Positions 1-42,448 of a stretch of 42,448 nucleotides of DNA are shown here, piece by piece. Location of the stretch: contig LOER01000010.1 in NCBI GenBank assembly GCA_001515945.1, positions 1 through 42,448 on the forward strand, in the 5' to 3' direction. The notes beneath the pieces were generated by a model that ran no database searches, was not told the DNA's origin, and saw nothing but the letters and a program-made list of their open reading frames with translations. The first letter of the stretch is position 1. Each line of letters opens with the position of its first letter. Position numbers and translations under genes: made by a program. The DNA is from Desulfitibacter sp. BRH_c19 (GTDB taxonomy: Bacteria; Bacillota; DSM-16504; Desulfitibacterales; Desulfitibacteraceae).

Positions 1-713
1 TCTACTCTTCCTGTTGCTACTGTTCCACGGCCTGTAATACTAAATACATCTTCTATTGGCATCAAGAATGGCTTATCTTTGTCTCTTTCTGGAGTTGGTA
101 CATAGCTGTCTACTGCATCCATTAAGTCATTTATCTTGCTGCACCATTCACAGCTTGCTTCTCCACATCCGCATTCTAATGCTTTTAATGCTGATCCAGA
201 TACTACTGGAATGTCATCACCAGGAAACTCGTATTCAGTTAGTAATTCTCTTACTTCCATTTCTACTAGTTCCATTAATTCTTCATCATCTACCATGTCT
301 GCTTTGTTTAGGAATACTACTATATAAGGAACTCCTACTTGACGTGCTAGTAAAATGTGTTCTCTTGTCTGTGGCATTGGTCCATCTGCTGCACTTACTA
401 CTAGTATAGCTCCATCCATCTGAGCTGCTCCTGTAATCATGTTCTTTACATAGTCAGCGTGTCCTGGACAGTCTACGTGTGCATAGTGTCTGTTTGGTGT
501 TTCGTATTCTACGTGTGCTGTACTGATTGTAATTCCTCTTTCTCTTTCTTCTGGTGCATTGTCAATCTGATCGTATGCTGTTGCTACTGCTCCACCTGTC
601 TTTGATAAACAAGTTGTCATTGCTGCTGTTAATGTTGTCTTACCATGGTCAACGTGACCGATTGTTCCTACGTTAACGTGAGGTTTGTTCCTCTCAAATT
701 TCTTCTTCGCCAT
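1..713 (-). CDS. tuf: Elongation factor Tu, 3' end cut off by window edge
   Basis: EF-Tu is the GTPase that carries aminoacyl-tRNA to the ribosome. The first 237 residues are present and include the G1 motif GHVDHGKTT, the switch I motif RGITI, the G3 motif DCPGH, the G4 motif NKAD and the G5 SAL motif. The start codon at 711-713 follows AAGGAGG with 9 nt spacing. Residues 181-191 hold an unusual cysteine cluster (C181, C183, C188, C191; CxCx4CxxC) just after the G domain SALKALE segment, where many EF-Tu proteins have a short cysteine-free loop. The gene is not preceded by fusA: an anti-sigma gene ends 180 bp upstream and tuf has its own promoter, so it may be a second tuf copy, or the str operon may be split here. 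The downstream remainder lies outside the window. Confidence 0.97.
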
Positions 714-840
714 TTCTAAAATCCTCCTTATTCTCAGTTAAATCACTTATATTTTAATGAATTTATGTTTCCATTGGTTTGCATATTCAAGTATATTTAT
801 TGCAAAATAAGATACATAATCTATATATCTACCCATTATT

Positions 841-869
841 ATTTTATAATATATAAAATTACCTGTCAA
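841..869 (-). promoter_or_regulatory. Sigma-A-type promoter of tuf
   Basis: Read on the minus strand, TTGACA (864-869) and TAAAAT (841-846) are separated by exactly 17 bp, close to the vegetative consensus. This leaves a leader of roughly 120 nt before the tuf start codon and supports independent transcription of tuf. Confidence 0.8.
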
Positions 870-892
870 ATATATACATAAGCACAAAATGT

Positions 893-2170
893 TTAATAAA
901 GGGTCCCTTCAAAGCTTCGGTGAAACCAATTCCATAACTGAATCTCCCCCAAGGCAGGAGAGTGGATTGTTTCTAGTTCCTGCAGCTTTAATAGTTCTTT
1001 AGTTGGCCCAGTAACCACTACACCATAAACCTGCACTCCATTTTCCTTTACATATTCGTATCTTTCGGATAAAAGTAATTCTCTAGAATTCCCTCGGTAT
1101 ATCTTTTTTGCGATCCTCTCATTTTTAAGCAAAAACTCAATGGAATTTATAAAATACCCTTCTCGAGCAGAACTATCATCTGAGCGGATTGGGTTGTAGC
1201 TATTAAGCATATTGCTGGACATATGGGGCACTCCCCAAACTCCGTTAAATGCAGATAAAGGACTGTTATCCCTATCTGACACATATTTACCCTCTACTCC
1301 TGTTGAAACTGCATACCACGTAATATCTAAATCATAATCTTTTAGCATATTCATTACCTGGTCAATTGAGTAGGTTTCAAAGAAAGATATAGCTAATTCT
1401 GCTACAGTACCTTCAGATATAGCATCTAATGTCTGCCATGTCTCTTGATTATCAAGGTCCCTTTCATCAATACCATTACCAATAAACTCAGTTATTTGAT
1501 CGGGGTGATAAAAATATAAGAATTGTTGATAACCATTATCTTTCCATTGCCACTTAGTCCCTGTAAGCATTAAAAGGTGATTAATATTTAGCTGCCCTAT
1601 TGAATGTTTTTCTTTTCCAATTTGTTTCTCTAATGCATATTCTCCGAGGGCTACAAAGTAGGGTTTAATTTTTATGCTGCTGTGACCCCAGCCTCTACTA
1701 GTAAATATATGTGGACCACCAGAAGGTGCGGTTATAACAGCAGGCATGGTCACATTGGGAAATGCTAATTCCGTTAAGACAACTGCAGTATTTTGTGTTC
1801 TATACATACGTGAGCCTTCTCCACCTAAGGTAAAATATAAGCTTGAAAGAAGAGAACCGACAAAGCTAGCTACTAGAAATAGCAGAAGTACGGAAGTAGC
1901 CATGCTCAACCGATTTCTGTATTTAGCCCATCTGAGAATTCTCTGTTGTTTTTTATCATCTAGGCTGTTGTAAGGGGTTGTTACTTTATTCATAAATCCA
2001 TTTGGAAGGATTTTTCGTTTTTCACTTTCTTTAATCCATTCATCAAATAATTGCTGACACTCATGACAACCTTCTAAATGTTTTTCAATCGCTTGCTCTT
2101 CTTCTCCACTTATTACACCTTGCAGATATCTATCCTTTAATTGTCTAAATTTTTCACAGCTCATTTTCAT
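893..2170 (-). CDS. Transmembrane anti-sigma factor with zinc finger and C-terminal sigma-regulator domain
   Basis: This 425-residue protein probably holds the neighbouring ECF sigma factor inactive at the membrane. The N-terminus has a zf-HC2-type zinc site (H31-x3-C35-x2-C38), followed by a basic segment and one membrane helix at about residues 89-113. The remaining ~310 residues should be extracytoplasmic and resemble the 'sigma factor regulator' N/C domains of Bacillus and Clostridium anti-sigma proteins (family assignment from memory). The gene starts inside the 3' end of the sigma gene (17 bp overlap), and GAGGTG lies 7 nt before its ATG, so the two are translationally coupled. The signal sensed by the outer domain is unknown. 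Confidence 0.85.
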   Translation of the reverse strand: MKMSCEKFRQLKDRYLQGVISGEEEQAIEKHLEGCHECQQLFDEWIKESEKRKILPNGFMNKVTTPYNSLDDKKQQRILRWAKYRNRLSMATSVLLLFLVASFVGSLLSSLYFTLGGEGSRMYRTQNTAVVLTELAFPNVTMPAVITAPSGGPHIFTSRGWGHSSIKIKPYFVALGEYALEKQIGKEKHSIGQLNINHLLMLTGTKWQWKDNGYQQFLYFYHPDQITEFIGNGIDERDLDNQETWQTLDAISEGTVAELAISFFETYSIDQVMNMLKDYDLDITWYAVSTGVEGKYVSDRDNSPLSAFNGVWGVPHMSSNMLNSYNPIRSDDSSAREGYFINSIEFLLKNERIAKKIYRGNSRELLLSERYEYVKENGVQVYGVVVTGPTKELLKLQELETIHSPALGEIQLWNWFHRSFEGTLY

Positions 2171-2660
2171 TTCCCATCACCTCTTTAATTTTCTGACGAG
2201 CCCTATATAAAGTTACTTTTACATTAGATAAGTTAAGCTTTAGAACCTGAGCAATATCCTCATATGTAAAGTCGTAATAATCTCTTAAGAGAATAACCTG
2301 CCTGCCCTTTTCTGGTAAAGAATTCACTACCCTAAACCAATTCCTTAATCTCTCTTGCTCTAAGTAGTCTTCTTCGGGACCTGTTTCCATATCTTTGCTC
2401 AGGTCTGCTAGTAGTTGGGGATCTGTGTGGATTAGTTTTTTATTTTTACGGTACCAATCAATGTATGCGTTATATGCTACACGAAAAAGCCATGGGCGTA
2501 CTTTTTCCCCTTGATACCCTTCTAAATGTTCATAGGCCTTGATAAAAGTATCTTGCACCAAATCCTCAGCAATTTGAGGGTGACCTGAAAGCTGAAGCAG
2601 GTATTTGTACAAATCATTCATATAATATTTATAAACATCTTCTAAAGACTTTGCTTCCAT
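2154..2660 (-). CDS. ECF-type RNA polymerase sigma factor
   Basis: The product is a 168-residue sigma-70 family protein with only regions 2 and 4. Region 2 contains the helix with LVQDTFIKAYEHLEGY and the DNA-melting/-10 segment RPWLFRVAYNAYIDWYRK. Region 4 contains LPEKGRQVILLRDYYDFTYE and a helix-turn-helix near the end. An ATG at 2658-2660 preceded by GGAGGG is preferred over the upstream in-frame start that would add 24 residues, because the upstream stretch contains the ECF-like promoter and only the internal ATG has a good ribosome site. The gene overlaps and is followed by its anti-sigma gene, the usual arrangement for membrane-stress ECF pairs. Confidence 0.9.
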   Translation of the reverse strand: MEAKSLEDVYKYYMNDLYKYLLQLSGHPQIAEDLVQDTFIKAYEHLEGYQGEKVRPWLFRVAYNAYIDWYRKNKKLIHTDPQLLADLSKDMETGPEEDYLEQERLRNWFRVVNSLPEKGRQVILLRDYYDFTYEDIAQVLKLNLSNVKVTLYRARQKIKEVMGNENEL

Positions 2661-2681
2661 GGCCACCCTCCTTCCTATAAA

Positions 2682-2709
2682 GAACGTTTGACTGATGAAG
2701 AAAGTTACA
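2682..2709 (-). promoter_or_regulatory. ECF-type promoter, probably autoregulatory
   Basis: Read on the minus strand, TGTAAC (2704-2709) is followed by 17 bp and CGTTC (2682-2686), matching the TGAAAC / CGT pattern of Firmicute ECF promoters. It lies directly upstream of the ECF sigma gene start, which suggests positive autoregulation. Confidence 0.6.
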
Positions 2710-2761
2710 CTTTCTTTTGCTAATTTTATCATTAATCTACCTTAGAAATTTAATTCTAGAG

Positions 2762-2796
2762 AAAAAATTAAAGGAAGCCCATTGAAGACTCCCTTT
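2762..2796 (-). terminator. Intrinsic terminator of the racemase/acetyltransferase unit
   Basis: On the minus strand AAAGGGAG (2789-2796) pairs with CTTCCTTT (2770-2777) around an 11-nt loop, followed by AATTTTTTC. It lies downstream of the enolase-family gene ending at 2884. Confidence 0.7.
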
Positions 2797-2843
2797 GATC
2801 TTTAACTTTCCTATTAAAATAACTAACCACTAATTATTCCTTT

Positions 2844-2871
2844 ATATGTCAAGCGAAACGTCCCTTTGTCT
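2844..2871. repeat. Dispersed palindrome, copy 1 (GACAAG...CTTTGTC type)
   Basis: The block ending in AAGCGAAACGTCCCTTTGTC is shared with the 63-bp tandem duplication at 11308-11433. Its ends are complementary (GTCAAG / CTTTGTC, and GACAAG / CTTTGTC in the other copies). Here it lies between the stop codon and terminator of the upstream unit, in a 3' untranslated region. Confidence 0.7.
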
Positions 2872-2883
2872 TTCCTTTGTCTT

Positions 2884-3993
2884 TTAGAGCTTTATGACTT
2901 CTTTTGCAACGGTAAATTTATCCATAACTCCTAATATTGGGTTGACACCGATACCAGGTCCTGTTGGCACATCTATGGTTCCATCAGGATTGATTGCTGC
3001 AAGATTATCAACAATGTCTTCTAGAAAGTATCTCTTAGATGCTGACGTATCCCCTGGAATTGTGAAGTTAGGTAAAGAAGCAATTGCTAAGTTTTGAGCT
3101 CGGCCAATGCCAGTTTCAAGCATTCCTCCGCACCATACTGGAATTCCAAGATTAGAACAGATATCGTGAAGCCTGATTGACCTAGTTAACCCTCCAACAC
3201 GACCAATTTTAATATTAATTATTTTGCAGCTTCCCAACTGATAGGCTTTTCTTGCATCTTCCGGATTTAGAATGCTTTCATCAAGGCAAATAGGTGTTTT
3301 TAATTCCTTTTGTAAAAATGAATGGTCAATGATATCATCATGACTTAAAGGCTGCTCAATCATCATTAGATTTAAATCTTCCATTTCTACAAAAAGATCA
3401 ACATCACTTAAGCTATAGGCTGAGTTTGCATCTGCCATTAACTTAATATTGGGAAACCTCTTGCGTATCTCCTTGAGCATTTCCAAATCCCATTTAGGTT
3501 TTATTTTAACCTTAATCCTTTGATAGTTTTCTTCAAGATAACCCTCTATTAGATTAACAAGTTTTGGAACACTCTCCTGTATTCCAATGCTAACTCCCGT
3601 TGCTATTTTGTCTTTAACTCCACCTATTAAATGAGATAATGATTTTCCCTGCTGTTTTCCATATAAGTCCCATACAGCCCCCTCAAATCCCGCTTTGGCC
3701 ATTGGATGTCCCTTTACCACCTCAAAAAGGTCAGATAGCTCCTCGGGTGTATTCCAGTTATTTCTTTGGGAAATAGGAATTAAAAAATCCTTAATTATAT
3801 GCCGAGCAGTACTAAGGGTTTCATAACTATACCCAGGAAATTCTGAAGCTACTACTTCACCGTATCCCACTAGTCCATCTCCATGAACGCCTATAATTAT
3901 AGCATCTCTGACCTCTTCCCTTCCAAAACTTGTTTCGAAGTAGCTGATAAATGGTAAATCAACCTGCCTAATTTCAATTTTCTCTATTTTCAT
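2884..3993 (-). CDS. Enolase-superfamily N-acylamino acid racemase / o-succinylbenzoate synthase-like protein
   Basis: This 369-residue protein belongs to the muconate-lactonizing subgroup of the enolase superfamily. Visible catalytic features are the KxK motif in RIKVKIKP (K161, K163), metal ligands D188 (MADAN), E213 (MIEQP) and D238 (ICLDES), and the second-side lysine K262 (NIKIGR). Family members act as o-succinylbenzoate synthase in menaquinone synthesis, as N-succinylamino acid racemase, or both. No other men gene is present, and the gene overlaps an acyltransferase by 4 bp (ATGA), so a racemase role in D-to-L amino acid conversion is the better inference. In the Geobacillus pathway, a succinyltransferase, this racemase and a desuccinylase act in series. 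The start has AGGAGG 9 nt upstream. Substrate is not determined by sequence. Confidence 0.82.
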   Translation of the reverse strand: MKIEKIEIRQVDLPFISYFETSFGREEVRDAIIIGVHGDGLVGYGEVVASEFPGYSYETLSTARHIIKDFLIPISQRNNWNTPEELSDLFEVVKGHPMAKAGFEGAVWDLYGKQQGKSLSHLIGGVKDKIATGVSIGIQESVPKLVNLIEGYLEENYQRIKVKIKPKWDLEMLKEIRKRFPNIKLMADANSAYSLSDVDLFVEMEDLNLMMIEQPLSHDDIIDHSFLQKELKTPICLDESILNPEDARKAYQLGSCKIINIKIGRVGGLTRSIRLHDICSNLGIPVWCGGMLETGIGRAQNLAIASLPNFTIPGDTSASKRYFLEDIVDNLAAINPDGTIDVPTGPGIGVNPILGVMDKFTVAKEVIKL

Positions 3994-4811
3994 GATAGGA
4001 CTCCTCCTTTTTTTAAAACATATGATACTGAATCATCCGACATATTAAGTAAATTATCAACGTAATAACCCTTAGCAAAGTAATTACACATAGCTTCTCT
4101 TAGTGCAAATCGCCATCTTAAGGCTAGTGAGCTATTATCTTTCTTTATTTTTTGAATTTGTGTGGGAACCTCAAGTAAAATTGTTTCTTTTTCTTCAAAC
4201 TCTTTCATTAGGGGTTCTGTACCATCCTCCGCAGGTAGTAGCTCAAGTGGTTTGTAAATTTCCCTGGGCATTTCAATATCATTGCCTTGAATAATACTCC
4301 TAACTCTTTCACTATTTATATGCCATTCAATTACCAGGCGGTCAGAGGGTAAGTCTTTATTAATTCCATCAAGGCTTCCATAATGATTAATATAGTATGT
4401 ATTTGCTACACCTCCTAATTTTTTTAAATTGAGCTTTGCATTAGCTGTTTCTAGTGGATCAAAGGTCCAGGTTATGATGCTTATTCCTTTTTTTAAAATC
4501 TCTTCTCTTTGTGCTAGTTTCAAACTGTATCCAATACTAAGCCCCCTGTACTGTGGAAGTACAGCCAAAAGATGAGAACAGAAGATAACTTGCTTTTGTA
4601 GGTTTAAACCAACAAATCCATAGCTAAACCCTATCATCTCTTGATCCAGGTAAGCCCCCAGAACGAGTCCACCGTTTTTTTGGGCGGTAAGTAATTGGTG
4701 ATCAGGAACTACCTCCTCCATGTCTTTAAGATTCCAAGCAATAGCCTGAAGTTGATGACAATCCCGAAATTCTTTCATTTCAGTTAAAGGGCGTATTATG
4801 ATTGCATCCAT
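3990..4811 (-). CDS. GNAT-family acyltransferase (COG3375-like) coupled to the racemase
   Basis: The 273-residue product has a GNAT fold in its first ~150 residues: an N-terminal LTEMKEFRDCHQLQAIAW segment and an acetyl-CoA pyrophosphate-binding region around LPQYRGLSIGYSLKLAQRE, the Q/RxxGxG/A-like motif being QYRGLSIGY. Similar predicted GNAT proteins occur next to N-succinylamino acid racemases, where one was shown to be a D-amino-acid N-succinyltransferase. The 4-bp overlap with the racemase gene makes the same partnership likely here. The C-terminal ~120 residues are less typical and may provide substrate specificity. No desuccinylase (M20 peptidase) is present in the window to complete the pathway. 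Confidence 0.75.
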   Translation of the reverse strand: MDAIIIRPLTEMKEFRDCHQLQAIAWNLKDMEEVVPDHQLLTAQKNGGLVLGAYLDQEMIGFSYGFVGLNLQKQVIFCSHLLAVLPQYRGLSIGYSLKLAQREEILKKGISIITWTFDPLETANAKLNLKKLGGVANTYYINHYGSLDGINKDLPSDRLVIEWHINSERVRSIIQGNDIEMPREIYKPLELLPAEDGTEPLMKEFEEKETILLEVPTQIQKIKKDNSSLALRWRFALREAMCNYFAKGYYVDNLLNMSDDSVSYVLKKGGVLS

Positions 4812-4948
4812 ATCTATCTTTCTTCTCCCTTCACAGTTGGTATTATTCTATTCTAGCATAACACCTATATAAAAAGTCATTAGATTTATAATAACTCTTA
4901 GTGTAATGGGTAAAATAATCTTCAAATAGATTCATTGGGAGGTAGCAG

Positions 4949-6283
4949 ATGCAAAATTCAAATCAAGGTTTCTTGGAAAATTACTTCAAGTTAAAGGACC
5001 ATGGTACTAGTATAAGAACGGAAATAATAGCTGGTTTTACTACATTCATAACCATGGCATATATCATTTTTGTGAATCCGCTATTTTTAGCTGATGCTGG
5101 TATGCCCCATGAAGCTGCAATTGGTGCCACTATTTTAGCATCTGCCTTTGCTACTATTCTTATGGGTTTGTATGCTAATTTTCCAATTGCTTTAGCACCT
5201 GGAATGGGGTTGAATGCCTTTTTTGCTTACACAATCGTCTTAGGAATGGGACTTCCATGGGAAACAGCCCTTGGAGCTGTTTTTATATCAGGAATTATTT
5301 TTCTTATTTTAACAATCACAAGAGTTAGACAAGCCATAATTCTAGCAGTCCCGAGGTCATTAAGAAGTGCTATTGCTGTAGGAATAGGATTATTTATTGC
5401 CACAATCGGCTTTAATAATTCTGGAATAATAGTATCCGATCCAGATACTCTTGTGGGACTTGGTAATCTCTCTGATCCAAGTGTTCAATTAGTATTATTT
5501 GGTTTAATTTTTACTGGCTTTCTTGTAATTAGAAAAATTAAGGGTGCATTTTTGATTGGAGTAGTTATAATTACATTAATTTCCATGGTATTTAATATAG
5601 GTAACGCTACACTTCCAATAGCTGTTACTCATATTATTGGACCACCACCAAGTATCGGACCTACACTCTTAAAATTAGATATTATGGGCGCTTTAGGAGT
5701 AGGTTTAATTACAGTTATATTCTCTTTTACATTTGTTGATTTATTTGATACTATTGGAACTTTTATGGGTGTTACTCGAAAGGCCGGGCTTATGGACGAA
5801 GATGGTAATGTTCCAGGAATGGATAAGGCTCTAACAAGTGATGCTATTGGGACATTATTTGGTGCTGTAGTAGGTACTAGTACAACCACCTCATACATTG
5901 AAAGTGCCGCAGGTATTGAAGAAGGAGGAAGAACTGGTCTAACTTCTCTAGTAACTGGACTACTCTTTTTAGCCGCTCTCTTTTTTGCTCCCCTTGTAAC
6001 CTCTGTTCCAGCTATTGCCACAGCCCCAGTTTTAATACTAATTGGTGTTTTAATGATGACTGATGTTTTAAATATCAATTTTACTGACCTTACAGAAGCG
6101 ATCCCAGCCTTTTTAACAATCATTCTGATGCCGCTAACTTTTAGTATTGCGCAAGGCATTGCTTTTGGATTTACATCTTACGCAATCTTTAAAACCTTAG
6201 CTGGAAGGTCAAACGAAGTAGGATTGGTAATGTATATCTTAATGGGGTTATTCATAATTCAGTTTGCCTTTTTTAGTTATTGA
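4949..6283 (+). CDS. NCS2/AzgA-type purine permease (adenine/guanine/hypoxanthine)
   Basis: This 444-residue polytopic membrane protein imports purine bases by proton symport. It has about 12-14 hydrophobic segments, the N-terminal EIIAGFTTFITMAYIIFVNP signature and the TSTTTSYIESAAGIEEGGRT motif that marks the AzgA/PbuG branch rather than UraA/PucJ. GGGAGG lies 6 nt before the ATG. It is transcribed divergently from the acyltransferase gene and its last 7 bp overlap the convergent end of the signalling gene. No purine riboswitch fold is recognisable in the 137-bp leader. The exact base transported is not fixed by sequence. Confidence 0.9.
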   Translation: MQNSNQGFLENYFKLKDHGTSIRTEIIAGFTTFITMAYIIFVNPLFLADAGMPHEAAIGATILASAFATILMGLYANFPIALAPGMGLNAFFAYTIVLGMGLPWETALGAVFISGIIFLILTITRVRQAIILAVPRSLRSAIAVGIGLFIATIGFNNSGIIVSDPDTLVGLGNLSDPSVQLVLFGLIFTGFLVIRKIKGAFLIGVVIITLISMVFNIGNATLPIAVTHIIGPPPSIGPTLLKLDIMGALGVGLITVIFSFTFVDLFDTIGTFMGVTRKAGLMDEDGNVPGMDKALTSDAIGTLFGAVVGTSTTTSYIESAAGIEEGGRTGLTSLVTGLLFLAALFFAPLVTSVPAIATAPVLILIGVLMMTDVLNINFTDLTEAIPAFLTIILMPLTFSIAQGIAFGFTSYAIFKTLAGRSNEVGLVMYILMGLFIIQFAFFSY

Positions 6284-8919
6284 TGAAATCCTATCTCTAT
6301 ACTTTTAATAAACACTTCAACCAAGTCTGGATCAAATTGGGTACCTACACATTCTTCTAATTCTATTAAAGCTTCATTAAGTGTAAGGGTTCTTTTATAT
6401 GGTCTTCCCTTTGTCATAACATCAAAAGCATCAACTATTGCTAAAATTCTTGAAGCAAGCGGTATTTGTGTTTCTCGCAAACCATGAGGGTAACCAGTTC
6501 CATCCCAGCGTTCATGATGGTAAAGAATTTTGTCGGCAATAGGAACCAGCTCTGGAGCAGCCTGGGCTATCCTATGTCCAATTTCAGTATGTTTCTTCAT
6601 GATTTCCCATTCTTCATCATCCAACGGTCCAGGTTTTTGTAAAATATGTTCGGGAATGGCAACCTTACCCACATCATGTAAGGTTGTCAAAAGAACTAGT
6701 TCATCCAGTTCACTAACTGTTAGACCTATGGCTTTACCAATAGTTACCGCATGTTCCTTCAACCTTTGACAATGTTGGTCTGTTTCATGTGTTTTTTCTG
6801 AAAGAGTTTTTTGAAGTGACAATATTATGGAACTTCTAGAACTCTTACTTTCTAGAAGCTTATTTCTATACATTCTTTCTTCAGCTTCCTTAAGAGTATC
6901 GAGCATATTGTCAGTATTAAGCTTTTTTGTCGCAACTCCAAATGCAACACTTAAGGGTATAGGCTCACCTCCAGCTCTATGACACTCATCTTTAATACGG
7001 TTACAAATTTCCTCTGCTACATACTCATCTGTTTTAGGAAAAATAAATGCAAATTCATCTCCACCAAGGCGGCATACTATATCTTCTGCTCTACATATCT
7101 TTTTAAAAACCTTAGCAATCCTCTTAAGAAGCTTATCACCTTCATTGTGGCCAAAAGCATCATTAACAAGCTTTAACCCATTTACATCGCCAATTATAAT
7201 ACTTATAGGTAGTTGCCTTTCGGTATCGATGCGTCTTAAGGTTTCTTCAAAATAATTTCTGTTATATAAAGTTGTTAATACATCATGCATACCAAGATAT
7301 TTCAATCTTTCTTCATGAAGCTTTCTTTCTGTTATGTCGTCATAGATTCCGTATACACCGACCACTTCATTTTCTATAGTCACAGGAACTCCTTTTATTT
7401 GTACATTTATTGGTCGGCCCGCCTTGGAATATCTGATTGTTTCTAACGATACTGGTTGCCCACTACATACTTTATTGGTTATTTCCTTTGCTTCGGTAAT
7501 TCTTTCCCCAGGTGCTAGCAAGGAATCAATATTCTTTCCTTTAATATCTCCCACACAATAACCAAAAAGATTTTGAAATTCCGAGTTTAAATCTATTACT
7601 CTGTGATTCCTGTCCAAAAGTGTAATCGCCTCAAAAGAATTTTTAAACAATGTCTCGAAACATTGCTTTTGATATATTAGTTCCTTTTCGGACTTATGAC
7701 GCTCAGTAGTATCCCTAAAAGATTCAATTGCACCAACAATACTTCCATCAATATCGCGCAACGGTGTTGCTTTAACCCAAAGATAAGAACCTCCCTCACC
7801 AAGGAAAGGTGAGTAAACCTCCGCAATTAGCGAATCATTATTAAATCTCTTTATATACTTATATTCAGTTTCCATTTTTTTATCATAATCCAAAACCATG
7901 TCTATCAATATAGGCCTTCTAGAGTTGTGAAAAGGCAAGGAATATTCATAATTTCCTTTACCTAGCATGTCTTCTGCCTTTACACCTGTGATTTTTTCTA
8001 CTGCTCTATTCCAAAGTACCACTTTGCTATCTTTATCAATAACAAATGTTGGATCTGGAAGAAAGTCTATTATATCTGCTAAACGCCGCTCTGATTCCTT
8101 TAGAGCTACTTCTGCACATTTTCTTTCATCTATATTCTCAATGGCAGTAGTTAAATACTTAAATTCACCATCGATTTCTCTTATGATAGATATATTTAGT
8201 CGGCCCCATACAACCTGACCATCTTTACGAATATATCTTTTGTCCATGACGTAACTAGATATTTCACCATTTATAAGGGAATTATGTAACGCAAGATCCT
8301 TTTCTATATCCGCTTTATGGGTAAACTCAGTAAAATGGATTTTTGAGAGTTCCTCTAATGAATATCCCAAAAATCTACATAAAGCCTCATTTGCGTTCAT
8401 TATAAAGCCAGCAAAATTAGAAACTCCGATTCCTACAGATGCATTTTCAAAGAATGATCTATACCGTGCCTCACTCTCTTTTAAGGCACTTTCTACTTGT
8501 TTTTGAGGAGTAATATCTGTATAAATTCCATAACCACCTATTATCGCGTCATCAATTATCACAGGAACACCTTTTACTATAACATTGACTGGGATATTTC
8601 CCTTGCCGTATCTTATTGTTTCAAAGGAATTTGCTTTTCCAGCTAATATCTCCTTGGAAGTCTCAACTGCAATGGAATATTCGTAAGAATAAGTTTCATC
8701 TCCTAAATCACTTAGCAATATATCTTCAATTTTTCTACCTTTGATTTCCTCAATAGAATAACCAAATAGCTCTAGAAATTTTGAGTTGACCTCTACTATT
8801 CTATTTTCCAGGTCAAAGTATATAATAGCATCGCTTGCATTTTTGAAAAGAGCTTCAAAATGCTTGTTTTCTGTTATGTAAATTCCCGTTTCATTTTTGC
8901 TTTGGCTTGTATTATACAT
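6277..8919 (-). CDS. Four-PAS GGDEF and HD-GYP cyclic-di-GMP signalling protein
   Basis: This 880-residue protein combines c-di-GMP synthesis and breakdown domains. PAS domains lie at about residues 20-140, 147-270, 274-410 and 418-540, then GGDEF at about 545-695 (intact GGDEF at 619-623) and HD-GYP at about 710-880 (HD at 748-749, HHERWDGTGYP at 801-811). Both enzymatic motifs are intact. No signal peptide or membrane helix is visible, so it should be a soluble sensor. PAS1 and PAS4 resemble one another more than the others: both share an FE(A/T)LFKN start, ETIRY and KGVPV segments, and GIYxDIT ends, which suggests an internal duplication. The ligand is unknown; haem or flavin binding cannot be judged. 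The gene is monocistronic by position. Confidence 0.92.
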   Translation of the reverse strand: MYNTSQSKNETGIYITENKHFEALFKNASDAIIYFDLENRIVEVNSKFLELFGYSIEEIKGRKIEDILLSDLGDETYSYEYSIAVETSKEILAGKANSFETIRYGKGNIPVNVIVKGVPVIIDDAIIGGYGIYTDITPQKQVESALKESEARYRSFFENASVGIGVSNFAGFIMNANEALCRFLGYSLEELSKIHFTEFTHKADIEKDLALHNSLINGEISSYVMDKRYIRKDGQVVWGRLNISIIREIDGEFKYLTTAIENIDERKCAEVALKESERRLADIIDFLPDPTFVIDKDSKVVLWNRAVEKITGVKAEDMLGKGNYEYSLPFHNSRRPILIDMVLDYDKKMETEYKYIKRFNNDSLIAEVYSPFLGEGGSYLWVKATPLRDIDGSIVGAIESFRDTTERHKSEKELIYQKQCFETLFKNSFEAITLLDRNHRVIDLNSEFQNLFGYCVGDIKGKNIDSLLAPGERITEAKEITNKVCSGQPVSLETIRYSKAGRPINVQIKGVPVTIENEVVGVYGIYDDITERKLHEERLKYLGMHDVLTTLYNRNYFEETLRRIDTERQLPISIIIGDVNGLKLVNDAFGHNEGDKLLKRIAKVFKKICRAEDIVCRLGGDEFAFIFPKTDEYVAEEICNRIKDECHRAGGEPIPLSVAFGVATKKLNTDNMLDTLKEAEERMYRNKLLESKSSRSSIILSLQKTLSEKTHETDQHCQRLKEHAVTIGKAIGLTVSELDELVLLTTLHDVGKVAIPEHILQKPGPLDDEEWEIMKKHTEIGHRIAQAAPELVPIADKILYHHERWDGTGYPHGLRETQIPLASRILAIVDAFDVMTKGRPYKRTLTLNEALIELEECVGTQFDPDLVEVFIKSIEIGFHQ

Positions 8920-9053
8920 TTTTTACCTCCGTTTAAAACAAAAGACATTATTGAGAATTCTACATAATATTACAATTACCTGTTTATTCTACATATATTT
9001 ACTAATTTTTTTTAAGATTATGGCCATTTACCCTATGCAGATTAAGCGAATCA

Positions 9054-9083
9054 AAATGGTGACAATCGAAATTGTCACCATTT
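9054..9083 (-). terminator. Intrinsic terminator of cobT
   Basis: A perfect 13-bp stem (AAATGGTGACAAT / ATTGTCACCATTT) with a four-base loop is followed on the minus strand by TTTT. It begins 7 bp after the cobT stop codon. Confidence 0.85.
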
Positions 9084-9089
9084 ACCTAA

Positions 9090-10145
9090 TTATTGTTTAT
9101 TGCTTACTCCAGCCTCTGCAAAGGTAGCCATTTCATGAATAATCTTAACAGATGCTTCAATGAGGTGGAAAGCTAAAGCTGCCCCTGTGCCTTCTCCTAA
9201 CCTTAAATCTAAATATAGTACTGGCTGTAGTTCCATCATATCCAACATAATCTTATGTCCTGGTTCCTGAGAAACATGGGATGCTAGCATATATTCTTTA
9301 CATTCATTTTTCATATTGTATGCTATCAGTGCTGCTGCTGTTGAGATAAAACCATCAATTACAACGGGAATTCTTCTAGCAGATGCTCCTAGAATCACAC
9401 CTGTTAAAGCAGCTATCTCCAAACCACCCACTTTCTGCAAGACATCAAGTGGATTACTTGCATCCGGCTTATTTACTTCAAGGGCCTTTCTAATTACCTG
9501 CTGCTTTTTAACCAATCCTGCATCATTTACTCCAGTACCTCTTCCAGTTAAAAGTTCAATATCTTTTCCACTAAAACATGCTAAAATGGCACTACTAGGA
9601 GTTGTATTTCCAATTCCCATTTCACCAGTACCTACTAAAGTAGCCCCATTATCTATTTCTTTATTAACCATTTTAATTCCAACTTCTATTGCTGCAACAG
9701 CCTCTTCTTCTGTCATTGCAGATTCCTTAGCCATATTTCTTGTGCCACTTCTAATCCTACAATTATTTAAGTCTGGATGATTAATTGTTTCTCCTGCAAC
9801 TCCTACATCAGTTACTATCACTCTGGACCCAGCATGCTTTGTTAATACATTTATAGCCGCACCCTGGTAAAGGAAGTTTAGTACCATCTGGGGAGTTACT
9901 TCTTGTGGAAAAGCACTAACACCTTCTTCTACTACTCCATGGTCACCTGCCATTGTCATAACTACTTTATCGCCTAAAGTTGGCATTGGATTATTCTGGA
10001 TACGGGCAAGCTTTACTGCTATTTTTTCTAATACTCCCAAACTCCCAGGTGGCTTCGTTAGATTATCCAATCTGTTTTGTGCTTCTACTCCTACCTCTGG
10101 ATTAGTTCTGACAATTTTTTCTAGCGTTTCTTTCATAAGTTTCAT
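9090..10145 (-). CDS. cobT: Nicotinate-nucleotide--dimethylbenzimidazole phosphoribosyltransferase
   Basis: CobT activates the lower-ligand base of cobalamin by transferring ribose phosphate from nicotinate mononucleotide, forming alpha-ribazole phosphate. The 351-residue length matches the family. Recognisable blocks are RLDNLTKPPGSLGVLE at the N-terminus, MAGDHGVVEEGVSAFPQEV, GEMGIGNTTPSSA and the C-terminal RLGEGTGAALA, whose glutamate (E318) corresponds to the catalytic base (E317 in the Salmonella enzyme). The start codon follows GGAGG with 7 nt spacing. A cobalamin riboswitch with a downstream terminator lies upstream, so expression should fall when adenosylcobalamin is plentiful. No other cob/cbi gene is in the window, which suggests a stand-alone salvage or base-attachment function here. 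Confidence 0.96.
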   Translation of the reverse strand: MKLMKETLEKIVRTNPEVGVEAQNRLDNLTKPPGSLGVLEKIAVKLARIQNNPMPTLGDKVVMTMAGDHGVVEEGVSAFPQEVTPQMVLNFLYQGAAINVLTKHAGSRVIVTDVGVAGETINHPDLNNCRIRSGTRNMAKESAMTEEEAVAAIEVGIKMVNKEIDNGATLVGTGEMGIGNTTPSSAILACFSGKDIELLTGRGTGVNDAGLVKKQQVIRKALEVNKPDASNPLDVLQKVGGLEIAALTGVILGASARRIPVVIDGFISTAAALIAYNMKNECKEYMLASHVSQEPGHKIMLDMMELQPVLYLDLRLGEGTGAALAFHLIEASVKIIHEMATFAEAGVSNKQ

Positions 10146-10169
10146 GTTACTACCTCCTTTTTAATGTAC

Positions 10170-10218
10170 GGGGACACACCTCTTTTAAAGTTATATTCTG
10201 TCCTTGAGGAATGTCCCC
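10170..10218. repeat. Small inverted-repeat element, GGGGACACACCTC...GAGGAATGTCCCC
   Basis: The outer ends GGGGACA and TGTCCCC are perfect inverted repeats, with a second CTC/GAG pair inside. Nearly the same ends occur at 25794-25828 with a different interior. The element sits between the riboswitch terminator and the cobT start codon, so it is transcribed in the cobT leader whenever the terminator is read through. Confidence 0.7.
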
Positions 10219-10224
10219 AACTAA

Positions 10225-10263
10225 TAAAAAAAAGTCCTCAAGCTTAAATAACAGCTCAAGAAC
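10225..10263 (-). terminator. Terminator of the cobalamin riboswitch expression platform
   Basis: On the minus strand a stem of about 10 bp (GTTCTTGAGC / GCTTGAGGAC, one G-U) is followed by a run of T (the A tract at 10225-10233). It lies 30 bp downstream of the aptamer end and before cobT, as expected for transcriptional attenuation. Confidence 0.85.
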
Positions 10264-10289
10264 TTTTCCATCATCCTTAAAGTAATATG

Positions 10290-10445
10290 GTTTAGGCAGG
10301 TCTCCTGACTTCCAACTCAATCGTCACGCGGCTTACCTTCCCAGATATAGTCCAGTGGTATAGCCTAACTCGTTGGTTACAGTGATGGGTTCGTGCTGGA
10401 ATTTCACCAGCTTCCCTATTACCCCTTTACGGGCACCTAACATAT
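10290..10445 (-). ncRNA. Cobalamin (B12) riboswitch aptamer
   Basis: On the minus strand the segment begins with the GGTGCCC block, contains GGGAAGCTGGTGAAATTCC, an AGCACGAACCCATCACTGT segment matching the conserved B12-box region, and ends with GAAGTCAGGAGACCTGCC. These are the hallmark blocks of the AdoCbl riboswitch family. It precedes cobT, with an intrinsic terminator between them. Confidence 0.93.
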
Positions 10446-10542
10446 TAGATATTCATATACTTATATTATAGTCTAAACCCGATATAAATATCAATATAAT
10501 TATTCACAACTTCATGCAAAAGTTAATAATATCTCATATATT

Positions 10543-11283
10543 TTAGTAATTAGCACATGGCCCTATACATTTACCACATACATCTGCAAGTCCCATGGAG
10601 CTGTAATCTTCAGCTACCTTTAGAAGTCTATCATAACATAAATACTTATCAATACTATTCTCAGTCAAAGCCCCAACTGGACAGGCTTTTACACACTTTA
10701 AGCAACCTCTTCCCTGATAGAATAAACAATATTCTTTATCAGGTCTAACTGTAGGCTCGATTAAGTAATTGATTGCAATACTGCCAAATCTACCTGCGCA
10801 CCCAACTGGGGTTATAAGCATTTTATTAACACCAAATGTACCTAGACCCGCTATATAAGCAATGCTTCTATGAGACCAAGCAGCTTTTAAGGTTTCTTCA
10901 TCAAAATTATGAGTAGCCTTCTGATATGTTGCTTTTACATCTAGTTCCTTTAACCTATCAGTTAACAATGTACATATTTTATTTATCAGAGAATTTGCAT
11001 TAATATAAGCACTTGCCCACTTTTCTGATACTTTATTTCCTCCTCTATTGGACCTGGCAATTTCTAAGTCAAAAGGCAAGTAGAAAGCTACAATAGATTT
11101 TACATCCCCTAAGAGATCCTCCGGCATTAAATGATGAGGGTGCAATCTCTTCAACTCTTGAAACAAATGATCATTTGGGCTGGCGTAACCAATCAAAGGT
11201 TCCTTAATACCATAAGAATTTTTCTTTACAGCTCCTTTGATTGTACTTTCAATAGTGTCTTTTATCTCATTCATGAAATCCAC
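10543..11283 (-). CDS. Short QueG-like iron-sulfur protein with two [4Fe-4S] sites
   Basis: This 246-residue protein resembles the COG1600 epoxyqueuosine reductase group but is much shorter than true QueG (about 380 residues). Its C-terminus has two cysteine sets: C186, C194, C197 and C201 (the last three in CLKCVKACP), then C216, C236, C239 and C243 (the last three in CGKCIGPC), suited to two [4Fe-4S] clusters. A GTG start at 11281-11283 and an ATG three codons later are both possible; GGAG lies 2 nt before the GTG and 11 nt before the ATG. Similar short proteins occur in many anaerobes without a proven role. The B12-dependent family link and the nearby cobT unit are suggestive only. A general electron-transfer role is equally possible. 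Confidence 0.7.
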   Translation of the reverse strand: MDFMNEIKDTIESTIKGAVKKNSYGIKEPLIGYASPNDHLFQELKRLHPHHLMPEDLLGDVKSIVAFYLPFDLEIARSNRGGNKVSEKWASAYINANSLINKICTLLTDRLKELDVKATYQKATHNFDEETLKAAWSHRSIAYIAGLGTFGVNKMLITPVGCAGRFGSIAINYLIEPTVRPDKEYCLFYQGRGCLKCVKACPVGALTENSIDKYLCYDRLLKVAEDYSSMGLADVCGKCIGPCANY

Positions 11284-11307
11284 TACTCCATTCCTATAAG
11301 ATCTTTA

Positions 11308-11433
11308 ATGATTTGGTAATTCAACATGTAAACAAATTTTTATATGACAAGCGAAACGTCCCTTTGTCTCATGATTTGGTAATTCAACATGTAAACAAAT
11401 TTTTATATGACAAGCGAAACGTCCATTTGTCTC
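11308..11433. repeat. 63-bp tandem duplication carrying a palindrome
   Basis: Two head-to-tail copies (11308-11370 and 11371-11433) differ by a single base in the run CGTCC(C/A)TTTGTC. Each copy carries GACAAG...CTTTGTC, the palindrome also present at 2844-2871. It lies between the QueG-like start codon and the tRNA terminator, so it is in the upstream region of the Fe-S gene. Confidence 0.9.
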
Positions 11434-11443
11434 CTTGTACAAG

Positions 11444-11478
11444 AAAACTGCCAGGTTATAGTTTCCAATGACAGTTTT
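11444..11478 (-). terminator. Terminator of the tRNA cluster
   Basis: On the minus strand AAAACTGTCA pairs with TGGCAGTTTT (10 bp, one G-U) around a 15-nt loop, 23 bp downstream of tRNA-Phe. The stem's own 3' arm supplies TTTT. Confidence 0.7.
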
Positions 11479-11500
11479 TGTTAGCTCTTTTAAATTAATA

Positions 11501-11576
<76 letters not shown>

Positions 11577-11582
11577 AAATAT

Positions 11583-11657
11583 TGGTGACCCGTAGGGGAC
11601 TCGAACCCCTGATACCGCCGTGAAAGGGCGGTGTCTTAACCGCTTGACCAACGGGCC
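11583..11657 (-). tRNA. tRNA-Glu (UUC)
   Basis: A 75-nt cloverleaf with acceptor GGCCCGT/ACGGGTC (one G-U), anticodon stem CCGCC/GGCGG around CTTTCAC (anticodon UUC), T-arm GGGGTTCGAGTCCCC and an encoded CCA. It lies 6 bp upstream of tRNA-Phe. Confidence 0.97.
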
Positions 11658-11670
11658 ATTTTGAGATTAA

Positions 11671-11746
11671 TGGTGAGCCATCCGCGACTCGAACGCGGGA
11701 CACCCTGATTAAAAGTCAGGTGCTCTACCGACTGAGCTAATGGCCC
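11671..11746 (-). tRNA. tRNA-Lys (UUU)
   Basis: A 76-nt cloverleaf with acceptor GGGCCAT/ATGGCTC, anticodon stem CTGA/TCAG around CTTTTAA (anticodon UUU), T-arm CCGCGTTCGAGTCGCGG and an encoded CCA. It is the first of three tandem tRNA genes and lies 65 bp downstream of the GntR gene. Confidence 0.97.
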
Positions 11747-11810
11747 TTACCAACAGTTTATAATTCTACACTATTCGACAATATGTGTCAACACCTTCTT
11801 TAAGAAAAGA

Positions 11811-12512
11811 CTATTCCATGACTATATTATTTTCTACCATCAATAAATGCTCATACATTCTCCTGCGAGCTTCGAGTGAATTTCCTTGTGATATTGCTTC
11901 ATATATTCCCTCGTGTGCATCTAAGAGTGTTTTGGGCATATTTTTAGTTGCATAAAGATTCTGGCGACTGGTACGCATTGTATTTTCAATGGTATCTGAT
12001 ACTGTATTCATTAGCCTTGCCAATAATACATTTCGGGAAGCCTGGGCTATTGTATAATGGAATTTCCAATCTGCTTTTTCACCAATTTCTAAAGATTCAA
12101 TGTCCCTGTGCATCTCATCTAAGGCTTCTCTCATCTTCCCCAGGTCCTCTTTGTCATGCCTCATAGCAGCTAGCCCAGCTGCCTCAACCTCTAACCCCTT
12201 ACGCACCTCTAATATTTCTAATACTGTATCTCTTTCCATTAATAAAATCATAGCTAATGGCTCAATAATTGAATCTATACTGGTCTGCCTAATGAAGGTC
12301 CCCTCTCCGGATTTTATCTCAACAAGGCCCATTAGGTGTAATGCACTTAGTGCCTCTCTAACCGAAGCTCGACTAACCGTAAGCCTGTCAGCCATCTCTC
12401 TTTCCGATGGTAGTCTGTCTCCAGGTTTTAAGTTTCCTTCTGTTACCATTGCCTTTATTTGTTCCACAATTTGCTCGTATATCTTTCTGGGTTTAATGGG
12501 TGTAAATTGCAT
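11811..12512 (-). CDS. GntR/FadR-family regulator with FCD domain, probable lactate-regulon repressor
   Basis: The 233-residue product has an N-terminal winged helix (residues ~8-75, with the GDRLPSEREMADRLTVSRAS signature) and a C-terminal all-helical FCD ligand domain (~95-225). FCD regulators of the LldR/PdhR/FadR type bind TGGT-N3-ACCA palindromes and respond to small organic acids. Two such palindromes lie before glcD and the lactate permease, and the gene sits at the end of that gene set, so lactate is the likely inducer. No matching palindrome is seen in its own upstream region; a TATAAT-like box about 35 bp before the ATG suggests a separate promoter. Confidence 0.88.
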   Translation of the reverse strand: MQFTPIKPRKIYEQIVEQIKAMVTEGNLKPGDRLPSEREMADRLTVSRASVREALSALHLMGLVEIKSGEGTFIRQTSIDSIIEPLAMILLMERDTVLEILEVRKGLEVEAAGLAAMRHDKEDLGKMREALDEMHRDIESLEIGEKADWKFHYTIAQASRNVLLARLMNTVSDTIENTMRTSRQNLYATKNMPKTLLDAHEGIYEAISQGNSLEARRRMYEHLLMVENNIVME

Positions 12513-12686
12513 AAATATCCCTCATTTAATCTCTTTTTTGTAGATTATAAATTACTTATTTCACTTAAATTTAATAGTAGCATTTCTTACTATCACCGTC
12601 TACACAAAATTCGACCCAAAAGGATAAAATCAAACTTATTTCGATAAAACAAACCTGAAAGTTTGCACTTAACAGGGCATTTTATC

Positions 12687-14885
12687 CTAATATTTGCCAT
12701 CTAAAATCTGTGCCGTGTGTAATACCTTAGTGTTTGACTTTTTAGTATCTAGGCCACCCCTTAATGACATTAAACAACCAGGGCAATCTACAGCAACTAT
12801 TGAAGCATCGCTATTTTGTACATTTTTTAGCTTCCTATTTAACATTTCTGCGGATACTTCAGGTAGCTTAATACAATAGGATCCTCCAAAACCACAGCAA
12901 CGATCAGCTTCATCCATTTCTTTATATTCTAAATGCGACAAAGATTCTAATATCTCTCTCGGTTCTACCTTAACACCCATACCACGATTTAAGTGACATG
13001 CATCATGATAGGTAACCTTGATTGCACTAGTACATGCTACATCACATGTAGTTGCAACTTCCTTTTCACTAAGTCCTTGTTCATTTGAATCTAGCATATG
13101 GATTAGTTTAATAAAGTCAACTGCTTTTTCAGAAATCTTTTCAGCATCAGCCTTTGCTTTAGAATCATTTTCTAATAGCTGAACCCAATCGTGCTTAAGT
13201 GCTGATGTACAAGTTGGGCAAGCACTAACAATATAGTCGTATTCATCTTTTGCAAAACCAGCTAAATTTTGTTTGGCAATCTCTGCAGCCACATCCTGCC
13301 TTCCCATATATTTTGCTGGTGCTCCACAACATGTTTGATCTTGTGGATAAACAATCCCATATCCCTTTTTATTTAAAACCCTAACCAATGATTCACCTAT
13401 TTCGGGATAAGCAAAATCTATAACACAGCCTCCATAAAAAGCAATTGTCCCTTTCTTATTCTCCACATTTTGTTTCATGGATTTTATGATATCTCTAAAT
13501 GGCTTTGGAGCAATTGCGGGCAAGCTCCTCCAATGAGAAAGTTTAGAATACCCTAATGGTAGATTACGGATAAACTTATTTCCATCCTTCCCCTCTGCAG
13601 TAAAAGGCTTCTGTGCCCAAGAAGCCTGGCGCATTCCAAAATGAAATAGTCCCTTGTTTTTCAGAACTGACCCTACAATAAAGTTTTGTAAAAAGTCTAA
13701 AGGTATATCTTTTCTAATCCTATTTCTCATTTCCATTATGAGACCAGGAATATCAATTTTACCAGGACAAAACTCTTTACACCGTCCACATCCAATACAC
13801 ATTTCTTGGGGCTTATCTGCATCCTTCATACTATTAAAATAGGAAGTTAGCAGAACTCCAATACCACCAGCATAGATGTGTCCATAAACATGCCCTCCTA
13901 CTAATTGATAGGTTGGACATACATTTAGACAACTTGCACAACGAATACATTGTGTTATTTGTTTAAATAATGGGTCCTTTAATAACTTTTTTCTGCCGTT
14001 ATCCAAGATAATTACATGAAGTTCCTTATCAACAACTTCTGTTCCTGATCCATCCTTAAGGGTTGGTACAGCCCCAGTAATCATTGTTACATAACTTGTT
14101 AGTGGTTGTGCTGTAGCACTTTTTGGAAGAGCCTTAGCTATAGGAGCTAGATCTTTGAACTTTTCTACGAGTTTTTCATAACCAAAAATTGCAACGTGTA
14201 CTGGTGGCACAGTAGTAGACAATCGTCCATTACCTTCATTCGTAAATATACACATAGTACCAGTTTCAGCTATAGCCACGTTACATCCTGATATACCGAT
14301 ATCAGCCTTTAAAAATTTTTCTCTTAAAGTCTGTCTAGCAAGCTTAACCATTAATCCAATATCAGGTTCAACATCTTTTCCTAATGCCTCTGTAAAAATT
14401 TCTGCACACCGTTCCTTACTCAAATGAATAGCTGGCATTACCATATGGGAAGGCTTTTCACCAACTTGTTGGATAATCCATTCACCGAGGTCAGTTTCAA
14501 CCATTTCCATAACATCTTTCATTCTTTCATTAAGTTCTATCTCTTCTGTTGCCATAGATTTTGCTTTAACACATAGTTTTGCGTTTCTTTCTTGTGCAAT
14601 CCCAGTTAAAATTTTGACTACTTCATCACCGTCAGCAGCCCTATGAACGTGACCACCTTTTTTAAGAATATTTTCTTCAAATTCACATGCCAATTCCTCA
14701 GCACGCGATCCAGCCGAGGATTTTAATTCAGCAATCTGACTTCTTAGTTCTTCAAAATCAATGCCAGTATATACAGCTTCCCTTGAAACTGGGAATTCGT
14801 CTCCAAACTTTCCCAAAGCACCTCTTAAATTAGGATCATTAAGTGCTTTATTAACACTTTTTTTAAATGCTTGATCTATAGGCAT
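12687..14885 (-). CDS. Fused LutB/LutA-type L-lactate oxidation iron-sulfur protein
   Basis: This 732-residue protein joins two subunits that are separate in Bacillus LutABC. Residues ~60-300 form a LUD domain and ~305-380 carry two [4Fe-4S] motifs (C313, C316, C319, C323 and C363, C366, C369, C373), together LutB-like. Residues ~480-732 are LutA-like, with two cysteine-rich CCG units (C519-C520-G, CPTC at 556-559, C663-C664-G, CPGC at 701-704). The system oxidises L-lactate to pyruvate, passing electrons through Fe-S clusters. A similar fused form is known in the Desulfovibrio lactate operon. It follows lutC by 45 bp. Electron acceptor is not shown by sequence. Confidence 0.88.
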   Translation of the reverse strand: MPIDQAFKKSVNKALNDPNLRGALGKFGDEFPVSREAVYTGIDFEELRSQIAELKSSAGSRAEELACEFEENILKKGGHVHRAADGDEVVKILTGIAQERNAKLCVKAKSMATEEIELNERMKDVMEMVETDLGEWIIQQVGEKPSHMVMPAIHLSKERCAEIFTEALGKDVEPDIGLMVKLARQTLREKFLKADIGISGCNVAIAETGTMCIFTNEGNGRLSTTVPPVHVAIFGYEKLVEKFKDLAPIAKALPKSATAQPLTSYVTMITGAVPTLKDGSGTEVVDKELHVIILDNGRKKLLKDPLFKQITQCIRCASCLNVCPTYQLVGGHVYGHIYAGGIGVLLTSYFNSMKDADKPQEMCIGCGRCKEFCPGKIDIPGLIMEMRNRIRKDIPLDFLQNFIVGSVLKNKGLFHFGMRQASWAQKPFTAEGKDGNKFIRNLPLGYSKLSHWRSLPAIAPKPFRDIIKSMKQNVENKKGTIAFYGGCVIDFAYPEIGESLVRVLNKKGYGIVYPQDQTCCGAPAKYMGRQDVAAEIAKQNLAGFAKDEYDYIVSACPTCTSALKHDWVQLLENDSKAKADAEKISEKAVDFIKLIHMLDSNEQGLSEKEVATTCDVACTSAIKVTYHDACHLNRGMGVKVEPREILESLSHLEYKEMDEADRCCGFGGSYCIKLPEVSAEMLNRKLKNVQNSDASIVAVDCPGCLMSLRGGLDTKKSNTKVLHTAQILDGKY

Positions 14886-14930
14886 AATTCACACTCCCCC
14901 ATAACCAAAATTGCTCAGTTTTTTAAAACC

Positions 14931-15530
14931 CTACTCAACACATACAATTATCAGTCGTCCAGGGCCATGAACACCAACGGTCAATACCCGCTCAATATCA
15001 GCAGTCTTACTTGGCCCTGTAATGTAAGATATATATCCAGGCACTTGGTTTCCATAGGTCTTTTGAATAACATCTAACGAATCTTCAAAGCTTTCCACTA
15101 ATGACCTAGTATTTATAATGGCTAAATGAGTTGGAGTTAAGGAGGAAACTAGCCTTTTATACACATCTGTAGCATCCTGCACAATTGTACCTAAGCCAGC
15201 TATGCCAAGATCAAATTCGGTAATACCTAGGTCAGCTTTTTCCACAACATCTCTATTTAGGTCTGTAATAAATTCAACTCCATCTTGCTCAGCCTGTTTC
15301 TTAACATTATCAAAATTAATTTTCTCAAGTGGTACTGCTACCACTTTCTGATAGCCGCCTTCTTTAATTTCTCTATTGACAGCATTTTCAGCTTCCTGAA
15401 CAGATGAACATCTGATGACCTTAACTGTAAGAGCTTCTGCTTTTTCTTTAAATGTATTAAATAACACTTCAATATCCTGGTTTGCTGGAATACTCTTCTG
15501 CCAGTCTATAATTTGAGCTACTTGACCCAT
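14931..15530 (-). CDS. lutC: LutC/LldG-like LUD-domain subunit of lactate oxidation
   Basis: A 199-residue single LUD-domain protein. It shows the family pattern of an N-terminal helix region, a central DLGITEFDLGIAGLGTIV segment and the C-terminal YITGPSKTADIE and GVHGPGRL motifs. LutC is required with LutA and LutB for L-lactate use, though its precise catalytic role is unclear. It lies between glcF (78 bp upstream) and the fused LutB/LutA gene (45 bp downstream), so it is in the same transcription unit. Confidence 0.9.
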   Translation of the reverse strand: MGQVAQIIDWQKSIPANQDIEVLFNTFKEKAEALTVKVIRCSSVQEAENAVNREIKEGGYQKVVAVPLEKINFDNVKKQAEQDGVEFITDLNRDVVEKADLGITEFDLGIAGLGTIVQDATDVYKRLVSSLTPTHLAIINTRSLVESFEDSLDVIQKTYGNQVPGYISYITGPSKTADIERVLTVGVHGPGRLIIVCVE

Positions 15531-15563
15531 ATACTCTCACTCCTCCATATATAAGGTGATGTA

Positions 15564-15596
15564 AATTCAGATGGATTTTCGGTTTTCATCTGAATT
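15564..15596 (-). repeat. Intercistronic inverted repeat between glcF and lutC
   Basis: AATTCAGATG (15564-15573) and CATCTGAATT (15587-15596) form a 10-bp perfect stem with a 13-nt loop in the 78-bp gap between two co-directional genes. No T run follows it, so it looks more like an mRNA stability or processing hairpin than a terminator. Confidence 0.6.
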
Positions 15597-15608
15597 CTAG
15601 TTACATAT

Positions 15609-16898
15609 TTACTTGTTTTTCTTTTCTGCATTTTCATATGACATCTCTAACAATTGGGCTACATGACGTACTGGAATATCTTCTCCAGCTTGATGTAGGC
15701 CATCCTCCAACTGCATCCTACAAGCACCACAGCTTGTTACAAGCATTGTGGGTTTAACTGACAGAATATCATCAGTTTTCTTGTTTCTAATCGAGCTAGA
15801 CATTTCATAATGGGTCAAACTAAAGGAACCGGCACTTCCGCAACAACGATCTGGCTTGGACATTTCTACAAAATCCAGTTCAGGTATTGAATTTAAAATC
15901 TCCCTTGGCTGTTTAGCTACCACTTTATCCCCTCGAACAAGGTGACAAGGATCATGATACGTTACCCTTTCCTTAATAGCCCCCTGTGGTTTTTTATACC
16001 CAATAACTTCTACCAAAAACTCAGAAATATCATATACCTTTGGCGCTATCTTTTTTGCTACATTTATATATCCACCTTCATTTGCCAATAAATCAAGATA
16101 ATGATGAGACAGGGCACTTCCACACGTTCCACAAGCTGTAACAATATAGTCGACATTCTCTTTGCTAAGCTCATTTAAATTGTATTTTGCAATCTTCTTA
16201 GCTGTATCAACATCCCCGTGCATTAAGGTTGGGATACCACAACAGTGCTGATGCTCAGGTATAATAACTTCAACATCATTAGCTAAAAGAACATTTACAA
16301 CTGCCTTACCTACATCCGTATAGATATAGTTATTAACACATCCTATGAAAAAGGCTACTTTATATTTAGGATTGTCAACTTTACTAACCCTTGGTAATTC
16401 TTTAATCAAATACCTATCTGCCAATGGAGGAATAACTCTCCTCATATCTAACCCAATTGGCAATCTAGGTGACGCAAGGTTTTTCCCCTTGACCTTTTTC
16501 ATCCCCATACCTTGAAACTTACTACCTGCTATCATACCAAACTTAAATAGTTTTGGTCTTTTAAGAACATCAAAGATTCTTCTTTTTAATGGATGGATTC
16601 CTTTTTTCTTAGCCATAGCTGCCCTGGTAGCAAGAATAATCTTTTCAGGCTGAACACCACAAGGACAATTAGCTCCGCAAGCCCTGCATGTTAAGCAAAG
16701 ACTTAATATCTCAGCCATTTTATCTGTGTATTCCAACTTTCCTTCAAGTAAGCCTTTAGCTAGTTGGATTTTGCCCCTGGCTACACCTGTTTCTGTATGT
16801 GTTTCATTATAAATAGGGCACACAGCCTGGCAGTTGCCACAGTTCATGCATTTTATAATTTCACTTTCAATATTTTTAAGATCATCATAGATTGCCAT
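15609..16898 (-). CDS. glcF: GlcF-type iron-sulfur subunit of D-lactate/glycolate dehydrogenase
   Basis: The 429-residue protein carries two ferredoxin-like [4Fe-4S] motifs near the N-terminus (CMNCGNCQAVCP at about residues 17-28 and CLTCRACGANCP at about 68-79). Two cysteine-rich CCG domains follow, with HCCGIP, CGTCG, CCGSAG and CGACR. It should take electrons from the flavin subunit GlcD, encoded 14 bp upstream, and pass them on toward the membrane or a soluble carrier. Several FeS partners of GlcD exist (glycolate, D-lactate, 2-hydroxyglutarate); the adjacent lactate permease and Lut genes favour D-lactate. Confidence 0.9.
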   Translation of the reverse strand: MAIYDDLKNIESEIIKCMNCGNCQAVCPIYNETHTETGVARGKIQLAKGLLEGKLEYTDKMAEILSLCLTCRACGANCPCGVQPEKIILATRAAMAKKKGIHPLKRRIFDVLKRPKLFKFGMIAGSKFQGMGMKKVKGKNLASPRLPIGLDMRRVIPPLADRYLIKELPRVSKVDNPKYKVAFFIGCVNNYIYTDVGKAVVNVLLANDVEVIIPEHQHCCGIPTLMHGDVDTAKKIAKYNLNELSKENVDYIVTACGTCGSALSHHYLDLLANEGGYINVAKKIAPKVYDISEFLVEVIGYKKPQGAIKERVTYHDPCHLVRGDKVVAKQPREILNSIPELDFVEMSKPDRCCGSAGSFSLTHYEMSSSIRNKKTDDILSVKPTMLVTSCGACRMQLEDGLHQAGEDIPVRHVAQLLEMSYENAEKKNK

Positions 16899-16912
16899 GC
16901 TTAATTCCCCCT

Positions 16913-18292
16913 TTAGATATTAACAATTTTGCCAGGGTTAAATATATTATCAGGATCCAGAGCCCTTTTAACTGCTTTCATAGCCTCAATACCTACGGCT
17001 CCAAACTCTTGCTCCAAATATTTCATTTTCGCTATTCCAATGCCATGCTCTCCTGATAAGGTACCACCTAATTCTAAGGCAACTGTAAAGATTTCATCTA
17101 CAGCTTTATGCACCCTTTCCATTTCTTCCTTATTTCTTTCATCAGTTAGGATAGTAGGGTGTAAATTCCCGTCACCTGCATGACCAAAAGTACCAATAGT
17201 CAAGTCATACTTTTTAGCAATCTCTTTCAAAGCTTTTAACATATCAGGTATTTTACTTCTAGGAACAGTTGCATCTTCCAAAACAGTAGTTGGACTTACC
17301 TGAGCTAAAGACGGTAAAGCTGCCCTTCTAGCAGTCCACAACTTTTCTCTTTCCTCTGCAGTTTCTGCTATTCTAAGTTCGCCGTTGTTCTCTTTGCATA
17401 CCTTTGCTACAGCTTCTGCTTCTTTAACTACCACTTCTGGAATGCCATCTACCTCTATTAATAGAACTGCTTCTGCATCTATAGGTAATCCAACTTTAGC
17501 ATAATTCTCGACTGTCCTAATAGTTACATTGTCCATTATTTCTAAAGTAGCAGGTATAACCTTATTAGCAATAATACCTGTTATTGTTTTAGCTGCATCA
17601 TCAAGATTATTGAATACTGCTAACATACTTTTTCTGTCTTCAGGTGCAGGTATTAGCTTTACAATTATCTCAGTAGTAACTCCTAGAGTTCCTTCTGAGC
17701 CTGTAAACAACTTAACCATATCATAAGCAGTAACATTTTTCACAGTTTTACCGCCACATTTCATGACCTCACCATTTGCCAAAACTACTTCAAGACCCAT
17801 TATATAATGTTTAGTAACACCATATTTAAGGCCCCTTAAGCCACCGGAGTTCTCCGCCACGCTGCCACCCATGGTTGCGGTAGTAACTGTTCCTGGATCT
17901 GGTGGATAAATCAAGCCATGCTTAGCTACTGCATCATTCAGATTTTGAATAACAACTCCTGGTTCTACAGTAGCTGTCAGGTTCTCAGAATCTATTTCTA
18001 GGATGTTATTCATCTTTAGCATAGACATAACTATACCCTTTTTAATTGGTATAGTACCTCCGCTTAAATTTGTCCCAGAACCTCTTGTATACATAGGCAC
18101 TTTATGCTTAGCAGCACATTTTACAATACTTACAACTTGTTCTTTCTTGCTCGGGGTAACGACTACATCAGGCATTTCTGATGGCATATCGGCAGTAGCA
18201 TCGTAAGAATAGCAATGAAGAGATTCTTTATCAGTAATCACGTTGCCTTGGCCCAGCAGGTTGGTCAACTCATTAATAATATTTTTGTCCAT
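16913..18292 (-). CDS. glcD: GlcD-type FAD-dependent D-lactate/glycolate dehydrogenase
   Basis: The 459-residue flavoprotein has the PCMH FAD-binding domain (residues ~35-215, with TRGSGTNLSGG and TMGGSVAENSGGLRG) and the FAD-oxidase C domain containing GHAGDGNLHP and SGEHGIGIAKM. It oxidises a 2-hydroxy acid, most likely D-lactate given its neighbours, and hands electrons to GlcF. It is the first gene after a 313-bp regulatory gap holding an operator palindrome, and the gene order permease-glcD-glcF-lutC-lutAB parallels sulfate-reducer lactate operons. Confidence 0.93.
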   Translation of the reverse strand: MDKNIINELTNLLGQGNVITDKESLHCYSYDATADMPSEMPDVVVTPSKKEQVVSIVKCAAKHKVPMYTRGSGTNLSGGTIPIKKGIVMSMLKMNNILEIDSENLTATVEPGVVIQNLNDAVAKHGLIYPPDPGTVTTATMGGSVAENSGGLRGLKYGVTKHYIMGLEVVLANGEVMKCGGKTVKNVTAYDMVKLFTGSEGTLGVTTEIIVKLIPAPEDRKSMLAVFNNLDDAAKTITGIIANKVIPATLEIMDNVTIRTVENYAKVGLPIDAEAVLLIEVDGIPEVVVKEAEAVAKVCKENNGELRIAETAEEREKLWTARRAALPSLAQVSPTTVLEDATVPRSKIPDMLKALKEIAKKYDLTIGTFGHAGDGNLHPTILTDERNKEEMERVHKAVDEIFTVALELGGTLSGEHGIGIAKMKYLEQEFGAVGIEAMKAVKRALDPDNIFNPGKIVNI

Positions 18293-18343
18293 TGAAAAAC
18301 CCCCTTCGTTTAAATAGAACTATATACATTTCTAGCAGTCTAG

Positions 18344-18354
18344 TGGTCAGACCA
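18344..18354. promoter_or_regulatory. FCD/LldR-type operator before glcD
   Basis: TGGTCAGACCA is a perfect palindrome of the TGGT-N3-ACCA class bound by LldR/PdhR/FadR relatives. It lies about 50 bp before the glcD start codon. A TACAAT -10-like box at 18399-18404 places it near +40, while a GATAAT box at 18366-18371 would place it near +10. It matches the palindrome before the permease. Confidence 0.75.
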
Positions 18355-18539
18355 AACCAGGTAGTATTATCTTATATGTTATCTTATTTGACGACTATAT
18401 TGTACCATGTTCTTCTGTTTAATAAAACTAATTATCATTAGCATAGGTTAGATAGTTGCGACTTAATAATAGTTATACTTATAATTGACTAATAGTTAAA
18501 GAATGATTCCATAAGATTTGTATTAAAACATAAAATTGA

Positions 18540-18572
18540 GACAAATGCGGAAAAAAACCTCCCGCATTTGTC
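18540..18572 (-). terminator. Probable terminator after the lactate permease gene
   Basis: An 11-bp stem (GACAAATGCGG / CCGCATTTGTC) with an 11-nt loop lies 33 bp downstream of the permease stop codon. The T run following it is weak (CTCAATTTTA), so it may terminate only partly and allow some readthrough into glcD. Confidence 0.6.
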
Positions 18573-18604
18573 ATATACTCCTCATATTTTTCTTAATCTG
18601 TTAT

Positions 18605-20284
18605 TTAAAATCCAAAACCAATGCCTAAAACATATATAGCCAGAATACCTAGGATACCTGTAGCGATAAGATAATAGGTCATGGGGATTAATGCCCATCT
18701 AATTAATTTACCTTCTACACCAACTAGACCAACTGTAGCACAGGCAGCAACAACATTATGAACACAAATCATATTACCAGCAGCTCCACCAACAGCCTGG
18801 AGAGCAACTACCGTTGCACCACTTACACCAATCTCAGTAGCAACACCATGCTGGAATAATGAAAACATCATATTACTAACCGTATTACTTCCAGCAATGA
18901 ATGCTCCTAAAGCACCGATTACAGCTGCAAGTGCTGGCCAAGCACCTCCTGCAATTGAAGCAACACCTTGGGCTAACTGCATAGGCATACTAAGCAGACC
19001 TGCGTCATTCATACCAGAGTTAATAAAGATACGAACCATAGGTACTGCAAAACCTAAAGCAACACTTGCTCCAACCATAGTTTTAAGAGATACGGAAAGT
19101 GCTTCTGACATTTCCGACCCCTTCATACCTTGAATAAAGAAAGTAATGGCAATAGCTACAAGAAAAACCGAACCTGGAGAATATAGAATTTGCCAGTTCT
19201 GACTAATTCCAGTTCCGAATATATCTCGTACCCAAAAAGTAGTACTTTCTCCAGTCAAGAAGCCTTTAAGCGGCGTCCATATTCTTGTAAGTACAAGCAA
19301 TACAGCCACTATAATATATGGAACCCATGCTTTGATAAGGGTCATATTGGCTCTTTCTTCCTCTAGCTTCGGCCTTAAAGTACCCATCCAATCAGATTCC
19401 CACTCTTTTTCTGGTGGAAAGTCCCATATTTTGCTTGGCATTAAAAAGCCTTTACGGGCAGCAGTAATAACTATTGGTAGAGCTATTAAACCACCTAATA
19501 ATGATGGAAAGTCTGGTCCTAAGAATACACCTACTAGCATATATGGAATTGTGAAACATAAAGCAGCAAAAATTGCAAATGGAGCAACTTCTAGCCCTTC
19601 TTTAAATGATTTGTTTTTGCCAAAGAACCTTGTTAACATCATACAAATTGCTAATGGTATCAATGTTCCAATAATACCATGAAATACTGCAACGTTTGCA
19701 GCAACAGAGTAAACATAGTCCAGAAATTGAGGATCAGCTGCACTTGCAACACCAATATAATCATGGACAACAGGGTTATCAAGACCTGTCCTTACACCAA
19801 CAAGCATTGGAGTACCAACTGCACCAAAGGAAACTGGAGTACTTTGAATTATTAATGATACTAAAACAGCAGCCATTGCCGGAAAACCAACAACCACTAG
19901 CAGAGGAGCGGCAACAGCAGCTGGAGTACCAAAACCTGAGGCACCCTCAATAAAGGCACCAAACAAGAAAGCGATAATTATAGCTTGAATCCTGCGGTCA
20001 GGAGTAATATCCATAAAGCCACGACGAATAGTAGTAACGGCACCACTATATGTTAAGGTATTAAGTAATAAGATAGCACCAAATACAATGTATAGAAGAG
20101 TAATTGCAACAATTACCCCCTGTATACTAGAAGCAGCAACATCTACTATATCCATCTTCCACACGAACAAACCCATAATTCCTGTATATGCCCACGCGAC
20201 TGGCATTGCATGTTTTGCTGGCCATCTTAAGAATACTAAGAAAATGAATACCACTAGTATAGGTGTAAAAGCCAAAAACGCCAT
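18605..20284 (-). CDS. lctP: Lactate permease (LctP family)
   Basis: This 559-residue protein has about 13 hydrophobic segments and conserved LctP blocks including [32 protein letters not shown] and [16 protein letters not shown]. It imports D- and L-lactate, and possibly glycolate, by proton symport. It stands at the head of the lactate gene set, with its own operator, -10 box and downstream hairpin, so it can be expressed both alone and with glcD. The ATG follows AGGAGG at a normal distance. Confidence 0.95.
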
Positions 20285-20463
20285 AAATAAATCCTCCTTT
20301 TTTTATACCATTCTTAAAACTGTACGCTTGTATATAGTATACAGCCTTTCCCAACTATGCTCCTTATTCTCCACCCCCTTCAAACTGTTCAAGGTAGTCA
20401 GGTTATAATTGATTTTAGAAACTAAAATTTAAAAAGACCTTAAGAACCGTCGTCCTGGCCGAA

Positions 20464-20518
20464 TGGTCCGACCATCGGACAAGTATCCTTCCCGACCACC
20501 TTTAACAGATATATTATA
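20464..20518 (-). promoter_or_regulatory. Lactate permease promoter region with operator palindrome
   Basis: On the minus strand a TATAAT box (20513-20518) is followed about 40 bp later by the perfect palindrome TGGTCCGACCA at 20464-20474. A half-site, TGGTCGG, lies between them at 20492-20498. No good -35 box is visible, which may mean an activator is needed. The position downstream of the start point suggests a roadblock by the FCD regulator. Confidence 0.65.
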
Positions 20519-20613
20519 CGTTTCTGGTAAGATTCCTTCTTAAAAAGTCAGATTCTTTTCTATTTTCTATAAAATATTCTTATAGCTTCCCCATAAATTG
20601 GTAATAAACAACT

Positions 20614-20646
20614 AAAAAAACAATCCCTTCTTGGTGACAGGAATTG
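20614..20646 (-). terminator. Intrinsic terminator of purA
   Basis: On the minus strand CAATTCC pairs with GGGATTG (one T-G) around a 12-nt loop, followed directly by seven T. It lies 16 bp after the purA stop codon. Confidence 0.8.
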
Positions 20647-20661
20647 CTCTCCACTTATCCT

Positions 20662-21945
20662 CTAGAATATTTTATCAATAACCATCGTCTCTTCTCTTCC
20701 GGGTCCAGTAGAAACTATACTTACTTTAACCTTTACTAACTCTTCTATTCTTTCAATATATCTTTTAGCATTAGGTGGTAGTTTCTTGTAGTCACTAAGC
20801 CCTGAAATTGACTGTTTCCATCCTGGCAAGGTTTCAAATACAGGTTCACAGTCAGCAAGTTTTTTCAAGGATTGAGGAAACTCTTTTAATAATTCCCCAT
20901 TATATTTATAACCCACACATATCTTTATTGCATCAAGTTCATCTAGCACATCAAGCTTTGTGATAGCTAGGTGAGATATCCCATTAATACGTACAGAATA
21001 TTTGAGAATAATGGCATCAAACCAACCACATCTTCTGGCTCTCCCTGTGGTAGTGCCAAATTCTTGTCCTGCCTTGAGTAATTGCTCACCTATAGTATCA
21101 TTCAATTCAGTTGGGAACGGCCCTTCCCCAACCCTTGTTGTATATGCTTTTACTACTCCTATAACCCCTTTAATCTTTGTGGGCCCAATTCCGGAGCCTA
21201 TACAAGCTCCACCTGATGTAGGGTTCGAAGATGTGACAAATGGATATGTACCATGATCCACATCTAATAATGTACCTTGGGCACCCTCAAAAAGAATATC
21301 CTTACCTTCATTATGAGCAGTATTTATCTGCAATGAACAGTCAACTAAATATGGTTTCATCTTTTGCCCGTACTCAAGATAATTCTCATACATTTCATTA
21401 AAATCAAAGCCTTTATGCCCATAAATCTTGTCTAAAAAGAAGTTTTTCTCCTCTAAATTTCTACCAAGGATTCCTTTAAAATCTTCTGAATCCATTACAT
21501 CAATAACTCTTATTCCCAATCTAGAGATTTTATCCATATAACATGGACCAATACCTCTTTTAGTAGTACCAATTTTAAAGTCTCCTCGTTTCTCTTCCTG
21601 TAACTCATCTAATAATCGGTGATATGGCATAATAAGATGTGCATTTGTACTAATCTTTAATGAATTACTATCAATATGATTTTCTGTTAAATATTCTAGT
21701 TCCTTGAATAGAATGGCCGGATCAAGAACAACTCCACTACCAATAATGCACGTTTTACCTGGATACAAGATCCCAGAAGGAATCAAATGTAACTTATAAG
21801 TTTTATTACCTACCACTACTGTATGACCTGCATTGTTTCCCCCTTGATATCTACATATAACATCTGCCTTCTCAGCTAAAAAATCTGTGATCTTTCCTTT
21901 TCCTTCATCTCCCCATTGGGCTCCTACCAATACAACTGCAGACAT
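20662..21945 (-). CDS. purA: Adenylosuccinate synthetase
   Basis: PurA joins IMP and aspartate using GTP, the first committed step to AMP. The N-terminus after the chosen ATG (21943-21945) reads MSAVVLVGAQWGDEGKGK, containing the GTP loop and catalytic aspartate. Further conserved blocks are YQGGNNAGHTVV, GTTKRGIGPCYMDK, FEGAQGTLLDVDHGTYPF and the GTTTGRARRCGWFD region. The 427-residue length is typical. An upstream in-frame start would add 30 unlike residues; the internal ATG has GGAGG 10 nt upstream. purA downstream of dnaB recalls the Bacillus order, here separated by three genes. Confidence 0.97.
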   Translation of the reverse strand: MSAVVLVGAQWGDEGKGKITDFLAEKADVICRYQGGNNAGHTVVVGNKTYKLHLIPSGILYPGKTCIIGSGVVLDPAILFKELEYLTENHIDSNSLKISTNAHLIMPYHRLLDELQEEKRGDFKIGTTKRGIGPCYMDKISRLGIRVIDVMDSEDFKGILGRNLEEKNFFLDKIYGHKGFDFNEMYENYLEYGQKMKPYLVDCSLQINTAHNEGKDILFEGAQGTLLDVDHGTYPFVTSSNPTSGGACIGSGIGPTKIKGVIGVVKAYTTRVGEGPFPTELNDTIGEQLLKAGQEFGTTTGRARRCGWFDAIILKYSVRINGISHLAITKLDVLDELDAIKICVGYKYNGELLKEFPQSLKKLADCEPVFETLPGWKQSISGLSDYKKLPPNAKRYIERIEELVKVKVSIVSTGPGREETMVIDKIF

Positions 21946-22052
21946 TTGCAGTTCACCTCCATAACTAGACCTCAGGCCCTTTATAATATCATTACCCTTT
22001 TCAACTATTAATATCTTAATATTTATTTTACACATTTCTTAAACATCGTAGC

Positions 22053-22173
22053 ATTTATCCAAAAATATTCAATATGGGTTAAGACCCCCACTACTATAAG
22101 TGGACTCTAAACCAGGTGGAGTAGAGTCTCCATCTGATTCCCCAATGTTCGGGTTTGGCTGAACGAGTTCACT
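22053..22173. repeat. Structured dispersed repeat, intact copy
   Basis: This ~120-bp block shares long stretches with 25744-25902. On the plus strand it folds into GGGT/ACCC, CCACT/AGTGG, CAGGTGGAG/CTCCATCTG (9 bp, one G-U, loop TAGAGT) and a GTTCGG/CTGAAC hairpin, and it ends GAGTTCACT where similarity to the other copy stops. The terminal hairpin followed by GAGTTCAC resembles right ends of IS200/IS605 elements and the 3' end of TnpB-associated RNAs, though no tnpA or tnpB is present. It lies between DUF523 and purA, a 439-bp gap with no gene. Confidence 0.75.
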
Positions 22174-22207
22174 ATATTGCCTTACACAAGCATTTTTACA
22201 TAAAATT

Positions 22208-22244
22208 ACTCAAATACAGACTTAGAAATTAGCCTTCTATTTGA
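22208..22244. repeat. Hairpin in the gap upstream of purA
   Basis: TACTCAAATA and TATTTGAGTA form a 10-bp stem around a loop of about 20 nt. On the plus strand it is followed five bases later by seven T, but there is no plus-strand gene before it. On the minus strand AATTTTATG follows, so it may end transcripts from DUF523. Confidence 0.45.
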
Positions 22245-22317
22245 GTACCACCTTTTTTTGTATATTTCTTCTCAACCCGTAACATTTTACCATATCTATG
22301 TTTGATAGTCAACTTTT

Positions 22318-22388
22318 GGAAGGGGACAACATACCTGAATCGTATGTGCCTCTTGAATAGAATGTTCCTAATTTATCCGATGGCTAAT
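22318..22388. repeat. Dispersed repeat overlapping the DUF523 stop codon
   Basis: The block starts AAGGGGACAACATACC and ends TTTATCCGATGGCTAA. The last 15-16 bases recur at 30900-30914, and the GGGGACA start resembles the small inverted-repeat elements at 10170 and 25794. The stop codon of the DUF523 gene (22384-22386) lies inside the repeated end. Confidence 0.55.
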
Positions 22389-22827
22389 AGTTTTCCTCAG
22401 TCCAAAGTTTAATACCATTTTCTCTTAATAAAGCTGCTGTAACTCCAATTCCACTAATAGTTTTTCCTGTAAAACAACCATCATAGATTTGCGCCACTCC
22501 ACATGATGGGCTTCTCTCCTTTAGTATGGCTTGAGAGACATTTGCATCTAAAGCAATTTTTAAGACCTCTTCTGCTCCTTTAAGAAACAGTTCCGTTAAA
22601 TCTTCTCCCAATTCATTGATGACCTTTGCCTGACCCTTTAAGACATCAAGACCACTTCCTCCCGTGATCTCACAAGGAATCCTGGGAGTAGGTGCGCCTC
22701 CTAATTGTTCAGGACAAATAGGAATAACCTTACCTTGATTCATAAGCTCTAAAAGCTCTGGCTTTAGGTTATTACCACCATTATACTTGCAATTTATCCC
22801 TACCAAGCAACCGCTTATTAATATCAC
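22384..22827 (-). CDS. DUF523 family protein (YbbK-like)
   Basis: A 147-residue protein with the family's N-terminal LISGCLVGINCKYNGGNN, PICPEQLGG and C-terminal LKERSPSCGV blocks. Three or four conserved cysteines (CLVG, CKY, CPEQ, SPSCG) suggest a metal or Fe-S site, but the function of DUF523 is not established. It starts 13 bp after the lipid kinase gene and is probably cotranscribed with it. Its final codons run into a dispersed repeat, so the C-terminus may differ from that of relatives. Confidence 0.88.
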   Translation of the reverse strand: MILISGCLVGINCKYNGGNNLKPELLELMNQGKVIPICPEQLGGAPTPRIPCEITGGSGLDVLKGQAKVINELGEDLTELFLKGAEEVLKIALDANVSQAILKERSPSCGVAQIYDGCFTGKTISGIGVTAALLRENGIKLWTEENY

Positions 22828-22840
22828 AGTAATTATCCTT

Positions 22841-23716
22841 TCAGGGAACTAATAAGTGCAGGATACTAGGAAGAACTTTAAAATAAGCTGGTAAAGTACC
22901 GATTATCTCTCCATCAGCATGCAACACTAATGGAGAATTTGAACTAATTCTTATTTCCTTAGTAATCAATGTATCAACTCTGGGGTGCTTAACATGGGTT
23001 CCTTTATAAATCTTCGGTAAAGTTCTCAAAATATCCATTCTACTTACCTTTTTCGCTAAGCATATGTGGAGAAAACCATCATCTATTTTTGCCTGCGGAA
23101 CAATTTTCATTCCTCCGCCAATATAAGGAGCATTTGCTACAGACAAGAAAAGAACTTCCTCTGTTTGTCTTGTATTTTCAATGAAGATGTCTACTGGTAA
23201 TGATTTATAAGTTAGTAAGACCTTTACTAAAGCGAAAAGATAAGCTACAGTTCCAGTAACAAATTTGAACCCAGAATTTACTTCATGGGCTACTTGAGCA
23301 TCAAATCCTACCCCAGCTATATTAATAAATTTCCTTTGGTTTACTTCTCCTAGATCGATGATTCTTATTCTACCCTTTGTCATTAATTTTAAAGCTAAAT
23401 CCTTATCATATGTAATTCCTAACTCCCTTGCAAAATCATTACCCGTACCTGTTGGAAGAACTCCTATTTCAATATCCCCAGGCAAATCAAGTCCATTTAT
23501 AACTTCGTGTAAAGTTCCATCACCACCGGCAACTAGAATTCTTGAATACCCTGCTTTTTGAATTTCTCTAGCTAAGTTTGACGCCATACCTCTTGCACTT
23601 GTGAAGAACACCTCAAAATCTAATTGATTATCAATTAACCTCTGTCTAATCTCTTTCCATTTTTCAAATGATTTCCTTCTACCTGCAACAGGGTTAACTA
23701 TAACTGCTGTCTTCAA
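22841..23716 (-). CDS. Diacylglycerol/lipid kinase family protein (YegS/DgkB-like)
   Basis: The 291-residue soluble lipid kinase should phosphorylate diacylglycerol or a related lipid. It has the AVIVNPVAGRRKS start, the nucleotide-binding GGDGTLHEVING motif, LPTGTGNDFAREL and a C-terminal HADGE motif. The start chosen is a TTG at 23714-23716, preceded by GGAGG with 7 nt spacing. An upstream TTG (23777-23779) would add 21 residues not typical of the family, though it also has a weak ribosome site. It lies between a lipoprotein gene and DUF523 and is likely cotranscribed with the latter. Confidence 0.9.
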   Translation of the reverse strand: MKTAVIVNPVAGRRKSFEKWKEIRQRLIDNQLDFEVFFTSARGMASNLAREIQKAGYSRILVAGGDGTLHEVINGLDLPGDIEIGVLPTGTGNDFARELGITYDKDLALKLMTKGRIRIIDLGEVNQRKFINIAGVGFDAQVAHEVNSGFKFVTGTVAYLFALVKVLLTYKSLPVDIFIENTRQTEEVLFLSVANAPYIGGGMKIVPQAKIDDGFLHICLAKKVSRMDILRTLPKIYKGTHVKHPRVDTLITKEIRISSNSPLVLHADGEIIGTLPAYFKVLPSILHLLVP

Positions 23717-23817
23717 TTTTGGACCTCCAACTATTTCATCAGCAAGAATACTTATTACTACTTCTATTTTGGATTCCAATACTCCTCTTTTCTCTTTCTT
23801 TAGATTAGGCGCCTTAG

Positions 23818-25527
23818 CTAGATTCCGAGTGTATTTAGAGGCCAGCTAATTTTCCAGTTGCCTTCATTTCTTATAAGATTCAATCTTCCATAGAAAATCT
23901 CGTGTTGATTGTTTTTTTCACCAACAAACCAGATCTGAACACTTGCCAATCCCTGTTCTTGCTGAATACGAACTTCACCTAAATCAAACTCAATAGCATT
24001 CATTTTTGTTTGCAGGTCATTTAATTCTATTTTGAAATCTTCAAGAGTTAGAGATTTACTACCAAAATCTACTCTATCATATGCAGAGGAATAATTACTT
24101 CTAAAAAAGTCCTTTAAAAATTCATTTACCACATTAGTTGGAGAATCCGAAGACCACCATTGAGTCATATCACCTTTTAATTGAATTTTGTTATCAATTT
24201 TCCAAGAATTATTCTCCCATTTAACATGGTATTCCCATTGCCAAGGCTCTCCGTAATTTCCAACAAGGAATACTATAAGTTCTTCATTCCAATACGGAGT
24301 ACCTACAATGCTTTTCCCATGTTCTTCACCATAACGAATACCTTCTTTTCCGGCTAAGAAATCACTAGCTTCTGTAAATCTCTCTTGATATGGTAGATAA
24401 TATCTTTGCCTTTCAAATTGTACCAACCAACCCTCATCAACGTTCTTTAATACTACCTCCCCCAAAAATTCAGAAGACCAAAACCCATAAAGCACTACTG
24501 CTTTATCTCCAAATATACTATCAACAATTACCGATATTTCCCCTGGATCATTTCCAACCTTAAATCCTATTTTATTCAAATATTCAGCGGTTGCTTCAGT
24601 AATCGCCTTCTCTATATCTGAACCTGCTATTTCCTTCTCCTGGCTTTTTTTACTCTCCAAATGCAAATAGTTAACTATACCAGTTTTCCTATCAACATCA
24701 ATTAGTTTAGCGTCTTCATATGCAGGTACAAGATCATGATCATTGATCTTATACTTATATATTGTAGCTACACCTCCTGTATCTACAGAGTCAAAGTAGA
24801 TGGTTTCATCAGCTCCCCAAGAAATCCTAAACTGTCCCAACTCTCCTGAATAATCTTTATCAAATAAATATACTTCTTGAATATATTCAGTATCAAGGTC
24901 AATTAGCCAAACTCCCATATAATCATTACTTTCACCAAGTATGGCAACTTTAGTCTTTTCTGTGTCAACTTCATAAGACATAACCCAACTGACTTCATCA
25001 GGCAAAAGCTCTTTTAGCTTTTGAGTAGCTTCGTTATACAAGTTAACACCTTCAATTAATACTCTGCTATTATCCAACCAAGTTATAGGTGCATTATCGT
25101 CTCTTGTATTTTCTTTATATGAAGTTAATAGTTTTTTATTATTCTTATTATGCCAATCCCAATAAATATAATCTATCTGCAGATTATTACTATGCACATC
25201 ATGCCATCCCAAAAGAGTTATACTTTTTAGTTCATTTGGCGAAAAATATTCTCCTAGTACAAAAGAACCCTCGGGCGGAGAATATTCACCCGCATTATCC
25301 TTATCTTTATCTTTAACCTCTTCCTGGGGATCTTTAAAATCAGGTTCATCTTTAACCTGATCATCTTGGCCATTTAATCCCAAACCATTATCAACAATTA
25401 TGTCTTTTCCTAGGTCCTTACTAGGGGTTTCTTCAGAATCAACAAGTCCTATATTGGAAGGTGAACAACCAAAAAGTAATATTAAAGAGATGCAGATTAT
25501 TATTATGTACTTGTTTGAATTTTTCAT
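23818..25527 (-). CDS. Hypothetical secreted lipoprotein
   Basis: The 569-residue protein begins with a lysine-containing n-region, a hydrophobic helix and a lipobox LLFGC (cysteine at about residue 21), so it should be lipid-anchored outside the membrane. An acidic, lysine- and glutamate-rich linker covers residues ~30-78. The central part (~90-300) has repeated W- and D-rich strands that could form a beta-propeller-like fold. The C-terminal ~90 residues resemble a small alpha/beta accessory domain. No enzyme motif is recognisable and I do not assign a function. AGGAGG lies 7 nt before the ATG. Confidence 0.85.
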   Translation of the reverse strand: MKNSNKYIIIICISLILLFGCSPSNIGLVDSEETPSKDLGKDIIVDNGLGLNGQDDQVKDEPDFKDPQEEVKDKDKDNAGEYSPPEGSFVLGEYFSPNELKSITLLGWHDVHSNNLQIDYIYWDWHNKNNKKLLTSYKENTRDDNAPITWLDNSRVLIEGVNLYNEATQKLKELLPDEVSWVMSYEVDTEKTKVAILGESNDYMGVWLIDLDTEYIQEVYLFDKDYSGELGQFRISWGADETIYFDSVDTGGVATIYKYKINDHDLVPAYEDAKLIDVDRKTGIVNYLHLESKKSQEKEIAGSDIEKAITEATAEYLNKIGFKVGNDPGEISVIVDSIFGDKAVVLYGFWSSEFLGEVVLKNVDEGWLVQFERQRYYLPYQERFTEASDFLAGKEGIRYGEEHGKSIVGTPYWNEELIVFLVGNYGEPWQWEYHVKWENNSWKIDNKIQLKGDMTQWWSSDSPTNVVNEFLKDFFRSNYSSAYDRVDFGSKSLTLEDFKIELNDLQTKMNAIEFDLGEVRIQQEQGLASVQIWFVGEKNNQHEIFYGRLNLIRNEGNWKISWPLNTLGI

Positions 25528-25711
25528 GATTATTCCTCCTTACTAAATAGACTCTATAAATACAAAAAAAGTTTCACCCATTTCCATATTATACCATAAT
25601 AATCTGAAATTAAACTCTTTTTTTAACATACCATTTATCCTAAGAATATCATTTAGTCGTTGCATATAATGTTTAAAATTTATGAACTTTTTATGATTTT
25701 TTTATAAACTT

Positions 25712-25743
25712 AAAAAAAGGTAAAAGCACCGTGCCTTTACCTT
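25712..25743 (-). terminator. Terminator downstream of dnaB
   Basis: On the minus strand AAGGTAAAGGCAC pairs with GTGCTTTTACCTT (one G-U), followed by a run of seven T. It is about 175 bp beyond the dnaB stop codon; the intervening 3' untranslated region is filled by the structured repeat. Confidence 0.85.
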
Positions 25744-25902
25744 CATCCAAAAATACTCTATATGGGTTAAGACCCCCACTTCTTTTAAGGAAAGGGACAC
25801 ACCTGTGAGTAGAACCAGGAATGTCCCCAATATGGCTAAATCAGGTGGAGTAGAGTCTCCATCTGATTCCCCGATGTTCAGCTTTGGCTGAACGAGTTCA
25901 CT
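25744..25902. repeat. Structured dispersed repeat, copy interrupted by a second element
   Basis: This is the partner of 22053-22173. Similarity runs from ATCCAAAAATA to GAGTTCACT. It is broken after CCCCCACTTCTTTTAAG, where the partner continues through the AGTGG arm of a hairpin; here a ~45-bp inverted-repeat element is inserted. The remaining hairpins are stronger than in copy 1: ATCAGGTGGAG/CTCCATCTGAT (11 bp) and GTTCAGC/GCTGAAC (7 bp, loop TTTG). It lies in the dnaB 3' untranslated region. Confidence 0.75.
25794..25828. repeat. Small inverted-repeat element nested in the structured repeat
   Basis: GGGACACACCT at the start and AGGAATGTCCC at the end are inverted repeats and nearly match the ends of the element at 10170-10218, while the interior differs. 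It splits the structured repeat. Confidence 0.7.
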
Positions 25903-25918
25903 TCTTGGCTATATTGTT

Positions 25919-27256
25919 TTACTCTTCCGGGCTACCCTTTGCATAATCAACAAACTTAGTAAATTCAGGTAAAAACACAAGCTCTATTGTTCCCGTAGGA
26001 CCATGTCTGTGTTTTGCTAAAATTATTTCTGCTATACCTTTTCTTTCAGATTCAGGATCGAAGTAATCTGGTCTATGAATAAACATAACCACATCACTAT
26101 CCTGTTCTAATGCGCCTGATTCTCGTAAATGACTTAAGTTAGGTCTTTTATCGTGCGTTTGCTCTACAGCTCTACTTAACTGTGAAAGTGCCAAAACTGG
26201 TACACTTAACTCTTTCGCAAGACTTTTCAGAGATCGCGATATCTCTGAGATTTCCTGCTGCCTATTTTCTGTTCTACGGGACCCTCTCATTAATTGTAAA
26301 TAGTCAATAATTATTAGACCTAGACCACTTTCTGATTTTAGTCTTCTTGCCTTTGCCCTAACCTCCATAACTGAAATAGAGGGGGTATCATCAAGATATA
26401 TGGGAGCATCTGCAATACCTTCAGCAGCTTGAATTAGCCTTTTCCAGTCGTCCTCATTTAGGTTGCCGCTTCTTAACTTATGCTGATCCACCATTGCCTC
26501 TGACGCCCATAACCTTTGAACTAACTGTTCCTTTGACATTTCCAAGCTAAATATTGCTACAGTCGTTTTACTCTCACAAGCAACTTTCTGAGCAATATTC
26601 ATGCAAAAAGAAGTTTTCCCCATTGCAGGCCTAGCGGCACAAATGATTAAATCGCTTGGTTGTAATCCCGATAACAGCTTGTCCAAGTCTTTAAAAGTTG
26701 CTATGCCCGTAACGTCACCTTTGTGATGGGTGAGCTTCTCCACTTGATCAAAGGTCTCCACAAGAATATCTTTGATGTGACTAAATCCTTCTTTGTGTTT
26801 TTTCTGCCCGATTTCAAATATGGACTTCTCTGCCTCATCTAAAAGTTCTGTAACCTCAAGACCACCGTGATATGATTTATGCACTATTTGAGAAGCAGCA
26901 CTAATTAATGAACGTATAATTCCTTTTTCTACAATAATTCCGGCGTAAAAATTTATATTGGCTGCAGTAGGAGAAGATGAAGATAGCGTAGCTATATAAG
27001 TTGCTCCTCCTATCTCTTCTATTTTATTATTTTGTCTGAGTGCTTCAACAACAGTAAGCATATCTACAGGCTTATTTTTTTCAACCAGTTCAAGAATAAC
27101 CTGATAAATAACCCTATGCGCCTGCCTATAAAAGTCCTCAGGCTTTAGAATATCCCCTATTGAATAAATGGCTTCCGGGTCAATCATTAGGGCACCTAAT
27201 ACTGCCTGTTCTGCCTCAATACTGTGTGGTGGCAATCTCTCTTCAAGAACACTCAT
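25919..27256 (-). CDS. dnaB: Replicative DNA helicase
   Basis: DnaB unwinds DNA at the replication fork as a hexamer. The 445-residue product has the N-terminal domain (PPHSIEAEQAVLGALM) and a RecA-like C-terminal domain with Walker A ARPAMGKTSF, the DYLQLM Walker B segment and LSQLSRAVE. The start chosen is the ATG at 27254-27256, giving the family-typical MSVLEERLPPHS; an upstream start would add 19 residues overlapping the protease gene. AGGAGG lies about 11 nt upstream. It follows lonC by 22 bp and is the last gene of the DUF2232-rplI-lonC-dnaB unit. Confidence 0.97.
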   Translation of the reverse strand: MSVLEERLPPHSIEAEQAVLGALMIDPEAIYSIGDILKPEDFYRQAHRVIYQVILELVEKNKPVDMLTVVEALRQNNKIEEIGGATYIATLSSSSPTAANINFYAGIIVEKGIIRSLISAASQIVHKSYHGGLEVTELLDEAEKSIFEIGQKKHKEGFSHIKDILVETFDQVEKLTHHKGDVTGIATFKDLDKLLSGLQPSDLIICAARPAMGKTSFCMNIAQKVACESKTTVAIFSLEMSKEQLVQRLWASEAMVDQHKLRSGNLNEDDWKRLIQAAEGIADAPIYLDDTPSISVMEVRAKARRLKSESGLGLIIIDYLQLMRGSRRTENRQQEISEISRSLKSLAKELSVPVLALSQLSRAVEQTHDKRPNLSHLRESGALEQDSDVVMFIHRPDYFDPESERKGIAEIILAKHRHGPTGTIELVFLPEFTKFVDYAKGSPEE

Positions 27257-27278
27257 ATCTATATCTTTGCCTCCTGGT

Positions 27279-29243
27279 CTAGCAAACCTTTTCTTCTTTG
27301 GTAACCTTAACAATTATTTCTTCAAGAGCTTCTTCAACTGTAGATACAACAATAATTTCTATTCCCTTTAGGTCTGCAGGAAAATCTCTTTCATTTTCTT
27401 TGGGAATTAAAACCTTTTTCATTCCCGCTTGCTTTGCGCCATAAATCTTTTCTGAAATACCCCCAACAGGTTTTACCTTGCCTTGTACTGATACTTCACC
27501 AGTAATAGCGATATTTTGCATAAGGGGAACTTCCTGCATGCAGCTTAACAATACTAAACAGATTGCTAAACCAGCTGAAGGCCCATCAATATTTCCCCCA
27601 CCAATGACATTTATATGCACATCATAGTTTAATAACTCTTCTCCAGTCAGCCTTCTAATTACTGAAGCAGCATTAAACACAGAGTCCTTCGCCATGCTCC
27701 CAGCGGTATCATTAAACCTTATGGTACCTTTTCCCTCGTCCTTGGCAGTAAAAACAACAGCTTCAATTTCTAGAACTGAACCAACAAAACCGGAAACCCC
27801 TAAACCAAATACTTTACCTATGGCAGGTTTGGAATTAGCTTTTAATGTAACATAGGGGACAAGTCTTGAACTTTGGATAACCTCATAAATATCTTCTTCA
27901 GTAATATACACTCTTTTAGGAGGCCTGCCCTTTTTGGTTTGTAACTTATATAAAGCCAAACCATAGGCATCAGCTAGGATACTATTTGCTTTTCTGCCCT
28001 CTATAGTATATTCACTAATTATTTCTGCTACCATTGGATGTAAATCTATCCCTAGCCTCATGGAAGATTGATTTATTATCTGCTTTATATGAGTAGGCGA
28101 CAGGGGTTCAAAGAATATTTCTGCACACCTCGACCTGATAGCAGGATTTATCTGATCCGGGCTTCTAGTGGTAGCACTTATTAAAACAAAATCAGCAGGT
28201 GCACCTTCATCAAATATTTTTTTAATATACTGAGGTATCCTATCATCACTTGGATCATAATAAGAAGACTCGAATTCAACTCTCTTATCCTCAAGAACCT
28301 TAAGCAGCTTATTTAGTAAAATAGGATCTAACTCTCCGATTTCATCGATAAATAACACTCCACCATGAGCTTCTGTTACAAGACCAAGTTTAGGTTCTGG
28401 AATTCCACTTTCGGCCAAATCTTTACGCGCACCCTGGTATATAGGGTCATGTACGGAACCAAGTAATGGATTAGTTACTTCCCTTGGATCCCATCTTAAT
28501 GTTGCACCATTTACTTCAATAAATGAAGCATCCGTTTCAAATGGAGATTTCTTTAACTTCTTTGCAGCATCAAGTGCAATTCTAGCCGCTGTAGTTTTTC
28601 CTACTCCTGGAGGTCCATATAGTATAATATGCTGTGGATAAGGAGATGAAAGTTTTGACATCAATGCCTTTACTGGCTTCTCCTGACCAACAATTTCATC
28701 TAGTTCCTTAGGCCTTAACATTTCCATTGCAGATTTGGCAAGGCTTATAGAATCCATTTTTTCCAAAACTGCCAGTTTTTTTAATGTCTGAGCATTTTCA
28801 GGATTTTGATTTTCTTTAAGAATCTGCATTTTTATTTCTTGATAATACTCTTCTTGGCGTTCTAACATTTTAGTAGCAATTTTTCGCTCTAATTCTTCTT
28901 CCACAGAACGTAATGCAATCTGTTCTGCTATTGCTTCTTCAAGTGTGTCTAGGGTTTTTTCTGCTTTTTTTGCCCCAGGAATTTCATCTAATGTGGGATC
29001 CTCTAAAACAATTTTTTGCAAAGCTAATAGCCTTTTACCAACATGATTTGAATTCAACAAATCTAAAGCATTGAGTTTGCTTGCTTTTAAGACTAGCCTA
29101 TCAGTCCCATATAAATCACATAAAATGGTAAAGATGGCTGTTATCCTATCAATTATTTCAATCTTATATCCTGTTTTTTTAAGTGATGGTAGTTTGATAT
29201 CTTTTTCATAATCTTTTGTTACATCTTCAAGAATACTAGGCAT
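27279..29243 (-). CDS. lonC: LonC-type ATP-dependent protease
   Basis: This 654-residue AAA+ Lon-like protease lacks the classic LonA N-domain. It has Walker A LYGPPGVGKTT, Walker B GGVLFIDEIGELD and a C-terminal Lon protease domain with the Ser-Lys dyad S556 (GPSAG) and K599 (ISEKIYGAK). The form and its location between rplI and dnaB match the LonC family described for a subset of endospore formers, where a sporulation role has been proposed but is not proven. It lies 16 bp after rplI and 22 bp before dnaB, so it is cotranscribed with both. Confidence 0.9.
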   Translation of the reverse strand: MPSILEDVTKDYEKDIKLPSLKKTGYKIEIIDRITAIFTILCDLYGTDRLVLKASKLNALDLLNSNHVGKRLLALQKIVLEDPTLDEIPGAKKAEKTLDTLEEAIAEQIALRSVEEELERKIATKMLERQEEYYQEIKMQILKENQNPENAQTLKKLAVLEKMDSISLAKSAMEMLRPKELDEIVGQEKPVKALMSKLSSPYPQHIILYGPPGVGKTTAARIALDAAKKLKKSPFETDASFIEVNGATLRWDPREVTNPLLGSVHDPIYQGARKDLAESGIPEPKLGLVTEAHGGVLFIDEIGELDPILLNKLLKVLEDKRVEFESSYYDPSDDRIPQYIKKIFDEGAPADFVLISATTRSPDQINPAIRSRCAEIFFEPLSPTHIKQIINQSSMRLGIDLHPMVAEIISEYTIEGRKANSILADAYGLALYKLQTKKGRPPKRVYITEEDIYEVIQSSRLVPYVTLKANSKPAIGKVFGLGVSGFVGSVLEIEAVVFTAKDEGKGTIRFNDTAGSMAKDSVFNAASVIRRLTGEELLNYDVHINVIGGGNIDGPSAGLAICLVLLSCMQEVPLMQNIAITGEVSVQGKVKPVGGISEKIYGAKQAGMKKVLIPKENERDFPADLKGIEIIVVSTVEEALEEIIVKVTKEEKVC

Positions 29244-29259
29244 AAATAACTCCTTCCCT

Positions 29260-29709
29260 TTATTCTGCTGCTTTTACCGTTATGTTAATTTCCCTATGAA
29301 CTTCGGGATGTAGTTTGATTTTAACCTGATAATCACCAAGATTTTTTATTGGCTCTGGCAGATCTATTTTTCTTTTATCAATCTTTTTACCAAGTTGCTC
29401 CTTAATAACAGAAGCAATTTCCATACTTGTAATGGACCCAAATAGTCTTCCCTTTTCACCAGCTTTTGCGGTTATAACCAAGGGGGTTTTGCTTAAGTCG
29501 TCACCAACGGCTTTTGCTTTTTCCTTTTCCAATTCTTTTTCCTTTTGCTGCTTTAATTTCATGGTTTCTAGATTCTTAATGTTTTGTGGAGTAGCTTCAA
29601 TAGCTAATTTTTTTGGAAACAAAAAATTTTGGGCAAATCCATCTGCTGCATTTACTATGTCTCCCTTGTTTCCCAGCTTTTTAACATCTTGAATTAGAAT
29701 TACCTTCAT
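29260..29709 (-). CDS. rplI: 50S ribosomal protein L9
   Basis: L9 is a two-domain 23S rRNA-binding protein. The 149-residue product has the N-terminal [17 protein letters not shown] domain, a long charged connecting helix (residues ~40-75) and the C-terminal domain with GRLFGSIT. The ATG at 29707-29709 is chosen because it gives the conserved N-terminus; upstream GTG and TTG codons would add up to three residues. It sits between the DUF2232 gene (15 bp) and lonC. Confidence 0.97.
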
Positions 29710-29724
29710 TTCCAACACACCCTT

Positions 29725-30723
29725 CTAACCTTTTTCCTTATTATTTTTTTCTTTCATGTATCCTATTTTACGATAGTTAAACAAGGGGTCAAACAATCCT
29801 GTTATTAATAATACCATTAAAGTTAATGGAATGTTTAAAACAATTATAACCAATAAAAGAACTTTAAGTAAGATGGAAATCTTCCATTTATTATAATAGA
29901 AGGCCAATACTGATAACCCTTGAATAAAAAGTATAGGGAAATACATATACATAATATTCATGCCTATTATCGAACCAACTTCCCAACTTCTAAAATCCCC
30001 ATACAACAGTAGGGCTAAACCCACTATTACTCCCCAAATAAAATACCATGGTATCTGCCAGTAGCGAAACATTGGGAGCTGGCTAACCTGTATAGTTAGC
30101 TTTTGTAAAACCTTTCTAGTTATAAAATAGGTTATAAATGCAACAGTCATCCCATATATCACCATAGTAGCAGGTATTAATTTAACTAACAAGTTTGACA
30201 TGGACATGATAGTATTTCGTATTTCTTCTATAGTTAGACCTTGTTCTTGAAGTCTATCAAGAACCCCCATACTCTCATACATTATAATAACACTATCAGT
30301 AGTTTCTTCAAAGGCAGCTGTAAGATCAGCTATACTAAATCCCATTATTAGAAAACTCAATAGAAAAGATATTACAGTAGAAATAGCAACTACTATAGTT
30401 CCCATCATTATTATTTTTGAAAATTCGGCCCTTTTACTAAAATAATAACTAAAAACTACACCAAGACCTGCAAACTGAACAATAAAAATAAATGCTCTCC
30501 ACGGAGTAGCCAATATCATTAGCAAAATTGCAGAAGTAATCAAGGCCAATATTCCAGTATAAAAGTCTCTCCGAACAGCTACAACTATTATGGGTACAAG
30601 CCATACAAAAACTGTTATAACTTGAAATGGGGGAATGTAAAAACCAATTAAGGCAATCATTGCTGCTAAAGCAGCCATTAAAGCTCCTTCTATGTAGTTT
30701 TTTAACTTCATTTGACTATCCAT
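29725..30723 (-). CDS. DUF2232 membrane protein (YybS-like)
   Basis: A polytopic membrane protein of about 332 residues with eight or so hydrophobic segments, starting IEGALMAALAAMIALIGFYIPP. YybS homologues occupy this place beside rplI in Firmicutes; their function is unknown. The start is uncertain: the ATG at 30721-30723 has GGAG 11 nt upstream, whereas a TTG nine bases earlier would be too close. In Bacillus the c-di-AMP phosphodiesterase gene gdpP follows yybS; here rplI follows directly, 15 bp later. Confidence 0.88.
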   Translation of the reverse strand: MDSQMKLKNYIEGALMAALAAMIALIGFYIPPFQVITVFVWLVPIIVVAVRRDFYTGILALITSAILLMILATPWRAFIFIVQFAGLGVVFSYYFSKRAEFSKIIMMGTIVVAISTVISFLLSFLIMGFSIADLTAAFEETTDSVIIMYESMGVLDRLQEQGLTIEEIRNTIMSMSNLLVKLIPATMVIYGMTVAFITYFITRKVLQKLTIQVSQLPMFRYWQIPWYFIWGVIVGLALLLYGDFRSWEVGSIIGMNIMYMYFPILFIQGLSVLAFYYNKWKISILLKVLLLVIIVLNIPLTLMVLLITGLFDPLFNYRKIGYMKEKNNKEKG

Positions 30724-30858
30724 GTCAATCAACGCTCCTATATACAGCTTTCTTGGTTTCTGATAGATTTTGCATTAGCAATGCATAAAATGCAAGAAAC
30801 AAGAAGCATGAGAAAATCCTGAATCCTGCATCATGCCTCCTGCCTCTTTAACTTATAT

Positions 30859-30883
30859 AAAAGGGAGCAAAGTTTTTGCTCCC
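30859..30883 (-). terminator. Terminator of the rpsF-ssb-rpsR unit
   Basis: On the minus strand GGGAGCAAA and TTTGCTCCC form a perfect 9-bp stem with a 3-nt loop followed by TTTTATAT, 55 bp beyond rpsR. It separates the ribosomal S6/S18 unit from the DUF2232-rplI-lonC-dnaB genes. Confidence 0.88.
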
Positions 30884-30938
30884 CGTAATACTACTGCATT
30901 TATCCGATGGCTAACTCCACCTGAATAAAGAATCCTGT

Positions 30939-31166
30939 TTATTCGATTGTATATGGTAGTAATGCAATATGTCTAGATCTTTTAATAGCAGCTGTAAGCT
31001 GTCGTTGATGTTGAGCACAATTACCAGAAATCCTTCTAGGTAGAATTTTGCCTCTTTCTGTTATATGTCTACGTAAACGGTTTATATCTTTGTAATCAAT
31101 ATGCTCTACTTTATCAACACAGAAGCCGCAAACCTTACGCCGTGAGCGCCTACGATCTTTTTTCAT
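30939..31166 (-). CDS. rpsR: 30S ribosomal protein S18
   Basis: The 75-residue protein has the S18 core ([21 protein letters not shown] and [19 protein letters not shown]). It retains a likely zinc-binding set: CGFC near residue 13, plus cysteine and histidine in [14 protein letters not shown] lies 6 nt before the ATG. It is the last gene of the rpsF-ssb-rpsR unit, 17 bp after ssb. Confidence 0.97.
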
Positions 31167-31183
31167 GGTTTGCCTCCTTTATA

Positions 31184-31582
31184 TTAGAATGGAAACTCAC
31201 TATCATCTGGTATTCCAAGTTCTTCTCCGAAATTTGTGTCATTGGATGCTCCTACTTTATCCTTTGGCCAATCCAAGAATCGTACATTCTCTGCTACAAC
31301 ATCTGTAGCCTGCCTTTTGCTTCCATCTTGTGCCTCGTAGCTATTTATCTGTATACGTCCGTCAACAGCTACTAACCTGCCTTTACCAAGGTTTTTTGCA
31401 CAAACTTCAGCTAGCTTACGCCAAACTACTATTCTGATGAAATCCGTTTCTCTTTCTCCTTGCTTATTAGCAAAAGGTCTGTCAACGGCAAGAGAAAAAT
31501 TAGCGACAGGTATACCTGAGCCTGTATATCTTAATTCTGGATCACGAGTTAATCTCCCAATGAGAATTACTTTATTAAGCAA
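31184..31582 (-). CDS. ssb: Single-stranded DNA-binding protein
   Basis: SSB coats single-stranded DNA during replication and repair. The 132-residue product has the OB fold (LNKVILIGRLTRDPELRYT, DFIRIVVWRKLAE, LVAVDGRIQ) and the acidic tip ending DDSEFPF that binds partner proteins. The linker between fold and tip is short, about 20 residues. The start is taken as a TTG (31580-31582) with GGGGGG 8 nt upstream; the GTG three codons earlier would leave no room for the ribosome site. It lies 21 bp after rpsF. Confidence 0.95.
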   Translation of the reverse strand: MLNKVILIGRLTRDPELRYTGSGIPVANFSLAVDRPFANKQGERETDFIRIVVWRKLAEVCAKNLGKGRLVAVDGRIQINSYEAQDGSKRQATDVVAENVRFLDWPKDKVGASNDTNFGEELGIPDDSEFPF

Positions 31583-31603
31583 CCAAGACACCCCCCAAAT
31601 GAA

Positions 31604-31972
31604 TTACCCTTTATCCTCTTCCACAACTTTTGTGTCTTCCACAACTTTTGTATCTTCTACAACTTTTATATCTTCTACAACTTTTGTGTCTTCTAATCGG
31701 ACAATTAGATAACGAATAACATTCTCAGTTATCTTAAATACTCTTTCTAATTCCTGAGCCGCTGCAGGCTCACTCTGGAATAGAAGTAGTACGTAGTATC
31801 CATCTTTTATTTTCTTTACCTCGTAGGCCAATCTTCTTTTGCCCCACAAGTCCACTTTTTCTACAACCCCGCCCTGATCAACAATTATGTTTTTAAATCT
31901 TTCTATATTCTGAGTAGTCTCTTCTTCTGACAGTTCAGGATGTAAAATATACATACATTCATAATTACGCAC
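31604..31972 (-). CDS. rpsF: 30S ribosomal protein S6 with repetitive C-terminal tail
   Basis: S6 pairs with S18 on the small-subunit platform. The 122-residue product has the core MRNYECMYILHPEL, LWGKRRLAYEVKKIKDGYYV and NVIRYLIVRLED. The GTG at 31970-31972 is chosen because GGAGG lies 8 nt upstream and the N-terminus then fits the family. The last ~30 residues consist of the repeated motif ED(T/I)KVV, encoded by four perfect-phase 18-bp units. It is the first gene of the unit, with its own promoter. Confidence 0.96.
   Translation of the reverse strand: MRNYECMYILHPELSEEETTQNIERFKNIIVDQGGVVEKVDLWGKRRLAYEVKKIKDGYYVLLLFQSEPAAAQELERVFKITENVIRYLIVRLEDTKVVEDIKVVEDTKVVEDTKVVEEDKG
31623..31694 (-). 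repeat. Four 18-bp units encoding the S6 tail
   Basis: Units at 31623-31640, 31641-31658, 31659-31676 and 31677-31694 differ at only a few positions. The 18-bp length keeps frame and encodes ED(T/I)KVV repeats in the S6 C-terminus. Confidence 0.92.
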
Positions 31973-32004
31973 TATTAACACCTCCTCCCTATGGTCTATG
32001 GCCC

Positions 32005-32023
32005 CATTTCTAAAATGGAGCAG
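32005..32023 (-). promoter_or_regulatory. Hairpin in the rpsF leader
   Basis: On the minus strand CTCCATTT and AAATGGGG form an 8-bp stem (one T-G) with a 3-nt loop in the ~60-nt leader before rpsF. S6:S18 autoregulatory leaders are known in this position in other bacteria, but I cannot confirm that this matches that motif. Confidence 0.4.
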
Positions 32024-32037
32024 GGAATACCATAAAA

Positions 32038-32066
32038 ATTATAGCACAAGGCACCTTCTAACACAA
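32038..32066 (-). promoter_or_regulatory. Promoter of rpsF-ssb-rpsR
   Basis: On the minus strand TTGTGT (32061-32066) and TATAAT (32038-32043) are separated by 17 bp. The start point would lie about 60 nt before the rpsF GTG. Confidence 0.75.
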
Positions 32067-32128
32067 GCTTGTTGAATAATAACTTCTAATTTTCTAATTA
32101 CTTGTATAATATCCGTTCACTTATTTAC

Positions 32129-33544
32129 TTATGAAGGAAGTTTGTCTTTAAGGTAGTTTTGTAAAGAAACCATCTTATATTCTTCCAACTCTGGTTGTTC
32201 AAAATTCTTTATACGCTGCTGAGCCTCTTCCCATGCAATTTCTATGGCATTTTTTTTCTTATCCTGCCAAGTACTCCAATTGCTTCTATCAGATACCATT
32301 GGAGTATAAAACTCAGTACGATACCTAGCCAAAGTGTCAGAGTGCTCTAGATAATGACCTCCAGTCACAACATCTTTGGCAAGAGAAATAGCATCATTTC
32401 TATCAACCATATTGATACCTTGAAGTATTCTTTTTATCCTACCGCTAATCTCCTCATCCCAAATCCATTTTTCTAAGCTTATTGTTAGGAAAGACTCCAT
32501 GACACCTACACCATGTAGCACAATATCCACGCCATTTCCAAAAGTAAATAATAAATTAGTAGTCGCTTCTATCCCTGTTTGAATATCAACCTCTTTACTA
32601 TCGGTAAGCCCTCCACCACCTCTATATGGAATACCATAATAATTGGCTAATTGTTTAAAAGCAGTAGTAAGCAAACCATATTCCGGAGCGCCTATACAGA
32701 GGTTCATTGTTTTCATGTCTGTAATAGTTGAGGTGTTTCCATATACTACAGGACTTCCTGGGTTAACCAGTTGAGTCACTAAAATACCTGTCATAATCTC
32801 TGCATTATTTTGGAGTATAGTTGCCCATAGACTAGTTGGAGATGTAAACCCAGCCATTGAACAGCAGGTCACCACTACAGGTTGATTATTTTTTGAGTAA
32901 ACCCAAATAGCTTCAAGCATTCTCTCATCCCATGCCATTGGAGATAAAGCATTTACAACACCAAAGATAAAGCTGTCTTTTTCAGATGCCGGTTCAACTA
33001 CTAGTTTTGCCATTTCAATACAATGTGTGGAAACTTTTGTACCCATAGACATTCCCATAAGGGGTTTATCACAATGCTGTAGCAACTCTTTCATGAAGAC
33101 CAAGTGCTTGTATTCCTCCTTTATATCTGATGGATCTAATATACCAGCACATACAGCTTGTATCTGTTCACTAGTCTGAGCTAATTTATAGAAATCTACC
33201 ACATTAGTTAACTTTCCTTTTCTTCTTCCTAATTTATGGTCATGAACAAATACTGGCCCTCCAGTAGGAGCCATAACTATTTCGCCTTTTCCAATAGTAA
33301 TGCTGTTAACTCTTTTGCGAGCTGTAATTTCAAAGAAGCTTGGAGCTAATTTAATCATTTCTTCAATGAGATTTTTAGGAATCTTAACTATGTCCCCATT
33401 CCCAGTCACAGCACCATTTTCAACCAACAATTCTTTTGTTGCTTGATGGTGAATAGCAATACCACGATCATTCAACAAATCCATGGTTTGAAAATGTAGT
33501 TCTTCAATTTGATCTTTTGAAAAAACTTTCATATCCCAAAACAT
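32129..33544 (-). CDS. MttB-superfamily corrinoid methyltransferase, non-pyrrolysine type
   Basis: The 471-residue protein belongs to the trimethylamine:corrinoid methyltransferase superfamily (COG5598), with blocks such as MAPTGGPVFVHD, NPGSPVVYGNTST, GAPEYGLL and YRGGGGLTDSKEVD. The frame runs through without an in-frame amber codon, so it is the non-pyrrolysine branch, whose studied members demethylate quaternary amines such as glycine betaine or proline betaine onto a corrinoid protein. No corrinoid protein, methyltransferase 2 or activating protein is encoded nearby, so substrate and partners are unknown. AGGAGG lies about 10 nt before the ATG. Confidence 0.88.
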   Translation of the reverse strand: MFWDMKVFSKDQIEELHFQTMDLLNDRGIAIHHQATKELLVENGAVTGNGDIVKIPKNLIEEMIKLAPSFFEITARKRVNSITIGKGEIVMAPTGGPVFVHDHKLGRRKGKLTNVVDFYKLAQTSEQIQAVCAGILDPSDIKEEYKHLVFMKELLQHCDKPLMGMSMGTKVSTHCIEMAKLVVEPASEKDSFIFGVVNALSPMAWDERMLEAIWVYSKNNQPVVVTCCSMAGFTSPTSLWATILQNNAEIMTGILVTQLVNPGSPVVYGNTSTITDMKTMNLCIGAPEYGLLTTAFKQLANYYGIPYRGGGGLTDSKEVDIQTGIEATTNLLFTFGNGVDIVLHGVGVMESFLTISLEKWIWDEEISGRIKRILQGINMVDRNDAISLAKDVVTGGHYLEHSDTLARYRTEFYTPMVSDRSNWSTWQDKKKNAIEIAWEEAQQRIKNFEQPELEEYKMVSLQNYLKDKLPS

Positions 33545-33590
33545 TAAAGATAAACCCTCCTTTCAATGTCCCCAACTTATGCAACTTATG

Positions 33591-33611
33591 AAACCTCCGT
33601 TTAGGAGGTTT
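33591..33611 (-). terminator. Hairpin after DUF951, possible terminator
   Basis: AAACCTCC and GGAGGTTT form an 8-bp stem with a 5-nt loop, 8 bp beyond the DUF951 stop codon. There is no T run after it on the minus strand, so termination is uncertain. Confidence 0.5.
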
Positions 33612-33618
33612 AGTAGTT

Positions 33619-33834
33619 TCATTCATTAATTGTGCTTTTGCTAGAAACTATGTCTTTCACAGATTTCTCAAATTTGGGCCTTGAAATCATAAGACTTCTT
33701 GTACACCCAAGACATTTAATTCTAAAGTCAGCTCCTGTTCTAAGCACTTCCCACTTATCACTTCCACATGGATGAACTTTTTTCATCCTTACAACATCCC
33801 CTACTTGAAATGGATAAATCTTGTATTTACTCAT
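33619..33834 (-). CDS. DUF951 family small protein (YyzM-like)
   Basis: A 71-residue protein containing the family motif VGDVVRMKKVHPCGSDKWEVL and a second block IKCLGCTRSLMISRPKFEK. The cysteines in HPCG and CLGC may bind metal. DUF951 genes commonly lie near rpsF or ychF in Firmicutes; the function is unknown. The ATG at 33832-33834 is chosen over an upstream in-frame start that would overlap the previous gene. It begins 4 bp after the HEAT-repeat gene. Confidence 0.9.
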   Translation of the reverse strand: MSKYKIYPFQVGDVVRMKKVHPCGSDKWEVLRTGADFRIKCLGCTRSLMISRPKFEKSVKDIVSSKSTINE

Positions 33835-33838
33835 AGAA

Positions 33839-34750
33839 TTATTTCTCCCTTCCTTGATAAATAACCCTACGTGGATACGCAACAGCTGACTGTTCCACAG
33901 TATCAATGATTACTGGATTATTCATTACTACATCCATAGCTTCCTTTGTTCCTAAATTTTTTAAGCTTTTATACATTTGTTGTTTAATCTGATCAGATGA
34001 CCCAGAAATTGCCTTTTCAAAAACGTTTTTAAAACTAATATCTTTTTTTCCTGCCAAATATTTTAAAGCTGCCACTCTAGTTTCAATGTTTGGCGAATCT
34101 AAGCATTTCAACATTTCCCCATTTATTTTATAATTTATTATGTCATTTGTTATATCGTTGGCTTTTTCAAATTCCAGAAGTCCAAGAATTTCTATAATAA
34201 CTACATTGCTCAATTTTGGGTTGTTTATATTATTGATTAATTCTAAAGCAGCAATGGATCCATATCCAACAAGGATCTGCGCTAGTCTAGCAGGTAAACA
34301 AGAGCTATCTTCTTTCAGCTCTTTTACAGTCAATTCAACTACTTTTTTGTTTTTATATAAAATTAAGGTATGTGCAGCCTCAAACCGAATAGACTCTCTG
34401 TTATCAGCTAGCCTTTTAAAAATAAAATCTAAAGCTTTAAATGGTTTTAAAAGTCCTAATAAATCTAATGAAAAAAGAATTTCTTTTTCGCTTCCTTTAT
34501 TTAACTTGTTATAGATCATCTTCATATAACCTATATCTTCTAACACAACAAGTAATTGTTTCTGTAGGTAGGACTCTAAATTTGGATATACTTCCTTTAA
34601 AACATAAGTTACCTCTTCTTCAGAAAGCTCTTGTAAGGAATTAATAACCCATGGGGAAATTTGTTGCTCCATTGATAAGAAATTTCTAATAAGCTTATCT
34701 ACCTTTGCATTTTTGATTTTATTTTTTAGACTACCTAAAAAATTTCTCAT
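33839..34750 (-). CDS. HEAT-repeat-like helical protein
   Basis: The 303-residue protein is almost entirely helical. Repeated pairs of helices with ALDFIFKRLADNRESIRFEAAHTL, NIETRVAALKYLAG and IKQQMYKSLKNLGTKEAMDVV spacing look like HEAT/PBS-lyase repeats, which usually mediate protein binding. No catalytic motif or signal peptide is visible. It lies 12 bp downstream of yedF and 4 bp upstream of DUF951, so it is probably cotranscribed with the selenium genes. AGGTGAG lies just before the ATG. Its partner is unknown. Confidence 0.8.
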   Translation of the reverse strand: MRNFLGSLKNKIKNAKVDKLIRNFLSMEQQISPWVINSLQELSEEEVTYVLKEVYPNLESYLQKQLLVVLEDIGYMKMIYNKLNKGSEKEILFSLDLLGLLKPFKALDFIFKRLADNRESIRFEAAHTLILYKNKKVVELTVKELKEDSSCLPARLAQILVGYGSIAALELINNINNPKLSNVVIIEILGLLEFEKANDITNDIINYKINGEMLKCLDSPNIETRVAALKYLAGKKDISFKNVFEKAISGSSDQIKQQMYKSLKNLGTKEAMDVVMNNPVIIDTVEQSAVAYPRRVIYQGREK

Positions 34751-34762
34751 TAACTCACCTGT

Positions 34763-35338
34763 TTATACACTAATTAATTTGTTATTATACATTTTTTCTA
34801 CAATGGTATACATATTAGAAATACTTCCTACACAAAGCTTATCTTTTACCTGGTAATAATCTAGACAAGTTCCACAGGAAAGTATTTCTACTCCCTGTTT
34901 CTCTAATTGTATTATTTCCTCTAATACGTGGGAGCCTTCACAGGTCAGAATGATTGCGCTATTAATAAATATTATTGTTTTAGGTAGTGGATATGTCTCA
35001 GTTAACGTAAAGAAGAAGCTTTTTGCAAGTACTCTTCCTAACTCATCATTGCCTTTACCTATATACTGAGACGAAACTAATACCGCGATGTCTCTGCCAG
35101 AATCTATTTCTTCAAGCATAACATTTTCTTTTTTTATCCTGATATAATAATTATCTTCTTTCTTTTCAACCTCAACCGGATAATCAAAACTATTGGCAAG
35201 TCTTATTACATTATCTTTAGCTATATCATTATCTACAATAGTTGTTAAAACACCAGACTTTATTTCTTCTAAAGCCTTTTTAGTGCATATTACTGGCTTA
35301 GGGCAACCCATACCCCTCGCATCTACCAAATTATCCAT
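34763..35338 (-). CDS. yedF: Selenium-metabolism protein YedF (TusA-like plus DsrE-like)
   Basis: The 191-residue protein has an N-terminal TusA/SirA domain with the CPKP motif (cysteine at position 12 in GMGCPKPV) and a C-terminal DsrE-like part ending near CGTCLDYY. This architecture matches the YedF group that co-occurs with selD in selenium-using bacteria; a role in handling reduced selenium is proposed but not proven. Its ATG shares one base with the selD stop codon (TAATG), a strong sign of coupled translation. Confidence 0.92.
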   Translation of the reverse strand: MDNLVDARGMGCPKPVICTKKALEEIKSGVLTTIVDNDIAKDNVIRLANSFDYPVEVEKKEDNYYIRIKKENVMLEEIDSGRDIAVLVSSQYIGKGNDELGRVLAKSFFFTLTETYPLPKTIIFINSAIILTCEGSHVLEEIIQLEKQGVEILSCGTCLDYYQVKDKLCVGSISNMYTIVEKMYNNKLISV

Positions 35339-36384
35339 TATTTTCCCTCCACAGTTATGTATTTTCCGGTGAATTCTAGTGCCTGGCCTATTATATAGCC
35401 TTCTACCCCTGCTGCTTGCAATCCACTAATTAAGTCCCTTGATCTATGAGAATCTACAGCAATCAAAAGGCCCCCAGCTGTTTGGGGATCAGCTAGAATA
35501 TCCCTGTATACCTCATTCACATTTTTACTCCATTTTACTTTGGACTCTATATATTTTAAATTCTCTCGTGCCCCAGCTGGAACAATACCCATTTTTGCTA
35601 AATCAATTACTCCATCAATTATGGGTACTAATGATAATTCAACTTCAATGGTAACATTACTAGCCTCTGCCATTTCAATCATATGGCCAAGTAAACCAAA
35701 CCCTGTTACGTCAGTACAAGCAGTAGCTCCCACTTCTATCATTACTTGACAGGCCTTATCATTTAAGGCAGTCATTACTTGGATAGCCTTTTTAATGGAT
35801 TTTTCATCAGCAACATTTCCTTTGATTCCAGTACTTATGATACCTGTACCTATGGGTTTTGTTAAAACAATGGTCTGGCCAGGTTTTACACCTGCATTGG
35901 AAATAATCTTATTAGGGTCTATAAGAGCGGTTACAGAAAGTCCATATTTAGGTTCATTATCCTCAACGGTATGACCTCCAACAAGAACTGCTCCAGCTTC
36001 TTGTATTTTAGAACACCCTCCTTCGAGAATATCACCTAATACTTGAATATCCAAAAAGTTGGGAAAGCAAACTATATTCATAACTGTCAATGGTTTAGCA
36101 CCCATTGCATAAACGTCATTGAGGGAATTGACAGCAGCAATTTGCCCAAATAGGTAAGGATCATCTACCATGGGAGTAAAAAAATCAAGTGTTTGGACTA
36201 GGGCAGTAGTTTCATTAATTTTATAGACACCAGCATCATCCAGTTTTTCCCCGCTGACCAGCAGGTTTGGGTCCTCAATTTTCGGTAATCTCCCAAGAAT
36301 TTGAGAGAGTACTTGAGGACCGACTTTAGCTGCTCATCCAGCTGCCCTAACCATTTCTGTTAAACGTATTTTGTTAGCCTTCAT
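35338..36384 (-). CDS. selD: Selenide, water dikinase, selenocysteine-containing
   Basis: SelD makes selenophosphate from selenide and ATP for selenocysteine, selenouridine and selenium-cofactor synthesis. The true gene starts at the ATG 36382-36384 with AGGGAGGTG upstream, giving 348 residues. Codon 17 (36334-36336) is an in-frame TGA in the context RAAG-U-AAKVGP, exactly where other SelD proteins have the catalytic Cys or Sec before a conserved lysine, so it is read as selenocysteine. Downstream blocks ALVQTLDFFTPMVDDPY, GHTVEDNEPKYGL and ACTDVTGFGLLGHM confirm the family. A reading that starts at the first ATG after the TGA loses the active site. The UGA-proximal SECIS hairpin is not drawn with confidence. 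Confidence 0.96.
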
Positions 36385-36581
36385 GCCCTAACACCTCCCT
36401 TTATCTAGTATTTAATTATATATTACACGTTTTTTAATAGTTTTGCCAGCGGATACCATTTCTAGGCCTATTAAAACAACTAAATAATTTTGTTCATTCA
36501 TGTACTTTATCAATAACTAAAGTTTTGTTAAACTAAAAGATATACGAGATTGAATCTATATCTTAGTACTGGAGGTCTTTT

Positions 36582-36791
36582 ATGGATTATACAAAACTAT
36601 CTAAGGAAGAACTTGAACAAAAACTTAAGGAGCAAAAAGAACTTCTTGAAGAAGTTGAAGCGGAAAGATATTATGTTTTGGGCAAAACCACCAGTCAACA
36701 CGTTCCAGGATACCTTAATAAGGAGTATGCAAAAGAAACCGAGGAAATAAAGAAAAAAATCGAAGAAATAACAAAGGCATTATTATTGTAA
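36582..36791 (+). CDS. Small coiled-coil protein of unknown function
   Basis: This 69-residue protein has GGAGG 6 nt before its ATG and an intrinsic terminator just after it, so it looks genuine. It is highly charged: residues ~5-30 (KEELEQKLKEQKELLEEVE) and ~48-66 form heptad-like amphipathic helices, joined by a conserved-looking GKTTSQHVPGYLNKEY turn. It is one of only two plus-strand genes here and is divergent from selD. No family is recognised. Confidence 0.75.
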   Translation: MDYTKLSKEELEQKLKEQKELLEEVEAERYYVLGKTTSQHVPGYLNKEYAKETEEIKKKIEEITKALLL

Positions 36792-36817
36792 GAATTAGAG
36801 CAAATGTAGCGCCGATC

Positions 36818-36850
36818 TAGAAAAAACTTGGCTATTGCCAAGTTTTTCTA
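36818..36850. terminator. Bidirectional terminator between the 69-aa gene and the CvpA gene
   Basis: TAGAAAAA(A)CTTGGC and GCCAAGTTTTTCTA form a long stem with a TATT loop. The A and T runs inside the arms allow it to work in both directions, serving the plus-strand small gene and the minus-strand CvpA gene. Confidence 0.88.
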
Positions 36851-36854
36851 TGCA

Positions 36855-37571
36855 TTATATACTTATTAACCCAAAGATATAGTTGCCTATTAGAACAAAT
36901 AAATCCAATAAATAAGAAAACGCATAGGAGGATTCAATGATACCTGCTATACTACCATTTTGTGAAGCTGAAAGGATGACCATGGGTGAAAGTAATCCAA
37001 AAATTATCGCTAAGACTATTATATTAATTGTAAATCCCAAAGCCGCACCCGACAATTTATTTACTGGTCCAAGGGGAGTAAAAGCAAATAATCCAGATAA
37101 AAAATTAACTGCTAATTTAACTATAATTCCTGTAACTGCAAATAAAATAAGAAAGCTGAAGCCTTTAAGAAACATTCCTGCCAAACCATATGCTATTATT
37201 TCAGATAAGCTTACATCAAAATAATTACCGGTAACTATTAATTGCTCTATATTTTTAATTAAACTTGTTTTCAAAAAATCTGGCAGAGCCATTTCCTGGA
37301 CCCCAGCATTTACTATAGCTTGACTAATATTTTCTGCTTCAAAGGAAAAATTGGGTAGCGGGAGAACCTTAATTATAATTTCTCCAAAACTAGCAACCAC
37401 ATCAAACTGCTTGTCCAAGTAACCTGCCAATGCTTGATTATATTTTACAGCTACTAGTATGCTAGCTATCCACCCAAACACACCACCTAGACTTCTTATA
37501 AGCCCATTTTTAAATCCCTTATAGGAACCCCAAACCACAATGAAAATTATAATAATATCAAAAACATTCAC
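36855..37571 (-). CDS. CvpA-family membrane protein
   Basis: The 238-residue protein has four hydrophobic segments and the CvpA start FDIIIIFIVVWGSYKGFKNGLIRSLGG, with the central FLILFAVTGIIVKL helix. CvpA was named for colicin V production in E. coli, but in Firmicutes the family's role is unclear (envelope or membrane homeostasis). GGAGGGGAG lies just before the ATG. It is monocistronic by position, 109 bp from the DUF441 gene upstream. Confidence 0.85.
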   Translation of the reverse strand: MNVFDIIIIFIVVWGSYKGFKNGLIRSLGGVFGWIASILVAVKYNQALAGYLDKQFDVVASFGEIIIKVLPLPNFSFEAENISQAIVNAGVQEMALPDFLKTSLIKNIEQLIVTGNYFDVSLSEIIAYGLAGMFLKGFSFLILFAVTGIIVKLAVNFLSGLFAFTPLGPVNKLSGAALGFTINIIVLAIIFGLLSPMVILSASQNGSIAGIIESSYAFSYLLDLFVLIGNYIFGLISI

Positions 37572-37679
37572 TTTCTCCCCTCCTAGTATTAGGGTAACTG
37601 TAACAAAATATTGGATATATCTCTCAATAGATAATGCACAATCCTTAAATATTCCAGCAGTTTTTTCTATTATACTATG

Positions 37680-38135
37680 TTATCGGAACATTTGGTAGAA
37701 ATGCATCAATATTGCAGCTATTCCTCCTGCCATAAGGGGTCCAACAGGAATACCTCCAAAAAAAACAATACCAATAATACCACCAATTACCAGCCCAATC
37801 ATTAGTCCGGGGGCATGTTGTAGCATATCCAATCCCTTGCCATTCATATATGTTGCAACAGCCCCACTCACAATAGCTATTAGACCAGGTATAGAGATAA
37901 AACACTTAAATATTTCTTTTACGGGAACTCTCCCAGCGGCAAATGGAACAAGGACTGATAACATTAAAAAAAGCAAGCCCATCTCCAATCCACGTCTTTC
38001 TATGATTGGAAACAACCTTTGCAAATTTGTAAAATGTATGAGCAACATAATAGCAGCGGCAGCGGCTACTACATTTGATCTTCCAACTATTCCAAGTATT
38101 AGAATAACTAGCATTAATACTGTAGCTGCATTCAT
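37680..38135 (-). CDS. DUF441 family membrane protein
   Basis: The 151-residue protein has four membrane helices and the DUF441 pattern: an N-terminal VLMLVILILGIVGRSN helix, RGLEMGLLFLMLSVLVPFA and a C-terminal GPLMAGGIAAIL helix. The function of DUF441 is unknown; a transporter-like role has been guessed for the family. It stands alone between the CvpA gene and a repeat-containing gap. Confidence 0.88.
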   Translation of the reverse strand: MNAATVLMLVILILGIVGRSNVVAAAAAIMLLIHFTNLQRLFPIIERRGLEMGLLFLMLSVLVPFAAGRVPVKEIFKCFISIPGLIAIVSGAVATYMNGKGLDMLQHAPGLMIGLVIGGIIGIVFFGGIPVGPLMAGGIAAILMHFYQMFR

Positions 38136-38276
38136 GATATCGCTCCTTTACTTAATGGCCCTAGTGTAGTAATTTTTTAAAAATTAGGTTAAGGCTTTGT
38201 ACAATATATGCAGTGGTGCTTAGTCCTATTCAGAAAGCTTCTACAATGGGAATAGGCCCTGCAATTAAAACAAAAT

Positions 38277-38343
38277 TTGGCTTGCGCCAGTGGTTCTAGC
38301 ATTGTGTCTTTTGCAATGCGTAGAAATACCAGTACTATAGTGC
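38277..38343. repeat. Single copy of the 56-bp hairpin repeat, downstream of the hydroxylase operon
   Basis: From TTGGCTTGCGCCAG to AATACCAGT this matches the array at 42204-42448, including the GCATTG/CAATGC core stem. A similar AAAACAAAA tract precedes both. It has the same orientation as the array and lies in the 346-bp gap between DUF441 and the Fe-S subunit gene. The rest of that gap holds the terminator and no gene I can support. Confidence 0.85.
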
Positions 38344-38420
38344 TCCAAGTCTTTAATGCAGATGGAAGCCTTAGTTTTGTGAATACTATTTACCGACAAA
38401 AGTTGAAGTTTCTGATAGTA

Positions 38421-38458
38421 AAAAACAAAAAAATTGGGCTAATTGCTTAACCCAATTT
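38421..38458 (-). terminator. Terminator of the molybdenum hydroxylase operon
   Basis: On the minus strand AAATTGGGTTA and TAGCCCAATTT form an 11-bp stem (one T-G) with a 6-nt loop, followed by TTTTGTTTTT. It lies about 23 bp after the last operon gene. Confidence 0.85.
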
Positions 38459-38480
38459 ACGTATTAACAAAAAAGGAGGT

Positions 38481-38945
38481 TCAGTCCTCTATACTCTTTT
38501 CTACGGCCTTGATTATATTTTGATAGCCTGTACATCGGCACATGTTACCGGACATGCCCTTCTTAATATCTTCTCTGGATAGTTTTTTACCACTATCTAG
38601 AAGGGCTCTGGCAGACATTACAAATCCAGGAGTACAAAAACCACACTGTACTGCACCTTCATCTACAAAAGCCTGCTGTAATTTAGACAATTTACCCTCT
38701 GTTTCTTCCCCTTCAATAGTCTTTATCTCTTTACCGTCAGCCCATATAGCCAGGTAAATACAGGAATCAATTGCCTCCCCATTGACAAGCACCGTGCAGG
38801 CACCACATTCACCCACAGAACAACCTTTTTTCACGCCTTTTAAATTGAGTTCATTACGCAGTACTTCCAACAAGGATTCACGTACATCAACCTCCACAGT
38901 CACTTCCTTGTTATTTACTTTAAAAGTAATTTTTTTAGTAGTCAT
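38481..38945 (-). CDS. Molybdenum hydroxylase [2Fe-2S] subunit (XdhC/CoxS type)
   Basis: The 154-residue subunit binds two [2Fe-2S] clusters and passes electrons from the molybdenum centre to FAD. The plant-ferredoxin cluster ligands are C42, C47, C50 and C62 ([10 protein letters not shown]), and the second cluster uses C101, C104, C136 and C138 ([16 protein letters not shown]). Its ATG overlaps the stop codon of the FAD subunit by one base. It is the last gene of the operon. Confidence 0.95.
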
Positions 38946-39823
38946 TATAGCTCCCCCCCGGCTTTGATAAAGGCTTCTTTAAATGCTCTCTTGCTCAATT
39001 CTTCAACCAATTGCAGTCTAAATTCCTTGGAAGCACGCCATGATGTTCTCGGATTCACCTCTGCGACAGCTGCTTTGCTAATTTCATCTAGCAATTCCTC
39101 ACTAAAGGTTTTTCCAATTGCCAACTTTTCAGCCTTTCTGCAGCGAACAGGAGTAGGGGCAGCCACTCCAAAGGCCAGCCTGAAATCTTCAACCAACATT
39201 TTATCTTTTATTTTACAAACAACTGCACATCCTAGAGTAGCAATGTCCATGGCATTACGCATGGCGTACTTAATATAGTGGCCTCCAAAACCTCTGTAGT
39301 TTTCCTGGGAAAGTAACACAGCTGTTAGAATTTCATCATGTTGTAAATCTACTTTGCCAGGACCCTGATAAAAATCCTCAATAGCAATAATTCGGATGCC
39401 TGAGGCACCTTGAATTCTTAAACTAGCATCTAATGCAAAGAGAGTAGAAGCACTATCGGCAGAAGTAACACCATTGCAAATATTCCCACCGATGGTACCA
39501 ATATTACGAATCTGAGGGCCACCTACCATCTCTACTGCTTCACCTAAAACAGGTACATTTTCTATAATTAGAGGATGATTAGCTATCTTGCTGAAAGTAG
39601 TACCTGACCCAATAACAATGGTACCATCTGCTTCATAGGAAATACCAGAAAGTTCAGGTATCCCATGAATACTTATCAATTCAGTATCTTCAATTTTCCC
39701 TCCGTGAATTTTAATTAACACGTCGCTGCCCCCAGCTATAAGGCGTGCTTTAGGATTTTCCTGCAATAATTGAATAGCTTCCTTGACGGAATGAGCCTCC
39801 TCAAATTTGACAATATTGTACAT
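38945..39823 (-). CDS. Molybdenum hydroxylase FAD-binding subunit (XdhB/CoxM type)
   Basis: The 292-residue protein has the two FAD-binding motifs of the family: [13 protein letters not shown] near residue 32 and [16 protein letters not shown] near residue 110, then the C-terminal CO-dehydrogenase flavoprotein domain. It receives electrons from the [2Fe-2S] subunit and passes them to NAD or another acceptor. It follows the large subunit by 15 bp and overlaps the small subunit. Confidence 0.94.
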
Positions 39824-39838
39824 GTCATCACATCCTTT

Positions 39839-42133
39839 CTAAATCAATCCTGCATCTTTAAATTTATTAAATAGGGTTTGCGGGTTCATGGGTAATTGGT
39901 TACATTTAATACCTGTAGCATCGTAAATTGCATTTCTAATCGCCGGAGCCGGACTAATAGCAGGGGGCTCGCCTACCGACTTACTTCCATACGGGCCAGT
40001 TGGTTCATAGCTTTCTACAAAGCTGGCACCAATTTCAGGTGTATCCATGATTGTCTGTAATTTATAATCCAAGAGATTATTGTTTAAAGGTTTACCAGTT
40101 TTGGGATCGAAAAGCAACTGCTCAGAGAGAGCATACCCAAGTCCCATGCTAACGCCTCCATGTATTTGGGCTTCTGCTAGCTGCGGGTTAATTATTTTTC
40201 CGGCATCATGGACATTATAGATTTCTAGTACTTCTACTTTCCCTGTGGTAATGTCCACCTCTACCTCAGTAAAGGTACAGCCAAAGGAAAGCGCATTAAC
40301 CCTGGCATTGTTGGAAACATCAGCAGTAATAGGTGCTGAAAAGACCTGGTTATAATAAGAATCCAGAGCTACTTCTGCAAGGGGTATGATTTGTTCACCA
40401 TTATGCTTGTAGACAATCCAGGCATTAACTATGTCCATGGAATCAGCTGGAATATCTGTCATGCCCCAAGCATAATTCAAGACCTTTGTCTTGATCTCAT
40501 CAGCTGCCTTTTTTACGGCCATACCTGAAATATATGTCTGACGCGAAGCATAAGATCCCGTATCAAATGGAGTAATATCTGTATCCTGAGTAGAAATAAC
40601 ATGAACCATATCCATTGGAATGCCAATAGCTTCAGTAGCAATTTGACCTAAAGCTGTATCGCTACCCTGTCCAATTTCAGTAGCACCTATCTGCAGCTGT
40701 ATGGAACCATCCTGGTTTAAGACTATCCGTGCACCTGCTACTTCCAATCCTATGGGATGAGTACCAGAACCATAGCTGAAACAGGCCATACCAAGACCGC
40801 GTCGTTTCGATCCTTTTTCTAATGGTTTTTCACCTTTTTGTTTATCCTTCTTTTCATCCCAACGGATGAGTTCTTTACCCTTTGCAATACATTCCCTAAT
40901 CTTGCAGCTTCCAGCCCGGATATTTGTAAGAGGATCCACATACCCTTCCTGCACAAGATTTTTTTTGCGAAACTCTATAGGGTCCAGACCAAGTGATATG
41001 GCTACATCTTCCATGTGAGATTCAAGAGCAAATTTAACCTGAGGAATTCCATAACCTCTCATGGCTCCTGCCACAGGCATGGTAGTATATACTGTAGTGG
41101 CATTAAATTTAATTGCCTCTTGAGAATAGAGATGTCTAAACTTTGTCCCTGAATTAGATACTACTCCATGTCCTTGGGAAGCATAACCTCCATTTAAAGA
41201 AACTGCTTCAAGTTCCCTAGCAACTATGGTGCCGTCTTTTTTTACACCAGTTTTAATTTTAAAATTTATAGCATGCCTAACCCTGGTCGCAACCATGCCT
41301 TCCTCTCTGGAATACTCCAGCTTAACAGGACGTCCATGTACAACAAGTGAAAGGAAGGCATTGAGGGGTTCCTGTACTGCGTCTTGTTTGTTGCCAAAAC
41401 CACCACCCACATAAGGTTTAATCACACGAATCTTACCCCAGGGAATATCTAGTGCCTGCCCAACTATTCTTCTTACAATATGGGGTATCTGGGTAGAAGT
41501 GTTAATAACAATACGTCCATCACTTTCCACGTAAGCGTAAGAAATATGGTTTTCCAAATGACAATGCTGCACAGTACTGGTCTTAAATTCGTCTTCAAAA
41601 ACATAATCTGCTTCTGCATAAGCTGCTTCTAGATCACCTAATTCATACCCGGTATTTTTAATAATATTTTTTGTCCCTTGATGTATTTCAACAGCACCTT
41701 CCTTGAGAGCATCTTCTGCTGTCAAAATTGGTTCATACTCTTCATATTCCACTTCAATCAGTCTCAATGCTTGTTCTGCAGTTAATTCATCTACTGCTAC
41801 AACTGCGGCTATTTCATCACCATAAAAACGTACTCTCCTAGAAAGCAGGTTTCTATCTGCCACATCCTGATGATTGGGATCTTTAGAGTAGGGGTGGCCC
41901 GCTGTAGGGAAAGTGTGTCTGGGAACATCCTCATAGGTAACTATGGCCTCAACACCTGGAACAGTTCTGGCTTTACTGACGTCAATTCGTTTAACCCACC
42001 CGTTTGCAATAGTACTGCGTAACACCTTAGCCACTAAAACCTCTTTTAAAACGAGATCATCAACATATTTAGCTTGACCGCGTACCTTAGCAATGGCATC
42101 AATTCTTTTAATGCTATTTCCAACATTTAACAT
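39839..42133 (-). CDS. Molybdenum hydroxylase large subunit (xanthine dehydrogenase family)
   Basis: The 764-residue catalytic subunit binds molybdopterin. Visible family marks are the N-terminal IDAIAKVRGQAKYVDD, GGGFGNKQDAV, GAMRGYGIPQ and the C-terminal GSKSVGEPPA with the catalytic glutamate (E722). Such enzymes hydroxylate purines, nicotinate, aldehydes and other aromatics; the substrate is not fixed by sequence. GGGGGAGAATA precedes the ATG. The operon order is large, FAD, Fe-S. Some clostridial relatives carry a labile selenium ligand, and selD/yedF are 2 kb away, but no Mo-cofactor maturation gene is present. Confidence 0.93.
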   Translation of the reverse strand: MLNVGNSIKRIDAIAKVRGQAKYVDDLVLKEVLVAKVLRSTIANGWVKRIDVSKARTVPGVEAIVTYEDVPRHTFPTAGHPYSKDPNHQDVADRNLLSRRVRFYGDEIAAVVAVDELTAEQALRLIEVEYEEYEPILTAEDALKEGAVEIHQGTKNIIKNTGYELGDLEAAYAEADYVFEDEFKTSTVQHCHLENHISYAYVESDGRIVINTSTQIPHIVRRIVGQALDIPWGKIRVIKPYVGGGFGNKQDAVQEPLNAFLSLVVHGRPVKLEYSREEGMVATRVRHAINFKIKTGVKKDGTIVARELEAVSLNGGYASQGHGVVSNSGTKFRHLYSQEAIKFNATTVYTTMPVAGAMRGYGIPQVKFALESHMEDVAISLGLDPIEFRKKNLVQEGYVDPLTNIRAGSCKIRECIAKGKELIRWDEKKDKQKGEKPLEKGSKRRGLGMACFSYGSGTHPIGLEVAGARIVLNQDGSIQLQIGATEIGQGSDTALGQIATEAIGIPMDMVHVISTQDTDITPFDTGSYASRQTYISGMAVKKAADEIKTKVLNYAWGMTDIPADSMDIVNAWIVYKHNGEQIIPLAEVALDSYYNQVFSAPITADVSNNARVNALSFGCTFTEVEVDITTGKVEVLEIYNVHDAGKIINPQLAEAQIHGGVSMGLGYALSEQLLFDPKTGKPLNNNLLDYKLQTIMDTPEIGASFVESYEPTGPYGSKSVGEPPAISPAPAIRNAIYDATGIKCNQLPMNPQTLFNKFKDAGLI

Positions 42134-42203
42134 TATTCTCCCCCTAAATTGAAATAAGATCTTAATTATCAGTTAGATCAAACCAGATGATAAAACAAAA
42201 CTT

Positions 42204-42448
42204 GGCTTGCGCCAGTAGTTCTAGCATTGTGTCTTTTGCAATGCGTAGAAATACCAGTGCAAAGCCGCCAGTAGTTCTAGCATTGTGTCTTTTGCAATGC
42301 GTAGAAATACCAGTGCAAAGCCGCCAGTAGTTCTAGCATTGTGTCTTTTGCAATGCGTAGAAATACCAGTGCAAAGCCGCCAGTAGTTCTAGCATTGTGT
42401 CTTTTGCAATGCGTAGAAATACCAGTGCAAAGCCGCCAGTAGTTCTAG
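42204..42448. repeat. Tandem array of a 56-bp hairpin unit upstream of the hydroxylase operon
   Basis: Copies start at 42211, 42267, 42323 and 42379, with a fifth cut off by the window end at 42435; the 56-bp period is exact and the copies are identical. Each unit holds GCATTG and CAATGC arms around a 9-nt loop, with longer imperfect arms (GCCAGTAGTTCTA / TAGAAATACCAGTGC). The first copy adds outer GGCTTGC / GCAAAGCC arms, giving a full hairpin of about 26 paired positions with bulges. There is no spacer between units, so this is not CRISPR. Array length beyond the window is unknown. Confidence 0.93.

Follow-up and report, generated by a model that had tools for sequence, protein, structure and literature searches.

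A dispersed hairpin-bearing repeat of Desulfosporosinus and other Bacillota is probably a non-autonomous IS200/IS605-type transposon with readable target guides

Two copies of a short structured repeat are present in the window, by which we mean the whole 42,448-nucleotide stretch of Desulfitibacter sp. BRH_c19 DNA analyzed here (contig LOER01000010.1, positions 1 to 42,448). Each copy is very probably a non-autonomous single-strand (peel-and-paste) transposon of the IS200/IS605 type, that is, a palindrome-associated transposable element (PATE). A preliminary description, made from the window alone, had named a non-autonomous IS200/IS605-derived element among its readings, and it is to this reading that target specificity, lack of target duplication, subterminal hairpins, guide complementarity at both ends and a joint switch of guide and target all point. 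Known PATEs have near-terminal palindromes, lack inverted terminal repeats, do not duplicate their target and carry no gene (PMC3119063). The repeat likewise has asymmetric ends, no inverted terminal repeats and palindromes near both termini, and at 112-250 bp it is too short for a transposase gene. In the mechanism that we propose, a Y1 HUH transposase (IS200-type TnpA) supplied in trans would bind the top-strand hairpins and cut on the left after T-T-N-A-T and on the right after GAGTTCAC. The cut sites would be recognized by pairing with tetranucleotide guides, AAGA on the left and GATG on the right, that precede the terminal hairpins. The excised strand, presumably as a single-strand circle, would then go in 3' of a new TTNAT, with T preferred as the next base. 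The repeat can be explained without any further function.

Both window copies are structured and end sharply at GAGTTCAC, 3' of a hairpin of the GTTCAGC-TTTG-GCTGAAC type, exactly as first described; the family to which they belong is far larger. Their limits needed refinement to 22059-22172 and 25747-25901, as the initial left limits lay at or just before the target pentanucleotide and the right ones included the host T that follows the element. The two copies, both on the plus strand, differ in length class, one being short (~112-114 bp) and the other long (~155 bp), the latter with an additional GGGACA...TGTCCC hairpin and without the usual 3' arm of hairpin H1. Copy 1 (22059..22172; short class, 114 bp, CCAAAA...GAGTTCAC) follows the target pentanucleotide TTTAT (22054..22058), which provides the left cleavage site (CL) and is host sequence according to left-flank alignments and the cobT empty site described below. 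The left guide (GL) AAGA (22081..22084), assigned by the IS608 rule (PMC5934647), stands 5' of the left subterminal hairpin H1 (22088..22103). The central hairpin H2 (22113..22136) carries the most compensatory changes. The right guide (GR; 22144..22147), AATG in this copy and GATG in most others, precedes the right subterminal hairpin H3 (22147..22164), and its last base is also part of the H3 foot. All three hairpins are based on covariation counts, and H3 also on a two-sided change in G312. The right tip GAGTTCAC (22165..22172) contains the cleavage site TCAC (CR); it is followed by T, the preferred +1 host base (22173), past which information is sharply lost. Copy 2 (25747..25901; long class, 155 bp) follows the target TTCAT (25742..25746). 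It consists of the left guide AAGA (25769..25772), the extra hairpin module GGGACA...TGTCCC (25794..25827), H2 (25840..25867), the right guide GATG (25873..25876), H3 (25876..25893, GTTCAGCTTTGGCTGAAC) and the right tip GAGTTCAC (25894..25901), with the +1 T at 25902. Copy 1 is located between purA and a gene of the 2-thiouracil desulfurase family, and copy 2 between dnaB and an ORF that matches no Pfam family.

The repeat is abundant in its own genome, well above what chance would give. A BLASTN search with copy 1 returned 50 matching segments (best secondary E-value 5.7e-48), and a scan for the right end allowing up to two mismatches found 49 places, while the reversed control pattern gave none. 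Some 45 further copies thus lie outside the window. The same scan of 398 genomes sampled across the phylum detected the right end in G006 (149), G317 (85), G061 (64), G312 (10), G189 (4) and G186 (1); the other 391 genomes gave zero, as did the reversed control. The richest of these, G006, was identified as Desulfosporosinus acididurans M1 from the identity of its loci to L124 and L209. Among named genomes, Desulfosporosinus accounts for most occurrences of the exact right-end pattern; further carriers include Desulfotruncus arcticus, Acididesulfobacillus, Tepidibacillus decaturensis, a Halothermothrix MAG and a Dethiobacter MAG. A search of 60 relatives covered two genomes of the same genus, one with a single copy and the other with none. 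No copies were found in the phages, plasmids and viral contigs searched. The repeat matched no Rfam model in the window and in five loci with copies, and we found no description of it in Rfam or in the Desulfosporosinus literature searched. On the minus strand of the window Rfam models detect a cobalamin riboswitch and three tRNA genes, at 10278-10453 and 11504-11746.

The ends of the element are exact. Alignments of 41 matches from the own genome and of 22 copies from the MAG SKS1.bin35 show unrelated flanks and sharp boundaries. On the right, the T after GAGTTCAC carries 1.72 bits of information and the base that follows it 0.04 bits (155 copies); this +1 T is present in 149 of the 155. The left flank reads T-T-N-A-T: among 85 copies, TTTAT occurs 44 times and TTGAT, TTCAT and TTAAT five times each, in a count where AT before the first C was imposed as a condition and positions -5 to -3 were free. 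Insertion thus takes place 3' of a fixed short target that is retained at the left flank, as in the IS200/IS605 mode of insertion. ISDra2, for comparison, inserts 3' of TTGAT (PMC2806898).

Interrupted genes give evidence of mobility. In SKS1.bin35, a copy (L216:373-484) interrupts cobT. If the element (CCC...GAGTTCAC) is removed and TTTAT is joined to TTCC, the reading ...VPVIVDGF|ISSAGALVA... is restored and the resulting protein aligns without gaps to CobT (6b5f, E-value 7e-18). Shifting the right boundary by a single base breaks the frame. It follows that the target is not duplicated and that the T after the element belongs to the host. A second genic copy (L151:1575-1691, 117 bp, target TTGAT) resides in a gene for a PrpR-like sigma-54 regulator (PrpR_N, PAS and sigma-54 domains); it is in frame and stop-free, and adds 39 codons. 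These are the two genic sites usable for the joined-flank test, and ORF-spanning statistics over all joined flanks are uninformative because few copies lie within genes. Both window sites are syntenic and empty in the sister species G002, and G001 likewise has the first one empty, in each case at less than single-base resolution. Finally, nearly all of the 22 SKS1.bin35 copies are near-identical over their whole length at unrelated sites, which shows a recent burst.

The consensus fold drawn from 24 diverse short copies comprises the three hairpins. Standard pairs fill 96.5% of 570 pair cells, compared to 87.1% after shuffling, and two-sided changes occur in 53 cells, compared to 22.2 in shuffles; in slid controls pairing drops to 33-48%. 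Most of the covariation resides in H2, and the two-sided change of H3 in G312 yields TTCAAC...GTTGAA. G-U pairs account for 28 cells on the plus strand, and reading the opposite strand would turn five mismatched cells into G-U, a count that favors the plus strand as the functional one. This preference fits RNA and top-strand single-stranded DNA equally.

Sequences 5' of the two terminal hairpins pair with the cleavage sites, another property of IS200/IS605 insertion. In IS608, the left site TTAC goes with the guide AAAG and the right site TCAA with GAAT (PMC5934647). By the pairing rule that we read off these IS608 sequences, guide bases 1, 2 and 4 complement site bases 2, 1 and 4, respectively. 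By this pattern, the left guide AAGA of the element fits TTAT and the right guide GATG fits TCAC; the first base of the right guide is G in 140 and A in 13 of 155 copies. Agreement of all six positions has a chance probability of ~1/4096 in a fixed register and a higher one in a free register, and this value should be read with the rule having been recognized post hoc, on data already seen, and with guide base 4 also able to pair within the hairpin foot. The joint switch of guide and target is stronger evidence. In copies of the Halothermothrix MAG the guide reads ATGA, and position -4 of their independent targets is A (7) or G (1) in place of the T of the main family, with the neighboring -5 still mostly T. 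The difference from the main family is significant (Fisher p about 1e-6). Guide base 1 and target position -3 covary as well: where guide base 1 is G rather than A, the T at -3 is less strict (p 0.0014).

A more far-reaching interpretation is that this guide-programmed mobile DNA forms a lineage standing on its own, which has no dedicated transposon partner, uses any host Y1 enzyme and has been naturally re-programmed to a new landing site through one guide base (AAGA to ATGA, target T to A). We consider this possible, yet put it forward as a tentative idea that is rather unlikely to hold in full. Retargeting of the same kind has reportedly been demonstrated earlier by engineering IS608. In a broader comparison, the element has in common with IS608 and ISDra2 (PMC5934647, PMC2806898) top-strand subterminal hairpins, tetranucleotide guides, a fixed short target on the 5' side of the insertion (TTAC and TTGAT, respectively; TTNAT here) and a preference for the +1 base, which is C in IS608 and G in ISDra2 (PMC5934647). 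In contrast to them, the element has neither tnpA nor tnpB, its target and +1 base read TTTAT|T, and it shows no consistent orientation bias. The transposon reading is also favored by TnpB elements (IS605 and IS1341 types) of the same genomes, including that of the own genome (L026): their right ends follow the same plan, GAAG-hairpin-...TTCAC, with GAAG belonging to the guide class GAnG, but none of those examined has the end of the element.

The absence of tnpA and tnpB in the vicinity, pointed out in the preliminary description, holds for the window. Elsewhere, the own genome encodes one intact TnpB and four long RAYT-like Y1 proteins (255-303 aa). An autonomous element with the same ends, the full-length insertion sequence for which a search had been advised, was not found by tblastn of TnpA and TnpB in 120 loci with copies. 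In 30 Desulfosporosinus genomes and five other carriers, the loci of TnpB and Y1 genes (best 30 loci per search) revealed no partner either, and split left and right ends were not found within about 3 kb. Intact IS200-type TnpA was not detected in the own genome, SKS1.bin35, the Halothermothrix MAG and Tepidibacillus, some of which are incomplete drafts. Since the only Y1 genes of the own genome are RAYT-like (255-303 aa), its copies may be immobile now. Two candidates were rejected. An IS608-like element (L251/L242, G068:C25; left end TTAC|C, guide AAAG) located just downstream of a copy has its own ends and is therefore an independent insertion rather than the partner. A ACGAGTTCAC-like match in L084/L098 is, by its looks, a coding coincidence.

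It might be argued that the copies are stand-alone guide (omega) RNA genes, whose plus-strand transcript would run past GAGTTCAC and provide a varying guide to a TnpB acting in trans. The plus-strand fold does covary, TnpB elements terminate on the right in a similar TTCAC-like sequence, and an intact TnpB is encoded in the own genome. The hairpin sequence of those TnpB elements is different, though, the element has no tnpB attached, and none of the TnpB genes examined shares its right end. G061, which is 99% complete and contains 64 copies, has no match to PF07282 (TnpB). The varying 3' sequences, suggested at first as possible guides, are the flanks of insertion sites, Rfam models are unmatched, and transposition accounts for both the fold and the +1 T. 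The guide-RNA reading proposed initially is thus improbable. Of the two outcomes that the preliminary description had named as refuting its idea, one was observed, in that none of the copies examined is linked to an intact tnpA or tnpB sharing their ends, and the other was not, in that plus-strand covariation is clear. As a separate observation, the remains of a tnpB element's 3' region (L070:2117-2450; hairpin as in L026) lie directly 3' of one copy.

Another possibility is that we are dealing with REP/REPIN-type repeats, moved by the RAYT-like Y1 proteins (255-303 aa) of the own genome; most Desulfosporosinus have RAYT-like genes as well. RAYTs are Y1 enzymes that act on hairpins. However, no RAYT gene examined is flanked by the element, the one at L055:7331 having different palindromes; the asymmetric ends and the TTNAT target also speak against such repeats, and Tepidibacillus, which carries a copy, gave no Y1_Tnp match. 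We accordingly regard this explanation, too, as quite unlikely. The RAYT-like gene in question (L055:7190-8150, G000:C26) is flanked by GGGGACGGTTCT / AACCGTCCCC palindromes, distinct from the element, which are probably its own REP repeats. REP/REPIN repeats with RAYT and the BOX elements of Streptococcus pneumoniae are short, dispersed, structured repeats, BOX with variable internal modules; in their ends and target these differ from the element.

The least credible reading, that of fixed regulatory structures in the 3' UTRs or intergenic regions of the adjoining genes, agrees with the position of both window copies between minus-strand genes and with 17 of 25 classifiable own-genome copies being antisense to both neighbors, but is already contradicted by empty sites in sister species, interrupted genes, near-identical copies at unrelated sites, exact ends and the lack of such a bias in 130 copies elsewhere, leaving room at most for secondary use of single copies. 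The orientation data also bear on replication. In the own genome, 21 of 26 copies are on the C-rich strand and five on the G-rich one, opposite to a lagging-template bias; in other genomes, 64 of 130 copies are on the G-rich strand, that is, without bias. Hence GC skew does not support coupling to the replication fork or an IS608-like lagging-strand template bias, which is not required of every IS200/IS605 member.

The closest known relatives in kind are the PATEs of Haloquadratum walsbyi (PMC3119063) and a PATE-like sequence of Halanaerobium hydrogeniformans (PMC7290912), which similarly lack inverted terminal repeats and target duplication, have near-terminal palindromes and are too short for a gene; in Haloquadratum they also reach a high copy number. 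Their ends are IS605-like, as those of the present family may be. The family described here differs from them in its hosts (Desulfosporosinus and other Bacillota), in having internal hairpin modules, in that no autonomous insertion sequence with the same ends was found, and in the readability of its guides and of their joint switch with the target. Its many independent natural insertions, about 50 to 150 copies in several genomes, make the DNA-guided choice of target by IS200/IS605 elements readable from sequence, also in a lineage with a joint change of guide and target. The exact ends should help to annotate a repeat common in Desulfosporosinus, and the analysis corrects the tempting misreading of its copies as orphan TnpB guide RNAs.

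Lengths of the copies cluster at 108-117, 155 and 178-182 bp, and a form of ~250 bp also occurs; the differences result from extra hairpin modules inside the element. In the longer forms (L171:2497-2751, L197, L104, L187), extra structured modules are nested in the central hairpin, and parts of these modules recur in both orientations among copies (L047 compared to L180).
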